From Amycolatopsis thermophila (GTDB lineage: Bacteria; Actinomycetota; Actinomycetes; Mycobacteriales; Pseudonocardiaceae): a stretch of 64,000 bases of DNA. Numbering within the stretch: position 1 is the stretch's first letter; each line of letters starts with the position of its first letter. The notes under the pieces are model-generated. The model did not search any database. It was not told the DNA's origin and saw nothing but the letters and a program-made list of their open reading frames with translations. Position numbers and translations under genes: made by a program. This document shows, in pieces, positions 1-64,000 of the stretch. Where the stretch lies: NCBI RefSeq assembly GCF_030814215.1, contig NZ_JAUSUT010000001.1, forward strand, positions 4,588,001-4,652,000, read 5' to 3'.

Positions 1-868
1 TCGCCTTCAGCGCCGCGTCCACCAGCTGCCGGCCGATGTCCATCGGGTCCTGCGTGATCGCACCGGCCATCAGGCCGTTGTTGATCGCGTCGATCTGGGC
101 CTTACCGGAGTCGAACCCGACGATCGTCAGGCCCTGCTTCCCGCTCTCCTGCACGCCCTTGATCACGCCGATGGCCGAACCCTCGTTGGAGGCGTAGATG
201 CCCTTCAGGTCCGGGTTGGCCGCGATGATCGACTTGGTGATGTTGGCCGACTCCAGCTGGTCACCGCCGCCGTACTGGGGTGGCAGCACCGTGATGCCGG
301 GCGCGTTCTTCGCCATCCAGTCCAGGAACCCGTCCCGCCGGTCCTTGCCGGACAGGCTCGTCTGGTCGTGCACCACCAGCGCGACCTTGCCCTGCCCGCC
401 GATCTGCTGCGCCAGGTGCTTGGCCGCCTCGGCCGCCGCCGCCTTGTTGTCGGTGGCCACGGTGGTGACCGGGATGTCGCTGTCCACCCCGGAGTCGAAC
501 GCCACGACCGGGATGTTCTGCGACTTCGCCTGCTGCAGCAGCGGGGCGGCGGCACGCGAGTCCAGCGCCGCGAACCCGAGCGCCTGCGGCGACTTGGCCA
601 GCTCGTTGGTCAGCATGTTGACCTGCTGCTCGACGTCCTTCTCGGTCGCCGGGCCGACGAACGTGGTCCGCGCGCCCTTGGCGGCCGCCTCGTCCTCGGC
701 GCCCTTCTTCACGGCCTGCCAGAACTGGTGCTGGAAGCCCTTGGACACGATCGAGATGAGCGGGCCGTTCCCGCCGCCACCGGCGGTGTTCCCGCCCTGG
801 CCGCACGCGCCCAGCGCCAGCGCCAGCACGGCGGCGGCGGCCGCGGCGGCGAACTTTCTTGTCCTCAT
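1..868 (-). CDS. Sugar ABC transporter substrate-binding lipoprotein (RbsB-like), 3' end cut by window edge
   Basis: Extracytoplasmic sugar-binding protein of a CUT2 (ribose-type) ABC transporter; its C-terminus lies beyond the left edge. The start ATG (868) follows AAGGAG. The N-terminus (MRTRKFAAA, then an Ala/Leu-rich stretch) ends in a lipobox LALGAC at about residue 22, so it should be a lipid-anchored protein. The body reads as a periplasmic-binding-protein type 1 fold: ISIVSKGFQHQFWQ strand, AALDS near residue 100, VVAFDSG, a VATDN loop, VGFDSG near residue 265. It is the last visible gene of the minus-strand operon 5935-1, 20 bp after the permease gene. Neighbouring fuconate dehydratase suggests L-fucose or a similar 6-deoxy sugar as ligand; that is inference from context. 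Confidence 0.9.
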   Translation of the reverse strand, partial: MRTRKFAAAAAAAVLALALGACGQGGNTAGGGGNGPLISIVSKGFQHQFWQAVKKGAEDEAAAKGARTTFVGPATEKDVEQQVNMLTNELAKSPQALGFAALDSRAAAPLLQQAKSQNIPVVAFDSGVDSDIPVTTVATDNKAAAAEAAKHLAQQIGGQGKVALVVHDQTSLSGKDRRDGFLDWMAKNAPGITVLPPQYGGGDQLESANITKSIIAANPDLKGIYASNEGSAIGVIKGVQESGKQGLTIVGFDSGKAQIDAINNGLMAGAITQDPMDIGRQLVDAALKA

Positions 869-888
869 CAAGAACTCCTTTGTTCTTT

Positions 889-1884
889 TCAGGCTTCCCG
901 TTTCCGGATCCGGTCGGTGTAGACGGCCACGAGGATGACGCATCCGAGGATGACGTTCTGCCACTCCTGCGGGATCGACATGATCTGCAGGCCGTTGTTG
1001 AGCACCGAGATGATCAGCGCGCCGATCAGGGTGCCGAGGATCGATCCCTTACCACCCGACAGCGACGTCCCGCCGATCACCACGGCGGCGATCGCCTGCA
1101 GCTCGTATCCCATGCCGGTGGCCGGCTGCGCCGACCCCAGCCGGGCCGAGATCATCACCCCGGCCAAGCCGGTGAACAGCCCCGCGAAGGCGTAGATCCC
1201 GAGCTTCCACCGGCGCACGTCGATGCCGGACAGGGCGGTGGCCTCCTCGTTGCTGCCGATCGAGTATGTGTAGCGGCCGAGGACGCTCTTGGTCAGCAGC
1301 ACGCCCGCGATGATCGCGATCGCCAGCAGGATCAGCACCGCGTTGGGCACGTTCGGGATCAGGTTGCCGGCCGAGATCTCGATGTAGCCGGGCGAGTTGC
1401 TGAAGTAGATGGGGGTGCTGTGGGACAGCACCAGCGCCAGCCCCTCGGCGACGAGCATCATCGCCAGCGTCGCGATGAACGGCGGGATCTTCAGCAGCGC
1501 CACGTTGATCCCGTTGACCAGCCCCATCAGCCCGCCGAACAGGATCGCCAGCGGCACCCCGAGCGCCAGCGGCAGCCCGATGTTCACGATGAACACCCCG
1601 GACATCACCGCGCACAGCGCCATCCCGGTGCCGATGGACAGGTCGATCCCGCCCGTGATGATGACGAACGTGGTGCCGATCGCGAGCGTGCCGATGACCA
1701 CCGTGGAGAACAGGATGGCGATGAAGTTGCCGTAGGAGAAGAAGAACGGGCTCACGATCGAGAAGAACGCGTAGATCACGATGAGGCTCGCGAACGCCAG
1801 CAGTTGCTGGAGCCTGCTCTTGATCGCACCGGCCATCCCGCCGGCCTGCTGCCGCTCCGCCGTCGGAGCCTTGACCGTCGTCAT
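889..1884 (-). CDS. Sugar ABC transporter permease (RbsC-like)
   Basis: Membrane permease of the CUT2 transporter, 331 aa, the usual length for RbsC. The chosen ATG (1884) overlaps the stop of the ATPase gene as ATGA; a longer upstream reading in this frame is the shadow of the ATPase gene. Multiple hydrophobic segments are visible ([18 protein letters not shown] near residue 30, [31 protein letters not shown]). The conserved segments GGIDLSIG (about residue 75) and [11 protein letters not shown] (about residue 270) are hallmarks of BPD_transp_2 permeases. Translational coupling with the ATPase implies a fixed stoichiometry. Substrate assignment rests on the operon only. Confidence 0.93.
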
Positions 1885-3467
1885 GCCTGTCCTGCCTTCT
1901 CTTCGGCCGTCCCGGGGATGAGGCCGAGCTCGGCGGCGTCGGCCGGGTTCTCGTCCGGCCGTAGGGTCGCGAAGTGCATGATGTTCTCCTGGGTCGCCTC
2001 GCTCGCGTCGAGCACGCGCGTCACGCGGCCCTCGCTCATCACCACGACACGGTGGGACATGCGCAGGATCTCCGGGAGTTCCGAGGAGATCATGATGATC
2101 GACTTGCCCTGCCCGGTCAGCTCGTTGAGCAACTGGTAGATCTCCTCCTTCGCGCCGACGTCGATGCCCCGCGTCGGCTCGTCGAAGATGAGAACGTCGC
2201 AGTCCTTGGCCAGCCACTTGGCGATGACGACCTTCTGCTGGTTGCCGCCGGAGAGGTTCTTCGTGGTCTGGTCGAGCGAGGGGGTCTTGATGCTCAGCGC
2301 GCCGATGTAGCGTTCGGCCTTCGCGCGCAGCGCGCCGTCACGCACGAACCCGGCCCTGGTGAACTGGTCCCGCAGCGCCGACAACGCGATGTTGGCCTTG
2401 ACGTCCTGGTCCAGCAGGAGCCCGAACCGCTTCCGGTCCTCCGACAGGTAGCCGATGCCGAGCTTCGCGGCGTCGGCCGGGGTGCTGATGCGCACCGGCC
2501 TGCCGTGCAGGGTCACGGTGCCCGCCTCGGCCTTGTCCGCGCCGACGAGGGCGCGGGCCACCTCGGTGCGGCCGGCGCCCATGAGCCCGGCGAACCCGAG
2601 GATCTCGCCGTGCCGCAGGTCGAACGACACGTCCTTGAGCAGGTCCCGGGTGCGCAGGCCCTCGACCCGCAGCACGACCTCCTGGTCCGCGCGCACCCCT
2701 TCCGGGCGGGCTTCGGTGTCGATGGGCCGGCCGACCATCAGTGCGATGATGTCCGCGGTGGCCGCCGTGGCCATGTCGAGCGTGTCGATGTACTCGCCGT
2801 CGCGGATCACCGTGACCCGGTCGGCGATGCGCTTGATCTCCTCCATGCGGTGGGAGATGTAGATGACCCCCGTACCCGGCCGCACGAAGTGGCGGATCAG
2901 CTCGTGCAGGGTGGCCACCTCGGCGTCGTTGAGCGCGGCCGTGGGCTCGTCCATGATCAGTACGCGCGGGTCGTAGGACAGCGCCTTGGCGATCTCGACC
3001 ATCTGCTGGTTGGCCACGGTCAGGCTGCCGGCGACCGCCCGCGGGTCCAGCCGCAGGTGCAGCCGGCCGAGCAGGTCCGCGGCGTCGGCGTTGAGCTTGC
3101 GCTCGTCCAGCAGCAGCCGTCCGCGACGCGGTTCCCGGCCGATGAAGATGTTCTGCGCGACCGTCAGGTGCGGCACCAGGTTGAACTCCTGGTGGATGAT
3201 GCTGATGCCCAGCTCCAGCGCGTGACGCGGGCCGGAGGGCCGGTACGGTTCGCCGCCCAGCCGGAACTGCCCCGAATCGGCGGTGTGGATGCCGGAGAGC
3301 AGTTTCATCAGGGTGGACTTGCCCGCACCGTTCTCGCCGACCAGGGCGAGAACCTCGCCGGAGCGCAGCTCCAGCCGCATGTCGTGCAGCGCACGCACAC
3401 CCGGGAAGTGCTTGTTCACGCCCTCGACTTCGAGCAGTGGCTCCGTCATCGTCACGACCCCGCTCAT
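1881..3467 (-). CDS. Sugar ABC transporter ATP-binding protein, two fused ABC domains (RbsA-like)
   Basis: Energises the CUT2 importer. 528 aa with two ABC domains as in RbsA/XylG. Domain 1: Walker [10 protein letters not shown] near residue 43, [15 protein letters not shown] in place of the usual signature region, Walker [12 protein letters not shown]. Domain 2: the P-loop region is the degenerate GLMGAGRTE typical of this family, followed by LSGGNQQK and [12 protein letters not shown]. The start at 3467 is supported by the ATGA overlap with the upstream small gene; an internal ATG at 3449 ([10 protein letters not shown]) is an alternative start that would better fit the family N-terminus. 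Confidence 0.94.
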
Positions 3468-3721
3468 CGCACCCGCTCCGCCACACGGTAGAGCGCCCTC
3501 GCCGTCGCGGACAACACGGCAGCCGGTTCGGTCTCGGACAGCTCACCGATCAGTGTCGATACGGTTTCCCCGGTTTGGCCGTACCCTCCACTGGGGACGG
3601 TCACCGGCCGGTCCCCGGCGTAGCGGACGGTGGCACGCAGCGGACCGCCGGGTGGTGGCCACGCGTGCTCGCTCACCGTGCGGTCCCACTGGTGGGTGTT
3701 CACGCCGTACTCGGTCGTCAT
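3464..3721 (-). CDS. Small protein of unknown function inside the fucose operon (85 aa)
   Basis: No family recognised. The gene sits between the aldo/keto reductase and transporter ATPase genes with ATGA overlaps at both ends, so it is almost certainly translated as part of the operon. The sequence starts [14 protein letters not shown], contains WPPPGGP and a Gly-rich GGYGQTGE stretch, and ends in a predicted helix ([17 protein letters not shown]). There is no signal peptide, membrane segment or Cys/His cluster. Length and composition do not match FucU or RhaM mutarotases. It could be an accessory to sugar oxidation or transport, but function is unknown. Confidence 0.7.
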
Positions 3722-4665
3722 GCCCGGATCAGCCCCTTGTCGCGCAGTGTCGTCCAGAGTTCGCCGGGCACGGCGGTCCGCAGCCGCCGCGCGTTCTGCC
3801 GCACCTCCTCCGGGGTGGCGGCACCCACCACGACCGCGCGCACCGCCGGTTCCCGCAGCGGGAAGTGCAGCGCGGCGGTGGGCAGGTCCACACCGAACTC
3901 GGCGCAGACCGCGGCGATCTCGCGCGCGGTGACCACGACGTCCGGGGGAGCGGGGGCGTACTCGTAGTGGCCCGACGGCTCGGGCGTGGCCAGCAGACCG
4001 GAGTTGAACACGCTCGCGGCCGCCACCGCCACCGACCGGGTGCGGCACTCGGGCAGCACCTCGTCCAGCGCGGACTGGTCGAGCAGCGTGAACCGGCCCG
4101 CGACCATCAGCAGGTCGGCGAGCCCGGAGCGGGCGGCGGCGGCCAGTGCGGCGACCGACTTGGAACCGACACCGACCGCCCTCACCACGCCCTCCGCGCG
4201 CAGCGCGGCGAGCGCGGGCAACCCCGAAGCCAGTGCCGAATCCAGGTCGTACTCCTCCGGGTCGTGCAGGTAGACGACGTCGACCGAGTCGAGCCCCATC
4301 CGGGTCAGCGACTCCTCCAGCCCGCGGCGCACCCCGTCGGCGGTGAAGTCCCACACCCGCCGGTGGTCGGCCGGCACCGCGAACCGGTTCGCCTCGTCCA
4401 GCCGTCCGGCGCCGGCGGGGTCGGGCACCAGGCGCCGGCCTGCCTTGGTGGACACCACGAACTCCGCGCGCGGCTTGCCGGCGAGGAAGGCGCCCAGGCG
4501 GCGTTCGGACAGGCCGAGGCCGTAGTGCGGCGCGGTGTCGAAGTAGCGGATCCCGCAGTCCCACGCGGCGTCCAGCACCGCGTGCGCCTGCGCGTCGCTC
4601 ATCGGCGCGTACAGGTTGCCCAGGTTCGCGGCGCCGAGCGCGAACGGGCCCGGCACGCTAGTCAT
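3718..4665 (-). CDS. Aldo/keto reductase, probable L-fucose (6-deoxyaldose) dehydrogenase
   Basis: NAD(P)-dependent aldo/keto reductase, 315 aa. Visible family signs: [17 protein letters not shown] near residue 40 (catalytic Asp and Tyr), the Lys of [15 protein letters not shown] (catalytic His), and [11 protein letters not shown] near the C-terminus for cofactor binding. Relatives in fucose or galactose operons oxidise the aldose to the lactone. It overlaps the fuconate dehydratase gene by 8 bp and the 85-aa gene by 4 bp, so the three are co-translated. The start at ATG 4665 ([16 protein letters not shown]) was chosen because the longer frame runs into the dehydratase. Exact sugar not provable from sequence. 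Confidence 0.85.
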
Positions 4666-5935
4666 GGGCGTACTCCGCGAGCGACGACGCGTGCATCTCG
4701 GTCCCCGCGCCGGGTGCCTTGGGGGCGAAGTAGCGTCCACTGTGGACCTCCACCGGGGTGGTGAAGTGCTCGTGCAGGTGGTCGACGAACTCGATCATCC
4801 GGTCCTCGACCGTCCCGGACACCGCGACGAAGTCGAACATCGCCAGGTGCTGCACCGCCTCGCACAGTCCGACGCCGCCCGCGTGCGGGCACACCCGGAC
4901 CCCGAACTTGGCGGCCAGCAGCAGGATCGCGATGTTCTCGTTGACGCCGGCCACGCGGGTGGCGTCCAGTTGCAGCACCGAGAGCGCCTGGGCCTGCAGG
5001 AGCTGTTTGAACAGCACCCGGTTGGCGCCGTGTTCCCCGGTGGCGACCGGGATGGGCGCGACCGCCTTGGCGATGGCGGCGTGGCCGAGGATGTCGTCGG
5101 GGCTGGTGGGCTCCTCGATCCAGGCGAGGTCGAACGGGCGCAGCCGCTCCACCCACGCGATCGCGTCGCCGACGTCCCAGCGCTGGTTGGCGTCCACGGC
5201 GATGCGCACGTCCGGCCCGCACACCTCGCGCGCGATCCGCAGGCGGCGGACGTCCTCGTCGAGGTCCGCGCCGACCTTGAGCTTGATCTGGCCGAACCCG
5301 TCCGCGACCGCTTCCCGGCACAGCCGCGCGAGCTTGTCGTCGTCGTACCCCAGCCAGCCGGGGGTCGTGGTGTAGGCGGGGTAGCCCTCGCTCAGCAACC
5401 GGGCTTCCCGCTCGGCGCGACCGGGCTGCGCGGCGCGGAGGATCTCCAGTGCCTCGCCGGGGGTCAGCGCGTCGGTCAGGTAGCGGAAGTCGACCAGGTC
5501 GACGATCTCCTCGGGGCTGAGGGAGGACAGCAGCTGCCACAGCGGTTTGCCCTCTCGCTTGGCGCGCAGGTCCCACAGCGCGTTGACGGCCGCGCCGATG
5601 GCCATGTGCATGATCCCCTTTTCGGGGCCGAGCCAGCGCAGCTGCGAATCGTGCACCAGGTCGCGCCACAGTCCGCCGAGGTCGGCGAGCGTGGCGTCCA
5701 CGTCCCGGCCGAGCAGGTGGCCTTCGAGCGCGCGGAGCGCGGCGACCTGGACGTCGTTGCCGCGGCCGATGGTGAAGACGAACCCGTGGCCCTCCACGCC
5801 GTCGCCGGCGTCGGTGGCCAGGCGCAGGTAGGCGGCCGAGTAGTCGGGGTCCGGGTTCATCGCGTCCGAGCCGTCGAGGGTGCGCGACGTCGGGAACCGG
5901 ACGTCGTGCGTGTGCAGGGCGACGATGCGAGCCAC
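4658..5935 (-). CDS. L-fuconate dehydratase (enolase superfamily)
   Basis: Dehydrates L-fuconate to 2-keto-3-deoxy-L-fuconate in the non-phosphorylative L-fucose pathway. 425 aa, matching the family. Visible signatures: N-terminal [20 protein letters not shown], the KLKVG motif (general base Lys), VDANQRW with the first metal ligand, [24 protein letters not shown] and [15 protein letters not shown] near the C-terminus. The start is GTG 5935, with GGGAG about 9 nt upstream; the N-terminus then reads (M)[13 protein letters not shown] as in homologues. The longer upstream ATG frame crosses the promoter and is rejected. First gene of the operon 5935-1. Confidence 0.93.
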
Positions 5936-5971
5936 GGACCCACTCCCTTGTACGTCTCGGTGACGAGGCCG

Positions 5972-6001
5972 ACGATAGAGATCCGATGTCTTCGGCGTCA
6001 A
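5972..6001 (-). promoter_or_regulatory. Probable fucose operon promoter with embedded operator
   Basis: Read on the minus strand: TTGACG (5996-6001), an 18-bp spacer and TATCGT (5972-5977), 37 bp before the GTG at 5935. Inside the spacer is CCGA-N5-TCGG (5983-5995), a small dyad suitable for a repressor. No regulator gene is adjacent; the stretch 6002-6292 upstream shows no convincing gene. Confidence 0.5.
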
Positions 6002-6292
6002 GGCTCGCGACTGGCCCGATATCTGCCCCACGATTCGGCCACTCCGGAGGAGAGACCCGACCAATATGGTGCGGACGTGAACCGGGTACCTCGTCCGCCT
6101 CGGTTCCGTGGGACAGGAACGCCCCGCCGTCCTCGCCGACGGCCTGCGATCTGTGCCCTGATCATGGATCGTCGGGGCCGAGAGGAACTCGGATCTCGCG
6201 ACCGCTCGGGGCCTGCCCGAGGTCGGGTCGCGTTTCCGGCAGGACCACCACCGGCCGGGCCTCCTCCGTCAAGGCTGAGCCCGGGGGGAGCG

Positions 6293-6916
6293 CTACGCCG
6301 GCTCGGTCCGTCCATTGTCGACTCGGAGGGTCGTGGCCCAGCGTGTGCGCAGCCGCCGGGTGTGGGCGGCCACCGCGGTCGCGCCCCGGGCCGGGGGCAA
6401 GTGGTTCGCCGGCTCCTCGATCGCGGGGCCGGCTCGTCCAGCAGGACCGCCGACGGTCGTCGCAACCAGCAACGCCGCCGGCGCGAGCCGTCCGCGCCGG
6501 CCTCCGGACGGCTCGCGCCACGTCGGCGGCGGCTCCGCGCCGCCGAACCCCAGCCCCGCGAGTACGATCTCCGCCCACGGGTCGGCGGCCCGGGTGTCGT
6601 GCAGCTGGGCCAGTTCGAGCCGTTCGGCGTAGGCCGCCATCGCTTGCTCGTCGTCGGCGAGGAGGGCGCCGAGCCAGTCCGGCTCGGCCGGATCCTCGCG
6701 CGCGTCCGCCAGCGCGGCGTCGACCGCAGCGGCCACCGTCGCCGCCGGGTCGAACGGCATTTCCTGCTGCGGGTAACCCTGATCGGCCGGGCGTTCGACG
6801 CTGCTGCGGTCCGCCCCGGCCCGCACCCGCAGCAGCGTCGAGACCCGCGCGCCGTTCTCGCCGATCAACCGGATCCGGTGCCCCGGCGCGGCCGTCAGCG
6901 ACGCCCCGTCGAGCAC
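6293..6916 (-). pseudogene. Decayed ABC-F ATPase remnant
   Basis: Remnant of an ABC-F type ATPase lying 24 bp downstream of an intact ABC-F gene on the same strand. From GTG 6916 it reads VLDGASLTAAPGHRIRLIGENGARVSTLLR, so the Walker A lysine region is damaged (GENGARVST instead of GENGAGKST). It continues with EMPFDPAATVAAAVDAAL, as in first domains of actinobacterial ABC-F proteins, then a worn signature SGGRRGRL. The Walker B VLLDEPA is present only in another frame (near 6450), so there is a frameshift just before it; the tail (RWATTLRVDNGR) resembles the end of an ABC domain. The second half of a normal ABC-F protein is missing. Confidence 0.75.
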
Positions 6917-6939
6917 ATGCCGCCGAATCCCGGCGTGCG

Positions 6940-8556
6940 TCAGCGGGACTCGGTCAGCGTGCCGTCGGCGAGGCGGAGCCTGCGGTCGATCCGGATCTCG
7001 CGGAGGAACCGTTCGTCGTGGCTGACCACGACGAACGCGCCCTGGTAGGCGTTGAGCGCGCTCTCCAGCTGCCCGGCGCTGACCAGGTCCAGGTTGTTGG
7101 TCGGTTCGTCCAGCAACAGCAGCTGCGGTGCGGGCTCGGCGAACAGGATGCACGCCAGCGTCGCGCGCAGCCGTTCCCCGCCGGACAGCACCGCGACGGG
7201 CAGGTGCGCGCGGTCGCCGCGGAACAGGAAGCGGGCGAGCAGGTTCATCCGCTGCGCCGGGAGCATCGCGGGTGCGAACGCGGCCAGGTTCTCCGCGACC
7301 GTGCGGTCGTCGTCGAGCAGGTCCAGCCGCTGGGACAGGTAGGCGATCCGGCCGTCGGCGCGCTTGACGGTGCCGCCGTCCGGGTCGAGATCGCCGGTGA
7401 TCATCCGCAGCAGCGTGGACTTCCCGGACCCGTTGGCACCGGCGAGCGCGATGCGTTCCGGGCCGCGGATCGCCAGGGCGATGCCCTCGCCGAAGAGGTC
7501 TCGCTTGCGCAGGCCCTCGCCGAGGAACAGGGTCCGGCCGGCGGGCACCGCGGTCTGCGGGAGTTCCAGGGTGATCTTCGCCTCTTCACGCAGCGAACGT
7601 TCGGCCTCGTCGAGCTTCGCCTTCGCCGCGCTGACGCGGGCCGCGTGCGCGCCGTCGGCCTTGCCCGCGGACTCCTGCGCGTTGCGCTTGCGGGCTCCCG
7701 CGAGGATCTTCGGCAGGCCCGCGCTGGAGAGGTTGCGCTGCGCGGTGCTCGCCCGTTTCGCCGCGCGCTCCCGGGCCTGTTGCCTCTCGCGCTTCTCGCG
7801 CTTGACCTCCTGCTCGGCGTTGCGGATGTTCTTCGCCGCCACCTCCCGCTCGGCCTGGACAGCCTCCTCGTAGGCGGTGAAGTTGCCGCCGTAGTAGCGC
7901 ACCTCGCCGGTGTCGAGCTCGGCGATGCGGTCCATGCGGTCGAGCAGGGCGCGGTCGTGGCTGACCACCAGCAGGCACCCGGACCAGTCGTCGAGCACGG
8001 CGTAGAGCTTGCGCCGGGCCGCCAGGTCGAGGTTGTTCGTGGGTTCGTCGAGCAGCAGCACGTCGGGCCGCTTGAGCAGTTGCGCGGCCAGGCCGAGCGA
8101 GACGATCTGGCCGCCGGACAGGGTGCTCAGCGTCCGGTCCAGCGTGACCTCGCCCAGGCCCAGCCGGTCCAGCTGGGCGCGGGTGCGTTCCTCGATGTCC
8201 CACTCGGTGCCGATGGCGGTGAAGTGCTCCTCGGCGACGTCCCCGGACTCGACGGCTTCCAGCGCGCGTAGGACCGGCTCGATGCCGAGGACCTGGGACA
8301 CCGGCAGCTCGCCGGTGAGCGGCAGGTCCTGCGGCAGGTAGCCGAGCAGACCGTCGACGGACACGCTGCCGTCGGTGGGCTGCAGTTCGCCCGCGATGAG
8401 CTTGAGCAGGGTCGTCTTGCCGGCGCCGTTGGGCGCGACCAGGCCGGTGCGGCCGTCCGGGACGGTGAGGGACAGCTGGTCGAACACCGGGGTGTCGTCG
8501 GGCCAGGAGAAGGACAGGCCGGACACGACGATGGGGGCACTGCGGACATCGGACAT
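6940..8556 (-). CDS. ABC-F family ATPase (possible ribosome-protection / antibiotic-resistance type)
   Basis: 538 aa, two soluble ABC domains and no membrane segments, as expected for ABC-F translation factors. Domain 1: APNGAGKTT near residue 42, [17 protein letters not shown], then VSHDRALL. A charged, helical linker follows ([21 protein letters not shown]), the P-site tRNA interaction region in ABC-F proteins. Domain 2: [37 protein letters not shown] 8556 is chosen since the protein begins [18 protein letters not shown] as in relatives. Upstream there is a structured leader, and a divergent TetR gene shares the intergenic region, as for inducible resistance genes. Resistance versus housekeeping role cannot be decided from sequence. 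Confidence 0.88.
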
Positions 8557-8581
8557 GGGACTGAGACCTCGGGGCGTGGGG

Positions 8582-8711
8582 CGCAGGCCAATCGCCTGCG
8601 TGCGAACGGGTGGACGACGACATGGCCACCGCGGCTGTCAGATGCCGGGGGCCCGCTCACTCCGGGGCTCACCCGGAGATGTCGTCTTCACCTGCCACGT
8701 CGGGTCTCCTT
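8582..8711 (-). promoter_or_regulatory. Structured leader with possible leader peptide before the ABC-F gene
   Basis: Between the divergent TetR gene and the ABC-F start. On the minus strand there is AAGGAG (8706-8711), 7 nt, then a GTG (8698) opening a 9-codon frame MAGEDDISG ending in TGA at 8669-8671. That stop codon lies in the loop of a perfect 7-bp hairpin, CCCGGAG/CTCCGGG in plus-strand order 8660-8666 and 8672-8678. A second perfect 7-bp hairpin (8582-8588 with 8594-8600) lies about 25 nt before the ATG. A leader peptide overlapping mutually exclusive hairpins is the classic layout of ribosome-stalling attenuation of ABC-F genes; here it is an inference. Confidence 0.4.
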
Positions 8712-8776
8712 CGCACGGCTGTCTCCCCTTCGACCATAGCAGCCGGCCCGTTCTCCGGCGATCAGGTTTTCCCCCG

Positions 8777-8796
8777 GGACGATCTCCGGATCGTCC
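8777..8796. promoter_or_regulatory. Palindromic operator candidate for the adjacent TetR regulator
   Basis: Perfect inverted repeat GGACGATC-TCCG-GATCGTCC, 8-bp arms with a 4-bp centre, in the intergenic region between the ABC-F gene (minus) and the TetR gene (plus). Size and position fit a TetR-family operator controlling one or both divergent genes. Confidence 0.55.
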
Positions 8797-8928
8797 ACAC
8801 TGGAGCGGACGGGTGCCTCCCGGTGGCGGAGTCCGTGGCCGCCCGCCGGCTCGGCGGCGCCGCCCGAGTGCCTCAGCGTTGTGGCGGATACCGATGGTGA
8901 CGGCTACACGGGAGGGTATGTTGTGGGA

Positions 8929-9474
8929 ATGAGAGCCGACGCCGCCCGCAACCTCGAGCTCGTCCTGACCACGGGCGCCCGCATGCTGGCCGAGGACCCC
9001 GCCGCGAGCATGGGGGCGATCGCGGCCGAGGCCGGCGTCGACCGCCGGACCGTGTACCGGCGGTTCGCGAGCCGGGAGGAGCTGCTGGCGGCGGTGTACC
9101 GGGCGCGGCTGGACGCGATCGAGGCGGCGATGGACACCGCCCGGCTCCGCGAGGCGCCGGTGCCGGTGGCGCTGCACCGGTACGTCGAGGAGATCGTCGG
9201 CGTCAACCGCAAGTGGCCGGTCGAGCTCAGTCGCATGCGCGCCGACCCGGAGATCTGGGCGCGGCGGCTGCGCGCGGTCGAGGAGCTGGAGGTGTTCCTG
9301 CAACGGGCCACCGACGAGGGGTTCCTCCGGCCGGGCCTGCCCGCGCGGTGGGCCGGCCACGTGCTCGGGCGTCTGCTGCACCTGGCCGCACGCGAACTTC
9401 CCGGCCTGACCGATGCGCAGGCGGCCGACGTCCTCGTCGACACGTTCCTGCACGGTGTCGGCCAGAGCACCTGA
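8929..9474 (+). CDS. TetR family transcriptional regulator
   Basis: 181 aa from ATG 8929. The N-terminal third is a TetR HTH: IAAEAGVDRRTVYRRFASREELLAAVY, with the recognition helix at about residues 38-47. The C-terminal part is the variable ligand-binding domain, ending ADVLVDTFLHGVG. The start is ambiguous: GGAGGG at 8911-8916 would serve an in-frame GTG at 8923 or the ATG at 8929; the longer frame from GTG 8881 has a less natural N-terminus. Divergent from the ABC-F gene at 8556 and 151 bp before a second ABC-F gene, so it may sense an antibiotic and control one or both. Confidence 0.88.
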   Translation: MRADAARNLELVLTTGARMLAEDPAASMGAIAAEAGVDRRTVYRRFASREELLAAVYRARLDAIEAAMDTARLREAPVPVALHRYVEEIVGVNRKWPVELSRMRADPEIWARRLRAVEELEVFLQRATDEGFLRPGLPARWAGHVLGRLLHLAARELPGLTDAQAADVLVDTFLHGVGQST

Positions 9475-9625
9475 GGCTCGAGGCGGCCCCACGCCACGCC
9501 GGGCGCAGCCGGCCGGGTTCGGGGGCCCGAAGTGACCACAGTGGACACGACGAGCCCGGCCGCGGCCGGGAGGCGGGCGACCGGGCCCGGAGGGGTGCCT
9601 GCCGGCCCGAAGTTAAGGTAGCCGG

Positions 9626-11263
<1,638 letters not shown>

Positions 11264-11396
11264 TGGCCGTGCCCGTTCCCGGGCGATTGTTTAACGCACG
11301 AGTAGTAAAACGACGTTAACCGTCCATTTGACACAATGGTGAATCAATCTTGGTTTTTCACCTTGTTCAAGAATCTCATTTTCGTCAGTTCCACTC

Positions 11397-11422
11397 GTTT
11401 CGGTGACACCCGGCCGGGGTAG
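11397..11422 (+). promoter_or_regulatory. Stress-sigma type promoter candidate of the gas vesicle cluster
   Basis: GTTT (11397-11400), 16 bp, GGGTAG (11417-11422), fitting the GNNT-N14-16-GGGTA pattern known for SigB/SigF-type stress sigma factors of actinobacteria. It lies about 97 bp before the first gvp start codon inside an AT-richer gap (11264-11518) with no gene. Confidence 0.5.
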
Positions 11423-11518
11423 CTCGATGTGCACGAACGCATCCTGCTCGCCCCGAGACGTCGGGGGGTGGCGCGTGGGTTGTGAACTCGCCAATCGCCG
11501 GAGTCAGGAGGAAACGAA

Positions 11519-12154
11519 ATGAAGGCAGGGGCACGGGTGGCCGCCGCGGTCGCCGCGGGATATCTGTTGGGGCGCACCAAGAAAATGCGGCTGGCCCTGA
11601 TGATCGCGGCCGCCGGGGCGACGGGGAAGGCGAACCTCTCGCCCGGGAAGCTGCTGCAGAACGGGCTCAGCCAGCTGGGCTCGTCGCCGGAGCTGGGCAA
11701 GCTCGCCGATCTCGCCCGTGACGAACTGCTGGGGGCGGCGAAGGCGGCGGCGGTGACCGCGGCCAGCAGCCGGATCGAATCGTTGAGTGACCGCCTCCAG
11801 GAGGGCGGCCCGTTGCTGTCCGGCAAGAGCCGCGGCAAGGACGGCGAGCAGGAGGCCGAGCCGGACGAGGACACCTACGCGGAAGAGGAAACCGAAGAGG
11901 AATCTCCCGAAGAGGAAGAGGAACCGCAACGGCCCGCGCGTCGTCGTGCGGCCCGCGGGGGACGGCGTCGCGCCGAGCCCGAAGAATCCGAGGACACCGG
12001 CTCCGACGAAGGCGAGTCCGACGAGGCCCAGTCCGATGAGGGCGAGTCCGACGAGTCCGAGGAGGCCGAGCCCGAGGAGGAGTCCCGGCCGACCCGTAGC
12101 CGCCGCACCCGCGCCACCGCCACGCGGACGCCGGTCCGGCGGGCCCGGAGGTGA
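11519..12154 (+). CDS. gvpY: Gas vesicle cluster protein, GvpY-like, with acidic then basic tail
   Basis: First gene of the gas vesicle operon, 211 aa, start ATG 11519 after AGGAGG. The N-terminal part carries AAAVAAGYLLGRTKKMRLAL, the glycine-containing hydrophobic hook followed by GRTKK typical of actinobacterial proteins encoded beside gvpZ (called GvpY in Streptomyces clusters). From about residue 110 the protein is almost entirely Glu/Asp/Ser-rich, ending in an Arg-rich segment (SRRTRATATRTPVRRARR). Such a tail should be disordered and may bind other vesicle proteins or RNA. The family name is from neighbourhood and N-terminal pattern, moderately sure. Confidence 0.65.
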   Translation: MKAGARVAAAVAAGYLLGRTKKMRLALMIAAAGATGKANLSPGKLLQNGLSQLGSSPELGKLADLARDELLGAAKAAAVTAASSRIESLSDRLQEGGPLLSGKSRGKDGEQEAEPDEDTYAEEETEEESPEEEEEPQRPARRRAARGGRRRAEPEESEDTGSDEGESDEAQSDEGESDESEEAEPEEESRPTRSRRTRATATRTPVRRARR

Positions 12155-12159
12155 CGGCG

Positions 12160-13212
12160 ATGGCTACCAGGCAGGTCGGCAAGGCCGCGGGCAAGGCGAA
12201 GGACACCGCGTCGAAGGCCACCGGCACAGCGACGGACACGGCGTCGAAGGCCACTGGCACCGTGTCCGACGTCGCGACGGTGCCCACGGGGGATCTGACG
12301 GTGGCGCTGCGCAAGCTCGCGACCGCGGTCGCCGGGCGGGCGACCACCTCGCTGACGAAGAAGATCACCTCGACCTCGGGACGTCTCACCGACTTCTCCC
12401 AGGGCGGCGGTGGCGGACTGGTCGAGGCCCTCCTGGGCGACAAGCCCAGCGTGAAGGGCAAGGCGGCGATGGGCGCGGTCAAGGGCGGCCTGTCCGGCGT
12501 CATGGACAAGGTCAAGGGCGCGGTGTCCGGCGGTGACGGTGGCGGCGGCGGGCAGAAGCTCAAGGTCACCAACATCGTCGAGCACATCGACATCGGTGCG
12601 CCGGTGGACCTGGTGTACGCCCAGTGGACCCGGTTCAGCGACTTCCCGCGGTTCATGAAGAAGGTCGAGAACGTCGCGCAGGTCAGCGACGAGAAGACCG
12701 AGTGGAAGGCCCAGATCTTCTGGTCGCACCGCACCTGGGAGGCCACGATCGTCGACCAGGTGCCCAACGAACGCATCATCTGGCGGTCCAAGGGCGAGAA
12801 GGGGCACGTCGACGGCGTTGTCACGTTCCACGAGATCGCCCCGAACCTGACGCGGGTCGTGCTGGTGCTGGAGTACCACCCGCAGGGGCTGTTCGAGCGC
12901 ACCGGCAACATCTGGCGCGCGCAGGGCCGCCGGGCTCGTCTGGAGCTCAAGCACTTCCGGCGTCACGTCATGACCGAAGCGCTGCTGCACCCCGACGAGG
13001 TCGAAGGCTGGGAGGGGGAGATCCGCGACGGCCAGGTCGTGGACAGCGAAGAGGGCGAGGAAGGCGAAGAAGAAGGCGAGGAGTCCGACGAGGCCGGTTA
13101 CGAGGACGAGGAAGAACCCGAAGAGGAAGAACCCGAAGAGGACGAGGAAGAACAGCGCCCGGCACGCCGGTCCCGCGCGGCGGCGGGCCGTGGACGAGGG
13201 AGGAGCCGATGA
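12160..13212 (+). CDS. gvpZ: SRPBCC-domain gas vesicle cluster protein (GvpZ-like)
   Basis: 350 aa. ATG 12160 is preceded by GGAGGTGA, which overlaps the stop of the previous gene; an upstream GTG (12151) is less well placed. The N-terminal 130 residues are Ala/Thr/Lys-rich low complexity ([20 protein letters not shown]). A START/SRPBCC-type domain follows at roughly residues 135-275: [60 protein letters not shown], all typical of polyketide-cyclase-like folds found in actinobacterial gvp clusters. The C-terminus is a run of Glu ([12 protein letters not shown]) followed by an Arg-rich end, the same layout as the preceding protein. Role in vesicle assembly unknown. Confidence 0.8.
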
Positions 13213-13604
13213 CCACAGCAGTGCAACCGGCCGGGGGTGGCGGCGGACTCGACCGCCCGAGCTCGAGCAGTCTCGCCGACGTGATCGACACGATCCTGGA
13301 CAAGGGACTCGTCATCGACGCCTACGTCCGGGTCTCCCTGGTGGGGATCGAGCTGCTGACCGTCGACGCCCGCGTGGTGGTGGCCAGCGTGGACACCTAC
13401 CTGCGGTTCGCCGAGGCGGTGAACCGGCTGGACATCTCCGGTACCGAGCAGAAGGGCCTGCCCGACCTGGTCGAGGGTGTGGCCAGTGGCGGCTCGAAGG
13501 CCAAGACGAAGGGAGCCATCGAGGCGGCGGGCGACAAGTTGCGGGACCTGCTGGGCGAGGACGAGGAGCCCGAGCAGGCCGGGCGGCGCCGGAAGGGGAA
13601 CTGA
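13209..13604 (+). CDS. gvpA: Gas vesicle major structural protein GvpA
   Basis: 131 aa, ATG 13209 overlapping the previous stop (ATGA), AGGAG just upstream. The GvpA core is clear at about residues 20-80: [22 protein letters not shown], then [30 protein letters not shown]. The extended C-terminus, Lys/Glu/Gly-rich, is usual in actinobacterial GvpA. In the other two paralogues of this cluster (14914 and 16036) the core is less complete, so this one is the best candidate for the rib-forming shell protein. No GvpN-type AAA ATPase is encoded in the cluster. Confidence 0.93.
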
Positions 13605-13605
13605 C

Positions 13606-14373
13606 ATGGCCGAAGACAGCGACGGCAAGGCGGTGTACGTCTACGGCATCGTGCCCGCGGACGTGGAAACCGATCCGGAGGCGAAGGGCGTCGGCGATCC
13701 GCCGGCCCCGGTCAAGACGGTGCGGCACGAGAAGATCGCCGCGCTGGTCAGCCCGGTCAGCACCGGGGATCCGCTGGGCAGGCCCGAAGACCTGACCGCG
13801 CACGCCTCGCTCCTCGACGCCGCGGCGGCCGAGGTGCCGGTGCTGCCGCTGCGGTTCGGCGCCGTCGTCACCGACGAGGACGCGGTGGTGGACGAGCTGC
13901 TGGCGCCCTACCACGAGGACTTCGAGTCCGCGCTCGAAGAGCTGGAGGGCAAGGCCCAGTACGTGCTCAAGGCGCGTTACGTCGAGGAGGCGATCCTGCG
14001 CGAGGTGCTGGAGGGCGACGCCGAACTGTCCCGGCTGCGCGAAGCCATCCGGGGCAAGCCCGAGGACGCCACCCGCAACGAGCGGATCGCCCTCGGGGAG
14101 CGGATCACCCAGGCCATCGCCGCCCGGCGCGAGGAGGACACCCAGCGCGCGGTGGCGGCACTGGAGCCGCTCGACGTGCGGATCAACCTCCGCGAACCGA
14201 CGCACGACCAGGACGCGGTGCACCTGGCGTGCCTGGCCGAAACGGCGAAGCAGGCCGACCTCGAGGACGCGGCCGGGCGCCTCGCGCAGGAGTGGGAAGG
14301 GCGGGCCCACGTGCGGCTCCTCGGACCGCTGGCGGCCTACGACTTCGTCGTCACCCGGCGGCCGGGGGAGTAG
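13606..14373 (+). CDS. gvpF: Gas vesicle protein GvpF/GvpL family (first copy)
   Basis: 255 aa GvpL/F family protein that acts in vesicle nucleation and chaperoning of GvpA in known systems. Family signs: AVYVYGIVPADV at the N-terminus, IAALVSPVS, the conserved VLPLRFGAVVTDEDAV (residues near 80-95), QYVLKARYVEEAILREVL, and LGPLAAYDFV at the end (cf. GPWPPYSF of the second copy). Starts 1 bp after the gvpA stop. Second paralogue at 15260. Confidence 0.93.
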   Translation: MAEDSDGKAVYVYGIVPADVETDPEAKGVGDPPAPVKTVRHEKIAALVSPVSTGDPLGRPEDLTAHASLLDAAAAEVPVLPLRFGAVVTDEDAVVDELLAPYHEDFESALEELEGKAQYVLKARYVEEAILREVLEGDAELSRLREAIRGKPEDATRNERIALGERITQAIAARREEDTQRAVAALEPLDVRINLREPTHDQDAVHLACLAETAKQADLEDAAGRLAQEWEGRAHVRLLGPLAAYDFVVTRRPGE

Positions 14374-14376
14374 CGC

Positions 14377-14613
14377 ATGGGGCTGCTCACCACGATCGTC
14401 ACCCTGCCGCTGGCGCCGCTGCGCGGCGTGATCAGCCTCGCCGAGGTGATCAAGCGGCGGGTCGACGAGGAACTCGCCGATCCGGCCGCCGTCCGGCGCC
14501 AGCTCGAGGCGGCCGAAGAGGCCCGCGAGGCCGGTGAGATCTCGGCCGAGGAGGAGACCGAGATCCAGCAGCACGTGCTGCAGCGGCTCGGAGCGAACGA
14601 GAAGGAGAGGTGA
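14377..14613 (+). CDS. gvpG: Gas vesicle protein GvpG
   Basis: 78 aa, matching GvpG length. The sequence GLLTTIVTLPLAPLRGVISLAEVIKR followed by a coiled-coil-like acidic/basic helix (EELADPAAVRRQLEAAEEAR, EETEIQQHVLQRL) is the standard GvpG pattern. ATG 14377 is 3 bp after the gvpF stop. GvpG is an accessory assembly protein. Confidence 0.92.
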   Translation: MGLLTTIVTLPLAPLRGVISLAEVIKRRVDEELADPAAVRRQLEAAEEAREAGEISAEEETEIQQHVLQRLGANEKER

Positions 14614-14620
14614 TGGCGCG

Positions 14621-14911
14621 ATGGCCGGGGAGGACGGACGAGGGCTGACCGCGTCCGAGGCCGCGTCCAAGGCACTCGGGCACGCGGGCGAACTGATCAC
14701 GAGCGACCCGGTGGCGGTCACCTCGGTCGAACCGGTCGAGGACGGGTGGCTGATCGAGGTCGAGGTGCTCGAGGAACGCCGCATCCCCTCGTCCGCCGAC
14801 ATGCTCGCCATCTACGAGCTGGAACTCGACCTCGGCGGCGACCTGCTCGCCTACCGCCGCACGAAGCGGTACGTGCGCGGGCAGGCCGGCACCGGAAGCG
14901 AGGTGGGCTGA
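14621..14911 (+). CDS. gvpO: Gas vesicle protein GvpO
   Basis: 96 aa. The conserved GvpO core is seen: DGWLIEVEVLEERRIPSSADMLAIYELELD and LLAYRRTKRYVRGQ. ATG 14621 chosen over an out-of-frame ATG at 14613; GAAGGAGAGG ends at 14610. In Streptomyces clusters gvpO usually leads the operon before gvpA; here it sits between gvpG and the second gvpA-like gene. Confidence 0.92.
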   Translation: MAGEDGRGLTASEAASKALGHAGELITSDPVAVTSVEPVEDGWLIEVEVLEERRIPSSADMLAIYELELDLGGDLLAYRRTKRYVRGQAGTGSEVG

Positions 14912-14913
14912 CC

Positions 14914-15267
14914 ATGGCGCAGCGGCAGCCCGTGACCAGCACCGGGAACCAGACGCCCGCACTCGGCGGCGGCAACCACCAGACCGCCAACCTCGGCGAC
15001 ATCCTGGAGCGGGTCCTGGACAAGGGGGTCGTCATCGCCGGCGACATCCAGGTCAACCTCCTCGACATCGAGCTGCTCACCATCAAGCTGCGGCTCGTGG
15101 TCGCCTCGCTGGAGACCGCCAAGGCGGTCGGCATCAACTGGTGGGAAAGCGATCCGTGGCTGTCCGGGGACACCTCCCGGCTGGAGAACGAGAACCGCGA
15201 GCTGAAGGCGCGGCTGGCCGAGCTGGAGGGGGACCGGCACGAGATCGAGGACGGCCGAAGTGACTGA
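14914..15267 (+). CDS. gvpJ: Gas vesicle protein GvpJ (GvpA paralogue)
   Basis: 117 aa minor GvpA-family protein. Core: DILERVLDKGVVIAGDIQVNL, LDIELLTIKLRLVVASLETAK. It continues GINWWESDPWLSG and a C-terminal heptad-like helix (RLENENRELKARLAELEGD), features of GvpJ rather than GvpA. Begins 2 bp after gvpO and overlaps the next gene by 8 bp. Likely a vesicle-tip or nucleation component. Confidence 0.9.
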   Translation: MAQRQPVTSTGNQTPALGGGNHQTANLGDILERVLDKGVVIAGDIQVNLLDIELLTIKLRLVVASLETAKAVGINWWESDPWLSGDTSRLENENRELKARLAELEGDRHEIEDGRSD

Positions 15268-16039
15268 GGGAACCGGGATCTGGCTCTACGCGGTGACGCG
15301 GCAGCTCGCCCCCGGGGTGCTCGACGCGCTGCGGGGCGTGGCCGGTGAAGAGGTCCGGGTGGTGCGCGACGCGGGCCTGTCCGCCGTCGTCGGGGACGTG
15401 CCGATGGAGACCTTCGGCGAGGAACCGTTGCACCGCAACTTCGAGGACCTCGACTGGCTGGGCGGCGTGGCGCGCGCCCACGACGCCGTGATCAGCGCGG
15501 TGGTCGCGGCCGGGCCGGCCGTGCCGATCCGCCTGGCCACCGTCTACCACGACGAGGACCGGGTGCGCCGGGTCCTCGAGCACCGCCGGCCGGACTTCGA
15601 ACGCGCGCTGGACTTCGTGACGGGACGAACGGAGTGGGGCGTCAAGGCCTTCCTGCAGGACCCCGGACCCGGGGAGGAGGGCGGCGACGCCGGGAACGCT
15701 CCGTCCCGACGAGGGGCCGGGACGGCCTACCTGGCCCGCAGAAAAGCCGCGCTGTCCGCGCGGGAAACCACCCAGCAGCGGGGCCGCGACCAGGCGGTGG
15801 ACGTCTACAACAGACTGCTGGAGTTCGCCGTCGCCGCGCGGACCCACCCGCCGCAGAGCAAGGAACTGAGCGGCCACAGTGGACAGATGATGCTCAACGC
15901 CGCCTACCTGGTCGACGAGGACGCCGCGCGGGGTTTCGCCGCGGCGGTGGCCGCGTGCGACGACGAGCACCCGGCGCTGCACCTCCAGCTCACCGGGCCG
16001 TGGCCACCGTATTCGTTCGCGTCAGTGGAGGAGTCATGA
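15260..16039 (+). CDS. gvpL: Gas vesicle protein GvpL/GvpF family (second copy)
   Basis: 259 aa starting at GTG 15260 inside the end of gvpJ. GvpL/F signs: GIWLYAVTRQL, GLSAVVGDVPME, VPIRLATVYHDEDRV, GVKAFLQDPG, NAAYLVDEDAARGFAAAV and GPWPPYSFASVEES at the C-terminus. It is divergent from the first GvpF copy, as normal in clusters with both. Confidence 0.92.
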   Translation: MTEGTGIWLYAVTRQLAPGVLDALRGVAGEEVRVVRDAGLSAVVGDVPMETFGEEPLHRNFEDLDWLGGVARAHDAVISAVVAAGPAVPIRLATVYHDEDRVRRVLEHRRPDFERALDFVTGRTEWGVKAFLQDPGPGEEGGDAGNAPSRRGAGTAYLARRKAALSARETTQQRGRDQAVDVYNRLLEFAVAARTHPPQSKELSGHSGQMMLNAAYLVDEDAARGFAAAVAACDDEHPALHLQLTGPWPPYSFASVEES

Positions 16040-16389
16040 ACCAGCAGGGTCCCGCGAGGGTCACCGGGCGCCGGATCCCGGCGCGGACGGTGCAACAGCA
16101 GGCTCCCGCGAGGGGCACCGCGCGGCGGGTACCGGCGCGGACGGTCGAACAGCACGCTCCCGCGAGGGTCACCGGCCGCCGGGCTCCGGCGAGGACGACC
16201 GGAGAGCAGGTTCCCGCGCCGGTCGCCGACCAGCCGATCGCCCTGGTCGACCTGCTCGACCGGGTCCTGGCCGGCGGGGTCGTCGTGACCGGGGAGATCA
16301 CCCTGTCCATCGCCGACGTCGACCTCGTGCACATCTCGCTGCGCACCCTGTTGTCGTCGGTCAGCGCGCTCCGGGCCGGCGATGAGTGA
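16036..16389 (+). CDS. gvpS: Gas vesicle GvpA-family protein with repeat-bearing N-terminus (GvpS/GvpJ type)
   Basis: 117 aa. The C-terminal half carries a GvpA-like core: IALVDLLDRVLAGGVVVTGEI, SIADVDLVHISLRTLLSS. The N-terminal half is unusual: three 18-residue repeats of the form xPARxTxRRxPARTxxxx, which make a long, Arg/Pro/Ala-rich, probably disordered arm. ATG 16036 overlaps the gvpL stop (ATGA); the 3' end overlaps gvpK by 8 bp. Assignment as GvpS is by order. Confidence 0.85.
   Translation: MNQQGPARVTGRRIPARTVQQQAPARGTARRVPARTVEQHAPARVTGRRAPARTTGEQVPAPVADQPIALVDLLDRVLAGGVVVTGEITLSIADVDLVHISLRTLLSSVSALRAGDE
16048..16209 (+). repeat. Three tandem 54-bp coding repeats in gvpS
   Basis: Units start at 16048, 16102 and 16156 and share CCCGCGAGGG and CCGGCG blocks. 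They encode the three 18-aa Arg/Pro/Ala repeats of the gvpS product. The period is a multiple of three, so copy number can change without breaking the frame. Confidence 0.85.
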
Positions 16390-16669
16390 GCCCGGCGGGC
16401 GGCGGATCAACGCCGACCCGGACAACACCGAACGCAGCCTCGTGACGCTGGTGCTCACCGTGGTCGAGTTGCTGCGGCAACTCATGGAGAAGCAGGCGCT
16501 GCGCAGGGTGGACAGCGACGACCTGACCGACGACCAGGTCGAGGCGATCGGGCTGACCCTGATGCGGCTGGAGGAGCGGATGGCGGAACTGTGCGACCAC
16601 TTCGGTCTCGAGCCCGCCGATCTGAACATCGATCTCGGCCCGCTGGGCCCGCTCCTGCCCGAACGGTGA
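16382..16669 (+). CDS. gvpK: Gas vesicle protein GvpK
   Basis: 95 aa. Clear GvpK pattern: RRINADPDNTERSLVTLVLTVVELLRQLMEKQALRRVD, LTDDQVEAIGLTLMRLEERM, then FGLEPADLNIDLGPLGPLL. Starts at ATG 16382, 8 bp inside gvpS. Last gene of the gas vesicle block proper. Confidence 0.94.
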   Translation: MSEPGGRRINADPDNTERSLVTLVLTVVELLRQLMEKQALRRVDSDDLTDDQVEAIGLTLMRLEERMAELCDHFGLEPADLNIDLGPLGPLLPER

Positions 16670-16678
16670 GGAATTCGC

Positions 16679-16703
16679 GTTTCCGCGGTGTCGTGCGGGG
16701 AAT
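16679..16703 (+). promoter_or_regulatory. Second stress-sigma type promoter candidate, before the GlsB gene
   Basis: GTTT (16679-16682), 15 bp, GGGAAT (16698-16703), 31 bp before ATG 16734. Close to the GTTT-N15-GGGTAT pattern of SigB/SigF promoters, with one mismatch at the -10. Confidence 0.35.
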
Positions 16704-16733
16704 CCTGGTGCATCGCCGGAAAATGGAGTTGCG

Positions 16734-17012
16734 ATGACAATCACCGGAATCATCAGTGCACTCGTCGTCGGCCTCGTCATCGGTGTGCTCGGCCGCCTGC
16801 TCGCGCCCGGGAAGCAGCGCATCCCGATGTGGCTGACCATCGTGATCGGTATCGTCGCCGCGTTCGTGGGCACCGCGATCGCCCGGGGCGCCGGTTACGC
16901 CGACACCAACGGGATCGACTGGCTCGAGCTCCTGACCCAGGTCGTCCTCGCCGCGCTCGGGGTCTCCGCCGCTTCCGCCCTGTTCGGCAAGCGGCGCAAG
17001 CTGATGCACTGA
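16734..17012 (+). CDS. GlsB/YeaQ/YmgE family small membrane protein
   Basis: 92 aa with three hydrophobic helices: GIISALVVGLVIGVLGRLLAP (residues 5-25), MWLTIVIGIVAAFVGTAIA (32-50), LLTQVVLAALGVSAASALF (66-84), ending GKRRKLMH. This is the transglycosylase-associated-protein family, small membrane proteins commonly induced by stress. ATG 16734 follows GGAG. It has its own promoter candidate but is probably also read through from the gas vesicle operon; a strong terminator follows. Confidence 0.88.
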   Translation: MTITGIISALVVGLVIGVLGRLLAPGKQRIPMWLTIVIGIVAAFVGTAIARGAGYADTNGIDWLELLTQVVLAALGVSAASALFGKRRKLMH

Positions 17013-17023
17013 CCCCCTCCCCG

Positions 17024-17060
17024 CCCGGCCCGGTCCAGGTTCCGCTGGGCCGGGCCGGGT
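17024..17060 (+). terminator. Hairpin terminator after the gas vesicle/GlsB unit
   Basis: Perfect 10-bp stem CCCGGCCCGG (17024-17033) with CCGGGCCGGG (17051-17060), 17-nt loop, followed by TTCTTC. Lies between the plus-strand GlsB gene and the convergent hydrolase gene. Confidence 0.7.
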
Positions 17061-17093
17061 TCTTCGTGCGGGGCCGTCAGTCCGCGGCCCGCG

Positions 17094-18170
17094 CTACAGG
17101 CAGGAGTAGACCGCCTCGACGAACGCTCTCGCGTTGGGTGCGCCGAGCAGGCCCGGCTCCATCCGGTTCATCACGTAGGCGAACGTCAGGCGCCGGTCGA
17201 GGTCGTTGACCACCACGGAGCCCCCGAATCCGCTCCACCAGCAGATCCGGCCCTCCGGCAGCGGCAGCGGGCCGTCCAGCGCGTAGCCGAGTCCGAACCG
17301 GACACGGGTGCCGAGCACGCGGTCCACCCCGTCGCTCTGCACCTCGAAGATCCGGTCCACTGTGGAAATCGCGCCGTGCGAGACGAGCGACTGCAGCGAA
17401 GCGACCGACCGCGCGTTGCCCTGCCCGTTCAACCCGCCCAGCTCGGCGGTGAGGAACGGCCGAGTGGTGGCCACCGCGGGCGGGATGACCGGGTTGGTCA
17501 ACGTCCGGATCGCGATCGGATCCAGCGCGGAACGGTCCACACCGGACGATGCCGCGGGAACCAACGTCGCGATCCGGTCGAAAGCGCTCTCCGGCGTGCC
17601 GAGCCAGTAGTCCGCGCCCGGGAACTCCTCCCGCAGCACCGTGCCCAGCGATCGCCCGGTGATCCGGCGGACGATCTCGCCCACCAGGTGCCCGTGGCAC
17701 ACCGCCTGGTACCCGGACCCCCCGCCCGGCGTCCACCACGGCTCCTGCGCGGCGAGCAGCGCGGCGGCGCGCTCGGCGTCGTAGAGATCCTCCAGCGTCA
17801 CGGTTTCCCGCCACCCGCACACCCCGGAGGTGTGACCCAGCACGTGCCGCACGAGCACGTCCCGCTTGCCGGCCGCGGCGAACTCCGGCCAGTAGCGGGA
17901 CACCGGCGCGTCCGGGTCCAGCTCGCCCCGGCCGGCGAGCACGAGCGCGACCAGCGCCACCATCGTCTTGGTCAGCGAGTAGGTGTTCACCAGGGTGTCC
18001 CCGCGCCAGGGCGCCGACGGGGACGCGGCGCCGCCCCACAGGTCCACCGCCACGTCCCCGTCCTGGATGACGCACACCGACGCGCCGACCTCGTCGCCGT
18101 CGCGCAGCCGCCGCTCCAGCAGCTCACCCACGCGGGCGAACCGAGCCGCGCACGCGCCGGACACGCTCAC
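17094..18170 (-). CDS. Serine hydrolase, beta-lactamase / EstB family
   Basis: 358 aa class C beta-lactamase-like hydrolase or esterase. The catalytic SxxK tetrad is SLTK in NTYSLTKTMVAL near residue 66; a YQA element (GGGSGYQAVCHG, near residue 150) stands where the YxN tyrosine is expected. HTSGVCGW matches the family. No signal peptide is seen, so it is probably cytoplasmic, as is common for EstB-type esterases. ATG 18170 overlaps the stop of the upstream monooxygenase gene (ATGA), so the two are co-translated; the esterase could hydrolyse an ester formed by the monooxygenase if that is a Baeyer-Villiger enzyme. Confidence 0.87.
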   Translation of the reverse strand: MSVSGACAARFARVGELLERRLRDGDEVGASVCVIQDGDVAVDLWGGAASPSAPWRGDTLVNTYSLTKTMVALVALVLAGRGELDPDAPVSRYWPEFAAAGKRDVLVRHVLGHTSGVCGWRETVTLEDLYDAERAAALLAAQEPWWTPGGGSGYQAVCHGHLVGEIVRRITGRSLGTVLREEFPGADYWLGTPESAFDRIATLVPAASSGVDRSALDPIAIRTLTNPVIPPAVATTRPFLTAELGGLNGQGNARSVASLQSLVSHGAISTVDRIFEVQSDGVDRVLGTRVRFGLGYALDGPLPLPEGRICWWSGFGGSVVVNDLDRRLTFAYVMNRMEPGLLGAPNARAFVEAVYSCL

Positions 18171-19492
18171 CGCGCGGCCGCCAGTGCCCGCTTGCGGCCC
18201 GCTTCGATCTCCTTGTGCAGGTCGCGCACGTACCGCGCGAAGTCGACCTGGATCGTGTGCCGCGGCGCCTGGTAGTACTGGCCCAGGTGCCTGGCCTCGT
18301 CCCGCGCGATCGCCTCCCGCATCTCCGCCACGCCCGGCAGGGCGTAGTCACCGGTCAGGTGCGCGGCGACGAGCTTGCTCTGCTGTTCGGCGAGGTTGAC
18401 GATCGTGGGAGAGGCCTGCGCCAGTCCCGCGTAGTACAGGTTGCCGATCCCGGGCCGGATGATCCGTTTGAACAGCGGCATCCGGTGCTCGGCGTCCGGG
18501 AGCAACGCGGGATCGTCGAAGAACGGGAACGACATCCGGTACCCGGTCGCGCACACGATCACGTCGGCCTCGATCCGCGTGCCGTCCACGCACACCACGG
18601 CGTCCCCGTCCAGCCGCGCGATCTCGGGGACGCAGGTGAGGTCGCCGGAGCCGGCCTTGGCGAGGAAGTCGATGCTCACCGACGGGTGCGCGGACAGCGG
18701 CTCGTGGTCCGGTTTCGGCAGCCCGTAGTCCTCCATGTTGCCGAGGATCTTCTTGATCGCCCGGCGGGACAGGGCCAGGCCGAGCTTCTTCGGCATCCAC
18801 GGCGGCATCATCATCTTGTCCGCCGGCTTGCCGCCGCGGTACTTCGACAGCACCCACACGCCGCGGCGCGCGGAAACCCAGACGTGCCGGGCGATCGAGC
18901 GGTGCGACAGCTCGGAGGCGATGTCCAGCGCCGAGTTCCCCATGCCCACGACGACGATCCGCTTGCCGCGCATGTCGACCGGGTCGAACGGGCTGCGGTA
19001 GGAGTGGCTGTGCAGGAGGGGCCCGTCGAACTCGCTGGGGTAGTCGGGCAGGTAGGGGTTCCAGTGGTGGCCGTTGGCGACGACGAGCGCGTCGTAGCCG
19101 CGCTTCTCGCCCGTGCCGAGGGTGACCGACCACGTGCCGTCCGGCTGCCGGGCGGCGTGTTCGACCGCGGTGTTGAAGGTGATCTTCTCGCGCAGCCCGA
19201 AGTGGTCGACGTAGTCGCGGAAGTACTGGTGGATCAGCGAGTGGTGCGGGAAGTGCGGCCAGTCCTCGCCGGCCGGGAAGTCCTCGAACTGCAGCCGCGT
19301 GGTGGAGGTGTCGATGTGCAGCGACTCGTAGCAGGCGGAGCGGCCGTTGGGGTTGCCGTAGTACCAGTTGCCGCCCACGTCGTCGGACATCTCGAAGCAG
19401 TCGAAGGGGATGCCGTGGTCGGCGAGCCGCTTCGCCGTGGTGAAGCCGGAGCACCCGGCGCCGATGACGCAGACGGTCGGGAGTGAACTCAC
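18167..19492 (-). CDS. Flavin-containing monooxygenase (possible Baeyer-Villiger type)
   Basis: 441 aa class B flavoprotein monooxygenase. FAD-binding GAGCSG near residue 11 in a Rossmann motif (VCVIGAGCSGFTTAKRL), EMSDDVGGNW, the FMO-like identity segment around LLHSHSYRSP, and NADPH-binding VVVGMGNSALD near residue 177; later ADVIVCATGYRMSFPFF is the ATG(Y) motif. GTG 19492 follows AGGAGG. First gene of a two-gene operon with the esterase, divergent from a TetR gene whose operator candidate lies in the 81-bp gap. Substrate unknown. Confidence 0.9.
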   Translation of the reverse strand: MSSLPTVCVIGAGCSGFTTAKRLADHGIPFDCFEMSDDVGGNWYYGNPNGRSACYESLHIDTSTTRLQFEDFPAGEDWPHFPHHSLIHQYFRDYVDHFGLREKITFNTAVEHAARQPDGTWSVTLGTGEKRGYDALVVANGHHWNPYLPDYPSEFDGPLLHSHSYRSPFDPVDMRGKRIVVVGMGNSALDIASELSHRSIARHVWVSARRGVWVLSKYRGGKPADKMMMPPWMPKKLGLALSRRAIKKILGNMEDYGLPKPDHEPLSAHPSVSIDFLAKAGSGDLTCVPEIARLDGDAVVCVDGTRIEADVIVCATGYRMSFPFFDDPALLPDAEHRMPLFKRIIRPGIGNLYYAGLAQASPTIVNLAEQQSKLVAAHLTGDYALPGVAEMREAIARDEARHLGQYYQAPRHTIQVDFARYVRDLHKEIEAGRKRALAAAR

Positions 19493-19537
19493 GCGCGCCT
19501 CCTCGCGAACGATCGGGTGCCGCTCACTGTCGCACGT

Positions 19538-19559
19538 TCACTGACGCAGTGTCCAGTGA
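19538..19559. promoter_or_regulatory. TetR operator candidate between monooxygenase and tetR genes
   Basis: TCACTG-N10-CAGTGA (19538-19559), with an inner dyad CACTG-ACG-CAGTG (19539-19551) and a further CACTG half-site at 19524-19528. It occupies the short divergent gap and ends 14 bp before the tetR ATG. Confidence 0.55.
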
Positions 19560-19573
19560 GTAGTCTGAGCGTC

Positions 19574-20194
19574 ATGACCCTGCGCGAGCTGCAGAAGCAG
19601 CAGACCCGCCGCAGCCTGCTGGACTGCGCCAAGAACCTCTTCGTGGAGCGCGGGTACGCGGCCGTCACGATCGACGACATCGTGTCCGCGGTCGGGTGCA
19701 GCCGCGCCACGTTCTACCTGCACTTCTCCGGCAAGCCGGAAATCCTGCAGAAGATCGGCGCGGAGACGATGGCGCGGCGGGCGGTGACGGTGTACGCGGA
19801 CCTCGACGCGGTGCTGGAGACCGGTTCGCGTGCCGAGTTCGCCGGCTGGATGCGGCGCGCGGTGGCCTGGTTCGAGGAGAACCAGGCGATCCTGCCGGCG
19901 TGGGACGAGGCGGTCGCCCTCGAACCGGAGTTCAAGGCGATCGCGAAACGGGCGGTCGACGAGCTGCCCGCGGCGATGCCCCGCTACCTGGCCCGGTGGG
20001 GCGCGCGGCGCCGGGACGAGGCGCACCTGCGGATCGAGCTGCTGGTCAGTCAGCTCGAGCGGTTCTTCACCCGGTGGGCGGTGCAGGGCACGATCGACTC
20101 CTCCGCGGACGCGGCCGCGGAGGTGCTGGCCGACATCTGGTTCCCGGCGCTGCTGCCCCCGGAGTCTCGAGAGCTATCGATTGACTTTCGATAG
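19574..20194 (+). CDS. TetR family transcriptional regulator
   Basis: 206 aa. HTH: AAVTIDDIVSAVGCSRATFYLHFSGKPEILQKI at about residues 28-60. The start ATG 19574 (MTLRELQKQQTRRSLLDCAKNLF) is chosen because the longer GTG frame runs through the operator. Divergent from the monooxygenase-esterase operon, which it most likely represses. Its stop codon falls inside the promoter palindrome of the next gene. Confidence 0.9.
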   Translation: MTLRELQKQQTRRSLLDCAKNLFVERGYAAVTIDDIVSAVGCSRATFYLHFSGKPEILQKIGAETMARRAVTVYADLDAVLETGSRAEFAGWMRRAVAWFEENQAILPAWDEAVALEPEFKAIAKRAVDELPAAMPRYLARWGARRRDEAHLRIELLVSQLERFFTRWAVQGTIDSSADAAAEVLADIWFPALLPPESRELSIDFR

Positions 20195-20209
20195 ATTGCT
20201 GCTGATACT
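20174..20209 (+). promoter_or_regulatory. Leaderless promoter with palindromic operator for the DUF2975-Xre pair
   Basis: TTGACT (20181-20186), 17 bp, GATACT (20204-20209); the ATG at 20216 falls at the expected +1, predicting a leaderless mRNA. The -35 box lies in the centre of a perfect inverted repeat CTATCGA-N7-TCGATAG (20174-20194), a good repressor site. Confidence 0.65.
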
Positions 20210-20215
20210 CGATGC

Positions 20216-20695
20216 ATGGTGACCGGTCATCGCGTGGTGCTCCCGCTGCGGCTCTTCCTCGTCCTGCTCTTCGGGGTGCTCGTGGTGTTCCAGGTCCTGT
20301 CGCTGCCCGGGCAGTTCGCCCACATGGCACGCGAAAACCCGGACCTGGCGCACCTGCGGTGGCCGGCGACGGCGGTCACGGTGTTCTGGCTGCTGTGCGT
20401 GCAGGTGGTGATCGTCGCGATCTGGCGGCTGCTGACGCTCGTCAAGAGGGATCGCATCTTCAGCGAGGCATCGCTGGTGTGGGTGGACGTGATCGTGGGG
20501 GCGATCGCCGCCGCGTGGCTGGCGCTGGCCGGCGTGTTCCTGTTCGTCGGGTTCAGCGCGCACGACCCCGGGCTGCCGCTGGTGTTGTTCCTGCTGCTGA
20601 TCGGGGTCACCGTGCTGGGGCTGCTGATGCTGGTGATGCGGGCGCTGCTGCGGCAGGCCACGACGCTGCGGACCGACATGGACGCGGTGATCTGA
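20216..20695 (+). CDS. DUF2975 family membrane protein
   Basis: 159 aa, four hydrophobic helices: VVLPLRLFLVLLFGVLVVFQVL (7-28), ATAVTVFWLLCVQVVIVAIW (50-69), WVDVIVGAIAAAWLALAGVFLFVG (88-110), GLPLVLFLLLIGVTVLGLLMLVM (120-143). The pattern WRLLTLVKRDRIFSEASLVWV between helices 2 and 3 is typical of DUF2975. Coupled to a small Xre regulator by a TGATG overlap, the usual partner gene of this family. Probably leaderless. Confidence 0.87.
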   Translation: MVTGHRVVLPLRLFLVLLFGVLVVFQVLSLPGQFAHMARENPDLAHLRWPATAVTVFWLLCVQVVIVAIWRLLTLVKRDRIFSEASLVWVDVIVGAIAAAWLALAGVFLFVGFSAHDPGLPLVLFLLLIGVTVLGLLMLVMRALLRQATTLRTDMDAVI

Positions 20696-20901
20696 TGGCG
20701 ATCGTCGTGCGCCTCGACGTCGAGCTCGCCAAGCGCAAGATGAGCGTCGGCGAGTTCGCCGAGAAGGTCGGCCTGACACCCGCCAACGTCGCGGTGCTGA
20801 AGAACGGGCGCGCGAAGGCCGTGCGGTTCAGCACGCTCGAAGCGATGTGCCGAGTGCTCGGCTGTCAGCCCGGGGACCTGCTGGAGTGGGTCGAGGACTA
20901 G
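20695..20901 (+). CDS. Small Xre-family HTH regulator (YozG-like)
   Basis: 68 aa, nearly all one Cro/CI-type HTH: LAKRKMSVGEFAEKVGLTPANVAVLKNGRAKAVRFSTLEAMCRVLGCQPGDLLEW. This is the short Xre type found next to DUF2975 genes. ATG 20695 overlaps the DUF2975 stop (TGATG). It may autoregulate via the palindrome at 20174-20194. Confidence 0.9.
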   Translation: MAIVVRLDVELAKRKMSVGEFAEKVGLTPANVAVLKNGRAKAVRFSTLEAMCRVLGCQPGDLLEWVED

Positions 20902-21143
20902 GGAGTGTCCCTCGCATCAGTGGTGGCCGCCGGCAACCCGCCCGGGTGGTGACAACCCTCGACGGCTGACCTCGCCTCCACAGTGGACCCGGCTGCCCGG
21001 CGGTCCTGTCGCGGATCAGGACCGCGCCCCGGCGTGGGTGTCCAAAGCCTGACCACGTTCGTCGTGCGGGCCCGGCCGGACCGTCATCCCCGTCATGACC
21101 CGGGCCCGCGGCGAAACCGTCCAGCGACATCAGGAAATGCCAG

Positions 21144-21174
21144 TTGACCTGGAGTTCGCTCCAGCACCTAGCGT
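21144..21174 (+). promoter_or_regulatory. MerR-type promoter with 19-bp spacer, leaderless
   Basis: TTGACC (21144-21149), a 19-bp spacer, TAGCGT (21169-21174). A dyad CTGGAG-TTCG-CTCCAG (21149-21164) fills the spacer. Long spacers with a central dyad are the hallmark of MerR-activated promoters. The SDR start ATG 21182 lies at +1. No merR gene is seen in the 242 bp upstream, which show no gene. Confidence 0.65.
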
Positions 21175-21181
21175 CGCCGCC

Positions 21182-22155
21182 ATGACCACCGAACAGCACA
21201 AAATCGGCTCCGGATTCGGCGCGACCACCACCGTGGCCGAGGTCCTGCGGGGCATCGACCTGTCCGGCAAGCTCGCGATCGTCACCGGCGGCTACTCGGG
21301 CCTCGGCCTGCAGACCACCCGCGCACTGGCCGCCGCGGGTGCGCACGTCGTCGTCCCGGCACGACGGCCGGACGTCGCCCAGCAGGCGCTCGCCCGCCTC
21401 GCCGAGGTCGGCGAACTGGACCTCGGCGACCTGGACAGCGTGCGCGGCTTCGCCGAGCGGTTCCTCGGCTCGGGCCGTCGCATCGACATCTTCATCGGCA
21501 GCGCGGCGATCATGGCCTGCCCGGAAACCCGCGTCGGACCCGGGTGGGAGGCGCAGTTCGCGACCAACCACCTCGGCCACTTCGCCCTGGTGAAGCGCTG
21601 TGGCCGGCGATGGCGCCCGGCGCGCGGGTCGTGGCGGTGTCCTCGCGCGGGCACCACTTCTCCGGCATCCGCTGGGACGACCTCGCCTTCGAGCGCGGCT
21701 ACGACAAGTGGGCGGCCTACGGCCAGTCCAAGACCGCGAACGCGTTGTTCGCGCTGCACCTCGACAAGCTCGGCGAGCCGTCGGGCGTGCGGGCGTTCTC
21801 GGTGCACCCGGGCAGCATCCTGACGCCGTTGCAGCGCCACGTGCCGCTCGAGGAGAAGATCGCGAACGGCTGGGTCGACGAGAACGGCGAGCCGGTCGCG
21901 GACTGGTTCAAGACCCCGGAACAGGGCGCCGCGACGCAGGTCTGGGCCGCGACCTGCCCGCAGCTCGCCGGGATGGGCGGGGTGTACTGCGAGGACTGCG
22001 ACATCGCCGAACCGGCCCCGGACGAGGACCTGGCCTGGCCGGGCAACCGCCCGCCGGTGCGCCTCGGCGTCCGGGACTGGGCGGCCGACCCGGCGCAGGC
22101 CGAGCGCCTCTGGGCGCTGTCGGCGGACCTGACGGGCGTGAACGCGTTCGCGTGA
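21182..22155 (+). pseudogene. Short-chain dehydrogenase/oxidoreductase with a single frameshift
   Basis: Two frames join into one SDR of about 323 aa. Frame 1 (from ATG 21182) gives LSGKLAIVTGGYSGLGLQTTRAL (NAD(P)-binding TGxxxGxG), and NHLGHFALVK. At 21598 the frame shifts by one missing base; frame 2 then continues LWPAMAPGARVVAVSSRGHHFSGIRWDD, with catalytic YGQSKTANALF (YxxxK), to the stop at 22155. Apart from this one lesion the gene looks intact, so either a recent mutation or a sequence error. Relatives are retinol-dehydrogenase/WW-oxidoreductase-like SDRs often controlled by MerR proteins. Confidence 0.82.
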
Positions 22156-22164
22156 GTCCGAAGT

Positions 22165-22198
22165 GGATCCCGGCCGCCCCGTCGCGCGGCCGGGATCC
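22165..22198. terminator. Bidirectional terminator hairpin
   Basis: Perfect 13-bp stem: GGATCCCGGCCGC (22165-22177) and GCGGCCGGGATCC (22186-22198), 8-nt loop. Lies between the convergent SDR and monooxygenase genes. Confidence 0.75.
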
Positions 22199-22206
22199 GG
22201 CCCGGA

Positions 22207-24024
22207 TCAGGAGAGGTGGTGCACCTCCTGCAGTCCGTACACCTCCGTCGGGATGCCCTCGTAGCGCGCCTTCAGCTGCAGCGCCAGGTACAGCGAGTAG
22301 TGCCGCGACTGGTGCAGGTTCCCGCCGTGGAACCACAACCCGGGTTGCTGGGTGGGCTTCCACATGTTGCGCTGCTCGCCCTCCCACGGCCCGGGGTCCT
22401 TCGTCGTCGCCGAGCCCAGACCCCAGCACTTGCCGACGCGGTCGGCCATCTCCTGGCCGGCGATGTCGGCGACCCAGCCGTTCATCGACCCGTACCCCGT
22501 CGCGTACACCACGAGATCGGCCTTGAGCTCGGTGCCGTCGGCGAGCACCACGGCGTCACGCGTCAGGTGGTCGACCTGGCCCTGCACGAGCTTGATCTTG
22601 CCGTCCGCGACCAGTTCCGAGGCGCCCACGTCGATGTAGTAGCCCGAGCCGCGGCGCAGGTACTTCATGAACAGCCCGGACTCGTCGTCGCCCCAGTCGT
22701 GCTGGAAGCCGGCCTTCTCCAGCCGCGCGTAGAAGTCCGCGTCCCGCTCCTTGATCTTCTGGTACACCGGGATCTGGAACTGGTGCATGATCCGGTACGG
22801 CAGCGAGGCGAACACCATGTCGGCCTTCTCGGTCGTCATCCCGGCCGCCACCGCGCGCTCGGAGTACAGGTCGCCGAGCCCGAACTCCATCAGCGAGTCC
22901 GACTTCACCACGTGGGTGGAGGACCGCTGCACCATCGTCACGTCCGCGTCGTGTTCCCACAGCGCGCCGCAGATGTCGTGCGCGGAGTTGTTCGACCCGA
23001 TCACCACGACCTTCTTGCCGGCGTAGGCGTCCGGACCCGCGTGTTGCGAAGAGTGGTGCTGTTCGCCCTCGAAAACATCCATCCCGGGGAACGAGGGGAT
23101 GTTCGGCTTCCCCGACATGCCGGTGGCGAACACGAGCTGTTTCGGTTTCAGGACCACGGTTTCCCCGTCCCGGTCGACGGTGACCGTCCACTCGCCGGTC
23201 TCCTCGTCGTAGGACGCCGACTTCGCCTCCGACCGCGTCCAGTACGGCACCTCCATCACGCGGGTGTACATCTCCAGCCAGTCCGCGATCTTGTCCTTCG
23301 GCGCGAACACCGGCCAGTTGTCCGGGAAGGGCAGGTAGGGCAGGTGGTCGTACCAGACCGGGTCGTGCAGGCACAGGCTCGTGTACCGGCTGCGCCACTG
23401 GTCGCCGGGCCGGTCGTGGCGGTCCAGGACCAGCGACGGCACGCCGAGCTGCCGCAGCCGCGCGCCGAGGGCGATGCCGCCCTGGCCGCCACCGATGACC
23501 ACGACGTAGGGCTGCCGCTCGTAACCGAGTTCCTTGGCTTCCAGTTCGCGCTCCTGGGCCCACGACAGGCGTCCTTCGAGGGCGCCGTGCCGGACACCCT
23601 TCGGACGGCGTTCGCGCTGCGGCTCCTCGAACCCCTTCAGCTCGCGCAGGCTGGTGAGCAGCGTCCAGGCGCCCTCGTCGGTCAGCCGGAGGTGGCCCTT
23701 GCCTCGCCCGGTGGCGGTCTCGAACTCCAGCCACGCCTCGGTGACACCGTCGGCCTCGGTGGGCGGTTCGGTGGTGCGGAAGCCGGACGGGTCGGTGCCG
23801 TCGAGGCAGGCGGACAGCATGTCGGCCACGCCCTCGCGGCCCTCGACGGTCTTGATGTTCCAGGTGAACGCCACCAGGTCGCGCCAGAAACTGTCGACCG
23901 CGAACATGCCGGCCGCCGCCGCGACGTCCCGTGCCGCCAGCGCCGCCTCGAACTCGCGCAGCCAGGCGTCGACGCGGGCCTGCGGGGACCGCGACGGTGC
24001 CTCCCGGTCGATGGTCTGTGTCAT
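22207..24024 (-). CDS. Flavin-containing monooxygenase with N-terminal SnoaL/NTF2-like domain
   Basis: 605 aa. Residues about 15-130 look like an NTF2/SnoaL domain (AALAARDVAAAAGMFAVDSFWRDL). A class B monooxygenase follows: FAD motif VVVIGGGQGGIALG near residue 177, RPGDQWRSRY, NADPH motif VVVIGSNNSAHD near 350, and LVVYATGYGSMNGW. ATG 24024 chosen (MTQTIDREAP) with GAGGAG upstream; the longer frame extends into the promoter region. Divergent from a GAF-domain activator at 24176, which probably controls it. Such fused proteins are usually annotated as NAD(P)-dependent monooxygenases; substrate unknown. Confidence 0.88.
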   Translation of the reverse strand: MTQTIDREAPSRSPQARVDAWLREFEAALAARDVAAAAGMFAVDSFWRDLVAFTWNIKTVEGREGVADMLSACLDGTDPSGFRTTEPPTEADGVTEAWLEFETATGRGKGHLRLTDEGAWTLLTSLRELKGFEEPQRERRPKGVRHGALEGRLSWAQERELEAKELGYERQPYVVVIGGGQGGIALGARLRQLGVPSLVLDRHDRPGDQWRSRYTSLCLHDPVWYDHLPYLPFPDNWPVFAPKDKIADWLEMYTRVMEVPYWTRSEAKSASYDEETGEWTVTVDRDGETVVLKPKQLVFATGMSGKPNIPSFPGMDVFEGEQHHSSQHAGPDAYAGKKVVVIGSNNSAHDICGALWEHDADVTMVQRSSTHVVKSDSLMEFGLGDLYSERAVAAGMTTEKADMVFASLPYRIMHQFQIPVYQKIKERDADFYARLEKAGFQHDWGDDESGLFMKYLRRGSGYYIDVGASELVADGKIKLVQGQVDHLTRDAVVLADGTELKADLVVYATGYGSMNGWVADIAGQEMADRVGKCWGLGSATTKDPGPWEGEQRNMWKPTQQPGLWFHGGNLHQSRHYSLYLALQLKARYEGIPTEVYGLQEVHHLS

Positions 24025-24175
24025 CGCCACTCCTCGTCCTCGCCGTTGGGGATGTAACACCGATCACAGCCCGTCCGGACGCGGCGGGCAACGGTTGCAG
24101 CGGATTGCACGTCTTGGCGACGGCCGCGGCGGGCACCTATGCTCGGTCGTCGACGCAGTGGTGCGGAGGTGGAGT

Positions 24176-25348
24176 GTGAGCGTGCCCGGCGCAGTCCCGC
24201 CTGGGTGCAGCCTGCCCGCCTACGCCCGTGACCTGGTCCGCATGCACGACGCCGTCATCGCGGGCGGTCGGCCACCGCTGCGGCCGCGGGACGTCGTGTC
24301 CCGGTCCTGGTCCCGTGTGCTCGGGCTGGGGTTGAAGGCGGACGGGCTCAACGCGCGCGACTGGCTCGGCGAGGACGAGCTGGCGCGGCGCCGGGAGGCC
24401 TCGCCGCTGCGCGACGCGGTCGGCGACCTCCGGCAGGTGCTCGGCGGGATGTCGCACGTGCTGCTGGTGGTCACCGACGCCGACGGCGTCATCCTCTGGC
24501 GCGAGGGCACGCCGGCGGTGCGCCGCCGCGCCGACGACCTCGGGTTCTTCGAGGGCGCGGAGTGGACGGAAGAGCGGGTCGGCACGAACGCGATCGGCAC
24601 CGCGATCGCCGAGGCCGCCCCCGTCGAACTGCTCGCCGGCGAGCACTTCGAGCAGGACCAGCACCCCTGGTACTGCACGGCGTCGCCGGTGCACGACCCG
24701 CGCACCGGCGAGCTGCTCGGCGTGATCGACGTGAGCGGTCCCGCCCTGACGCTGCACCCGGCGATCGGGGCGCTCGTCGAGACCGGGCGCAGGTTCGCCG
24801 AGGCGCAGATCTGGCGCTGGCACCAGCACCGCCTGGACCGGTTGCGCCAGGTGGGTGAACCGCTGCTCGCCGCCGGTCCCGCCATCGTGGTCGACGACCA
24901 CGGCTGGGTGGCCGCCAGCGCGGGCGTCTCGGTGGGCGACCGGATCGCGGTTCCCGCCGGCGGCGAGCCGATCGCGGTGCCCGGGCTGGGCGCGTGCCTG
25001 CCCGAGCGGCTGGGCGAGGGCTGGCTGATCCGCCCGGCCGGGCCCGGCCGCCGCGTCACGCTGGACCTCGACCTGTCCGGGACCCCGCTGCTGACGCTGC
25101 AGGGCGGCGACACCGGCTGGCGGCGGCCGCTGACGCGCCGGCACGCCGAGATCCTCGTGCTGCTGCACCGGGCGGGCCCCGCCGGCCTCTCGGCGGAGCG
25201 CCTGAGCCGCGCCCTGTACGGCGACGCCGAGCACCTGGTGACGGTACGGGCCGAGGTGTCCCGCCTGCGGCGCCTGCTGGGCGCCCTGGTCGACACGAGG
25301 CCCTACCGCCTGGCCGACGGCGTGACGATGACGGTGCGCGAGAACTAG
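24176..25348 (+). CDS. GAF-domain transcriptional activator, without AAA domain
   Basis: 390 aa starting at GTG 24176, 6 nt after GGAGG. Residues about 20-60 carry the SRSWSRVLGLGL motif seen at the N-terminus of AcoR-like regulators; GAF domain at about 75-220 (VLLVVTDADGVILWREG, FFEGAEWTEERVGTNAIGTAI, HPWYCTASPVHDPRTGELLGVIDVSG). No sigma-54 ATPase domain follows. Instead the end (TRRHAEILVLLHRAGPAGLSAERLSRALYGD, RAEVSRLRRLLG) resembles a winged HTH. Divergent from the monooxygenase gene at 24024, so a substrate-sensing activator for it is likely. Confidence 0.85.
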   Translation: MSVPGAVPPGCSLPAYARDLVRMHDAVIAGGRPPLRPRDVVSRSWSRVLGLGLKADGLNARDWLGEDELARRREASPLRDAVGDLRQVLGGMSHVLLVVTDADGVILWREGTPAVRRRADDLGFFEGAEWTEERVGTNAIGTAIAEAAPVELLAGEHFEQDQHPWYCTASPVHDPRTGELLGVIDVSGPALTLHPAIGALVETGRRFAEAQIWRWHQHRLDRLRQVGEPLLAAGPAIVVDDHGWVAASAGVSVGDRIAVPAGGEPIAVPGLGACLPERLGEGWLIRPAGPGRRVTLDLDLSGTPLLTLQGGDTGWRRPLTRRHAEILVLLHRAGPAGLSAERLSRALYGDAEHLVTVRAEVSRLRRLLGALVDTRPYRLADGVTMTVREN

Positions 25349-25450
25349 CCGCTCGACGATCGCCGACGGCCGGTCACCATGTCCGGTGTCCTCCTCCGGT
25401 GCGTCCCGTTCGTCGGACGGGGGACGGCGTCTTCTCGCAGGGAGGCAGAC

Positions 25451-26251
25451 ATGCGGACAGTCACATCGGCGGACGGGACCACCATCGCCTACTCGCGGCA
25501 GGGCAGCGGGCCGGTGATCGTGTTCCTCGGCGGCGCGTTCAACGACCGGACGGCGTGCGCACCGGTCGCGGACGCGTTGCGGGACTCCTACACGGTCGTC
25601 TGCGTCGACCGGCGCGGGCGGGGGGACAGCGGGGACGTCATCGCGCCGCGGGAGGTCGCGCGGTACGAAATCCGGCGCGAGGTCGAGGACCTGGACGCGG
25701 TGATCGCGGCCGAGGGCGGGTCGGCGGCGGTGTTCGGGTTCTCCTCGGGCGGCATCCTGGCGCTGCACGCCGCGGTGGCCGGTTCGGCGATCGGCGCGCT
25801 CGCGCTGTACGAGCCGCCGTTCGCGCTCGGCGGGCTCGCGGGATCGGCCCGGGATCTGACCGGGAAGCTCGCGGAGCTGGTCGCCGCCGGGCGGCGTGGT
25901 GATGCCGTCGCGACGATGCAGATCGAGGGCATCGGACTGCCGCCCGCCGCGGTCGACGACATCCGCCGCTCCCCGATGTGGCCCCAGCTGGAGGCGGTCG
26001 CGCAGACGGTGGTCTACGACGCCGCCCTCACCGCGGCACCCAACCTGCCCACGGAGGCCATGCGCGCCCTCGAGGTGGACACGCTCGTCCTGGCGGGCGC
26101 GGAAACCTGGCCCGGCCTGCGGAGCGCCGCATCGGCCCTGCCGGACCACCTGCCCCGCGCCCGGTACGCCGAGATCCCCGGCGGCGCCGGACACGGCATC
26201 CCAGCGGAGGCGACGGCCCGCGCCGTCGACGAGTTCCTGCGCGGAAAATGA
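25451..26251 (+). CDS. Alpha/beta hydrolase
   Basis: 266 aa. N-terminal MRTVTSADGTTIAYSRQGSGPVIVFLGGAFN, VDRRGRGDSGD, nucleophile elbow GFSSGG (near residue 99), and late GAGHGIP with the catalytic His. Start ATG 25451 after GGGAGG; the longer frame upstream is rejected. Overlaps the following methyltransferase remnant (ATGA). Confidence 0.9.
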   Translation: MRTVTSADGTTIAYSRQGSGPVIVFLGGAFNDRTACAPVADALRDSYTVVCVDRRGRGDSGDVIAPREVARYEIRREVEDLDAVIAAEGGSAAVFGFSSGGILALHAAVAGSAIGALALYEPPFALGGLAGSARDLTGKLAELVAAGRRGDAVATMQIEGIGLPPAAVDDIRRSPMWPQLEAVAQTVVYDAALTAAPNLPTEAMRALEVDTLVLAGAETWPGLRSAASALPDHLPRARYAEIPGGAGHGIPAEATARAVDEFLRGK

Positions 26252-26700
26252 GTGAGCCTGTGGCGGGCGCGGCGGTCGAGTTCCTGACCGGCTTCGCCGA
26301 CGTTGGGCGCGCACTCGAACTGGGCACCGGCACCTGGCGGATCGCGCTACCCCTCACCCGGCGAGGTGCACGGAATCGACCTCTCCCGTGCGATGGTCGC
26401 CCGCCTGCGCGCCAAACCGGGCGGCGACGCCACCCCCATATTTCTCCGTCGCCTACCTGGTCGGGGTCCCCGCGCTGCGGCAGCTCCCGCGCGGCCAGGA
26501 CGTCGTGCCGTTCCGGGTGGGCTTATGACGTCTACGATGCCGCGCCACCCAGGCGATGAGTTCCAATTACGTCGACGTGGTCGACCGGCCCGCCGAGCGC
26601 GCTCGCCGGGCTTCGCCTGCGCGAGCGCTGGTCGAGCTGGACCCGGGAGCCTTTCACCGGCGAGAGCGAGAAGCACGTCTCGGTCTGGGAGAAGCCCTGA
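26248..26700 (+). pseudogene. Decayed SAM-dependent methyltransferase
   Basis: Pieces of one class I methyltransferase occur in order in different frames. From ATG 26248: AGAAVEFLTGFADVGRALELGTGTWRIALPL (motif I GxGxx damaged). Then in another frame EVHGIDLSRAMVARLRAKPGGDA, then FSVAYLV joined directly to GVPALRQLPRGQDVVPFRVG, then DVYDAA, AMSSNYVDVVD, and finally LAGLRLRERWSSWTREPFTG, ESEKHVSVWEKP ending at 26700. At least three frame breaks and internal deletions (a normal gene would be about 740 bp). The original start still overlaps the hydrolase stop, so it was once part of that operon. Confidence 0.85.
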
Positions 26701-26701
26701 G

Positions 26702-26926
26702 TCACTCGCCGCGCATCTGGCGGCGGATCTCCTCCAGTTTGTCCTTCGCGGCGCGGTCGCGGTCCGCCAGCTTCTCCTCGAACGAGGCGGCCTCCGGCGT
26801 CTCGCTCGCCAGCTCGGTCGAACCGAGCGACGTCGCGTAGCGGTTTTCGATGCGGTCGCGCACGAAGTCGAAGTTCGGCACACCCGAGTCGGTGTAGTCG
26901 CCCTCGGGCGGGGTCGTCTCGGACAT
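26702..26926 (-). CDS. Conserved-looking small charged protein, unknown function (74 aa)
   Basis: 74 aa, no recognised domain. MSETTPPEGDYTDSGVPNFDFVRDRIENRYATSLG then an acidic/basic helix (EEKLADRDRAAKDKLEEIRRQMRGE) that could form a coiled coil. ATG 26926 has AGGGG upstream. Codon pattern and the good start support a real gene; it is transcribed towards the methyltransferase remnant. Confidence 0.6.
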   Translation of the reverse strand: MSETTPPEGDYTDSGVPNFDFVRDRIENRYATSLGSTELASETPEAASFEEKLADRDRAAKDKLEEIRRQMRGE

Positions 26927-27025
26927 CTGGGTCCCCTCTCGTCGGTCCCCACCATTGTGCGCTCAGGACACGGGTTTCGAGGTCGGCCGCCGGAAACTGT
27001 CGGTGGTCCCGGTTAGTCTCCGCGC

Positions 27026-27405
27026 ATGCTGGATCACCTGGGAGTTCAAGTCGCCGACGTCGAGGCGTCGGCCGCCCTCTACCTGCGCCTGTTCGGGCCG
27101 ATCGGGATGGCGGAGGCGATGCGCATCCCGGTCGGCGACAGTTCCGTCGTGGGCTTGTCCGGCCCCGACGGCGGCCCCGACTTCTGGCTCAGCCCGGCGC
27201 GCGGAGTGGAGACGCGAGAGCTGCACGTCGCCTTCCGCGCGCCGAGCCGGGACGCGGTGGATGCCGTGCACGAGGCCGCCGTCGCCGCGGGGGTCGAGGT
27301 GCTGCACGCGCCGCGCGAGTGGCCCGAGTACCACCCGGGCTACTACGCGGGTTCCTCCGCGACCCCGACGGGCACAACGTGGAGGCGGTGCACCACGGCG
27401 GATGA
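27026..27405 (+). pseudogene. VOC/glyoxalase-fold protein with a single frameshift near the 3' end
   Basis: MLDHLGVQVADVEASAALYLRLFGPIG with the VOC betaalphabeta pattern, LHVAFRAPSRDAVDAVHEAA, then HAPREWPEYHPGYYA. Close to 27350 the frame is lost by one base; in the third frame the expected end FLRDPDGHNVEAVHHGG reads to a stop at 27403-27405, including the Glu that normally binds the metal. As written, the protein instead runs out of frame to 27436. A one-base lesion only: recent mutation or sequence error. Confidence 0.75.
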
Positions 27406-27472
27406 GCACACCGTGACGCCCCCGGTCATCCTCTGAAGACGGGTCCGGCGCTTTTCACCCGGCGAGATGTAC

Positions 27473-28129
27473 GCCTGCACCGGGTGGACATCCCCGGTCA
27501 GCGGCTGCACGGTGTGACCCCGTCCGGGCCGGGTGGAGCTGGACGCGCGGGGGAGCGCCGTCGAGCTCCTGGCCGGCGATGAGATGCCGGCGGTCACCGA
27601 GCACGGACTGGCCCGGCTCGGTCCACGCTCAGGCCGGACCACGCCGATCATCGAGCTGCCGCCCGCATGCGCGACGGCGCGATCGACCCGCCCGGCCGGT
27701 GCTTCGCGGGCTCGCCCACACGACGGGCAGGGTGCCGGGGCGTGTTCTGCATGCCGGGGCGCGGCGTCGAACGGCCTGGACCGTCCGCCGGACGGGCGGG
27801 TGCTCCGCCACGTCGGCACCTCCACCGGGGACATCACGGCGTGGCGTTACCGCCCGGCGACGGGGGAGGTGGCGCACCCGCGGGTGCCGCGGCACGTGGG
27901 GTTGCCGGAGGGACTGACCGTTGACGTGGCGGCTGCGTGTGGGCGGCCAGTTATGACGGCTCGACCGGCTGTTCGGTGAGGGTCTGACCACTGTGGACGT
28001 CGCGGCGGCGTGCCCGACGAGCTGCACCTTCGGCGGTGCGGACCTGGACCAGCTTGTCGTGACAAGCGCGCCGGGAGGGCGAAGGCGGGCTGCTGTACCC
28101 CGCCGCGCTGGTTCGTCGAGGGCTTCTGA
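27473..28129 (+). pseudogene. Decayed SMP-30/gluconolactonase-like gene
   Basis: Recognisable beta-propeller pieces lie in order in all three frames: LHRVDIPGQRLHGVTPSG (27473), ELDARGSAVELLAGDEMPA, ARLGPRSGRTTPIIELPP, a stretch with HTTGR (other frame), ASNGLDR, DGRVLRHVGTSTGDITAWRYR, HVGLPEGLTVDVA, then CPTSCTFGGADLDQLVVTSA, the last being the SMP-30 metal/active-site region (cf. PTSCTFGG). Multiple frameshifts; the natural start is absent. The gene may have been a lactonase of sugar-acid metabolism, like the enolase-superfamily fragment just downstream. Confidence 0.75.
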
Positions 28130-28280
28130 CCGCACCCCGCCCGGGCCGCCGCCGGGGGCGGCTGCGTCAGCCCTTGAGGCGACACGGGACGGTCGAGGCG
28201 GGCGGTCGCCGGAGTCGGTCGCTTCGCATTGCTGTGCCTGCCCCGCACGTGCGTGGCCACCTCACTGGCGTGGCCACCCC

Positions 28281-28330
28281 GCCGGAGGGCGGCTGGGCTG
28301 GGGTGGCCGCCCGCCGGAGGGCGGCTGGGC
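28281..28330 (+). repeat. Short direct repeat in decayed region
   Basis: GCCGGAGGGCGGCTGGGC occurs at 28281-28298 and 28313-28330, 32 bp apart, with GTGGCC motifs between. Lies in the non-coding strip between two gene remnants (28130-28373) where nothing else was seen; may be a deletion joint or slippage product. Confidence 0.6.
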
Positions 28331-28373
28331 CGCCGGATGTGGCTGCGCCGCTGCGCCTACCCGGCCCCCGCTT

Positions 28374-28568
28374 GTGTACCCGCTCGCGGCTTACCCGGGC
28401 GAGCCGTGGGTCGAGCACTTCGAATTCGAATGGCCGGCCCCGCTGTTCGACGAGTACCTGGAGATCTCCGGCGGGCGCATGCACCTGTCCGCGCGGCCGG
28501 GACTGGGCGTGACGATCAGCGAGCAGGCGCGGGAGTGGACGGTCGCCTCGGGCGAGGTGCGGGCCTAG
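28374..28568 (+). pseudogene. C-terminal fragment of an enolase-superfamily (mandelate racemase-like) dehydratase
   Basis: About 64 residues: VYPLAAYPGEPWVEHFEFEW, PLFDEYLEISGGRMHLSARP, GLGVTISEQAREWTVASGEV, the typical last segment of mandelate racemase/sugar-acid dehydratase proteins (the EHFEW region and GLG near the end). No N-terminal or metal-binding part is present, so this is a fragment. Overlaps the stop of the convergent lipoprotein gene by 4 bp. Confidence 0.7.
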
Positions 28569-29077
28569 CGCGCCAGTTCGGTGTCCCAGGCGGTCACCGT
28601 GATCGTGCCGGTGGTGCCGAGGTCTGTCTCCACCGGCAGCGCACGCGGGGTCTCGCCGGGCGCCGAGGCGACGCTGATGGCGGAGCCGGTGGTGAGGTCG
28701 CCGGACGTCACGGTTGCCGACGACGCCACCACGGCGACCAGGGACCGGCCCGGTCGCAGGTCGAAGGTCTTCGGCCCGGGGTCGATGCCCATGTAGGACG
28801 TGCCGTTCTCGACGCGCACGTCCGTCACCTGGTTGCGGCCGTCGAGGACGTGGACGTCCGGGTAGCCGGCGACCCGCCGCGGGCGGTCGCCGCAGTTGAC
28901 CACCGTGAGCACGAACCCGCGGTGCCCCAGCGCGGCGTCGACGATCCCGGCCTCGTACCGCACGCCGGCAGCGCAGTCGCTCGCCGACGGTACGGGTTCC
29001 GGTGCCACGGTAAGCGGCTCCGGAGGCGGTACGGGCACCGGCCCGGGCGCTGAACACCCGGCGAGACACAGCAGCAC
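28565..29077 (-). CDS. DUF4232-type lipoprotein, start uncertain
   Basis: About 170 aa. The lipobox LAGC sits right at the N-terminus, followed by a Pro-rich linker (PVPVPPPEPLTVAPEPVPS), then a DUF4232-like domain: AGIVDAALGHRGFVLTVVNCGDRPRRVAGYP, SYMGIDPGPKTFDLRPGRSLVAV. The only in-frame start is GTG 29077, giving an impossibly short signal peptide (VLLCLAGC). In-frame upstream codons spell GIRVALAAVLLCLAGC, but the ATG that would open them (at a run of five C on the plus strand, near 29099) is out of frame by one. One missing G would restore a normal lipoprotein, so a one-base error or lesion is possible. Confidence 0.7.
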   Translation of the reverse strand: MLLCLAGCSAPGPVPVPPPEPLTVAPEPVPSASDCAAGVRYEAGIVDAALGHRGFVLTVVNCGDRPRRVAGYPDVHVLDGRNQVTDVRVENGTSYMGIDPGPKTFDLRPGRSLVAVVASSATVTSGDLTTGSAISVASAPGETPRALPVETDLGTTGTITVTAWDTELAR

Positions 29078-29261
29078 GGCCGCGAGCGCGACCCGGATTC
29101 CCCCATCAGCGGCGAGGCTACCGGAACCGGGCGAGACGGTGGCCGCACAGGCGGTCGGTCTGGTCGTGCGAGGTCTCTGCCTGCTGTTCCTGAACGTGCT
29201 GTCCGTGCCGACTAGGGGCTGCCTGCGCTGGCGCCGGGGAACCGGTCTGGTGAGCGGCGGC

Positions 29262-29684
29262 CTACGACGTCCGGGTCGTGCGGGGTGTCGAGGCCGGGCC
29301 GACTGTGATCACCGGGCCGGTCCACTGCGTGGACAGGGTGGACGGGCTGCCGAGCGGCGGCCGGGGGTGCGGCTCCAGCGCACGCTGCCGGGCCACCTCG
29401 TCGCTGTCGCCGTCGTTGCTCGGCCTGGTCGTGCGGGCAACGGCGCGGCTCGGGGTGGTGCGGGCGAGCGTTCCCGGCGGGGTGGCCGTGGTGGTCTCCG
29501 TGACGGGCGCGGCGGGAGCGGTGGCCGAGGTCAGCGCCTCCGCCGGGACCACTGGGGCGGGAGCAGGAGCGGGAGCGGGTGGTGCGGTGGCCGTGGACGT
29601 GAGCGAAACCGCCACGACCGCGGCCGCGCCGGTCGCGAGGGTGAGCACCGCGAGCGCGGGCCGCGACCAGGATCTGGATGTCAT
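29262..29684 (-). CDS. Secreted or membrane-anchored Pro/Ala/Thr-rich protein, unknown function
   Basis: 140 aa. N-terminal signal/anchor (PALAVLTLATGAAAVVAVSL), then PPAPAPAPAPVVPAEAL and Thr-rich stretches with many basic residues; the end (TGPVITVGPASTPRTTRTS) shows no known fold. ATG 29684 with GGAAGAGG upstream; the longer frame extends into the next gene. Low-complexity composition makes the reading frame assignment less certain. Confidence 0.55.
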   Translation of the reverse strand: MTSRSWSRPALAVLTLATGAAAVVAVSLTSTATAPPAPAPAPAPVVPAEALTSATAPAAPVTETTTATPPGTLARTTPSRAVARTTRPSNDGDSDEVARQRALEPHPRPPLGSPSTLSTQWTGPVITVGPASTPRTTRTS

Positions 29685-29731
29685 CGAACCTCTTCCGGGT
29701 GATCGCGCGAAAAGTACCACCCGGTCGCGGG

Positions 29732-30145
29732 TCAGCCCGTGGACACCAGTTCGGCCAGGCGGGTGAGCGACTCGTCGAGCCGGTTTTCCACGTCCTGGGC
29801 CGCCCCGCCGCCGTGGGCGGCCGGCTGGTCGCCGTGGAAGGACAGGTGCAGGGTGGCGTAGCTGGAGCCGCCCTCGGCCGAGGACACCTGCAGCCAGCCG
29901 CTGTAGTCGGGGCTGCCGCGGCGGCCCCACTCGAGCCGCATCTGCTCCCGGCTCGCGCCCAGGACGCCCGGCGCCTCGTACTCGCCGGCGGGGTCGTGCA
30001 CGTCGACGTCGAGGCCCTCCGGCTCGTCCGGGCGGACCGTGATCACCCCGGGCAGCCACTCACCGAGGCGGTGCACGTCGGAGGCCACGGCGAACACCCG
30101 CTCGGCCGGGGCGGGCATCGCGCGTTCGCGTTCGAACTCGGTCAT
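29732..30145 (-). CDS. SRPBCC family protein
   Basis: 137 aa. Starts TEFERERAMPAPAERVFAVASDVHRLGEWLPGV, the N-terminal strand-helix of a polyketide-cyclase/START-like fold; continues GWLQVSSAEGGSSYATLHLSFHG and ends in the long C-terminal helix (VENRLDESLTRLAELV). Function unknown; small-molecule binding is usual in this fold. Confidence 0.82.
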   Translation of the reverse strand: MTEFERERAMPAPAERVFAVASDVHRLGEWLPGVITVRPDEPEGLDVDVHDPAGEYEAPGVLGASREQMRLEWGRRGSPDYSGWLQVSSAEGGSSYATLHLSFHGDQPAAHGGGAAQDVENRLDESLTRLAELVSTG

Positions 30146-30178
30146 GCCCGCGGGCTACCCGTGCCCCGCGGCCTCTAC

Positions 30179-30547
30179 TCACCGCGCCCGCGTGTAGACC
30201 CACTGCCCGTCGACGCGGGCGAACTCGCTGTTCTCGTGCACCGACCCGGGGCCGTCGGGCGTGCGGTAGTGCGCCCGGAACTCGACGGTGCCGGTGGTGT
30301 GGAACGGGCTCCCGCCCGTCGTGCCCAGCACCTCAAGCCGGATCCAGCGTTGCCGCGGGTCGAGCTGGAGCGCGGGCGGGCGCGTGTCCGGGTGCCAGCT
30401 GCGCAGCAGGTAGGCCGAGTCGCCGACCGCGAACGCGCTGAACCGCGATCGCATCAGCCGCTCGGCCGTCGGCGCGGCCGACGATCCGCGGTGCAGCGGC
30501 TCGCAGCAGTTGTCGTACGTCTCACCCGACCCGCAGGGACACCTCAT
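30179..30547 (-). CDS. YchJ family SEC-C-like metal-binding protein
   Basis: 122 aa UPF0225/YchJ protein. Starts MRCPCGSGETYDNCC, a SEC-C type zinc motif (CxCGSG...CC), then AERLMRSRFSAFAVGDSAYLLRSWHP, W-I-RLEVLGTTGG and VEFRAHYR as in YchJ; function unknown. ATG 30547 lies 48 bp from the divergent ech promoter palindrome. Confidence 0.9.
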   Translation of the reverse strand: MRCPCGSGETYDNCCEPLHRGSSAAPTAERLMRSRFSAFAVGDSAYLLRSWHPDTRPPALQLDPRQRWIRLEVLGTTGGSPFHTTGTVEFRAHYRTPDGPGSVHENSEFARVDGQWVYTRAR

Positions 30548-30594
30548 GCCGGTGATTCTCCCGCTTGACGCTCACCGGCCGAGCCTGATAACCC

Positions 30595-30615
30595 TATATC
30601 AGTAATGCTGATATA
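30595..30615. promoter_or_regulatory. Perfect palindrome in front of ech, MarR-type operator candidate
   Basis: TATATCAG-TAATG-CTGATATA, perfect 8-bp arms, directly before the AAGGAG (30615-30620) of ech, with TTGACG (30565-30570) upstream as a possible -35. Position between promoter and RBS suits a repressor. The adjacent MarR-family gene (32969-33256) is destroyed. Confidence 0.65.
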
Positions 30616-30624
30616 AGGAGCACG

Positions 30625-31482
30625 ATGAGCACAGGCAACGGCCAGGTCCGCACGGAACCCTGGGGCGACACGGTGGCGGTGGAGTTCGACGAGGGCATCG
30701 CCTGGGTCACGCTCAACCGGCCGGACAAGCGCAACGCGATGAACCCGGCCCTCAACGACGAGATGGTGCGGGTCCTGGACCACCTGGAGGCCGACGACCG
30801 CTGCCGCGTGCTGGTCCTCACCGGCGCCGGCGAGTCGTTCTCCGCGGGCATGGACCTCAAGGAGTACTTCCGCGAGGTCGACGCCACCGGCAGCACGGCG
30901 GTGCAGATCAAGGTCCGCCGCGCCAGCGCCGAGTGGCAGTGGAAGCGGCTGGCGAACTGGAGCAAACCGACGGTCGCGATGGTCAACGGCTGGTGCTTCG
31001 GCGGCGCGTTCACCCCGCTGGTGGCCTGTGACCTGGCCTTCGCCGACGAGGCGGCGACCTTCGGGTTGTCCGAGGTCAACTGGGGCATCCCGCCGGGCGG
31101 CGTGGTCAGCCGGGCACTGGCGGCGACCGTGCCGCAGCGGGACGCGCTGTACCACATCATGACCGGCGAGCCGTTCGACGGCCGTCGCGCGGCGGAGATG
31201 CGGCTGGTCAACGAGGCGCTGCCGGCGTCCCGCCTGCGCGAGCGCACCCGCGAGGTCGCGCTGAAACTGGCGTCGATGAACCCGGTGATCCTGCACGCGG
31301 CCAAGACCGGGTACAAGATCGCCCAGGAGATGCCGTGGGAGCAGGCCGAGGACTACCTCTACGCCAAACTCGACCAGTCCCAGTTCGCCGACAAGGCGGG
31401 GGCCCGCGCCAAGGGGCTCGGCCAGTTCCTCGACCAGAAGGCCTACCGGCCGGGCCTGAGCGCCTTCGACCCGGAGAAGTAG
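30625..31482 (+). CDS. ech: p-Hydroxycinnamoyl-CoA hydratase/lyase (feruloyl-CoA hydratase/aldolase)
   Basis: Crotonase-family enzyme that hydrates feruloyl-CoA and cleaves it to vanillin plus acetyl-CoA. 285 aa. Visible: TLNRPDKRNAMNPALNDEM, the oxyanion-hole region GAGESFSAGMDLKEYF, ASAEWQWKRLANWSKPTVAMVNGWCFGGAF, FGLSEVNWGIPPGGVVS with the catalytic Glu, and a C-terminal DQKAYRPGLSAFDPEK. The wording matches the known Amycolatopsis Ech very closely from memory. It is followed 5 bp later by fcs, the partner ligase. Confidence 0.94.
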   Translation: MSTGNGQVRTEPWGDTVAVEFDEGIAWVTLNRPDKRNAMNPALNDEMVRVLDHLEADDRCRVLVLTGAGESFSAGMDLKEYFREVDATGSTAVQIKVRRASAEWQWKRLANWSKPTVAMVNGWCFGGAFTPLVACDLAFADEAATFGLSEVNWGIPPGGVVSRALAATVPQRDALYHIMTGEPFDGRRAAEMRLVNEALPASRLRERTREVALKLASMNPVILHAAKTGYKIAQEMPWEQAEDYLYAKLDQSQFADKAGARAKGLGQFLDQKAYRPGLSAFDPEK

Positions 31483-31487
31483 CGGCG

Positions 31488-32964
31488 GTGCGCAACCTGG
31501 GCCTGGGCTCGTGGCCGGTGCGCCGCGCCAGGATGAGCCCGCACGCGATCGCGGTCCGCCACGGCGGGACGGAGCTGACCTACGCGCAGCTGTTCCGCCG
31601 GGTGGCCCGGCTGGCGCACGGGCTGCGCGCCGCCGGGGTTCGCCCCGGCGACCGGGTCGCCTACCTCGGGCCGAACCACCCGGCGTACCTGGAGACGCTG
31701 TTCGCGTGCGGGCAGGCCGGGGCGGTGTTCGTGCCGCTTGAACTTCCGGCTGACCGTCCCGGAACTCGACTACGCGCTGGCCGATTCCGGGGCCACCGTG
31801 CTGATCCACACCCCGGAGTACGGCGACACCGCCGCGCGGCTGTCCGGTGACCGGCTCACCCGGACACCGGTGGGCGCGCTGGAGGGCACGGACGAAGAGC
31901 CGCTCGACCTACCCACCGGCCCGGACGACGTGTGCCTGCTGATGTACACCTCCGGCAGCACGGGACGCCCCAAGGCCGCGATGCTCACCCACGGCAACCT
32001 GACGTGGAACAGCGTCAACGTCCTGGTGGAGACCGATCTGGCCGGCGACGAGCGGGCCCTGGTCGCCGCGCCGCTGTTCCACGCCGCCGCGCTCGGCATG
32101 ATCTGCCTGCCCACGCTGCTCAAGGGCGGCACCGTGGTCCTGCACTCGAAGTTCGACCCGGCCGCCGTGCTGTCGGCCATCGAGGCGGAGCGGGTGACGC
32201 TGATGTTCGGCGTGCCCGCGATGTACCAGGCGATGGCGGCGCACCCGTCGTGGGAGTCGGTGGACACCTCGAGCGTGCGCACGCTGCTGTGCGGCGGCGC
32301 GCCGGTGCCGGCGGAGGTGATCCGCCGGTACCTCGACCGCGGCCTGGTGTTCGTCCAGGGCTACGGGATGACCGAGACCGCGCCGGGCGCGCTGGTCCTG
32401 GACCGCGCGCACGCCGCGGACAAGATCGGCTCGGCCGGGGTGCCGTCGTTCTTCACGGACGTGCGGGTGGTCGGTCCCGGCGGCGAACCGGTGCCGGCGG
32501 GCGAGAAGGGCGAGATCGTCGTCAGCGGCCCGAACGTGATGAAGGGCTACTGGGGCCGCCCGGACGCGACGGCGGACGTGCTGCGGGACGGCTGGTTCCA
32601 CTCCGGTGACGTGGCCACTGTGGACGACGACGGGTACTTCCACGTCGTCGACCGGATCAAGGACGTGATCATCTCCGGCGGCGAGAACGTCTACCCGGCC
32701 GAGGTGGAGAACGAGCTGTACGGGTTCCCCGGGGTGCGGGCGTGCGCCGTGATCGGTGTGCCGCAAGCGCGGTGGGGCGAGGTGGGCCGCGCGATCGTGG
32801 TGCCCGAGCCGGGTGCCCGCGTCACCGAGGACGAGCTCCTCGGCCACCTGCGGACCCGGCTGGCGTCCTACAAGGTGCCCAGGTCGGTGGTGTTCACCGA
32901 CGACCTGCCCACCACCGGGTCGGGGAAGATCCGCAAGGCGGCCCTGCGCGGCCGGGACGGGTGA
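31488..32964 (+). pseudogene. fcs: Feruloyl-CoA synthetase with a single frameshift
   Basis: AMP-forming ligase that would activate ferulate for Ech. From GTG 31488: VRNLGLGSWPVRRARMSPHA, GDRVAYLGPNHPAYLETLF, GAVFVPL; here one extra T at 31738-31739 breaks the frame (CTTGAAC instead of CTGAAC). The second frame continues NFRLTVPELDYALADSG and is then intact: MYTSGSTGRPKAAML (AMP-binding P-loop), GYGMTETAPGA, DGWFHSGDVATVDDDGYFHVVDRIKDVIISGGENVYP, TTGSGKIRKAAL. Removing one base gives about 491 aa, the expected length. Whether real or an error, the lesion is in a TT run. Confidence 0.9.
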
Positions 32965-32968
32965 GCGG

Positions 32969-33256
32969 TCAGCGGCGCCGGCCGGAGAGGGCCGCGAGCG
33001 TGGTGGTGCCGCGCTCCAGGCCCTCCCGGAAGGTGTCCCACCGCGCCGGTTCGAGGCCGGCGAGCAGTTCGTCCTCCAGCTCCCGCACGGCGGGCGCGCA
33101 CTTCCTCGCCGGCCTCGGTCAGCGTCGCCGGCAGCACCCGCTTGTTGCCCGCCCGCGGCCGCCGCTCGATCAGCCCGCGCTTCTCCGGCGCGAGCACGAT
33201 CCAGGAGCGCGCGGATCACCAGCTCCAGCCGTTTGACCAGGTAGAGGGTCAGTGGC
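32969..33256 (-). pseudogene. MarR family regulator gene, internally deleted and frameshifted
   Basis: Three ordered pieces in three frames: LYLVKRLELVIRALLDRA (N-terminal helix), then EKRGLIERRPRAGNKRVLPATLTEAGEEV (the wing and following helix), then VRELEDELLAGLEPARWDTFREGLERGTTTLAALSGRR up to the stop at 32969. The dimerisation helices are joined directly to the wing, so the DNA-recognition helix (about 50 residues) is missing. Lies convergent to fcs, where the regulator of ech-fcs would be expected. Confidence 0.8.
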
Positions 33257-33339
33257 CGGCCGGGCTCGGGGTCGCTGCACCGGAGGGGCCCGGCGCGCGA
33301 AACCGGTGCGGTTCCGGGGCAGCGGCTAGGGTGGCGAGC

Positions 33340-34149
33340 ATGGACATCCGGACGAGGAACGCGGTGAGCGTCACCGGCAGGCCGGGCGGGCAGCCGGTGA
33401 TGTTCGCCCACGGTTTCGGGTGCGACCAGTCGATGTGGCGGTCGGTGACGCCGGCCTTCGAAGCGGATTACGCGCTGGTGCTGTTCGACCACGTCGGTGC
33501 GGGCAGCTCCGACCTCGGCGCGTGGCATCCCGAGCGCTACGGCTCGCTCGGCGGGTACGCCGACGACGTCCTGCAGATCTGCGACGAGCTGGACCTGCGG
33601 GACGTGGTGTTCGTCGGGCACTCGGTCAGCTCGATGATCGGCGCGCTGGCCGTGGCGCGCGAACCGTCGCGCTTCGCCGGCCTGGTGATGGTGTGCCCGT
33701 CGCCCTGCTACATCGACGACGACGGCTACACCGGCGGCTTCGCCCGGCCGGACATCGACGAGCTGCTCGACTCGCTGGACAGCAACTACCTCGGCTGGTC
33801 GGCGACGATGGCGCCGGTGATCATGGGCAACCCGGACCGGCCCGAGCTCGGCGACGAGCTGACCAACAGCTTCTGCCGCACCGACCCGGAGATCGCCCGC
33901 GAGTTCGCGCGGGTCACGTTCCTGTCCGACAACCGCGACGACCTGGCGCGGGTGCCGGTCCCCACCCTCGTCCTGCAGAGCAGGTACGACGCGATCGCGC
34001 CGGTGTCGGTGGGCGACTACGTGCACGACCGGCTGCCGGACAGCGACCTGGTGGTCCTCGACGTGCACGGGCACTGCCCGCACCTGAGCGACCCCGACCT
34101 GACCCGGTCGGCGATCGCCGCGTTCCTGGCCCGCCGCGGGATCCGGTGA
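33340..34149 (+). CDS. rsbQ: RsbQ-like alpha/beta hydrolase
   Basis: 269 aa. RsbQ hallmarks: MFAHGFGCDQSMWR (oxyanion region), LFDHVGAGSSDLGAW, FVGHSVSSMIGALA (nucleophile Ser), GDYVHDRLPDSDLVVLDVHGHCPHLSDP (catalytic His). In Bacillus RsbQ is required to activate the RsbP phosphatase of the SigB pathway, probably by handling a small molecule for its PAS domain. Here the next gene overlaps by 4 bp and encodes exactly such a PAS-phosphatase. ATG 33340 chosen. Confidence 0.9.
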   Translation: MDIRTRNAVSVTGRPGGQPVMFAHGFGCDQSMWRSVTPAFEADYALVLFDHVGAGSSDLGAWHPERYGSLGGYADDVLQICDELDLRDVVFVGHSVSSMIGALAVAREPSRFAGLVMVCPSPCYIDDDGYTGGFARPDIDELLDSLDSNYLGWSATMAPVIMGNPDRPELGDELTNSFCRTDPEIAREFARVTFLSDNRDDLARVPVPTLVLQSRYDAIAPVSVGDYVHDRLPDSDLVVLDVHGHCPHLSDPDLTRSAIAAFLARRGIR

Positions 34150-35315
34150 TCGAGGGCGGCTCCCCGGTGCTCGCCTGGGACAGCGCGGAGGACCTCTGGG
34201 ACAACGCTCCCTGCGGCTATCTCGTCGCGAAGCCCGACGGGACCATCCTGCGGGTCAACAAGACCCTGCTGAACTGGCTCGGCTACCCGGCCGGCGAGCT
34301 GGTGGGACGCCGGTTCAGCGACCTGCTCACCGCGGGCGGCCGGCTCTACCACGAGACGCACTACGCGCCGTTGCTGCGGATGCAGTCCGAGGTGCGGGAG
34401 ATCGCACTGGAACTGGTGACCGCGGACGGCGGTCGCCTGCCGGTGCTGGTCAACTCGACGCTGCGCACCGGCCCGGACGGCAGGCCCGGTATCCGGACCT
34501 CCGTCTTCGACGCCCGCGCCCGCCGGTCCTACGAGCGGGAGCTGCTGCGGGCGCGCCGGGAGGCCGAACGGGAGCGCGAGCGGCTGGCCCGGTTGTCGCA
34601 GACGCTGCAGGAGACCCTGCTGCCGCCCGGCCTGCCCGAGGTGCCCGGACTGCGTGCCGCCGCCTATTACCACACCGCGGCGGCGGAGCAGCTCGGCGGC
34701 GACTTCTACGACCTGTTCCCGGTCAGCGGGAACCGGTGGGCGTTCTTCATCGGCGACGTGTGCGGCAAGGGTGCCGAGGCCGCCGTCCTCACCTCGCTCG
34801 CGCGGTACACGCTGCGCGCCGCGGCGGTGCAGGAGTCCGATCCGCGCTCGGTGCTCGCGACGCTCAACGCGGTGCTGCTGCAGTCCTACCGCGCTCGTGA
34901 GGGCCGGTTCTGCACCGTCCTGTTCGGACTGATCGAACCGGACGGCGACGGGTTCCGGGTGGATCTCGCCGGTGGTGGCCACCCGCCCGCGCTGCGGGTG
35001 GCCACCGACGGCCGGGTGCGCAGGCTGGACACCCCCGGCGGGCAGCTGTGCGGGGTGATCCCCGATGCGGCCTTCACGGCGGTGGCCACCCGGCTCGAGC
35101 CGGGGCAGGTGCTGTTCCTCTACACCGACGGGCTGTTCGAGGCGCGCGATGCCCAGGGGGCGCTGGTCGGCGAGGAGCGGCTGGCACGGGCCGCGGCGGG
35201 GTTCGCCGGGCTGGACGCGGACGCCGTGGCCGGGCGGGTCGCGCGGCTGGTGGCGGACCTGGAGGAGGGCGTGTCCGACGACACAGCCGCGCTGGTGCTC
35301 ACCGTGCCCGCCTGA
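34146..35315 (+). CDS. rsbP: RsbP-like PAS and PP2C/SpoIIE phosphatase
   Basis: 389 aa from GTG 34146, overlapping rsbQ (GTGA). PAS at about residues 20-120 (CGYLVAKPDGTILRVNKTLLNWLGYPAGELVGRRF). A coiled segment follows (RARREAERERERLARLSQTLQETLLPPGLPE), then the SpoIIE/PP2C catalytic domain: GGDFYDLF, FFIGDVCGKGAEAAVLT, LAGGGHPPAL, FLYTDGLFEARD, SDDTAALVL, all metal-binding Asp/Gly motifs present. Likely dephosphorylates an anti-anti-sigma factor; no such gene is adjacent. Confidence 0.92.
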   Translation: MIEGGSPVLAWDSAEDLWDNAPCGYLVAKPDGTILRVNKTLLNWLGYPAGELVGRRFSDLLTAGGRLYHETHYAPLLRMQSEVREIALELVTADGGRLPVLVNSTLRTGPDGRPGIRTSVFDARARRSYERELLRARREAERERERLARLSQTLQETLLPPGLPEVPGLRAAAYYHTAAAEQLGGDFYDLFPVSGNRWAFFIGDVCGKGAEAAVLTSLARYTLRAAAVQESDPRSVLATLNAVLLQSYRAREGRFCTVLFGLIEPDGDGFRVDLAGGGHPPALRVATDGRVRRLDTPGGQLCGVIPDAAFTAVATRLEPGQVLFLYTDGLFEARDAQGALVGEERLARAAAGFAGLDADAVAGRVARLVADLEEGVSDDTAALVLTVPA

Positions 35316-35722
35316 GCGGGTTGCGACGAGCGGGTGGTGACCGTCCGCTGATCAGGTGAACAGTGTTCTACACGGCCGGACGCTTCTGGCCCCCCGGCCG
35401 ATCGGCGGCTTGCCCGATACTCCTCGCGATCCACTGTGGAGGGTCTGGTACTACTGTCCGATGATCCATTCGGTAAGCGTTTTCGCAGATGGCGGGTGCA
35501 GGAACGGCCACGGCCCCAGCGGTTTCCGGGCGCGCGGGGCACGCAAGGTGCTGGGGTGCGAGCGAATTCCCGCGTCGCGCGGCGCCCGCGCAGCTGGTGA
35601 CCGGGAGTGCGCTCAAGATCACTCCTCCAGCGGTACGTCTCGCCGGAAAGATGACGTTATGTTGGTCGACGGTCTGTCCCCCGCCTAGTCGAGTCGTTGC
35701 TCGCCAGACCGTCGGAGTGAGT
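35316..35722. other. 407-bp gap without a recognised gene
   Basis: Somewhat lower in GC than its neighbours. Small readings such as 35356-35688 have no family likeness. It should hold the promoter of the prenyltransferase gene; no clear -35/-10 pair was picked out. Confidence 0.5.
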
Positions 35723-36847
35723 GTGAACGTCGCGCCTGTGACCCTATTCGACCACGCCAGTAGACAGCTCAGAAATCTCTGCAGGGTGGCAGGTTTTCCG
35801 GACGACGACGGCGATCCCGTCGTCGTCCTGCGTGAGCTTCTCGATGCCGCGGGCCGCCGCCCGCTGACCCGGCCCCCGTTGTGGCCCTCGGACGTCGCCG
35901 ACGACGCGACCCCGGTGGAGTTCTCGCTCGCGCTGGACGAGAGCGGCGACCGCGCGGTGCGGATCCTCGGTGAGCCTATCCCGGAGAACCCCGGTCCCGC
36001 AGCAAACATCCACGCCGCGAAGCGCTTTCTCACCCACATGGCGCAGCGCCTGGACCTGACGCTGCACCGGTTCCACGCGGTCGAGGACCTCTTCCTCGCC
36101 GAGGAGCCGCAGGGGAAGTTCGCGCTGTGGTTCTCCGTCATCCTGCGTCCCGGGCGCCCGCCCGCGCTCAAGGTGTACTTCAACCCGCTGGTGCGCGGCG
36201 TCGACGCCGCACCCGCACTGGTCGCCGAAGCCCTGCGGCGCCTGGGTTTGGACGAGGCCTACGACACGGTGGCGAGCTCCGCGTTGCGCCGCGGCGCGGC
36301 GGACCGCTTCTCGTTCTTCGCGCTGGACCTCGACAACGGCCCGCTGTCGCGGGTGAAGCTCTACATCTCCCACGAGTCGGCGGATTCGGCCACGGTCGAG
36401 CGCGCCGCGGAGGCCGTCGACGGCGTGAACCCCATGGCACTGCGGGAGTTCCTCACGCTCGCCGGGGGCGGGACCGGGCCGTTCGCGGGCCGGCCGCTGG
36501 TGTCGAGCTACTCGTTCGTCGAGGCCGGCGCCGGGCGGCCCGGCAACTACAGCCTCTACCTGCCCATCCGCGACTACGTCCCGGACGACGAGGTGGCGCG
36601 GGCCCAGGTGCTGGCCCACTTCGACCGGGCCGGGCTGCCCGCGGCGGAGCTGGACCGCGCGATCGGCGCGGTCACCGGCCGCGCGCTGCGGGACGGGACG
36701 GGCCTGATCGCGCACGTCTCCCTGCGTCTCGGCCGCTTCGGGACCGGGACCACGGTATATCTTTCTTCGGAGGCCTACGCCGTGACGGCGCCGCGCGGGC
36801 GGATGAGCACCGCCCAGCCGCGCGGCACGGCCACCGCCACGCTCTGA
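35723..36847 (+). CDS. Aromatic (tryptophan/indole) prenyltransferase, ABBA/DMATS family
   Basis: 374 aa. GTG 35723 chosen (GGAG, 5 nt upstream; VNVAPVTLFDHASRQLRNLC) to match family length; longer frames lack support. DMATS-type pattern: PVEFSLALDESGDRAVRILGEPIPEN, GKFALWFSVILRPG, ALKVYFNPLVRG, FFALDLDNGPLSRVKLYISHESAD, YSLYLPIRDYVPDD, HVSLRLG. These repeating strands carry the Arg/Lys/Tyr residues that bind the dimethylallyl diphosphate. The next gene is tryptophanase, so tryptophan prenylation then cleavage to prenyl-indole is the likely job. Regiochemistry cannot be read from sequence. Confidence 0.88.
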   Translation: MNVAPVTLFDHASRQLRNLCRVAGFPDDDGDPVVVLRELLDAAGRRPLTRPPLWPSDVADDATPVEFSLALDESGDRAVRILGEPIPENPGPAANIHAAKRFLTHMAQRLDLTLHRFHAVEDLFLAEEPQGKFALWFSVILRPGRPPALKVYFNPLVRGVDAAPALVAEALRRLGLDEAYDTVASSALRRGAADRFSFFALDLDNGPLSRVKLYISHESADSATVERAAEAVDGVNPMALREFLTLAGGGTGPFAGRPLVSSYSFVEAGAGRPGNYSLYLPIRDYVPDDEVARAQVLAHFDRAGLPAAELDRAIGAVTGRALRDGTGLIAHVSLRLGRFGTGTTVYLSSEAYAVTAPRGRMSTAQPRGTATATL

Positions 36848-36866
36848 CAGGGAGGAAGAGTCGCAC

Positions 36867-38249
36867 ATGAAGCCGTTCCCGCCGTACCGGGTCCAGGTTG
36901 TCAAGGAGATACCGATCACGACCCGGCAGGAGCGGGAGGAAGCGCTTTCCCGCGCCGGCTACAACATGTTCGACCTGCCGGCGAGCATGGTCACCATCGA
37001 CCTGCTGACCGACTCCGGCACGGGCGCGGTCTCGGCGGCCCAGGAGGCCGGCGCCGCGGCGGCCGACCGGTCCTACGCGGGCTCGGACTCGTGGTTCCGG
37101 TTCCGGGAGGCGCTGGCGGACCTGACGTCGTTCCCACACCTGTTCCCGGTCCACCAGGGCCGCGCGGCGGAGCGGGTGCTGTTCTCCACGGTCCTGAAGC
37201 CGGGGCAGATCTCGCTGTCCAACACGCACTTCGACACCACCCGCGCCAACGTGGAGCTGACCGGCGCGGAGGCGCGGGACCTGCCCTGCGCGGAGGCGGC
37301 CGACCTGGACAGCCGGGAGCCGTTCAAGGGCAACATCGACCTGGGGGCGCTGGAGGACACGCTGGCGGGCCCGGACGGGCCGCGGGTGGGCCAGGTGCTC
37401 ATCACCATCACCAACAACGGTGGCGGCGGGCAGCCGGTGTCGATGGCGAACCTCAAGGCCGTGCGCGCGCTGTGCGACCGGTTCCGGGTGCCGTTCTTCC
37501 TCGACGCGGCGCGGTTCGCGGAGAACTCGTGGCTGGTGATCCAGCGCGAGCAGGGGTACGCGGACAAGACGCCCAAGCAGGTCGCGCAGGAGACCTTCGC
37601 ACTGGCCGACGGATTCGTGGCGAGCCTGAAGAAGGACGCGATCTCGCCGATGGGCGCCGCGATCGGCGTCCGGGACACCGAGCTGGCCAAACAGTGCGAG
37701 GCGATCCTCATCGCCACCGAGGGGTTCCGGACCTACGGCGGCATGGGCGCGCACGACCTGGAGCGCGTCGCGCAGGGCCTGCGGGAGGTCCTGGACCCCC
37801 ACTACCTGCGCAACCGGGCCGAGGAGACGGCCCACTTCGCCCGGCTGATCAACGAGGCCGGGGTCGACATCGTCCAGCCCGCGGGCGTGCACGGCCTGTA
37901 CCTCAACGCCGGCCGCCTCCTCCAGCACCTGCCCCCGCACGGCTTCCCGGGACACGCCCTGGCGTGCGAGCTGTACCTCGCCGGCGGGATCCGGTGCGCC
38001 GAGCTGGGGTCGCTGTACCTGGGCACGTTCGACGAGTCGCACAACCTGGTGAGCCCGGCGCCGTTCGAGCTGGTCCGGTTGGCGATTCCGCGCCGGACGT
38101 ACACGCTGGCGCACCTGGAGTACGTGGCCGACGTGCTCGCCTCGATCGCCAAGAACCCGGAGCGGGTGCCCGAGTACCGGGTGACCTACGCGCCCGAGTT
38201 GCTGCGGCACTTCAACCTGAAGCTGCGCCAGGTTCGACGGGGCGTGTAG
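36867..38249 (+). CDS. tnaA: Tryptophanase
   Basis: 460 aa PLP enzyme, beta-eliminating tryptophan to indole, pyruvate and ammonia. Signs: PPYRVQVVKEIPITTRQEREEAL, DLLTDSGTGAVS, AGSDSWFRF, FPVHQGRAAERVLF, ITNNGGGGQPVSMANL, DAARFAENSW, and the PLP lysine in ASLKKDAISPMGA (about residue 253; E. coli has AKKDAMVPMG). FRTYGGMGAHDLE and IRCAELGSLYLG also conserved. It starts 19 bp after the prenyltransferase gene with GGGAGG upstream. Tryptophanase beside an indole prenyltransferase is a known combination in prenylindole pathways; no oxidase gene follows here. Confidence 0.92.
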   Translation: MKPFPPYRVQVVKEIPITTRQEREEALSRAGYNMFDLPASMVTIDLLTDSGTGAVSAAQEAGAAAADRSYAGSDSWFRFREALADLTSFPHLFPVHQGRAAERVLFSTVLKPGQISLSNTHFDTTRANVELTGAEARDLPCAEAADLDSREPFKGNIDLGALEDTLAGPDGPRVGQVLITITNNGGGGQPVSMANLKAVRALCDRFRVPFFLDAARFAENSWLVIQREQGYADKTPKQVAQETFALADGFVASLKKDAISPMGAAIGVRDTELAKQCEAILIATEGFRTYGGMGAHDLERVAQGLREVLDPHYLRNRAEETAHFARLINEAGVDIVQPAGVHGLYLNAGRLLQHLPPHGFPGHALACELYLAGGIRCAELGSLYLGTFDESHNLVSPAPFELVRLAIPRRTYTLAHLEYVADVLASIAKNPERVPEYRVTYAPELLRHFNLKLRQVRRGV

Positions 38250-38346
38250 CTGCTGCTCGGGTTCTTGCCGCTCCGCGGGTCTGCCTTCCGAACCCGATCG
38301 CGTAGCGGCTGGCACGGTCTGGGCTCCTGAGCCAGGAAGGGAGCTC

Positions 38347-38499
38347 TTGGCTGAGCGAGTGTGGAGTGAGAAGGACCTGGTCAGGCGCCCGAACCGGCGC
38401 CTGGCCGTTCTTCGTCACGCGGACGAGGTCAGTGGCACCGTCGCGGCCACCTGCCGGCACTACGGCATCCGCCGCACAGTCTTCTATCGGTGGAACTGA
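38347..38499 (+). mobile_element. Transposase N-terminal HTH fragment (IS481-like)
   Basis: Fifty codons from TTG 38347 to TGA 38497-38499: LVRRPNRRLAVLRHADEVSG, TVAATCRHYGIRRTVFYRWN, the N-terminal helix-turn-helix (ATCRHYGI..FYRW) of IS481/IS3-like transposases. No integrase core (DDE) follows and no terminal repeats were found. A dead scrap marking an old insertion or rearrangement after the prenylindole pair. Confidence 0.7.
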
Positions 38500-38556
38500 A
38501 AGACGGTTCGAGTGCCCCGATGCCTTGCCCGGCCAGAACGTCCACCACACGAGAAA

Positions 38557-38589
38557 GGGCCACCCCGCCCGAAAACGGCGGGGTGGCCC
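38557..38589. terminator. Strong bidirectional hairpin terminator
   Basis: Perfect 13-bp stem GGGCCACCCCGCC (38557-38569) with GGCGGGGTGGCCC (38577-38589), 7-nt loop CGAAAAC. It sits 8 bp past the stop of the cvnABCD operon and could also stop reading from the tryptophanase side. Confidence 0.85.
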
Positions 38590-38597
38590 GGAACAGA

Positions 38598-39197
38598 TCA
38601 GGCCCGCGTCAGCTCGGGCTCGGCGGGCAGCTTGCTCATCGCGTAGCGAACCAGCCGGATGAGCGCCAGCTTGCTCGACTCCCGCGACCGCGCGTCGAAG
38701 AACATCACGGGCACACCGGGGGAGATGGCGAGCGCCTTGCGGATCTCGTCCTCTTCGTACTCGTCCGCGTCGTCGAAGCAGTTGACCGCCACGATGAACG
38801 GGATCTTGCGCCGTTCGAAGAAGTCGATCGCCGCGAAGCTGGAGTCCAGCCGTCGCGTGTCGACCAGCACCACGGTTCCGATGGCGCCGAGCGCGAGCTC
38901 GTCCCACATGAACCAGAACCGGTCCTGCCCGGGCGTGCCGAACAGGTAGAGCACCGTCTGGGGCGAGATGGTGATGCGGCCGAAGTCCAGCGCGACCGTC
39001 GTGGTGGTCTTGCGTTCGACGCCGGTGAGGTCGTCGACACCGGCGCTGGCCTCCGTCATCACCTCCTCGGTGGACAGCGGCACGATCTCGCTCACCGACG
39101 CGACCATGGTGGTCTTGCCGGCGCCGAAACCGCCCGCGATCACGATCTTGACCGGCGTCGGGATGACGCCCGCCTCTTCAGAGCCTGTTGAGGCCAT
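38598..39197 (-). CDS. cvnD: Conservon GTP/ATP-binding protein CvnD
   Basis: 199 aa small Ras-like GTPase of the conservon. P-loop GGFGAGKTT near residue 23, switch region TTVALDFGRITI, DxxG-like LFGTPGQDRFWFMWDEL, and AVNCFDDADE in the NKxD position. Overlaps the DUF742 gene by 20 bp. In Streptomyces, CvnD associates with the other cvn products at the membrane; this one lacks a C-terminal anchor. Confidence 0.93.
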   Translation of the reverse strand: MASTGSEEAGVIPTPVKIVIAGGFGAGKTTMVASVSEIVPLSTEEVMTEASAGVDDLTGVERKTTTTVALDFGRITISPQTVLYLFGTPGQDRFWFMWDELALGAIGTVVLVDTRRLDSSFAAIDFFERRKIPFIVAVNCFDDADEYEEDEIRKALAISPGVPVMFFDARSRESSKLALIRLVRYAMSKLPAEPELTRA

Positions 39198-39543
39198 CGA
39201 GCACCGCCTGGAGTAGTTCGCGATCCGGGGCCTTGGCCGGCTGCGACGGAGAACGGACGATCACGGCGCCCCGTTCGATCAGATCGCTGCACAGCACCTT
39301 GACCACGGCGAGGGGGACCTTGACGTACACGGCAATTTCAGCGACCGACAGCGGGCGCTGGCACAACTCGAGGATCGTCAGGTGTTCCGGGGTGAGGCCG
39401 ATCGGGTCGTGGTTGCCCCGGATGGCCATCACCTGCGTCGCCACGTCGAGCTTGATGTCGACGGACGGGATCCTGCCCCGGGTGATGGCGTACGGCCGGA
39501 TCAGCGGCCCGGCCGCTTCGTCGTACCACTGGTCGTCCGCCAT
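39178..39543 (-). CDS. cvnC: Conservon DUF742 protein CvnC
   Basis: 121 aa DUF742: LIRPYAITRGRIPSVD, LTPEHLTILELCQRPLSVAEIAVYVKVPLAVVKVLCSDLIERGAV, a winged-helix-like pattern. Start overlaps cvnB stop by 1 bp. Completes the cvnBCD part of the operon. Confidence 0.94.
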   Translation of the reverse strand: MADDQWYDEAAGPLIRPYAITRGRIPSVDIKLDVATQVMAIRGNHDPIGLTPEHLTILELCQRPLSVAEIAVYVKVPLAVVKVLCSDLIERGAVIVRSPSQPAKAPDRELLQAVLDGLNRL

Positions 39544-39968
39544 CAGTTGTGCTCCGGAACGAACCTCGCGGCATCCCGGGGAGCCGACGTCATGTAGTCA
39601 CCGACGCGCTTGACGAGACGGCTCATCTCGTAGGCGATCATCTCCACGTCGACGGTCTCCTCGGCGAGAATCGCCAGGCACGCGCCCTGACCGGCCGCGC
39701 ACACGAAGAGGTAGCCCTCCGCCATCTCGATGAGGGTCTGCAGCACCGGGCCGCGCTGGAAGTGCCTGCTGGCGCCCTTGGCGAGGCTCTGCAGGCTGGA
39801 CGCGATCGCCGACAGCTGGTCCGAGTCGTCCTTCGACAGGTTCGCGGACTTGCCCATGAGCAGCCCGTCGGCCGAGAGCACCACGGCGTGCTGCGCCCCG
39901 ACGACCCGGTCAACCGTGTCGTCGAGCAGCCAGTTCAGGTCGACCTTGGAATTCTCGTTCTCGTTCAT
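39543..39968 (-). CDS. cvnB: Conservon roadblock/LC7 protein CvnB
   Basis: 141 aa Roadblock/LC7 domain: LNWLLDDTVDRVVGAQHAVVLSADGLLMGKS, SDQLSAIASSLQSLAKGASRHFQRG, EGYLFVCAAGQGACLAILA, EMSRLVKRVGDYM. Works as a partner, likely regulator, of the CvnD GTPase in conservons. Begins 21 bp after the cvnA stop. Confidence 0.94.
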   Translation of the reverse strand: MNENENSKVDLNWLLDDTVDRVVGAQHAVVLSADGLLMGKSANLSKDDSDQLSAIASSLQSLAKGASRHFQRGPVLQTLIEMAEGYLFVCAAGQGACLAILAEETVDVEMIAYEMSRLVKRVGDYMTSAPRDAARFVPEHN

Positions 39969-39989
39969 CGATGAGGTTCGACTTCCCTC

Positions 39990-42413
39990 TCAGTCGGTGG
40001 TGGCCCGTGGGTCAACCGGAGCGTCCGCGTCGCGCCCGCGGCGGGTTCCCTTGTGGAACGCCGAGAGCGTGGAGCGGGTCCGTCCGGAGAACTCGTGGTA
40101 ATCGGTGGCGTCGGACTCCGGGTCGTCGCGGAGCTGGGCGACCAGGTTCTGCTGCGGCTCGCGCTGGGGCAGCGGGGCCTTGGCGCGCTTGGGCCGCGGC
40201 GAGGGCGCCGGCGTCGGCGCCGCCTCCGGCTCCACGACGGAGATCGTGCGGACCCCGCTCGTCTCGTTCGCCGTCTCCGGCTCGGGTTCGGCGTGCCTGC
40301 CCGCGCGGATCTCCGCGGGGACGCGCCGCACGGGTTCGGGGGAACCGTTGTTGTCGTTTCGTCCCATACCATTCGCCCCGGCCGTGCGGCCGGTCTCCTC
40401 CAGCTCGTGCGAGTCGTGCCCGGACGCGCCGGGGAACTCCGAGTCGGCGTTCTCGGCGACCTGGTCCCCGCTGGCGAGCAGCGCCGTGGGGATCAGGATC
40501 GTGGCGCGGGTGCCACCGTAGCGCGACGAGTCGAACATGACCTTGAGGCCGAGCCGCGCCGCCAGGCGCGCCACCACGAACAGACCCAGGCTGGAGTCGG
40601 CCTTGAGCGCCATCGCGTCGAACTCCGGCGGCTCCGACATCATCCGGTTGGCCCATTCCCGGACGTCGTCCTTCATGCCCAGGCCCTGGTCGGCGACGTC
40701 GACGACGACACCGCGCGCGACCAGCGTCGAGGTCATGTGGACCTGCGACCCGGGCGGGGAGAACGTCGTGGCGTTGTCGACCAGCTCGGCGACCAGGTGG
40801 ATCGTGTCGGCCACCGCGGACCCGATGATCGCGACCTGCGGGACGTTCTCGACCTCGACGCGCGAGTAGTGCTCGGTCTCCGACACCGCGGCGCGCAGCA
40901 CGTCCATCAGCCACACCGGCTTGCGCCAGCGGCGGCCCGGCTGCTTGCCGCCGAGGATGATCAGGTTCTCGGTGGTGCGGCGGGCGCGGGTGGCCAGGTG
41001 GTCGAGCTGGAACAGGCCCTTGAGCTGCTCGGGGTTCTCCTCGCGGCTCTCCATCCGGTCCAGGATCTGCAGCTGGCGGTGCACCAGGCCCTGGTTGCGG
41101 TGCGCGATGCCGAGGAACACGTTGTTGACACCGCTGCGGGCCTTGGCCTCGGAGGCGGCGGCCTGGACGGCGGTCAGCTGGGCGATGTTGAACGCCTCGG
41201 CCACCTGCCCGATCTCGTCCTTGCCGTGGTCCAGCCGCGGCAGCTCGGCCCCGACGTCGACCGCCTCGCCCTCCTTGAGGCGGCTGACGATGCTGGGCAG
41301 GCGCGTGCGGGCCAGCTCCAGCGAGTCGTTGCGCAGGCGCTCCAGGCGCGTCATCAGGGTCCGGTCGACCAGGGTGCGGGACACGCGGACGGCGACCCAG
41401 ATGGAGGCGACGGCGGCGAGCAGGGCGACCACACTGCCGATGATCACCGTCCACAGGTTGACGTTGCCCTTGTCCAGTGCGGCGCCGGAGGCCAGCTCCG
41501 ACTGCTCGACGGTCAGGTCGATCAGCTGCGTCGAGACCTGGGTGGTGACGTCCCGCCAGTCGTTCTCCCGCACGTTGAGACCGGCGACGTTCTCACGGAA
41601 CGGGCCAGGGCCGTGCGAGATGATCACGTTCTCCGCCGCCGCGAGCCGCTGCCACGCGTCGGTGTTGGTCAGCTGCCGGTACCGCTCGCCGGCCTGCGGG
41701 GCCATGTAGGAGGCGACCTTGGCCAGCTGGTTGCGGTAGCTGCCGACGAGCTGGGCGAACTGCAGGTGGTCGGCGGGGGAGAACTGGCCGGCCGCGAAGG
41801 CGCTGGAGGCCAGCGAGGCCGCGCGCGACATCTGGTCGGAGGCGCGGAAGATGTCCACCGACGTCATCCCGCCCTGCGTGGACTCCGCGTCCGGCACCAG
41901 GCGGGCCTGCGAGTCGAACAGGTCGGTCGAGGTGTCCAGCAGCCGGTTGTAGAAGTCGTTGACCTGCTCCTTGGAGATGGTGCGCAGGTTGATCTCGGCT
42001 CGGATGACCGGGAGCTGGTCGAGGCTGGACTCCATCTGGTTCATCCGCTGCCCGATCTCGTCGGGCACCAGGCTCTTCACCTCGGCCAGCGCGCTGCGCA
42101 GGCTGGTCAGCGACTTGTCGATGGACTGCTGCTGCGCCTGCAGGTCACGCAGGCCGACCTGGGGGCGTTCCAGGTAGACCAGGGACAGCTGGCGTTCCTG
42201 CTGGACGGCGCCGAGCGCGGTGACCGCGGGGATCGACACGTCCTGCACGGAGGAGGCCACCGTGCGGACGTAGATCGCGTCGACGAGGAAGTAGCCCGAA
42301 CCCGCGATCCACATCACCAGCAGCGCGATACTGGGGATCAGGACGGTGCCGGTCAGGCGCTTGCGGATCGACTTGTGGTGGCCTTCGCCAGACTTGTCTT
42401 CTGTGTTTTTCAC
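39990..42413 (-). CDS. cvnA: Conservon sensor histidine-kinase-like protein CvnA with nitrate-sensor-like domain
   Basis: 807 aa from GTG 42413. Two membrane helices: VLIPSIALLVMWIAGSGYFLV (about 24-44) and LWTVIIGSVVALLAAVASIWV (about 316-336). The extracellular part between them is the nitrate/nitrite-sensor (NIT) type. Cytoplasmic part: HAMP-like, helix with NVFLGIAHRNQGLVHRQLQIL, then HATPase: ELVDNATTFSPPGSQV (N box), DVADQGLGMKDD (G1), SLGLFVVARLAARLGL (G2). The His box is HRNQ rather than HE-x-[KN]P, as usual for CvnA. C-terminal ~130 residues are Pro/Glu-rich and disordered. Confidence 0.92.
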   Translation of the reverse strand: MKNTEDKSGEGHHKSIRKRLTGTVLIPSIALLVMWIAGSGYFLVDAIYVRTVASSVQDVSIPAVTALGAVQQERQLSLVYLERPQVGLRDLQAQQQSIDKSLTSLRSALAEVKSLVPDEIGQRMNQMESSLDQLPVIRAEINLRTISKEQVNDFYNRLLDTSTDLFDSQARLVPDAESTQGGMTSVDIFRASDQMSRAASLASSAFAAGQFSPADHLQFAQLVGSYRNQLAKVASYMAPQAGERYRQLTNTDAWQRLAAAENVIISHGPGPFRENVAGLNVRENDWRDVTTQVSTQLIDLTVEQSELASGAALDKGNVNLWTVIIGSVVALLAAVASIWVAVRVSRTLVDRTLMTRLERLRNDSLELARTRLPSIVSRLKEGEAVDVGAELPRLDHGKDEIGQVAEAFNIAQLTAVQAAASEAKARSGVNNVFLGIAHRNQGLVHRQLQILDRMESREENPEQLKGLFQLDHLATRARRTTENLIILGGKQPGRRWRKPVWLMDVLRAAVSETEHYSRVEVENVPQVAIIGSAVADTIHLVAELVDNATTFSPPGSQVHMTSTLVARGVVVDVADQGLGMKDDVREWANRMMSEPPEFDAMALKADSSLGLFVVARLAARLGLKVMFDSSRYGGTRATILIPTALLASGDQVAENADSEFPGASGHDSHELEETGRTAGANGMGRNDNNGSPEPVRRVPAEIRAGRHAEPEPETANETSGVRTISVVEPEAAPTPAPSPRPKRAKAPLPQREPQQNLVAQLRDDPESDATDYHEFSGRTRSTLSAFHKGTRRGRDADAPVDPRATTD

Positions 42414-42730
42414 GACGCTCCACGAAATCCTGGGGACCGGGACGAAGACGGCGACGTCACCACAGAGTCGTACTCAACCACCCCTGTCAAGTGCGGGGTG
42501 CCGACGACGGCCCCACCGGCGGCTCGGGGGTCGTTCTCACTCTGAGTCACAGTCACCGATCACTCGATAGATGCTCTGGTCGGAGGAGAATCATGTCGCA
42601 TTCGGTTCCCGCGCGAGCCGCGACCCCCCGGTTACTGTGCGCAAACCACGTTCTTCCCGGTTGCGGCGACCCCCTGGCCCCCGAAAGCGTTTTCCTCCGC
42701 ACGGGTGAGCTACGCAGAGGTGCCGGGAAC

Positions 42731-42780
42731 GGCGAACCCGTGCCACGGACGCGGGAAGGCGTTCGTGACGCGGGTTCGCC
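42731..42780. repeat. Inverted repeat between cvnA and the phospholipase remnant
   Basis: Perfect 10-bp arms GGCGAACCCG (42731-42740) and CGGGTTCGCC (42771-42780), 30-nt spacer. It lies just past the stop of the phospholipase C remnant (42785), so it may be the terminator of that former gene. The rest of 42414-42784 shows no sure gene; TTGACA at 42485-42490 (minus) is a -35 candidate for cvnA. Confidence 0.55.
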
Positions 42781-42784
42781 GGGG

Positions 42785-43598
42785 TCAGGCGCCCAGCGCC
42801 GGGCCGGAGCGCGCGATCCGGCCGGTCTCCACGTGCCCGGCCGGCTGCCGCGTGACACCGGGCCCGTCGACGCTCACGTCGCACCAGCCGTCCGTGGTGC
42901 GGACGAGGTGCACGGCCGACGCCCCGGCCCGCGGTCGGTGGGCCGCCGCGCGGTCACCTCGGCCGCGTCGCCGGCGAACCGGCGGAAGAACCCGGTCGGG
43001 CCGTGCGCCGCGACCTCGGCGGCCCAGGTGTCGCTGACCTGGTCACCGGCTCCGACGGCGTACCCGCGGGGGCCGTCGGCGTACGTGACGTGGAAGTGCG
43101 CGCCCGCCCCGCCCCGGCCGGCGAAGGTCAGCGTCAGCCTGCCCTCGCGCCTCGCCGTCCACCGCCACGTCGTAGGGCAGCGGCAGGGCCGGGCGGCGGC
43201 GCTCTCCTGGCCGGCAGCGCCGGATCGGCCGGGGAGCGGGCACGGAGTCCGGGTGCCGGTCGCGGTCCGGGTGGGCGACGTCGAACGCCGTGGTCAGGTC
43301 GCCGCAGATCGCGCGGCGCCACGGCGAGAGGTGTGGTCGAACGCCTGCGAGCACACGCGGCCACCCTTGCTCCACGGCGACACCACCACCATCGGCACGC
43401 GCCGGCCGACGCCGTGGGGCAGGCCGTCCAGCAGCTCGCCCGTGGTGTCCACAGTGGATCTGCCGGGCACTCCGCCGCCGGCCGGAACGGCAGCACCTCG
43501 CGGTCCGGCTGGTCCTGGGCGACGCTCGGGGCGAGCGCGGACAGGGCGGCGGATCCGCCGGCCGGCTGCGGGAACCCGCGACGGTGCAGGGCTGTCAC
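42785..43598 (-). pseudogene. Gutted phosphocholine-specific phospholipase C gene
   Basis: About 0.8 kb where an intact gene needs about 2 kb. Start: MTALHRRGFPQPAGGSAAL, an RR-containing Tat-like signal. Then, in another frame, VPMVVVSPWSKGGRVCSQAFDHTS, the late catalytic-domain motif; then SPWRRAICGDLTTAFDVAHPD; then, in further frames, LTLTFAGRGGAGAHFHVTYADG, GDQVSDTWAAEVAAHGPTGF and FRRFAGDA, the C-terminal DUF756-like repeats, ending at a TGA at 42785-42787. The central catalytic core is missing and there are several frameshifts, so the gene is dead. Confidence 0.82.
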
Positions 43599-43657
43599 GG
43601 CGGTCAGTCTGATCTCGCGCTTCGCGGGTGTCCGGTGGCCTGCCGCGAGCCGGCGCC

Positions 43658-44416
43658 CTAGCGGCCGGGGAGCCGGCCGAAGCTGTCCACACTGGACCCG
43701 GTGGGCACGTACTCCAGCCCGACCCAGCCGTCATACCCGGTGGCCGCCAGGCGGTCCAGCCACGCGATGACCCCGAGCGTCCCGGTGCCCGGCTCGTGAC
43801 GTCCCGGCGCGTCGGCCACCTGGACGTGCCCGATGCGCTCGAACAGCGGCGGGGCGAGCAGCGCGTCCAGGTCGTCGCCGTTGACGCCGAGGTGGTAGAC
43901 GTCCGCGAGGAGCCTCACGCCGTCCGCCCCGGCCTCGTCGGCGAGCGCGAGCGCGTCGGCGGCGTGCAGCAGCGGGTAGTCCGGCGCGCCGCTGAGCGGT
44001 TCGAGCAGCACCGTGCCGTCCAGTCGCTCGGCCGCGAACGCGAGGTTGTCGAGCAGCACGTCTCGCGACGCGCCGGTGCGGTTGCCGGGCAGGACGTTGA
44101 ACAGCCGGCACCCGAGCCGTTCGGCGATGCCCGCGGCGACGTCGACCCCGTCCCGGAACTCCGCCGTCCGCCCGGGAAACGCGGCCAGCCCCCGTTCCCC
44201 CGCGGCGAGGTCCCCGTGCGGCACGTTCAGGGACACCAGCTGCACGCCGGCATCGGCCACCGAGCGCACGAACCGCTCGACCTCGCGGTCACCCGGCACG
44301 CCGCGGAAGGGCCACCACGACTCCACGCCGGCGAAGCCCGCCGCGGCCGCCGCCGCGGGCCGCCGCTCGGGCTCCAGCTCGGTGAACAGGATCGAGACGT
44401 TGACGTCGTACCGCAC
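43658..44416 (-). CDS. Hydroxypyruvate isomerase-like TIM-barrel protein
   Basis: 252 aa AP-endonuclease-2-like xylose isomerase fold. Signs: RYDVNVSILFTELEPERRPAAAAAAGFAGVESWWPF, VSLNVPHGDLAAGERGLAAFPGR, TVLLEPLSGAPDYPLL (metal Glu), LLADVYHLGVNGDDLDA (metal Asp/His), GHVQVADAPGRHEPGTG, and WVGLEYVPTG. These match Hyi/OtnI-type isomerases. Start is GTG 44416 with GAGG upstream. Gene partners (acyl-CoA ligase upstream at 44421) share only a 4-bp gap, so co-transcription is likely but the metabolic link is unclear. Confidence 0.87.
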   Translation of the reverse strand: MRYDVNVSILFTELEPERRPAAAAAAGFAGVESWWPFRGVPGDREVERFVRSVADAGVQLVSLNVPHGDLAAGERGLAAFPGRTAEFRDGVDVAAGIAERLGCRLFNVLPGNRTGASRDVLLDNLAFAAERLDGTVLLEPLSGAPDYPLLHAADALALADEAGADGVRLLADVYHLGVNGDDLDALLAPPLFERIGHVQVADAPGRHEPGTGTLGVIAWLDRLAATGYDGWVGLEYVPTGSSVDSFGRLPGR

Positions 44417-44420
44417 GAGG

Positions 44421-45944
44421 TCATCCTCGCAGACGCGCCCGCAGCTCCAGCTTGGCGATCTTGCCCGTGGCGCCCTTCGGCAGCTCGTCGACGATCCGCA
44501 CCCGCCGCGGGTACTTGTAGGCCGCGATCCGCTCCTTGGCCCACGCCACGATCTCCTCCGGCTCGGCGGTCGCGCCCGGCTTGAGCGAAACCACCGCGAC
44601 CACCTCCTCGCCGAGCCGCTCGTCCGGCTCGCCGATCACCGCCGCCTCCGCGATCGCCGGGTGCCGGTACAGCAGCTCCTCCACCTCGCGCGGGTAGACG
44701 TTGAACCCGCCGCGGATCACCAGGTCCTTCTTGCGGTCCACGATGAACACGAACCCGTCGGAGTCGACGTAACCGAGGTCGCCGGTGTGGAACCAGCCGC
44801 CGCGGAAGGCCTCCGCGGTCTCCTGCGGCCGCTTGTAGTAGCCCTTGGTGATGTTGTGCCCGCGCAGCACGATCTCGCCCACCTGCCCGGTCGGCAGCGG
44901 CCGGTCCGCCTCGTCCACGATCCGCAGCTGCACGCCCCAGATCGGCTTGCCGATCGACAGCACCTTGCGGTTGTCCGCGCCCGGGTTGACCGTCGTCGTC
45001 GAGGCCGATTCGGACAACCCGTAGCCCTCGAGCACGGGGATCCCGAACTTCTCCTCGAACCGGCGCAGCACCTCCTCCGGGATCGCGGCGCCGCCGGAGC
45101 TGCCGATCCGCAGACTGCTGGTGTCGTAGCCGGTCGTGTCGGCGTAGGCCAGCGCGTGGTACATGGTCGGCACCCCGGCCATGATCGTGACGCGGTCGCG
45201 CTGGATCGCCTCCAGCACCGCGGGCACCTCGAACCGCGGCACGACCGAGATCGTGCGCCCGTGCCGGGCCGAGGCGTTGAGGATGCTGGACAGCCCGTAG
45301 ACGTGGAAGAACGGCAGCACCGCGAGCGCGACGTCGTCGGGTTCCGCGCCGAACTTCTCGCTGCCCAGCGTGCAGGTCATGTAGAGCTGGAAGTGCGACA
45401 GCTCGGCGCCCTTCGGGCGGCCGGTCGTGCCGCTGGTGTAGAGCAGCACGGCCGTGTCGTCCGCCGCGCCCGGCCAGATGTCGCCGTCGTCCTCGGGCTC
45501 CAGCAGCGCGCCGAACGCGGTGGTGCCCTCGGGCCAGGCACTCGCGTCGAGTTCGCCGACCACCACCGCGCGCACGCCGGCCAGCTCCTTGAGCGCGGTG
45601 GACACCTCCCCGGCGCCCGCGGTGTGCGTGATGATCATCCGGGCGTCCGAATCGTCCAGGTGGTAGGCGATCTCGGCGGCCTTGAGCAGCGGGTTCAGCG
45701 GCACCATCGTCAGGCCCGCCTTGAGGATCCCGAAGTAGGCGACCACGAACTCGGGCACGTTGGCGAGCTGCACGGCGACCTTGTCCCCGGGGCGCAGGCC
45801 GCGCTCCCGCAGCGCGACGGCCACCCGGCCGGAGCGCCGGTCGACCTCGGCGTAGCTCATCGACCCCGACGGGAACCGCAGGAAGTCCTTGTCCGGCGCC
45901 GCCGTCGCCGACTCCCGCAGCATGATCGCCAGGTTGAAGCTCAT
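44421..45944 (-). CDS. AMP-dependent long-chain fatty acid/acyl-CoA ligase
   Basis: 507 aa. ATG 45944 (MSFNLAIMLRESATAAPDKDF) chosen; the longer frame is not supported. Motifs: DDTAVLLYTSGTTGRPKGAELSH (AMP-binding), AVLPFFHVYGL, GVPTMYHALA, GYGLSESASTTTVNPG, GWFHTGDLGYVDSDGFVFIVDRKKDLVIRGGFNVYP, and the C-terminal catalytic Lys in LPKGATGKIAKLEL. Substrate probably a fatty or aromatic acid. The gene is followed by the isomerase gene after 4 bp. Confidence 0.92.
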   Translation of the reverse strand: MSFNLAIMLRESATAAPDKDFLRFPSGSMSYAEVDRRSGRVAVALRERGLRPGDKVAVQLANVPEFVVAYFGILKAGLTMVPLNPLLKAAEIAYHLDDSDARMIITHTAGAGEVSTALKELAGVRAVVVGELDASAWPEGTTAFGALLEPEDDGDIWPGAADDTAVLLYTSGTTGRPKGAELSHFQLYMTCTLGSEKFGAEPDDVALAVLPFFHVYGLSSILNASARHGRTISVVPRFEVPAVLEAIQRDRVTIMAGVPTMYHALAYADTTGYDTSSLRIGSSGGAAIPEEVLRRFEEKFGIPVLEGYGLSESASTTTVNPGADNRKVLSIGKPIWGVQLRIVDEADRPLPTGQVGEIVLRGHNITKGYYKRPQETAEAFRGGWFHTGDLGYVDSDGFVFIVDRKKDLVIRGGFNVYPREVEELLYRHPAIAEAAVIGEPDERLGEEVVAVVSLKPGATAEPEEIVAWAKERIAAYKYPRRVRIVDELPKGATGKIAKLELRARLRG

Positions 45945-46072
45945 CGCCTGCTCACCCTCCGAACGTCGTGGTGTCCGTTCCCGGCGGGCCGGCGGGCGGC
46001 ACAACAGAATCCCGTTCGGTTTTGCGGCGACGTCGACCCGTCAGCCAGTTAAGCGCGCGCTCAGTCGGGCGG

Positions 46073-46618
46073 TCAAGCCCCGGCCGGTTCGGCCAGGTCG
46101 CCGGGCCTGATGCGGTAGACCTGCAGCCGCAGGTCGTAGTACTTGCTGGTCTCGCCGACCCACTGCATGCCCAGCCGCTTGGCCGTCGCGATCGCCCGAA
46201 TGTTGTTCGGCCGCGCGACCGCGAACAGCTCGTCGGCGTCCTGCGTGAACGCCCACTCGATGAGCGCCTTGCTGCCCTCGGTGGCGTACCCGTGGCCCCA
46301 GGCGTCCGGGTGCAGCTGCCAGCTGAGCTCGAGGTCCTCGTCGAACGGCGGCAGCAGCCGGATGCCCAGGCCGCCGATCACCCGCCCGTCCTCGCGGCGC
46401 TCCATCGCCCACCGCCCGCGCGGTGGCGGCAGCTTGGGCTGCGCCTCGTGCCAGGCCTGCAGGACGGCGCGCATCGCGGCGACATCGCCGACCCGGTCCA
46501 TCGCCGGGGTCAGCCAGTGCGTGACCTCTTCCGCGCCGTAGATCGCCAGCGCGGCCTCCGCGTCGTCGACCGTCCAGTCACGGATGACCAGCCGGTCGGT
46601 GATCAGGGGCGACTCCAT
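46073..46618 (-). CDS. GNAT family N-acetyltransferase (RimJ/RimL type)
   Basis: 181 aa. TDRLVIRDWTVDDAEAALAIY, GGLGIRLLPPFDEDLELSWQLHPDAWGHGYATEGSKALIEWAF (acetyl-CoA loop region, GHGYATEG), ELFAVARPNNIRAIATAKRLGMQWVGET as in Acetyltransf_3. ATG 46618 overlaps the 3' end of the upstream gene by 41 bp. Substrate unknown. Confidence 0.9.
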   Translation of the reverse strand: MESPLITDRLVIRDWTVDDAEAALAIYGAEEVTHWLTPAMDRVGDVAAMRAVLQAWHEAQPKLPPPRGRWAMERREDGRVIGGLGIRLLPPFDEDLELSWQLHPDAWGHGYATEGSKALIEWAFTQDADELFAVARPNNIRAIATAKRLGMQWVGETSKYYDLRLQVYRIRPGDLAEPAGA

Positions 46619-47030
46619 GGGTAAACGCTACGGGAAGGACGGCCGGCGCGGCAGCCGTGAGCGGCAGATGCGCCCAGAGGGCCGCATGGTCCCCGTCGCC
46701 GCTGCGGCCCCACAGGGCCGCGCAGGTCGTCAGGACGTGCAGACCGGTGCCGAAGCCGGTGCCGGTGTCCGGCAGCTGGATGCCGGGCGCGGCGAGGGAG
46801 ATCCGCAGCCAGTCCGAGCGGGAGCCCTCGCGCAGGAGGCGGATCGTGGCCGGCACGCGGCCCTGGTCGTAGGCCGTGCTGGCCAGTGCGTCGACCACGA
46901 GCAGGGCGTCGGTGATGGTCTCGACGCTGCAACCGGTCAGGAACGCCGCCGCAGACTCGCGCAGGGCGCGGATGTCGGTGGGCTGGGACAACACCCGTTG
47001 CAGGGCGTTGTCCATCCAGAAGTCGGTCAC
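46578..47030 (-). CDS. HATPase-fold anti-sigma-like protein
   Basis: 150 aa, GTG 47030 preceded by GGAAGGAG. The pattern RALRESAAAFLTGCSVETITDALLVVDALASTAYDQGRVPATIRLL resembles the N-box helix of RsbW-type HATPases (usually ELVTNAVRHA); here the Asn is altered (VDALAST), and TGTGFGTGLHVLTTCAALWG stands for the G2 loop (GxGLxxV). Function as an ATP-dependent kinase is doubtful because of the altered N box. Overlaps the GNAT gene by 41 bp in another frame. Confidence 0.6.
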   Translation of the reverse strand: MTDFWMDNALQRVLSQPTDIRALRESAAAFLTGCSVETITDALLVVDALASTAYDQGRVPATIRLLREGSRSDWLRISLAAPGIQLPDTGTGFGTGLHVLTTCAALWGRSGDGDHAALWAHLPLTAAAPAVLPVAFTHGVAPDHRPAGHP

Positions 47031-47143
47031 GCGCGGGCTCCTTCCGCTGTCTGCTCAACGGTCGGGACGGGCTACCCAGCCGAGCGGGACGCAAACCGGG
47101 CGAGCGTGTGACGGTGATCGCAATACGGGGCGTTCCCGCGTGA

Positions 47144-47587
47144 TCACCCGCCCGCGGTGTGGTGGCGGAGCACCCGGCCCAGCAGGGCGGTCAGCTGGTC
47201 CCGCTCGGCGGCCGTCAGCGGGGCGAGCAGGTCGTCCTGGACGCGGGTGATCTCCTTGTCCAGCCGCTTGAGCTGGCGCCGGCCCGCCGCGGTGATGGTG
47301 ACGACGTTGCGCCGCCGGTCCGCGGGATCGGGCTCGCGGCTCACCAGGCCGCGCTCGGCGAGCTCGTTGATCGTCGCCACCAGGTCGGACAGGTGGATCG
47401 CGCTGCGCCGCCCCAGCGTGGCCTGGCTCGCCGGGCCGGACTCCTCCAAGGCGGCCAGCAGCCGGTAGTGGTAGCCGCGGGCGCCGGCCTCGGCGAGGCC
47501 TTCGCTGACGAGGCGGTGCGCGTGGTGGGCGGTCTGGGTGATCAGCCAGCTGGGCAGGGTCCGCAGGCGCTCCGGGGCGGTGTCCAT
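47144..47587 (-). CDS. MarR family transcriptional regulator
   Basis: 147 aa. LPSWLITQTAHHAHRLVSEGLAEAG, wHTH at about residues 50-100 (SQATLGRRSAIHLSDLVATINELAERGLVSREPDPADRRRNVVTITAAG), and the C-terminal dimer helix. ATG 47587 selected: the much longer frame upstream is antisense to the epoxide hydrolase. Divergent from the hydrolase, with operator sites in the 75-bp gap. Confidence 0.9.
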   Translation of the reverse strand: MDTAPERLRTLPSWLITQTAHHAHRLVSEGLAEAGARGYHYRLLAALEESGPASQATLGRRSAIHLSDLVATINELAERGLVSREPDPADRRRNVVTITAAGRRQLKRLDKEITRVQDDLLAPLTAAERDQLTALLGRVLRHHTAGG

Positions 47588-47625
47588 GCGCGGAGTGTAG
47601 CCGAACCGTTCGTCGTCCGAATCAT

Positions 47626-47656
47626 TTGACGGACTAACGTTAGTCGGACTAACGTT
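47626..47656 (+). promoter_or_regulatory. Leaderless epoxide-hydrolase promoter with overlapping MarR operator
   Basis: TTGACG (47626-47631), 18 bp, TAACGT (47650-47655); ATG 47663 lies at about +1. A perfect 14-bp palindrome GACTAACGTTAGTC (47632-47645) fills the spacer, and GACTAACGTT is repeated at 47647-47656. Confidence 0.65.
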
Positions 47657-47662
47657 GCGGGC

Positions 47663-48748
47663 ATGACTGGGAAACCGTTCCGCATCGACATCCCGCAGGC
47701 CGCGCTCGACGACCTGGCCGCCCGGCTGGATCGCGTCCGCTGGCCCGACGAGCTGCCCGGCGCGGGCTGGGAGTACGGCATCCCGCTCGCCCGCGTCCGC
47801 GAGCTGGCCGGGCGCTGGCGTCACGGCTACGACTGGCGCGCGCAGGAGGCGGCGCTGAACGCCCTGCCGCAGTTCGTCGACGAGATCGACGGGCAGACCG
47901 TGCACTACGTGCACGTGCGGTCGCCGGCGGCGGACGCCCTGCCGCTGATCCTGACCCACGGCTGGCCCGGCTCGTTCACCGAGTTCCTGGACGTGATCGA
48001 GCCCCTGTCGCGGGAGTTCCACCTGGTGATCCCGTCGATCCCCGGGTTCGGGTTCTCCGGCCCGACCCGGGACCGGGGCTGGGACACCACCCGGGTGGCG
48101 CGCGCGTGGGCGGAACTGATGCGGCGCCTGGGATACCGGCGCTACGGCGCCCAGGGCGGCGACTGGGGATCGGGGATCTCGACCGCACTGGCCGCGGTCG
48201 CCCCGGACCAGGTGGCCGGGGTGCACCTGAACTACCTGCCCACCCCACCGCCGCCGGGCGGGATCACCGGACTGTCCGCAGAGGACGAACGGCGGCTGGC
48301 CCACACCACGGCGTACGCCGCGAACCGGCCGGGCTACCAGGTCCTGCACATGACCACACCCCAGACGCTCGCCTACGCCCTCACCGATTCCGCGGTCGGC
48401 CAGCTCGCCTGGATCGCCGAGCGGTTCGCGAGGTGGACGGACCCGGCGTCGCGAATCCCCGACGACCGGCTGCTGACCGACGTGATGCTGTACTGGCTCA
48501 CCGGCACGGCGGGATCGTCGGCGCGGCTGGCGAAGGAGAGCTCCTACGGCGGGCGGCCGCCGTGCCCGGCGCCGGTCGGGGTGGCGGTGTTCGCGCACGA
48601 CATCACCCTGTCCGTGCGCCCGGTCGCCGAGCGGCTGTTCGACATCCGGCACTGGAGCGAGTTCGACCGGGGCGGCCACTTCGCGGCGATGGAGGTGCCG
48701 GAGCTGTTCGCCGGAGATGTCCGGAAGTTCTTCGGTTCGCTGGCATAA
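47663..48748 (+). CDS. Epoxide hydrolase (EHN family)
   Basis: 361 aa alpha/beta hydrolase with the N-terminal EHN domain (PFRIDIPQAALDDLAARLDRVRWPDELP, GWEYGIPLARVRELAGRWRHGYDW) as in microsomal-type epoxide hydrolases. HGWPGSFTEFLDVI (oxyanion HGWP), GAQGGDWGSGISTALA (nucleophile Asp in GGDWG), and HWSEFDRGGHFAAMEVPELF with the catalytic His. Probably controlled by the divergent MarR regulator, which may sense an epoxide or aromatic acid. Confidence 0.92.
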   Translation: MTGKPFRIDIPQAALDDLAARLDRVRWPDELPGAGWEYGIPLARVRELAGRWRHGYDWRAQEAALNALPQFVDEIDGQTVHYVHVRSPAADALPLILTHGWPGSFTEFLDVIEPLSREFHLVIPSIPGFGFSGPTRDRGWDTTRVARAWAELMRRLGYRRYGAQGGDWGSGISTALAAVAPDQVAGVHLNYLPTPPPPGGITGLSAEDERRLAHTTAYAANRPGYQVLHMTTPQTLAYALTDSAVGQLAWIAERFARWTDPASRIPDDRLLTDVMLYWLTGTAGSSARLAKESSYGGRPPCPAPVGVAVFAHDITLSVRPVAERLFDIRHWSEFDRGGHFAAMEVPELFAGDVRKFFGSLA

Positions 48749-48757
48749 TCGTGCCTC

Positions 48758-49783
48758 GTGTTGTCGGCGAGCGAGCTGGACGCGCTGGCCGCGTGGATGG
48801 ACGCGCGGGGGTTGCCGGGCGGGCCGGTCGAGGACCTGGCGCCGATCGCGGGCGGCACGCAGAACCGGATGTTCTCCTTCCGCCGAGGTGGCCGGGCGTA
48901 CGTGTTGCGCAGCGGGCCCCGGCACCGGCGGGCGGGCAGCAACGACGCGTTGCGGCGGGAGATGCGGGTGCTGGACGCGCTGTCCGGCACGGCGGTCCCG
49001 CATCCGGCGCTGATCGCGGCGTGCCCGGAGGAGACCGTGTGGCCGGGCGCGGTGTTCTACCTGATGGAGCCGGTGGACGGGTTCAACGCGACGGTCGAGC
49101 TGCCCGAGCCGCACGCGTCCCGGCCCGGCCTGCGGCACGCGATGGGCCTGGCGATGGCGGATGCGCTCGCGGCGCTGGGCGCGGTCGACCACGAGGCGGT
49201 CGGGCTCGGCGATTTCGGGCGCCCGCACGGGTTCCTGGACCGGCAGGTGCCGCGGTGGCTGGCCGAACTGGACTCCTACCGCGGGTCCTATCCGGGGCCG
49301 GAGCTGCCCGGTGTGGAGGCGGTCGCGGAGTGGCTGGGCGCGTGCGTCCCGCGGCGGTGGTCACCGGGGATCCTGCACGGCGACTTCCACCTGGCGAACG
49401 TGATGTTCTCGCGCGCGGACGCCACGGTGGCGGCGATCGTGGACTGGGAGATGAGCACGATCGGCGACCCGCTGCTCGACCTGGGGTGGCTGCTGGCCAC
49501 CTGGCCCGGCACCCGGGGCGCGCTCGGGTGGCAGGGCCTGGCGACGGCCGCCGGCCTCGCCGGCGAGGACGAGATCATCGCCCGCTACGCGGCCCGGTCG
49601 GAACGGGACCTGTCGGCGATCGACTGGTACGTGGTGCTGGCGTGCTTCAAGCTGGGGATCATCCTGGAGGGCACGCACGCGCGGGCGTGGGCGGGCAAGG
49701 CGCCCCACGAGACCGGCCGGCGCCTGCACACCGCCGCGGTGGGGCTGTTCGAGCAGGCGCTGGATCGCATCGCCGCGGCGTGA
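48758..49783 (+). CDS. Phosphotransferase, APH family (acyl-CoA dehydrogenase-associated type)
   Basis: 341 aa, GTG 48758. Kinase-like fold: PIAGGTQNRMFSFRRGGRAYVLRSGP, ILHGDFHLANVMF (HxDxxxxN catalytic loop), AAIVDWEMSTIGDPLLDLGWLLA (DWE metal motif). This subgroup (ACAD10-like / FadE36-like) is usually found near fatty acid genes; substrate unknown. The 3' end is duplicated downstream (see repeat). Confidence 0.9.
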   Translation: MLSASELDALAAWMDARGLPGGPVEDLAPIAGGTQNRMFSFRRGGRAYVLRSGPRHRRAGSNDALRREMRVLDALSGTAVPHPALIAACPEETVWPGAVFYLMEPVDGFNATVELPEPHASRPGLRHAMGLAMADALAALGAVDHEAVGLGDFGRPHGFLDRQVPRWLAELDSYRGSYPGPELPGVEAVAEWLGACVPRRWSPGILHGDFHLANVMFSRADATVAAIVDWEMSTIGDPLLDLGWLLATWPGTRGALGWQGLATAAGLAGEDEIIARYAARSERDLSAIDWYVVLACFKLGIILEGTHARAWAGKAPHETGRRLHTAAVGLFEQALDRIAAA

Positions 49784-49993
49784 CGGCGGGGCTGGTGCGT
49801 GGTGGGGTGCCCCGGTGAGTGCCCGGTGAGCGGCGGCTGCGCGCTTCGGTAGTGGGTGTTCGAGCAGGCGCTGGATCGCATCGCCGCGGCGTGACGGCGG
49901 GGCTGGTGCGTGGTGGGGCGCCCCGGTGAGCGTGCCCGGCGGCGGTGGCTGCGCGCTGCGGTGGTGGGGTGTTCCGGCAGGTGCCCGATCGCA
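49746..49993 (+). repeat. 111-bp tandem repeat formed from the 3' end of the phosphotransferase gene
   Basis: A unit starting TGTTCGAGCAGGCGCTGGAT occurs at 49746 and again at 49857 (period 111), near-identical for about 60 bp and recognisable throughout; a third, worn start is at about 49970 (TGTTCCGGCAGGTGCCCGAT). Copy 1 holds the last 12 codons and stop of the gene; the extra copies are untranslated. Confidence 0.88.
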
Positions 49994-50024
49994 TCGCTGC
50001 GCGTAGCCGCGGCGGCGTGCGCGA

Positions 50025-50525
50025 TCAGGGCACCACGGTCACCGGCCAGAGACCGGCTCGCACCAGGCGGTTCGCCACGGAGCCGACTATGCGGTGCCCC
50101 CGGCTCTCCGACGCGCCCACCACGACGAGGTCCGCGTGCAGCTCCACCGCCGCCCGGCGCAGTTCCGCGAACGCGTCGCCCCGGCGGACGATGAACGTGA
50201 TCGGCATCCGCGCCTCGTCGGCCAGTGCGCGGATCGGCTTGCGCATCTCCTCGATCGTCGCCTCGTAGGCCTCCTCCTGGGCGGCCGCGAGGTAGCCGGT
50301 CGCCATGCCCGTCCACGCCGCCGGCGCCAGCACGTACACGACCACCAGCCGCGACCGCTGCCGTCGCGCGAGCCCGGCCGCGTAGGCACCCGCCCGCGAC
50401 GCGGCGGGGGAGCCGTCCACCCCCGCCAGCACCACGTGCGGTCCGTCGGTGCCCCGCTCGAACGGCCCCGGCGACCACGCCGGGCCGTACTCCTCCACCA
50501 GCTGCTCCGCACCCACGGTCCGCAT
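50025..50525 (-). CDS. Universal stress protein, single UspA domain
   Basis: 166 aa. VVLAGVDGSPAASRAGAYAAGLARRQ (first strand with Asp-Gly-Ser), VVYVLAP, DLVVVGASESRGHRIVGSVANRLVRAGLWPVTVVP (ATP-binding GxxxxxxxxxGS-like loop). ATG 50525 chosen (MRTVGAEQLVEEYG) because the longer frame crosses the threonine dehydratase start region. USP proteins bind ATP or act in stress; role here unknown. Divergent from the dehydratase gene. Confidence 0.85.
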   Translation of the reverse strand: MRTVGAEQLVEEYGPAWSPGPFERGTDGPHVVLAGVDGSPAASRAGAYAAGLARRQRSRLVVVYVLAPAAWTGMATGYLAAAQEEAYEATIEEMRKPIRALADEARMPITFIVRRGDAFAELRRAAVELHADLVVVGASESRGHRIVGSVANRLVRAGLWPVTVVP

Positions 50526-50609
50526 TATCGGGCACCGGCCGCGCCGGGTGCGGGTGCCCGGCACCACTTTGGTACGAATGACGTCTACGCCGACAGGAGG
50601 AACGAAGTC

Positions 50610-51869
50610 GTGGGTAACGGGTCCAGCCCGGTGCGGGCGGCCGACGTGGCGATGGCTGCCGCCCGGTTCGCCGGGGTGATCCAGCCGACACCTCTGCACC
50701 GCAACGAACGGCTTTCGCAGCGGCACGGCGTCGACGTCTGGCTCAAGCGCGAAGACCTCAGCGCCGTCCGCTCCTACAAGGGGCGTGGCGCGTACAACCT
50801 CGTGAGCCAGCTCTCACCCGAGGAACGCGCCCGTGGTGTCGTGTGCGCCAGCGCCGGCAACCACGCGCAGGGTGTTGCGTTCGCCTCCGCCGCGCTCGGC
50901 GTCCTCGCCCGCGTCTACCTGCCGCGCACCACCCCGCGGCAGAAGCGGGACCGGGTCGCGCGCCTGGGCGGCGAGCACGTCCAGATCGTGGTGCACGGCG
51001 ACACCTACGACGACGCGGCCGCCGCGGCCCAGCAGTACGCCACGAGCACCGGCACCACGTTGATCCCGGCGTTCGACGACCCGCGCACCATCGCCGGGCA
51101 GGGCACGGTCGTCAAGGAGGCCATCGAGCAGCTGGGCCGCGCGCCCGACGCGGTGGTGGTGCCCGTCGGCGGCGGCGGCCTGCTCGCCGGGACGATCGCC
51201 TGGCTGCGCGAGACCCACCCCGAGGTGCGGGTGATCGGCGCCGAGCCGCAGGGCGCGGCCAGCATGGCCCTCGCGCTCGAACACGGCGGGCCGGTCGCGA
51301 TGGACACCGTCGACCCGTTCGTCGACGGCGCCGCCGTCCGCCTGGTCGGGGAGCACACCTACGCGCTGGCCGCCGAGCGCCGGCCGGACATGGTGGCCGT
51401 GCCCGAGGGCAAGATCTGCGTCGAAATGCTCGACCTGTACCAGTCCGACGGCGTCATCGCCGAACCCGCGGGCGCGCTCTCACCGGCCGCGCTCGGGCCG
51501 GACCTCGGTCTCGAGCCCGGCTCGACGGTGCTGTGCATCGTCTCCGGCGGCAACAACGACGTCAGCCGCTACGCCGAGGTCGTCGAGCGCGCGCTGATCT
51601 TCGAGGGGCGCAAGCACTACTTCCTCGTCGAGTTCCCGCAGGAGCCCGGGGCGCTGCGGCGCTTCCTCGACGACGTCCTCGGCCCCGACGACGACATCAC
51701 CCTCTTCGAGTACGTCAAGCGCAACAACCGCGAGACGGGCCCCGCGCTCGTCGGCATCGAGCTCGGCGCGCCGGAGAACCTCGAGCCGATGATGAAGCGC
51801 ATGTCCGCGGGTCCGCACCGCATCGAACGGGTGCCGCCGGACAGCCCGCTGTTCACGTTCCTGGTGTGA
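50610..51869 (+). CDS. ilvA: Threonine dehydratase (biosynthetic type)
   Basis: 419 aa PLP enzyme, threonine to 2-oxobutanoate for isoleucine synthesis. VWLKREDLSAVRSYKGRGA with the PLP Lys (SYKGRGA), CASAGNHAQGVA, VPVGGGGLLAG (phosphate loop), GAEPQGAASM, IAEPAGALSPAA, CIVSGGNNDVSRY, and a C-terminal ACT-like domain (FLVEFPQEPGALRRFLDDVLGPDDDITLFEYVKRNN). GTG 50610 with AGGAGG upstream. One ACT-like domain as in actinobacterial IlvA. Confidence 0.92.
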   Translation: MGNGSSPVRAADVAMAAARFAGVIQPTPLHRNERLSQRHGVDVWLKREDLSAVRSYKGRGAYNLVSQLSPEERARGVVCASAGNHAQGVAFASAALGVLARVYLPRTTPRQKRDRVARLGGEHVQIVVHGDTYDDAAAAAQQYATSTGTTLIPAFDDPRTIAGQGTVVKEAIEQLGRAPDAVVVPVGGGGLLAGTIAWLRETHPEVRVIGAEPQGAASMALALEHGGPVAMDTVDPFVDGAAVRLVGEHTYALAAERRPDMVAVPEGKICVEMLDLYQSDGVIAEPAGALSPAALGPDLGLEPGSTVLCIVSGGNNDVSRYAEVVERALIFEGRKHYFLVEFPQEPGALRRFLDDVLGPDDDITLFEYVKRNNRETGPALVGIELGAPENLEPMMKRMSAGPHRIERVPPDSPLFTFLV

Positions 51870-52049
51870 CGGGCGTCGAGATGGCGTGTTCGGCCGCCGG
51901 GGAGGGGAAGAAGGCCGGCTGCGCAAGGCCGTGCCGGCGGACCAGCTGTCCGATGTGGACATAGAGATGGCGGCGGACCTGACCTGGGCCCGGTCACAGC
52001 CCGGTCCTCGGCTTCCCGCGCATCCCACCGCCCGCCGCCGCGGGGGAGG

Positions 52050-52679
52050 TCAGCGCTTGGCGGCCACCGCCTGCTCGAAGAAGTCCGCGAGCTGCCTGCC
52101 GTAGGTGTCCAGGTCCAGGGAGGGGTCCTCGTCGTGGGCCTGGACCGCGCCGTCGATGCTCTGGGCGATCGTGCGGGCCGCGACGTCGGGCGCGAACTCC
52201 CCGAACGCCCCTTCCCGTTGTCCCTGGATCAGCAGCCGCTCGATGCGGCCGATCCGGAAACCGCGCAGCAGCGGCCCGGCGACCGGCCAGCCGTCCGCGT
52301 CGTCGGCGTTCGCGGCCACCTCGCGCAGCACCCGCACGCACTCGGGGTGGTCGCGGACGAACGTGACCTCCGTTTCGATCAACGCGCGCAGCATCCCGGC
52401 GCGGTCGGTGGTGCCGCCGGCCCGCTCCTCCAGGTAGCGGTCCCGGATGCTCATCGCGGTCGTCACGACGGCCTGGATCAGCGCGGCCTTCGTGCCGAAG
52501 TGGTAGCCGATCAGGCGCGTGCTGCTCAGCCCGGCCCGCTCCTTGATCCGCGCGTACGACGTCCGCCGGTACCCCAGCTCAGCCATCGTCGCCATCGTCG
52601 CGGCGATGATCTGCGCTCGCCGCGCCTCTTCCGCGGGACTGAGCCCGAGGTCCGGCTGCACATCCTTGATTACTTGCAT
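52050..52679 (-). CDS. TetR family transcriptional regulator
   Basis: 209 aa, ATG 52679 (MQVIKDVQPDLGLS). HTH at about residues 35-62: RRTSYARIKERAGLSSTRLIGYHFGTKAALI. The start codon lies within a long palindrome that is the probable autoregulatory operator; the promoter TTGCGG-17-TAATTT places the ATG at +1, so a leaderless mRNA is expected. The longer reading frame upstream is the neighbouring tetR gene in another frame. Confidence 0.9.
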   Translation of the reverse strand: MQVIKDVQPDLGLSPAEEARRAQIIAATMATMAELGYRRTSYARIKERAGLSSTRLIGYHFGTKAALIQAVVTTAMSIRDRYLEERAGGTTDRAGMLRALIETEVTFVRDHPECVRVLREVAANADDADGWPVAGPLLRGFRIGRIERLLIQGQREGAFGEFAPDVAARTIAQSIDGAVQAHDEDPSLDLDTYGRQLADFFEQAVAAKR

Positions 52680-52705
52680 GAGTAACAAATTACTCACGCA
52701 GGTAA
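52670..52705. promoter_or_regulatory. 36-bp near-perfect palindrome covering the tetR start
   Basis: TTACTTGCATGAGTAA (52670-52685), CAAA, TTACTCACGCAGGTAA (52690-52705): 16-bp arms with two mismatches. It overlaps the predicted -10 (TAATTT on minus) and the ATG at 52679, so bound repressor would block initiation. Long site could hold two TetR dimers. Confidence 0.75.
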
Positions 52706-52720
52706 CGGGCCGCAACCGCC

Positions 52721-53272
52721 TTACTTGAGCAGTGCGTCCACCAGTTCCTCGGTCCAGCTGGGATCCGCGGGCTGACCTGCGAAGATCGCCCGGTAGTAGA
52801 GCGGCCCGAGCAGGACGTCCGCCGCGTGCGCGGTCTCCGGGGCGGTGCCGCCGCGCGCGCGTTCCCGGTCGAGGATGGCGGTGAGCTGCGCGTGCCGGTC
52901 GGCCGTGCAGGCGCACCCGCCCTGCGGGCCGGATCCGATGGCGGCGCGCATCACCGCCAGGACGTCGGGGTCGGCGAGGTCGGTCGCCACGTCGCGCGCC
53001 CACCGGCGCAGGTCCTCGCGCAGCGAACCGGTGTCCGGCACCACGATGTCGCCGCTGAACCGGCTGCTCGCGACGTCGGCCATCAGGTCCGCGACCGTTC
53101 CCCATTTCCGGTACAGGGTCGTCGGGTGGACGCCGGCACGGCCGGCGATCAGGGGCAGCGTCATCGTCTCGGCCGGGTTGCCGGCGAGGAACTCCTGGAC
53201 GGCGCGGTGCACGGCGGCGCGCACCCGTGCGGAGCGGCCACCGGGCCGGGCTGTGCTTGTCGCGACGGGCAT
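52721..53272 (-). CDS. TetR family transcriptional regulator, TetR_C_16-like
   Basis: 183 aa. VHRAVQEFLAGNPAETMTLPLIAGRAGVHPTTLYRKWGTVADLMADV is the HTH (recognition RAGVHPTTLYRKW). C-terminal VLLGPLYYRAIFAGQP as in TetR_C_11-type regulators. A Cys-rich stretch GGCACTAD (about 118-125) is unusual. Divergent from the MFS exporter at 53353, with two direct copies of a palindromic site between. Confidence 0.9.
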   Translation of the reverse strand: MPVATSTARPGGRSARVRAAVHRAVQEFLAGNPAETMTLPLIAGRAGVHPTTLYRKWGTVADLMADVASSRFSGDIVVPDTGSLREDLRRWARDVATDLADPDVLAVMRAAIGSGPQGGCACTADRHAQLTAILDRERARGGTAPETAHAADVLLGPLYYRAIFAGQPADPSWTEELVDALLK

Positions 53273-53284
53273 GCCACAAATTAT

Positions 53285-53337
53285 CGCATCGATCGTTGCG
53301 TTTGCGCTATGGTCGACCTAACGCATCGATCATTGCT
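53285..53337. promoter_or_regulatory. Two operator copies between tetR and the MFS gene
   Basis: CGCATCGATCGTTGCG (53285-53300) and CGCATCGATCATTGC (53322-53336): the same imperfect palindrome twice, 37 bp apart, flanking the probable divergent promoters; the second ends 17 bp before ATG 53353. Confidence 0.7.
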
Positions 53338-53352
53338 TTTTGAGGAGTGTTG

Positions 53353-54579
53353 ATGTCCGGTTCCCCCGCCCTCGCCGCCGGCGCGGTCGTCCCGAGATCA
53401 CGGCGCCTACCGCACCCGGTCGCGTTCGCGGCGGTCGCGGTGATCTTCGTGCTGTTCATGGCCGCCTCCAGCGTGCCGTCCCCGCTCTACGTCGTCTACC
53501 AGCAGGAATGGGGCTTCTCGTCGATGACGCTCACCGTGGTCTTCGCGGTGTACGTCCTGGGGTTGATCGCGTCGCTGCTGGTCGTCGGCGCTCTGTCCGA
53601 CCACGTCGGACGACGGCCGGTGCTGGCCGCGGCCATCGTCGGTGAGGCCGTGTCGCTCGTGCTGTTCCTCCTGGCCGGGGACGTCTCCGCGCTGTTCGCG
53701 GCCCGTGTGGTGCAGGGCATCGCGACGGGTGCGGCGATGTCGGTGCTGGGCGCGACCCTGGTCGACCTCAACCCGCCGCACGCTCCCGGTCGCGCGGGCG
53801 TGATCAGCAGTGTCGCGCCCACGAGCGGTCTCGCGCTCGGCGCCCTGGGTTGCGGGGCGCTCGTCCAGTTCGCGCCCGCGCCCACGCACCTGGTCTACGT
53901 GCTGCTCCTCGCCGGAATGGTCGTCGCGCTGCTGCTGACCGCCGGCCTGCCCGAGACCTCGGCCCGCCGTCCCGGCGCGCTCGCCTCGCTCACCCCGCGG
54001 CTCGGCGTCCCGGCCCGGCTGCGCCCCGACCTGTTCGCCCTGGTTCCGATCCTGATCTCCAGCTGGGCGCTGGGCGGCCTCTACCTGTCGCTCGGGCCGT
54101 CGGTGGCGGCCGGGCTGTTCGGGCTCACCAACCACCTCGTCGGCGGACTCGTCGTGACCCTGCTGTGCGGCACCGGCGCCCTGACCTCGCTGGCGCTGCG
54201 GTCCGCACCGGTCGGGGGTGTCCTGCAGGCCGGTGCCGCGTTGCTGGCGGTGGGGATGGGGATCACGCTCGCCGGGGTGCTGTCGGGCGTCGTCGCCGCC
54301 GCGCTGGCCGGCACCGTCGTGGCCGGTATCGGGTTCGGCGCGTCCGCGCTGGCCAGTTTCGGAACCCTGGCGCGGCTCGCGGCGCCGGCCGAACGCGGGG
54401 AGCTGTTCGCCGTCGTCTACGTCGTCGCCTACCTCGCGTTCAGCGTGCCCGCCGTCATCGCCGGTTTCGCCGCGACCTCCGCGGGCCTGCGGCCCACCGC
54501 GATCGTCTACGGGTTCGCCGTCGCCGGCCTGGCCGTGCTCGCGGTGATCGCCCAGTCGGTGCGCGCCGCCCGCCGGTGA
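53353..54579 (+). CDS. MFS family efflux transporter
   Basis: 408 aa, 12 probable helices. N-terminal helix AAVAVIFVLFMAASSVPSPLYVVYQ; loop 2-3 signature GALSDHVGRRPVLAAAIVGE; helix 4 with ARVVQGIATGAAMSVLGA as in drug exporters. ATG 53353 after GAGGAG; TTG 53347 is less likely. Controlled by the divergent TetR regulator, so an inducible drug or metabolite exporter is probable. Confidence 0.9.
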   Translation: MSGSPALAAGAVVPRSRRLPHPVAFAAVAVIFVLFMAASSVPSPLYVVYQQEWGFSSMTLTVVFAVYVLGLIASLLVVGALSDHVGRRPVLAAAIVGEAVSLVLFLLAGDVSALFAARVVQGIATGAAMSVLGATLVDLNPPHAPGRAGVISSVAPTSGLALGALGCGALVQFAPAPTHLVYVLLLAGMVVALLLTAGLPETSARRPGALASLTPRLGVPARLRPDLFALVPILISSWALGGLYLSLGPSVAAGLFGLTNHLVGGLVVTLLCGTGALTSLALRSAPVGGVLQAGAALLAVGMGITLAGVLSGVVAAALAGTVVAGIGFGASALASFGTLARLAAPAERGELFAVVYVVAYLAFSVPAVIAGFAATSAGLRPTAIVYGFAVAGLAVLAVIAQSVRAARR

Positions 54580-54614
54580 TTGCGGAATCGGGCGGACCGG
54601 GTTATCTTCTCTGT

Positions 54615-54635
54615 CTATACCCCTAGGGGGTATAG
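54615..54635. promoter_or_regulatory. CsoR-like copper operator before the DUF4396 gene
   Basis: CTATACCCC-TAG-GGGGTATAG, perfect 9-bp arms. This is the form of CsoR/RicR-type copper-responsive operators (TACCCC...GGGGTA). It lies 18 bp before ATG 54654 with GAGGGAG between. No csoR gene is in the window. Confidence 0.7.
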
Positions 54636-54653
54636 AAACGGAGGGAGTGCCTG

Positions 54654-55124
54654 ATGGACCACTCGACTCACCAGCTCACGGCGCGCACCGCCACCTGGGC
54701 GACCGCGGCGCAGGCGACGCTGCACTGCCTCACCGGCTGCGCCATCGGCGAGGTGCTCGGCATGGTCATCGGCACCGCGCTGGAGTTCGGCAACCTCGCG
54801 ACAGTGGTGCTCGCCATCGCCCTGGCGTTCGTGTTCGGCTACTCGCTCACCATGCGCGGCGTCCTGCGCGCCGGCCTGCCCTTCCGCGACGCGCTGAAGG
54901 TGGCGCTGGCCGCCGACACCGTCTCGATCGTGGTGATGGAGATCGTCGACAACCTGGTCGTTCTCGCGGTTCCGGGCGCGATGGACGCGGGCCTGGACAG
55001 CTGGCTGTTCTGGGCCTCGCTGGCCGGCTCGCTGGCGGTGGCGTTCGTGCTGACGACACCGGTCAACAAGTGGATGATCGGGCGCGGCCGGGGCCACGCG
55101 GTCGTCCACCAGTACCACCACTGA
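54654..55124 (+). CDS. DUF4396 membrane protein, possible metal-related
   Basis: 156 aa. Pattern TAQATLHCLTGCAIGEVLGMVIGTAL matches DUF4396 (HCxxGC at about residue 27). Helices: about 28-60, 60-75, 85-110, 120-142. Termini are His-rich: MDHSTHQL at the start and HAVVHQYHH at the end. With the HCLTGC motif and the CsoR-like operator, a role in copper or another soft metal is suggested; no transport mechanism is known to me for the family. Confidence 0.85.
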   Translation: MDHSTHQLTARTATWATAAQATLHCLTGCAIGEVLGMVIGTALEFGNLATVVLAIALAFVFGYSLTMRGVLRAGLPFRDALKVALAADTVSIVVMEIVDNLVVLAVPGAMDAGLDSWLFWASLAGSLAVAFVLTTPVNKWMIGRGRGHAVVHQYHH

Positions 55125-55125
55125 C

Positions 55126-55158
55126 CCGGGCGGGCGGCCCTGCCGGCCGCCCGCCCGG
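55126..55158. terminator. Strong hairpin terminator after the DUF4396 gene
   Basis: Perfect 14-bp stem CCGGGCGGGCGGCC (55126-55139) and GGCCGCCCGCCCGG (55145-55158), 5-nt loop, directly after the stop at 55124. Confidence 0.8.
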
Positions 55159-55227
55159 TGCCCTGCCCGGGTCGGCAGCTGCCGAATCTCGTCGTGGCGG
55201 CGACCGCGCGGGACTAGCATTCCGCTC

Positions 55228-56031
55228 GTGGTGGACACCCAGAGCACGTTCCGCACCGGCTCGACCGACCCGGCCGTCGTCGCGCGCCTGGCCGAGATCC
55301 TCGACTCGCAGGCCGCGACCCCCGGTGTTCAGCGGTTGCGCGCGTGGGCGCATGACGCGCTCGCCGTCCGGCCGGGGGAACGGGCCCTGGAGATCGGCTG
55401 CGGGACCGGGTCGGAGGTCCAGGTGCTCGCGGCCGCCGTCGGACCCGGTGGTGAGGCCATCGGGCTCGACCCCAATGAGGGCATGCTCGGTCTGGCGCGC
55501 GAGCGCGCCGCCGGGTCACCCGCCCGCTTCGTGCCCGGCGACGTCTACGCGCTGCCCTTCGCCGACGCGAGCCTCGACGCGGTGCTCTGCGAACGGGTCT
55601 TCCAGCACCTGACCGACCCCGTGTCCGCCGTGGCCGAGATCGCGCGCGTCCTGCGGCCCGGCGGGCGGGTCGTGCTGGTCGACACCGACTGGGCGACCGG
55701 GCTGCTGCACCCCGGTGACCCGGGAACCGTGCGGGCGATGCTGGACGGCATGCTCGGGCGGACCGCCCAACCCGCCGCGGGCCGCAAGCTCGCCGGATGG
55801 CTGTCCGGCGCCGGCCTGACAGTCCGCGACCGCGGTTCGCAGGCGCTGATCTCGGACTGGGAACCGGTGCGCGACACGCTGCTGCCGATGATGGTCGACA
55901 CCGCGGTCGGCGGCGGCGTGGTCACGCGCGAGCGGGGTGACCGGCTCATGGCCGACCTCGCCGACGGCGCCGCCCGCGGCGACTTCCACATGTCCGTGAC
56001 GATGTTCGCGGTGCTGGCTCAGCGGGTCTGA
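55228..56031 (+). CDS. Class I SAM-dependent methyltransferase
   Basis: 267 aa. GERALEIGCGTGSEVQVLAAAVGPGGEAIGLDPNEGML (motif I GCGTG and motif II Asp), ARFVPGDVYALPFADASLDAVLCERVFQHLTDPVSAV, EIARVLRPGGRVVLVDTDW. Ubiquinone/menaquinone-like methyltransferase fold, substrate unknown. Its 3' end overlaps the convergent PLP gene by 13 bp. Confidence 0.9.
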   Translation: MVDTQSTFRTGSTDPAVVARLAEILDSQAATPGVQRLRAWAHDALAVRPGERALEIGCGTGSEVQVLAAAVGPGGEAIGLDPNEGMLGLARERAAGSPARFVPGDVYALPFADASLDAVLCERVFQHLTDPVSAVAEIARVLRPGGRVVLVDTDWATGLLHPGDPGTVRAMLDGMLGRTAQPAAGRKLAGWLSGAGLTVRDRGSQALISDWEPVRDTLLPMMVDTAVGGGVVTRERGDRLMADLADGAARGDFHMSVTMFAVLAQRV

Positions 56032-57392
56032 ACCGCCCGCCACGCGGTGCGGATCGCGGCCACGCTGCGGTCCACGTCGGCCTCGGTCGTCTGCCAGTTC
56101 GACACCGAGATGCGCATCAGTCTGCGGCCCTGCCACGTGGTGCCGCCCATCCAGCACTCGCCGGACCGCTGCACCGCCTCCAGCACGCGCGGGGTGTCGT
56201 CGCCGAAGCCCACGAGAACCTGGTTGAGGACCACGTCGTTGACGATGTCCGCGCCGGCGTCGGACAGCTGCGCGGCGAACCGGCGGGCGAGGGCGCAGTT
56301 CCGTTCGACCAGGTCCGCGACGCCCTGCCGGCCGAGCTGCCGCAGCGCCGCCCAGGTGGTGAACCCACGGGCCCGGCGGGAGGACTCCAGGACGTGGTCG
56401 CCCGGCGAGCGCAGGGTTTCCGGGGAGTCGCCGACGAGGTAGGCGGCGGTGTAGGAGGTCGCGGCCACGTGCGCGGCGGGGTGCGCGCAGAACGCGTAAC
56501 CGCTGTCGTAGGGGACGTTGAGCCACTTGTGGCCGTCCGCGGACCACGAGTCGGCCCCGGCCATGCCGTCGGTCAGGTGCCGCAGCGCCGGGCAGGCCGC
56601 GGCCCACAGCCCGAAGGCGCCGTCGACGTGCACCCAGGCGTCGTGCTGCCGGGCGGCGGCGATCGCCGCGGGGAAGTCGTCGAAGGCGCCGGTGTTCACC
56701 TCGCCGGCCTGCAGGCACACGATGGCCGGTCCGTCCGCAGTGGACAGTGCGGCGCGCAGTGCGGGCACGTCGATGGCGCCGTCGGGGGAGGTCGGCACCT
56801 CGGCGAGCGACTGCGTGCCGAGGCCGAGCAGGCGCAGTGCGCGGTCGATCGTCGCGTGGCGGCCGCTGCCGGCGAACACCCGGACCGGCGGTGCGCCGTG
56901 CAGGCCCCGGGTCTCGACGTCCCAGCCGGCCCGCTCGAGCACGGCGTGGCGGGCGGCGGCCAGGCAGACGGTGTTGCCGCCCTGGCCACCGGTGACGAAC
57001 CCGAAGGACGCGGTCGGCGGCAGCCCGAACAGGTCCTTGAGCCACGTGCCGGCGACCTCCTCGGCCAGGGCCGCGGCGGGGGAGGTGAGCGGGTTGAAAC
57101 CGTTCTGGTCCCAGCCGGTGGTGAGGATGTCCGCGGCCGCGGCGGCCTCCAGCGCGCCGCCGGTGACGAAGCCGAAGTAGCGCGGTCCGGCGCTGGCGAC
57201 GAGCGCGGGTTCGACCGCGGTGCGGAGCTGCTCCAGGACGGTGGCGGGCGCGGTGGAGCCGTCCGGGAGGTCACCGAGCGCGGTGCGGACCGCGGCGGGG
57301 TCGAGGTCGTGGGGGAACACCGGGCGGCCGGCCAGGTCCGCACGGAAGTCCCGGGCCAGCTCCGCGGCGCGGGGCAGGAGGTCATCGGTCAC
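56019..57392 (-). CDS. PLP-dependent group II decarboxylase (aromatic amino acid / diaminobutyrate type)
   Basis: 457 aa. PRYFGFVTGGALEAAAAADILTTGWDQNGFN, FGFVTGGQGGNTVCLAAARHAVL, AIVCLQAGEVNTGAFDDF, HVDGAFGLWAAACP (PLP Asp in DGAFG), and the PLP lysine in ADSWSADGHKWLNVPYDSG (about residue 283). Close to aspartate/tryptophan decarboxylase superfamily; substrate unresolved. Neighbours give no hint. Confidence 0.88.
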   Translation of the reverse strand: MTDDLLPRAAELARDFRADLAGRPVFPHDLDPAAVRTALGDLPDGSTAPATVLEQLRTAVEPALVASAGPRYFGFVTGGALEAAAAADILTTGWDQNGFNPLTSPAAALAEEVAGTWLKDLFGLPPTASFGFVTGGQGGNTVCLAAARHAVLERAGWDVETRGLHGAPPVRVFAGSGRHATIDRALRLLGLGTQSLAEVPTSPDGAIDVPALRAALSTADGPAIVCLQAGEVNTGAFDDFPAAIAAARQHDAWVHVDGAFGLWAAACPALRHLTDGMAGADSWSADGHKWLNVPYDSGYAFCAHPAAHVAATSYTAAYLVGDSPETLRSPGDHVLESSRRARGFTTWAALRQLGRQGVADLVERNCALARRFAAQLSDAGADIVNDVVLNQVLVGFGDDTPRVLEAVQRSGECWMGGTTWQGRRLMRISVSNWQTTEADVDRSVAAIRTAWRAVQTR

Positions 57393-57498
57393 GGCGGGAT
57401 TCTAGTCATTTGCCTTCCGAAAATATGAATCGTGAAGTACCTGCGGAGTTGGGTGGCCGCGTGGGCTGGTCGCCGTGGCCGGGAGCCGCGCGGAGGTG

Positions 57499-58296
57499 TT
57501 ACTGCGCGGTGGCGCGGTGCAGGCTCAGCACGCCGTCCCGCGGGCCGGTCGGCGTCCAGCCCCCGGACTCCGCCGTCCAGGTCACGCCGTCGAACGTGAC
57601 GCCGTCCACGGCGAAGCGCGTCGCGTTCGCGACCAGCCAGCTCGCGTACGCCCAGCCCTCGGCCGCGGGGTGCGGGCCGCTCAGCACCGCCGTCCCCAGC
57701 TCGGCGTCGGCGACCGGCACGATGTCCGCCTCCGGTGCGCCGAGCGTCAGGTTCGAGCAGGTCAGGGCCTGCGGCGTGCCACCCGTCAGCGCCCCGGCGG
57801 CGGTCCGCGCCAGCGGCTCCCACTGGGCGTAGGCCTCGGGCAGCGCCGACCGCTGCACCAGCTGCGCCGCCTGCGTGACCGGCATCGTCGCCCACCCCGG
57901 CTGGTCCCGCAGTCGCTCGAAGAACGCCGCCGCGGCGTACAGCGGGTCCGTCACCTCGTCGTACGTGCCCCATCCCTGGCTCGGTCGCTGCTGGAACAGG
58001 CCCGCCGAATCACGGTCCCCGCCCGGCAGGTTCCGCAGCCCCGACTCCTGCATCGCCGTGGCCAGTGCGACGGTCACCGCGTGGTCGGGCATGCCCAGCC
58101 GCCGCCCCACGGCGGCGATCGTGGCGGCGTTGCGGGCCTGCTCGACGGTGAGGCGGAAGCTCTCGCCGCCGGCGGTGGACACCGTGCACCCCGGCTTCGG
58201 CGCCGGACGCCCGGCCAGCACGATCCACCCGACCACCGCGACGACCACGACGACGGCGAGGACGAGGACCAGCAGCGGCCCACGGCTGCTCCGCAT
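57499..58296 (-). CDS. Membrane-anchored lytic-transglycosylase-like protein
   Basis: 265 aa. N-terminal helix PLLVLVLAVVVVVAVVGWIVLAG anchors it. GMPDHAVTVALATAMQESGLRN, GDRDSAGLFQQRPSQGWGTYDEVTDPLYAAAAFFERL is the soluble lytic-transglycosylase-like pattern (catalytic Glu in QESGL; AGLFQQRP). C-terminal part (WAYASWLVANATRFAVDGVTFDG) is a separate domain of unknown role. Likely extracytoplasmic, acting on peptidoglycan. The gap 57393-57498 shows nothing. Confidence 0.85.
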   Translation of the reverse strand: MRSSRGPLLVLVLAVVVVVAVVGWIVLAGRPAPKPGCTVSTAGGESFRLTVEQARNAATIAAVGRRLGMPDHAVTVALATAMQESGLRNLPGGDRDSAGLFQQRPSQGWGTYDEVTDPLYAAAAFFERLRDQPGWATMPVTQAAQLVQRSALPEAYAQWEPLARTAAGALTGGTPQALTCSNLTLGAPEADIVPVADAELGTAVLSGPHPAAEGWAYASWLVANATRFAVDGVTFDGVTWTAESGGWTPTGPRDGVLSLHRATAQ

Positions 58297-58479
58297 GCTG
58301 CCCTCCCTCCCCGCGACGTGGGCGTGCCCCTCCCCCCATCCAGACGCGCGAGACCGTCCCCGGTTCGTCGTACCCGCCGACCGCCCCCGGAAACGGTGTC
58401 CCCGTTACCCGGAAGAGGTGCGAAACCGGGTGCGATACCGTTCCATGCCGAACCGCCACACCGCACGAAGGATTTGATC

Positions 58480-59217
58480 ATGGGAGAGAGCTCCCCGAAG
58501 GTCACGGTCGTCGTCCCGACCTACAACGAGCGGGACAACCTGCCCCGCCTCGTCGGCCAGCTCACCGACCTCGGCCTGCCCGATCTGCACGTGCTCGTGG
58601 TGGACGACAACTCGCCGGACGGCACCGGCGACGTGGCGGACAAGCTCGCCACCGAGAACCCCGACCGCATCGCGGTGCTGCACCGGACCGAAAAGGACGG
58701 ACTCGGCCGCGCCTACGTCGCCGGCATCACCCGTGCGCTCGACGAGGGTGCCGACATCGTCATCCAGATGGACGCCGACCTGTCCCACCCGGTCGAGGCG
58801 GTTGCCCGGATGATCGACAAGCTGTCCACTTCGGACGCCGCCGTGGTGCTCGGATCCCGTTACGTGGCGGGCGGTTCGCTGGCCGGGGAGTGGGGCTGGC
58901 ACCGCAAGGCGCTGTCGGCGTGGGCCAACTTCTACGTCAACGCGATCCTGCGGCTGCACGTCAAGGACGCGACGGCCGGGTTCAAGGCGTGGCGCGCCGA
59001 GACGTTGCGGCGCATCGACATCTCCACCATCCGCAGCAACGGCTACGCCTTCCAGGTCGAGATGAACTACCGCACCGTGAAGCAGGGGCTGCGGATCGAC
59101 GAGATCCCCATCCGCTTCGAGGAGCGCGCGGAAGGCGTGTCGAAGATGAGCCTGGCCGTGCAGCTGGAGTCGGCGCTGATGCCGTGGAAGCTGCTGTTCG
59201 GCCGCAAGCTCGGCTGA
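58480..59217 (+). CDS. Polyprenol monophosphomannose synthase
   Basis: 245 aa GT2 glycosyltransferase, Ppm1-like: transfers mannose from GDP-mannose to polyprenyl phosphate for lipomannan or protein O-mannosylation. VTVVVPTYNERDNLPRLVGQL, VLVVDDNSPDGTGDVAD, LGRAYVAGITRALDEG, VIQMDADLSHPVEAVARM (DAD and DLSHP), SRYVAGGSLAGEWGWHRKALSAWANFY, DATAGFKAWR, YAFQVEMNYRTVKQGLRIDEIPIRFEER. ATG 58480 after GAAGGA. No N-acyltransferase domain. Confidence 0.93.
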   Translation: MGESSPKVTVVVPTYNERDNLPRLVGQLTDLGLPDLHVLVVDDNSPDGTGDVADKLATENPDRIAVLHRTEKDGLGRAYVAGITRALDEGADIVIQMDADLSHPVEAVARMIDKLSTSDAAVVLGSRYVAGGSLAGEWGWHRKALSAWANFYVNAILRLHVKDATAGFKAWRAETLRRIDISTIRSNGYAFQVEMNYRTVKQGLRIDEIPIRFEERAEGVSKMSLAVQLESALMPWKLLFGRKLG

Positions 59218-59295
59218 GTACGCGTCCCGGCGTAGACGCCGGTCACGCTCCTCGGCGGACGCGGTGACGGCCTCGCGCCCCCGACAGTGGGGGGC

Positions 59296-59880
59296 ATGAA
59301 GCGACTGACCGCGGGCGGACGGAAAGCCTGGCTGGCGACCCACATCGTGGCGTCCGGAGCCTGGATCGGCATCGACGTGGTGCTGGCGGTGCTGGTGTTC
59401 ACCGCGATGCTCACGACCGACCCCGCGCTGGCCGCCGTGTGCTACCAGGCGCTGCGGGTGTTCACCCTCTGGCCGCTGCTGGTGGCCGGGCTGCTGTGCC
59501 TGGGCAGCGGGATCGTGCTCGGGCTGGGCACCAGGTACGGGCTGGTCCGGTACTGGTGGGTGGCCGTCAAGCTGGTGCTCAACATCGTGCTGACCGTGCT
59601 CGGGCTGGTCGCGCTCCGGCCGGGCGCCGAGGAGGCCGCGGCCTACGGGCGGTCGCTGCTCGCCGGCCTGCCCGGCGTGGAACCCAACCTGGTCTTCCCA
59701 CCGATCGTGTCGCCGTCCTGCCTGCTGATCGCGGTGCTGCTCTCGGTGTACAAGCCGGGCGGGCGGGTGCGCGGGACACCGTCCAACGCCGGCGGCGCCT
59801 CCCGCGACGACCGGACCTCGCGCTCCAGGAACTCCGCCGCGTCGGCCGCCGTCCGGAAATCGAGGCCGACGACGACGTAG
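59296..59880 (+). CDS. Four-helix membrane protein, DUF2269-like, with odd C-terminus
   Basis: 194 aa. Helices: [88 protein letters not shown]. The [12 protein letters not shown] opening resembles DUF2269 membrane proteins. After VYKPGG (about residue 157) the sequence turns into low-complexity Arg/Ser-rich ([20 protein letters not shown]); that part is antisense to a gene remnant, so the natural stop was probably lost by rearrangement and the tail is not original. Confidence 0.75.
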
Positions 59881-59894
59881 TGCGGATCGCCTTC
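59762..59894 (-). pseudogene. Fragment of a small conserved protein, antisense to the membrane protein tail
   Basis: Read on minus: [46 protein letters not shown]. Resembles the C-terminal half of small actinobacterial proteins with DPHYVxVDLDF...AxAFL...VWSSxxASPALxGxPRTRILE. Start and N-terminal half are missing. Next to it, at 59938-60020, KSALRERRTLPARARAAELA (plus) resembles the start of 5-formyltetrahydrofolate cyclo-ligase, but too short to assign. Confidence 0.55.
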
Positions 59895-60066
59895 TCCCGC
59901 AACGCCTTCGACGCCTGCGCCGGCAGGCGCCTACCGCGAAGAGCGCGTTGCGCGAGCGGCGCACCCTGCCGGCCCGTGCCCGGGCGGCCGAGCTCGCTCC
60001 GGCCGTTTCCGGCGCCGGTGCGCGGAAACGAGCAAAACTGTCGGGCATCGGTGGTAAGAAGGCGAA

Positions 60067-62103
60067 GTGACCGACGATGCCTTCGCCGACCTCGATGCCT
60101 ACGTCCGCCTGCCGCGGTTGTCGGGGCTGGTGCTCTCCCCGGACGGCCGCCGACTCGTCGTCGGCGTCGCGACGCCCGACCTGAAGAAGAACCGCTACAC
60201 CACGGCTCTGTGGGAGGTGGACCCGGCGGGCGAGCGGCCCGCCCGGCGCCTGACCCGCAGCGCCGAGGGCGAGTCGGGCGCCGCCTTCACCCCGGGCGGC
60301 GACCTGCTGTTCGTCTCCGCGCGGCCGGACTCCGCCGCCGACGGTGAGGACGCCCCGAAGAGCGCCCTGTGGCTGCAGCCCGCGGGCGGGGGCGACGCGC
60401 GGGTCGTCGCGGCGCCCGCCGGCGGGATCGGCGGCGTGCTGGTCGCCGCGGAGGCCGGCACCGTGCTCGCCGGCGCGCCGGCGATGCCCTCGGCCACGAG
60501 CCTCGACCACGACGCCGAGGTCCGCAAGGCCCGCAGGGACGCCGGGGTGTCGGCGATCCTGCACGAGAGCTACCCCATCCGCTTCTGGGACCACGACCTG
60601 GGGCCCGACCGCACCCGGCTGGTCGTCGCCGACGGGGTGCCCGCCGGGGAGGACCGGCTCGATCTGCGGGATCTCACCGGCCACGTCGGGGGCGCCCTCG
60701 ACGACGAGGCCTCCTGGGACGTCGCGCCGGACGGCCGCACCGTGGTCACCACCTGGGTGGTGCCCGAGGAGGGCGGCTCGCGGCGCACCACGGTCGTCGC
60801 GATCGACGTGGCCACCGGTGAGCGCCGGGTCCTCGCCGACGACGCCGGCCACGAGTACGAGTCGCCCCGGATCTCCCCGGACGGAACCCGGGTCGCGATC
60901 GCGGTCTACCGGCGCTCCACCCCGCACGACCCGGGCGACTACTGGATGTCCGTCGTCCCGCTCGCCGGGGGCGAGCCGGTGCCCCTCACGCGCGACTGGG
61001 ACCGCTGGCCGCACGCGGCGCGGTGGCTGCCGGACGGCTCCGCGTTCGTGGTCGCGGCCGACGACCAGGGCCGGTCTCCGCTGTGGCGCGTCGACGCCAC
61101 CACCGGCGAGGTCACCCGCCTGACCCCGGACGACGGCGCCTACACCGATCCGCGGGTCTCGCCGGACGGGCAGTGGGTCTACGCGCTGCGCTCCGCGGTC
61201 GACCACCCGCCGGCGCCGGTGCGCGTCGCGCTCGACGGCTCGGGCGTGCACCCGCTGCCCGGGCCGGCCGAGGCGCTGGGCCTGGACGCGGAGATCCCCG
61301 GCCGACTGGAGGAGGTGACCGCGACCGCCGAGGACGGCACGCCGCTGCGCGCGTGGCTCGCGCTCCCGCGCGACGCCGGGCCGCAGTCACCGGCGCCGCT
61401 GCTGCTGTGGATCCACGGCGGCCCGCTCGGCTCGTGGAACGCCTGGCAGTGGCGGTGGAACCCGTGGCTCGCCGTCGCGCAGGGGTACGCGGTGGTGCTG
61501 CCCGACCCGGGCATCTCGACCGGCTACGGCCGCGACTTCATCGCCCGCGGCTGGGGCGCGTGGGGCGCCGAACCGTTCACCGACCTGATGGCGATCACCG
61601 ACGCGGCGGAGCGGCACCCGGGCGTGGACGAGACGCGCACGGCGGCGATGGGCGGCTCGTTCGGCGGCTACATGGCCAACTGGGTCGCCGGGCACACCGA
61701 TCGCTTCAAGGCGATCGTCACGCACGCGTCGCTGTGGGCCCTGGACCAGTTCGGGCCGACCACCGACGCGTCGTACTACTGGCGCCGCGAGCTGACTCCC
61801 GAGATGGCCGAGGCCAACTCCCCGCACCGGTTCGCCGACCGGGTCACGAGCCCGATGCTGGTCATCCACGGCGACAAGGACTACCGCGTCCCGATCGGCG
61901 AGGGGCTGCGCCTGTGGTGGGACCTGGTGTCCCGCTCGGCGGCCGAGGACGGCTCGACACCGCACAAGTTCCTCTACTTCCCGGACGAGAACCACTGGAT
62001 CCTCACCCCGCACCACGTGAAGGTCTGGTACTCGACGGTCTTCGCGTTCCTCGCCCACCACGTGCTGGGCAAGGACTGGGAGCGGCCCGGCCTGCTGGGC
62101 TGA
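60067..62103 (+). CDS. S9 family prolyl oligopeptidase-type peptidase
   Basis: 678 aa, GTG 60067. N-terminal seven-bladed propeller (LVLSPDGRRLVVGVATPD, WDVAPDGRTVVTTWVVPEEG, RISPDGTRVAIAVYRR). C-terminal alpha/beta hydrolase: LLLWIHGGPLGSWNAW, MGGSFGGYMANWVAGH (nucleophile Ser in GGSFGGYM), LVIHGDKDYRVPIGEG (catalytic Asp), FPDENHWI (catalytic His). No signal peptide: cytoplasmic. Likely a peptide-hydrolysing enzyme such as an acylaminoacyl-peptidase. A strong terminator follows. Confidence 0.92.
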   Translation: MTDDAFADLDAYVRLPRLSGLVLSPDGRRLVVGVATPDLKKNRYTTALWEVDPAGERPARRLTRSAEGESGAAFTPGGDLLFVSARPDSAADGEDAPKSALWLQPAGGGDARVVAAPAGGIGGVLVAAEAGTVLAGAPAMPSATSLDHDAEVRKARRDAGVSAILHESYPIRFWDHDLGPDRTRLVVADGVPAGEDRLDLRDLTGHVGGALDDEASWDVAPDGRTVVTTWVVPEEGGSRRTTVVAIDVATGERRVLADDAGHEYESPRISPDGTRVAIAVYRRSTPHDPGDYWMSVVPLAGGEPVPLTRDWDRWPHAARWLPDGSAFVVAADDQGRSPLWRVDATTGEVTRLTPDDGAYTDPRVSPDGQWVYALRSAVDHPPAPVRVALDGSGVHPLPGPAEALGLDAEIPGRLEEVTATAEDGTPLRAWLALPRDAGPQSPAPLLLWIHGGPLGSWNAWQWRWNPWLAVAQGYAVVLPDPGISTGYGRDFIARGWGAWGAEPFTDLMAITDAAERHPGVDETRTAAMGGSFGGYMANWVAGHTDRFKAIVTHASLWALDQFGPTTDASYYWRRELTPEMAEANSPHRFADRVTSPMLVIHGDKDYRVPIGEGLRLWWDLVSRSAAEDGSTPHKFLYFPDENHWILTPHHVKVWYSTVFAFLAHHVLGKDWERPGLLG

Positions 62104-62127
62104 CCGGTCAAGGCCGCGGAACCGGAA

Positions 62128-62165
62128 CGTCCTCCCTCGCCCGTCACCGCCGGCGAGGGAGGACG
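62128..62165 (+). terminator. Hairpin terminator after the S9 peptidase
   Basis: Perfect 14-bp stem CGTCCTCCCTCGCC (62128-62141) with GGCGAGGGAGGACG (62152-62165), 10-nt loop. Confidence 0.75.
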
Positions 62166-62192
62166 CCGGTGCGCCGTCTCGCCCACTCGAGG

Positions 62193-62300
62193 ACGCCACG
62201 GCCGCCGAGGCCCGGGGCCGCCTGCAGACCGCCCGGCTCCACACCACGACCCGACGACCCGGGCGTGAGGGACATGCTCAAGCTCGACCCCGCCCGCGAC
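62193..62300 (+). pseudogene. Fragment of a manganese catalase gene
   Basis: ATAAEARGRLQTARLHTTT then, one base out of frame, DDPGVRDMLKLDPARD. This is the Mn-catalase segment usually reading AEAQGRLQAARLYNMTDDPGVRDMLKFNLARD. Only about 36 residues remain, with one frameshift. The rest up to 62640 shows no gene. Confidence 0.6.
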
Positions 62301-62652
62301 GCCGTCCGGCGATCTCACCGGGGCGACGTCGAGACCTCCTAGGGCGGACGGGCCGTGGGACGCGCCCGCAGCGCGAGCCGCCACGCCGGTGCCGCGGGGC
62401 TGCATCTGCGCTGGTAGGGCACGGTCGCGGCGCCTCGACGGTGAGTGGCCCCGCCAGCCAGCGAAATGGCCGAGATTCGATGGCCAGGGGCCCAGAATTG
62501 CAGAGTCGTCTCGAAGTGGGACGCAGCGCGACTGGGCGCCACCGCAGTGCGATGACCTGCGAAACGCGGCCTGAGGTTTCCACCTCAGCGGTCTCCCCGG
62601 ACGGTTGAGCACCTCTGCGCACACACCCGCCCGGCTGACGATGATGTCGTGC

Positions 62653-62905
62653 CACGGCCGGAACCGCCCATCAAGCCGAGGCCGAGGTCGCCGCGGCGTT
62701 GCCGAGTGGGCCCGGCTGGCGGTTCGAACCGACGATGGACGGCTTCCGCGGCCTGATTCACGTGCCCTCGGGGCTGGTGCACTCCTGCACCGGGGCCGAT
62801 CTCAGGGCCGCTTCCCGGGCCTGGTCGAGGACGCCATCGAGCTGGGCGAGGTCGTGCTCGACGGCGAGATCGCCGAGGTCCAGGCCGGCGGCCAGGGCCG
62901 GCGCG
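62653..62905 (+). pseudogene. Fragment of an ATP-dependent DNA ligase gene
   Basis: Pieces in two frames: ALPSGPGWRFEPTMDGFRGL, IHVPSGLVHSCTGADL, then (other frame) GRFPGLVEDAIELGEVVLDGEIAEVQAG. The intact ligase reads FEPKWDGFR at the adenylation site; here the catalytic Lys is replaced (FEPTMDGFR). LDGEI is the conserved motif III region. Only the N-terminal third is present. Confidence 0.7.
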
Positions 62906-63079
62906 CAACGCCGAACGCCACGGCTACCGTCAGTGAGCACGCAACCGAGGTGACCACCATCGAATGCACTTCGCGCGATGTCCACTCGAAAGGGTGGCCG
63001 AGGCCGTGCGCCCGGCACCGGAACTGGCTAGCTTTTGCCCCTCGTCGAACAACGGATGTCCCGAGGGAAGGAAAGCTCA

Positions 63080-63331
63080 GTGTCGCGCACACTTCGTGCT
63101 GGTGTCATGGGTCTCGCGGCCGCCTCGGCGGTTCTGGCCGGGACGGGCGCCGCGCAGGCCGATGTCGGTACGCCACAGCTCAAGGCTGTCGGCATGACGG
63201 TCAACGGCCTGATGGGCGCGGGCGGCACCCCCAGCGTGCTCAGCGCCGTCACGGGCAAGGAGAGCGCGGTCTCGCCGATCACCGGCGGCAACCCGCTCCG
63301 GTTGGTGACGGGCAAGCTGCCGATCCGCTGA
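63080..63331 (+). CDS. Small secreted protein, unknown function (83 aa)
   Basis: GTG 63080 after AAGGAA; the ATG at 63056 is an alternative. Signal peptide: SRTLRAGVMGLAAASAVLAGTG, AAQA-D cleavage at about residue 31. Mature part (about 52 aa) is Gly/Val/Thr-rich (KAVGMTVNGLMGAGGTPSVLSAVTGKESAVSPITGGNPLRLVTG) without cysteines. Not recognised; looks like a short cell-surface or secreted peptide of actinomycetes. Confidence 0.7.
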   Translation: MSRTLRAGVMGLAAASAVLAGTGAAQADVGTPQLKAVGMTVNGLMGAGGTPSVLSAVTGKESAVSPITGGNPLRLVTGKLPIR

Positions 63332-63339
63332 ACCCGAAC

Positions 63340-63374
63340 AAGCGCGCCACGGAAAACCCTTCCGTGGCGCGCTT
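63340..63374. terminator. Bidirectional hairpin terminator
   Basis: Perfect 15-bp stem AAGCGCGCCACGGAA (63340-63354) and TTCCGTGGCGCGCTT (63360-63374), 5-nt loop. Lies between the secreted-protein gene and the convergent ANTAR gene. Confidence 0.88.
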
Positions 63375-63382
63375 CTTCGCGT

Positions 63383-64000
63383 TCAGCGCTGCAGTGACTC
63401 GAGCAGGTTGCGGGCCACCACGGCGAGCTTGGTGTTCGTCCGCTGCGACTCCTCGACGAGCCGGGTGAACGCCTCCTCGGCGGTGCACCCGTGGATCGCC
63501 ATCAGCACACCCTTGGCCTGGTCGATCTCGGCCCGCGAGGTCAGCGCGGTCTCCAGCTGCCCGATCTTGCGGTTGGTCGCCTGCCAGCGGCGGGCGTTGG
63601 CGAAGGCGTCGCAGGCGGCGGTGACGAACAGGCGCATCACCTGCTCGTCGTAGGTGTCGAAGGCCTGCGCGGTGAAGCTGTACATGTCCAGGCCGCCGAC
63701 CACCTCGTCCTCGCCGGACTCACCGGACAGCAGCAGGGGCACCGACAGGTAGGTGTTGACGCCGGCCGCCTTCGACGCGGCGGTGAACTCCGGCCACTCC
63801 GCCTCGTGTTCGCCGACGACGGCGCGCACCGGGTGACGCCGGGTGGCCGCCTCGACGCACGGGCCACGGCGGGACGCGTACTGGACCTTGTCGATCTGGA
63901 CGACGCTGTCGTCGGTGGCCGCGAGGGTGTACAGGTGGCCGTCCTCGGCGAGGGCCGTGATCGTCGCGGCGTCGGCGTCCGGCACGGTCGCGATGGCCCC
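63383..64000 (-). CDS. GAF-ANTAR domain regulator, 5' end cut by window edge
   Basis: Only the C-terminal about 205 residues are visible. GAF domain: ALAEDGHLYTLAATDDSVVQIDKVQY, SRRGPCVEAATRRHPVRA, GVNTYLSVPLLLSGESGEDEVVGGLDMYS. ANTAR domain at the end: ETALTSRAEIDQAKGVLMAIHGCTAEEAFTRLVEESQRTNTKLAVVARNLL. ANTAR proteins bind two-hairpin RNA antiterminator sites. The frame stays open to the edge, so its true start lies beyond 64000. Confidence 0.88.
   Translation of the reverse strand, partial: GAIATVPDADAATITALAEDGHLYTLAATDDSVVQIDKVQYASRRGPCVEAATRRHPVRAVVGEHEAEWPEFTAASKAAGVNTYLSVPLLLSGESGEDEVVGGLDMYSFTAQAFDTYDEQVMRLFVTAACDAFANARRWQATNRKIGQLETALTSRAEIDQAKGVLMAIHGCTAEEAFTRLVEESQRTNTKLAVVARNLLESLQR

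Follow-up and report, generated by a model that had tools for sequence, protein, structure and literature searches.

The single-contig, 7.3-Mb genome of Amycolatopsis thermophila contains a gas-vesicle (gvp) gene cluster in which two adjacent genes, gvpY and gvpZ, encode different folded domains followed by long tails with an acidic block and then an Arg-rich block. This raises the question of what such tails do in a gvp cluster. The original prediction was that they may drive condensation or vesicle clustering. The locus was analysed within a window of 64,000 nucleotides (the whole stretch of DNA, to which all coordinates refer) and compared with related loci.

The gvp cluster and the folded domains of GvpY and GvpZ

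The cluster spans positions 11519-16669, entirely on the forward strand, and consists of gvpY (11519..12154), gvpZ (12151..13212), the shell protein gene gvpA (13209..13604), a gvpF-type gene (13606..14373), gvpG (14377..14613), gvpO (14621..14911), a gvpJ-type gene (14914..15267), a gvpL-type gene (15260..16039), a gvpS-type gene (16036..16389) and gvpK (16382..16669), several of which overlap. Pfam gas-vesicle domains were detected above cut-off in eight of the ten genes. The joint presence of shell protein, GvpF/L, GvpG, GvpO and GvpK domains identifies this as an actinobacterial gvp cluster, and gvpY and gvpZ lie adjacent, in that order, beside the other gvp genes. The closest named relatives of GvpZ were from Amycolatopsis species (72-74 % identity over the best segment). 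A search for sigma-70 promoters between 11200 and 17100 found none. Directly after gvpK (16734-17012) is a gene for a 92-residue protein with hydrophobic stretches, possibly a membrane protein.

The folded parts of the two proteins were unrelated, as originally proposed. GvpZ has an N-terminal helical stretch followed by an SRPBCC/START-like domain (residues 148-268 by PF03364; 67.8 bits against a cut-off of 23.4, E 1.4e-18). The fold of this core matched START/aromatase structures (Foldseek E 3e-6), with a query model of low overall confidence that was built from 10 sequences, had a mean pLDDT of 52 and was confident solely in parts of the SRPBCC core. The curated cut-off and the matching fold place the core in the SRPBCC superfamily, from whose START domain proteins GvpZ differs by its additional helical stretch and its long charged tail. 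The N-terminus (12160-12260) contains 11-residue repeat units, which we take to be of the kind found in amphipathic surface-binding helices. GvpY begins with a helical domain of ~105 residues, predicted as four helices (mean pLDDT 70), for which a fold search found no structural match and searches of Pfam and NCBIfam no convincing family. A PHA-granule model was among scattered weak matches but was rejected as unconvincing (2 of 70 members, best E 0.015).

Composition of the charged tails

Translations and block counts confirmed that both proteins end in acidic-then-Arg tails, which had been placed correctly to within two codons. The GvpY tail contains two such units. The first (11843..11974) has an acidic block at 11843-11926 (residues 109-136; 17 of 28 D/E and no K/R) and an Arg block at 11927-11974 (residues 137-152; 8 of 16 R), while the second (11975..12151) has an acidic block at 11975-12085 (residues 153-189; 21 of 37 D/E) and an Arg block at 12086-12151 (residues 190-211; 10 of 22 R) that ends in TPVRRARR. 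GvpZ has a single unit (13042..13209), with an acidic block at 13042-13152 (residues 298-334; 27 of 37 D/E and no K/R) and an Arg block at 13153-13209 (residues 335-353; 8 of 19 R). The basic residues in the blocks of both proteins were exclusively Arg. Disorder prediction had been suggested as a check on the tails, and the GvpZ tail is predicted to be disordered, with pLDDT below 50 for residues 285-353, except residue 328, in the 10-sequence model. Both tails were charge-segregated polyampholytes, blockier than their shuffled versions (delta 0.234 versus 0.081±0.021 for GvpY and 0.241 versus 0.097±0.031 for GvpZ).

In this genome, the likeness between the first unit of GvpY and the GvpZ tail is partly one of sequence. 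They align across ~43 residues with a score reached by none of 500 block-preserving protein shuffles, and the corresponding DNA score was reached by none of 300 block-wise codon shuffles. This likeness beyond the block design would fit a duplication or conversion involving the two adjacent genes, or an expansion that took place in both of them in parallel. Across 144 loci, Y and Z tails from the same locus resembled each other somewhat more than Y tails resembled other Z tails (mean rank 0.64). Codon-level likeness would also be expected from duplicated or converted low-complexity DNA if the tails had no function and had drifted in a G+C-rich genome, or were a nitrogen store, a role that one paper suggests for the Gvp proteins of Actinobacteria living in soil (PMC5839063). 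Drift or storage is highly improbable given the constraint on charge and charge order in relatives described below, the rarity of the design in neighbouring genes and the fixed end peptide of GvpY.

Conservation of the tail design

Absence of the tails from close relatives had been named as evidence that would count against the original prediction; the design was kept in both close and distant relatives. Among gvpK-anchored loci, 48 of 60 contained both genes, adjacent as YZ in 47 of the 48, and the charge order of the arms was kept across several actinobacterial families. The acidic-first score exceeded the reverse score in 49 of 49 Y tails and 47 of 50 Z tails. A block rule was passed by 46 of 49 GvpY tails, which were thus bipartite, and by 16 of 50 GvpZ tails, when measured after the folded domain. 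Among the non-gvp genes of the loci retrieved, with the rule applied to the last 130 residues, 14 of 1222 passed. In alignable tails, replacements were approximately one-third, and charge-changing replacements one-quarter, of those in a neutral simulation (221 versus ~992 expected charge-changing replacements for Y and 348 versus ~1366 for Z), a comparison that leans toward constraint, since pairs that could not be aligned were left out. This pattern suggests that the charged tail design is under selection in many actinobacteria, with constrained replacements.

The shared order does not make the tails alike everywhere: the idea of one design on both proteins held for the acidic-then-Arg order in this genome, but GvpZ tails are mostly polyanions while GvpY tails are more balanced. 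Median SCD was -3.8 for Y tails, indicating attractive charge patterning, and +10.8 for Z tails, indicating net polyanions. Both tails of this cluster had slightly positive values (0.85 and 1.19), which do not predict strong self-condensation. The basic charge of Y and the acidic charge of Z were correlated across 48 loci (Spearman -0.64). This correlation was present in family f19, which holds two gene orders, and absent inside the other three of four families (f20, f21 and f22), leading to rejection of a close charge matching inside families.

Basic ends of this kind could instead attach to DNA or RNA, keeping vesicles at the nucleoid. Close to their ends, 5 of 149 Z tails, all in Rhodococcus loci, carry RGRPRK, presumably the core of an AT-hook DNA-binding motif, and Ala/Pro-Lys-Lys repeats, which we assume to resemble histone-H1-like tails, occur in the Y proteins of several f21 loci. 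However, RGRPRK was found in none of 148 Y tails and large acidic blocks adjoin the basic ones in most tails, making a nucleic-acid tether very unlikely. In Rhodococcus loci such as L051, L059 and L091, the RGRPRK words are repeated within the GvpZ tail.

A C-terminal peptide in GvpY

Of 148 distinct Y tails, 80 had the motif P[VIL].R within their final 14 residues (mean of 1.2 and maximum of 6 in 200 rounds of shuffling), with exactly three residues following PVxR in 62. The motif was present in this region in 24 of 149 Z tails. The commonest residues at the Y end were R-[AS]-P-V-R-R-[TA]-R-R, and GvpY of this cluster ends in RTPVRRARR. Named loci with the peptide include those of Amycolatopsis, Nocardia, Rhodococcus, Mycobacterium, Streptosporangium and Planotetraspora, among others. 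It was missing from named loci of Jiangella, one Streptomyces and several Micromonospora, among others, and f21 and f22 loci had Y ends different from the PVRRxRR type. One explanation is that this peptide docks on a folded Gvp protein and that the charged stretches are flexible, solubilizing linkers which form no condensate. The position and frequency of the motif would fit, but 68 of the 148 Y tails keep a charged arm without it, and this account explains neither why the acidic part is conserved ahead of the basic one nor why GvpZ has a basic cap. Linkers with a docking peptide are thus an unlikely full account.

GvpA and gvpS as further partners

The C-terminus of GvpA combines a short acidic stretch with an Arg cluster (13554-13601), a third and shorter version of the design that the original prediction had overlooked. 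It was rejected as a full third member since only 27 of 58 loci had GvpA tails meeting the acidic-then-basic threshold and only 29 % of 147 GvpA tails were more charge-segregated than shuffles. The gvpS product had been proposed to contribute an Arg/Pro/Ala arm able to bind the acidic tails. The arm exists here (16036-16233), with six xPAR words and 12 R and 3 acidic residues in 66, but it is not a general partner of the tails. The spacing between the gvpL stop and the gvpS domain, a measure by which an arm overlapping gvpL would be missed, was 59 residues here. In 15 relatives it was 3-30 residues (for A. deserti and A. tucumanensis, 5-6), and none of these shared the arm; a conserved partnership was therefore rejected.

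A candidate adaptor pair

Taken together, the tail sequences suggest that the charged design probably helps to gather or tether vesicle parts. The reading tentatively preferred here, at a little below an even chance, is that GvpY and GvpZ form a co-encoded adaptor pair whose arms pair by charge and gather vesicles or assembly sites. Each protein would comprise a folded head and a long disordered arm; many weak contacts would hold the polyanion of GvpZ to the basic part of the GvpY arm, both might also contact the charged C-terminus of GvpA, and the PVRRxRR peptide of GvpY could dock on a folded partner. Vesicles or assembly sites would thereby be clustered and shell protein locally concentrated. 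The difference between a polyanionic Z arm and a more balanced Y arm, often with an end peptide, argues for heterotypic pairing rather than self-condensation of each tail, and the combination of negative SCD in Y tails with net polyanionic Z tails favours their mixing. The case for each tail condensing alone is weakened by the SCD values, which are positive for Z tails and for the two tails here. In this modified form the original prediction is partly borne out.

GvpY and GvpZ in genomes without gas-vesicle proteins

In the family, 55 of 62 genomes with YZ also encoded a gas-vesicle protein. GvpZ was absent from 21 of 76 genomes with a gas-vesicle protein, indicating that a genome can have a cluster without the pair. 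Conversely, 7 of 200 family genomes, four of them from one genus, contained YZ without any PF00741 protein. Their Z tails were shorter than those of 25 vesicle-positive relatives (13-74 versus 51-152 residues; p 2e-4) and less acidic (p 3e-4), a difference in favour of the adaptor reading. The YZ-only genomes themselves count against it, as does one vesicle-positive relative (L217) with a Z tail that has no acidic block.

Another protein, X, with apolipoprotein-like repeats below the Pfam cut-off, was encoded in all seven YZ-only genomes, in 20 of 55 with both YZ and a vesicle protein, and in none of 21 with a vesicle protein but without Z; it adjoined YZ in six of the seven genomes without PF00741. 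At six YZ loci in genomes without PF00741 (L172, L173, L174, L175, L177 and L178, in G033, G095, G116, G164, G134 and G197), the neighbouring X has 11-residue-like Gly/Ala/Val repeats and an Arg-rich end, and is accompanied by a small partner gene of 79-91 residues. The A. thermophila genome has such a pair ~2.1 Mb from its gvp cluster (G000:C1:6729586-6729849; L191 7521-8315), in which X is without a long acidic-Arg tail. A Dactylosporangium fulvum locus (L072) contains two opposite-facing GvpZ-like genes and a Y-like gene, with no gvp gene found within 16.8 kb.

These distributions, along with the START-like fold of Z, could indicate that the Y-Z module, often with X, belongs to another surface or particle (e.g. 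a lipid or storage inclusion) and serves gas vesicles only secondarily. The co-occurrence of YZ with gas-vesicle protein in most genomes of the family, its place inside the gvp gene order in gvpK-anchored loci, the concentration of the exceptions in one genus and the reduced Z arm there make this quite unlikely. A broader reading, possible but doubtful, is that Y-Z, often with X, is an actinobacterial particle-organizing module existing independently of gas vesicles, with charge-patterned arms and a C-terminal PVRRxRR docking peptide. The gvp clusters would have taken it over and extended the polyanion of GvpZ to cluster vesicles, while some Pseudonocardiaceae-type genomes would still use it without vesicles.

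Relation to known systems and significance

Streptomyces coelicolor has genes named gvpY and gvpZ (SCO6503/SCO6504 and SCO0653/SCO0654), listed as mutual neighbours in a gvp table (PMC5839063), in the order O-A-F-G-Y-Z-J-L-S-K as compared to Y-Z-A-F-G-O-J-L-S-K here. This comparison covers gene names, positions and survey loci. Streptomyces-type loci (L106, named Streptomyces, and f21, whose family name is inferred) had Y and Z with charged tails, as here, although in several f21 loci the basic part of Y was Lys-rich and lacked the PVRRxRR end. Streptomyces Gvps are described as rich in Arg/Glu/Pro (PMC5839063). The names GvpY and GvpZ are also used for proteins of a different cluster in the proteobacterium Serratia sp. 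ATCC 39006 (PMC4982088 and PMC10344784).

The nearest described counterpart to the role proposed for GvpY and GvpZ is that of the Bacillus megaterium proteins GvpU and GvpT, non-essential accessory proteins said to organize vesicles in space (PMC11445434); the proposed likeness is one of role. According to this source, GvpU, and to a lesser extent GvpT, clusters vesicles through a phase transition, and clustering by GvpU could not be confirmed in one paper (PMC11223475). GvpY and GvpZ may belong with a kind of accessory protein already known. A search of the open-access literature found no study of actinobacterial GvpY or GvpZ function.

Two papers (one of them PMC5839063) state that gas vesicles have yet to be observed in Streptomyces or in bacteria of the soil, and the introduction of another paper lists Actinomycetes among gas-vesicle producers. 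A survey of 394 genomes from the class found GvpK in 90. If GvpY and GvpZ organize vesicles or other particles via selected charged arms, they would offer a handle on the role of gvp clusters and a small two-part tool for positioning the vesicles employed in ultrasound imaging. The genomes that keep YZ without vesicles make this question directly testable.
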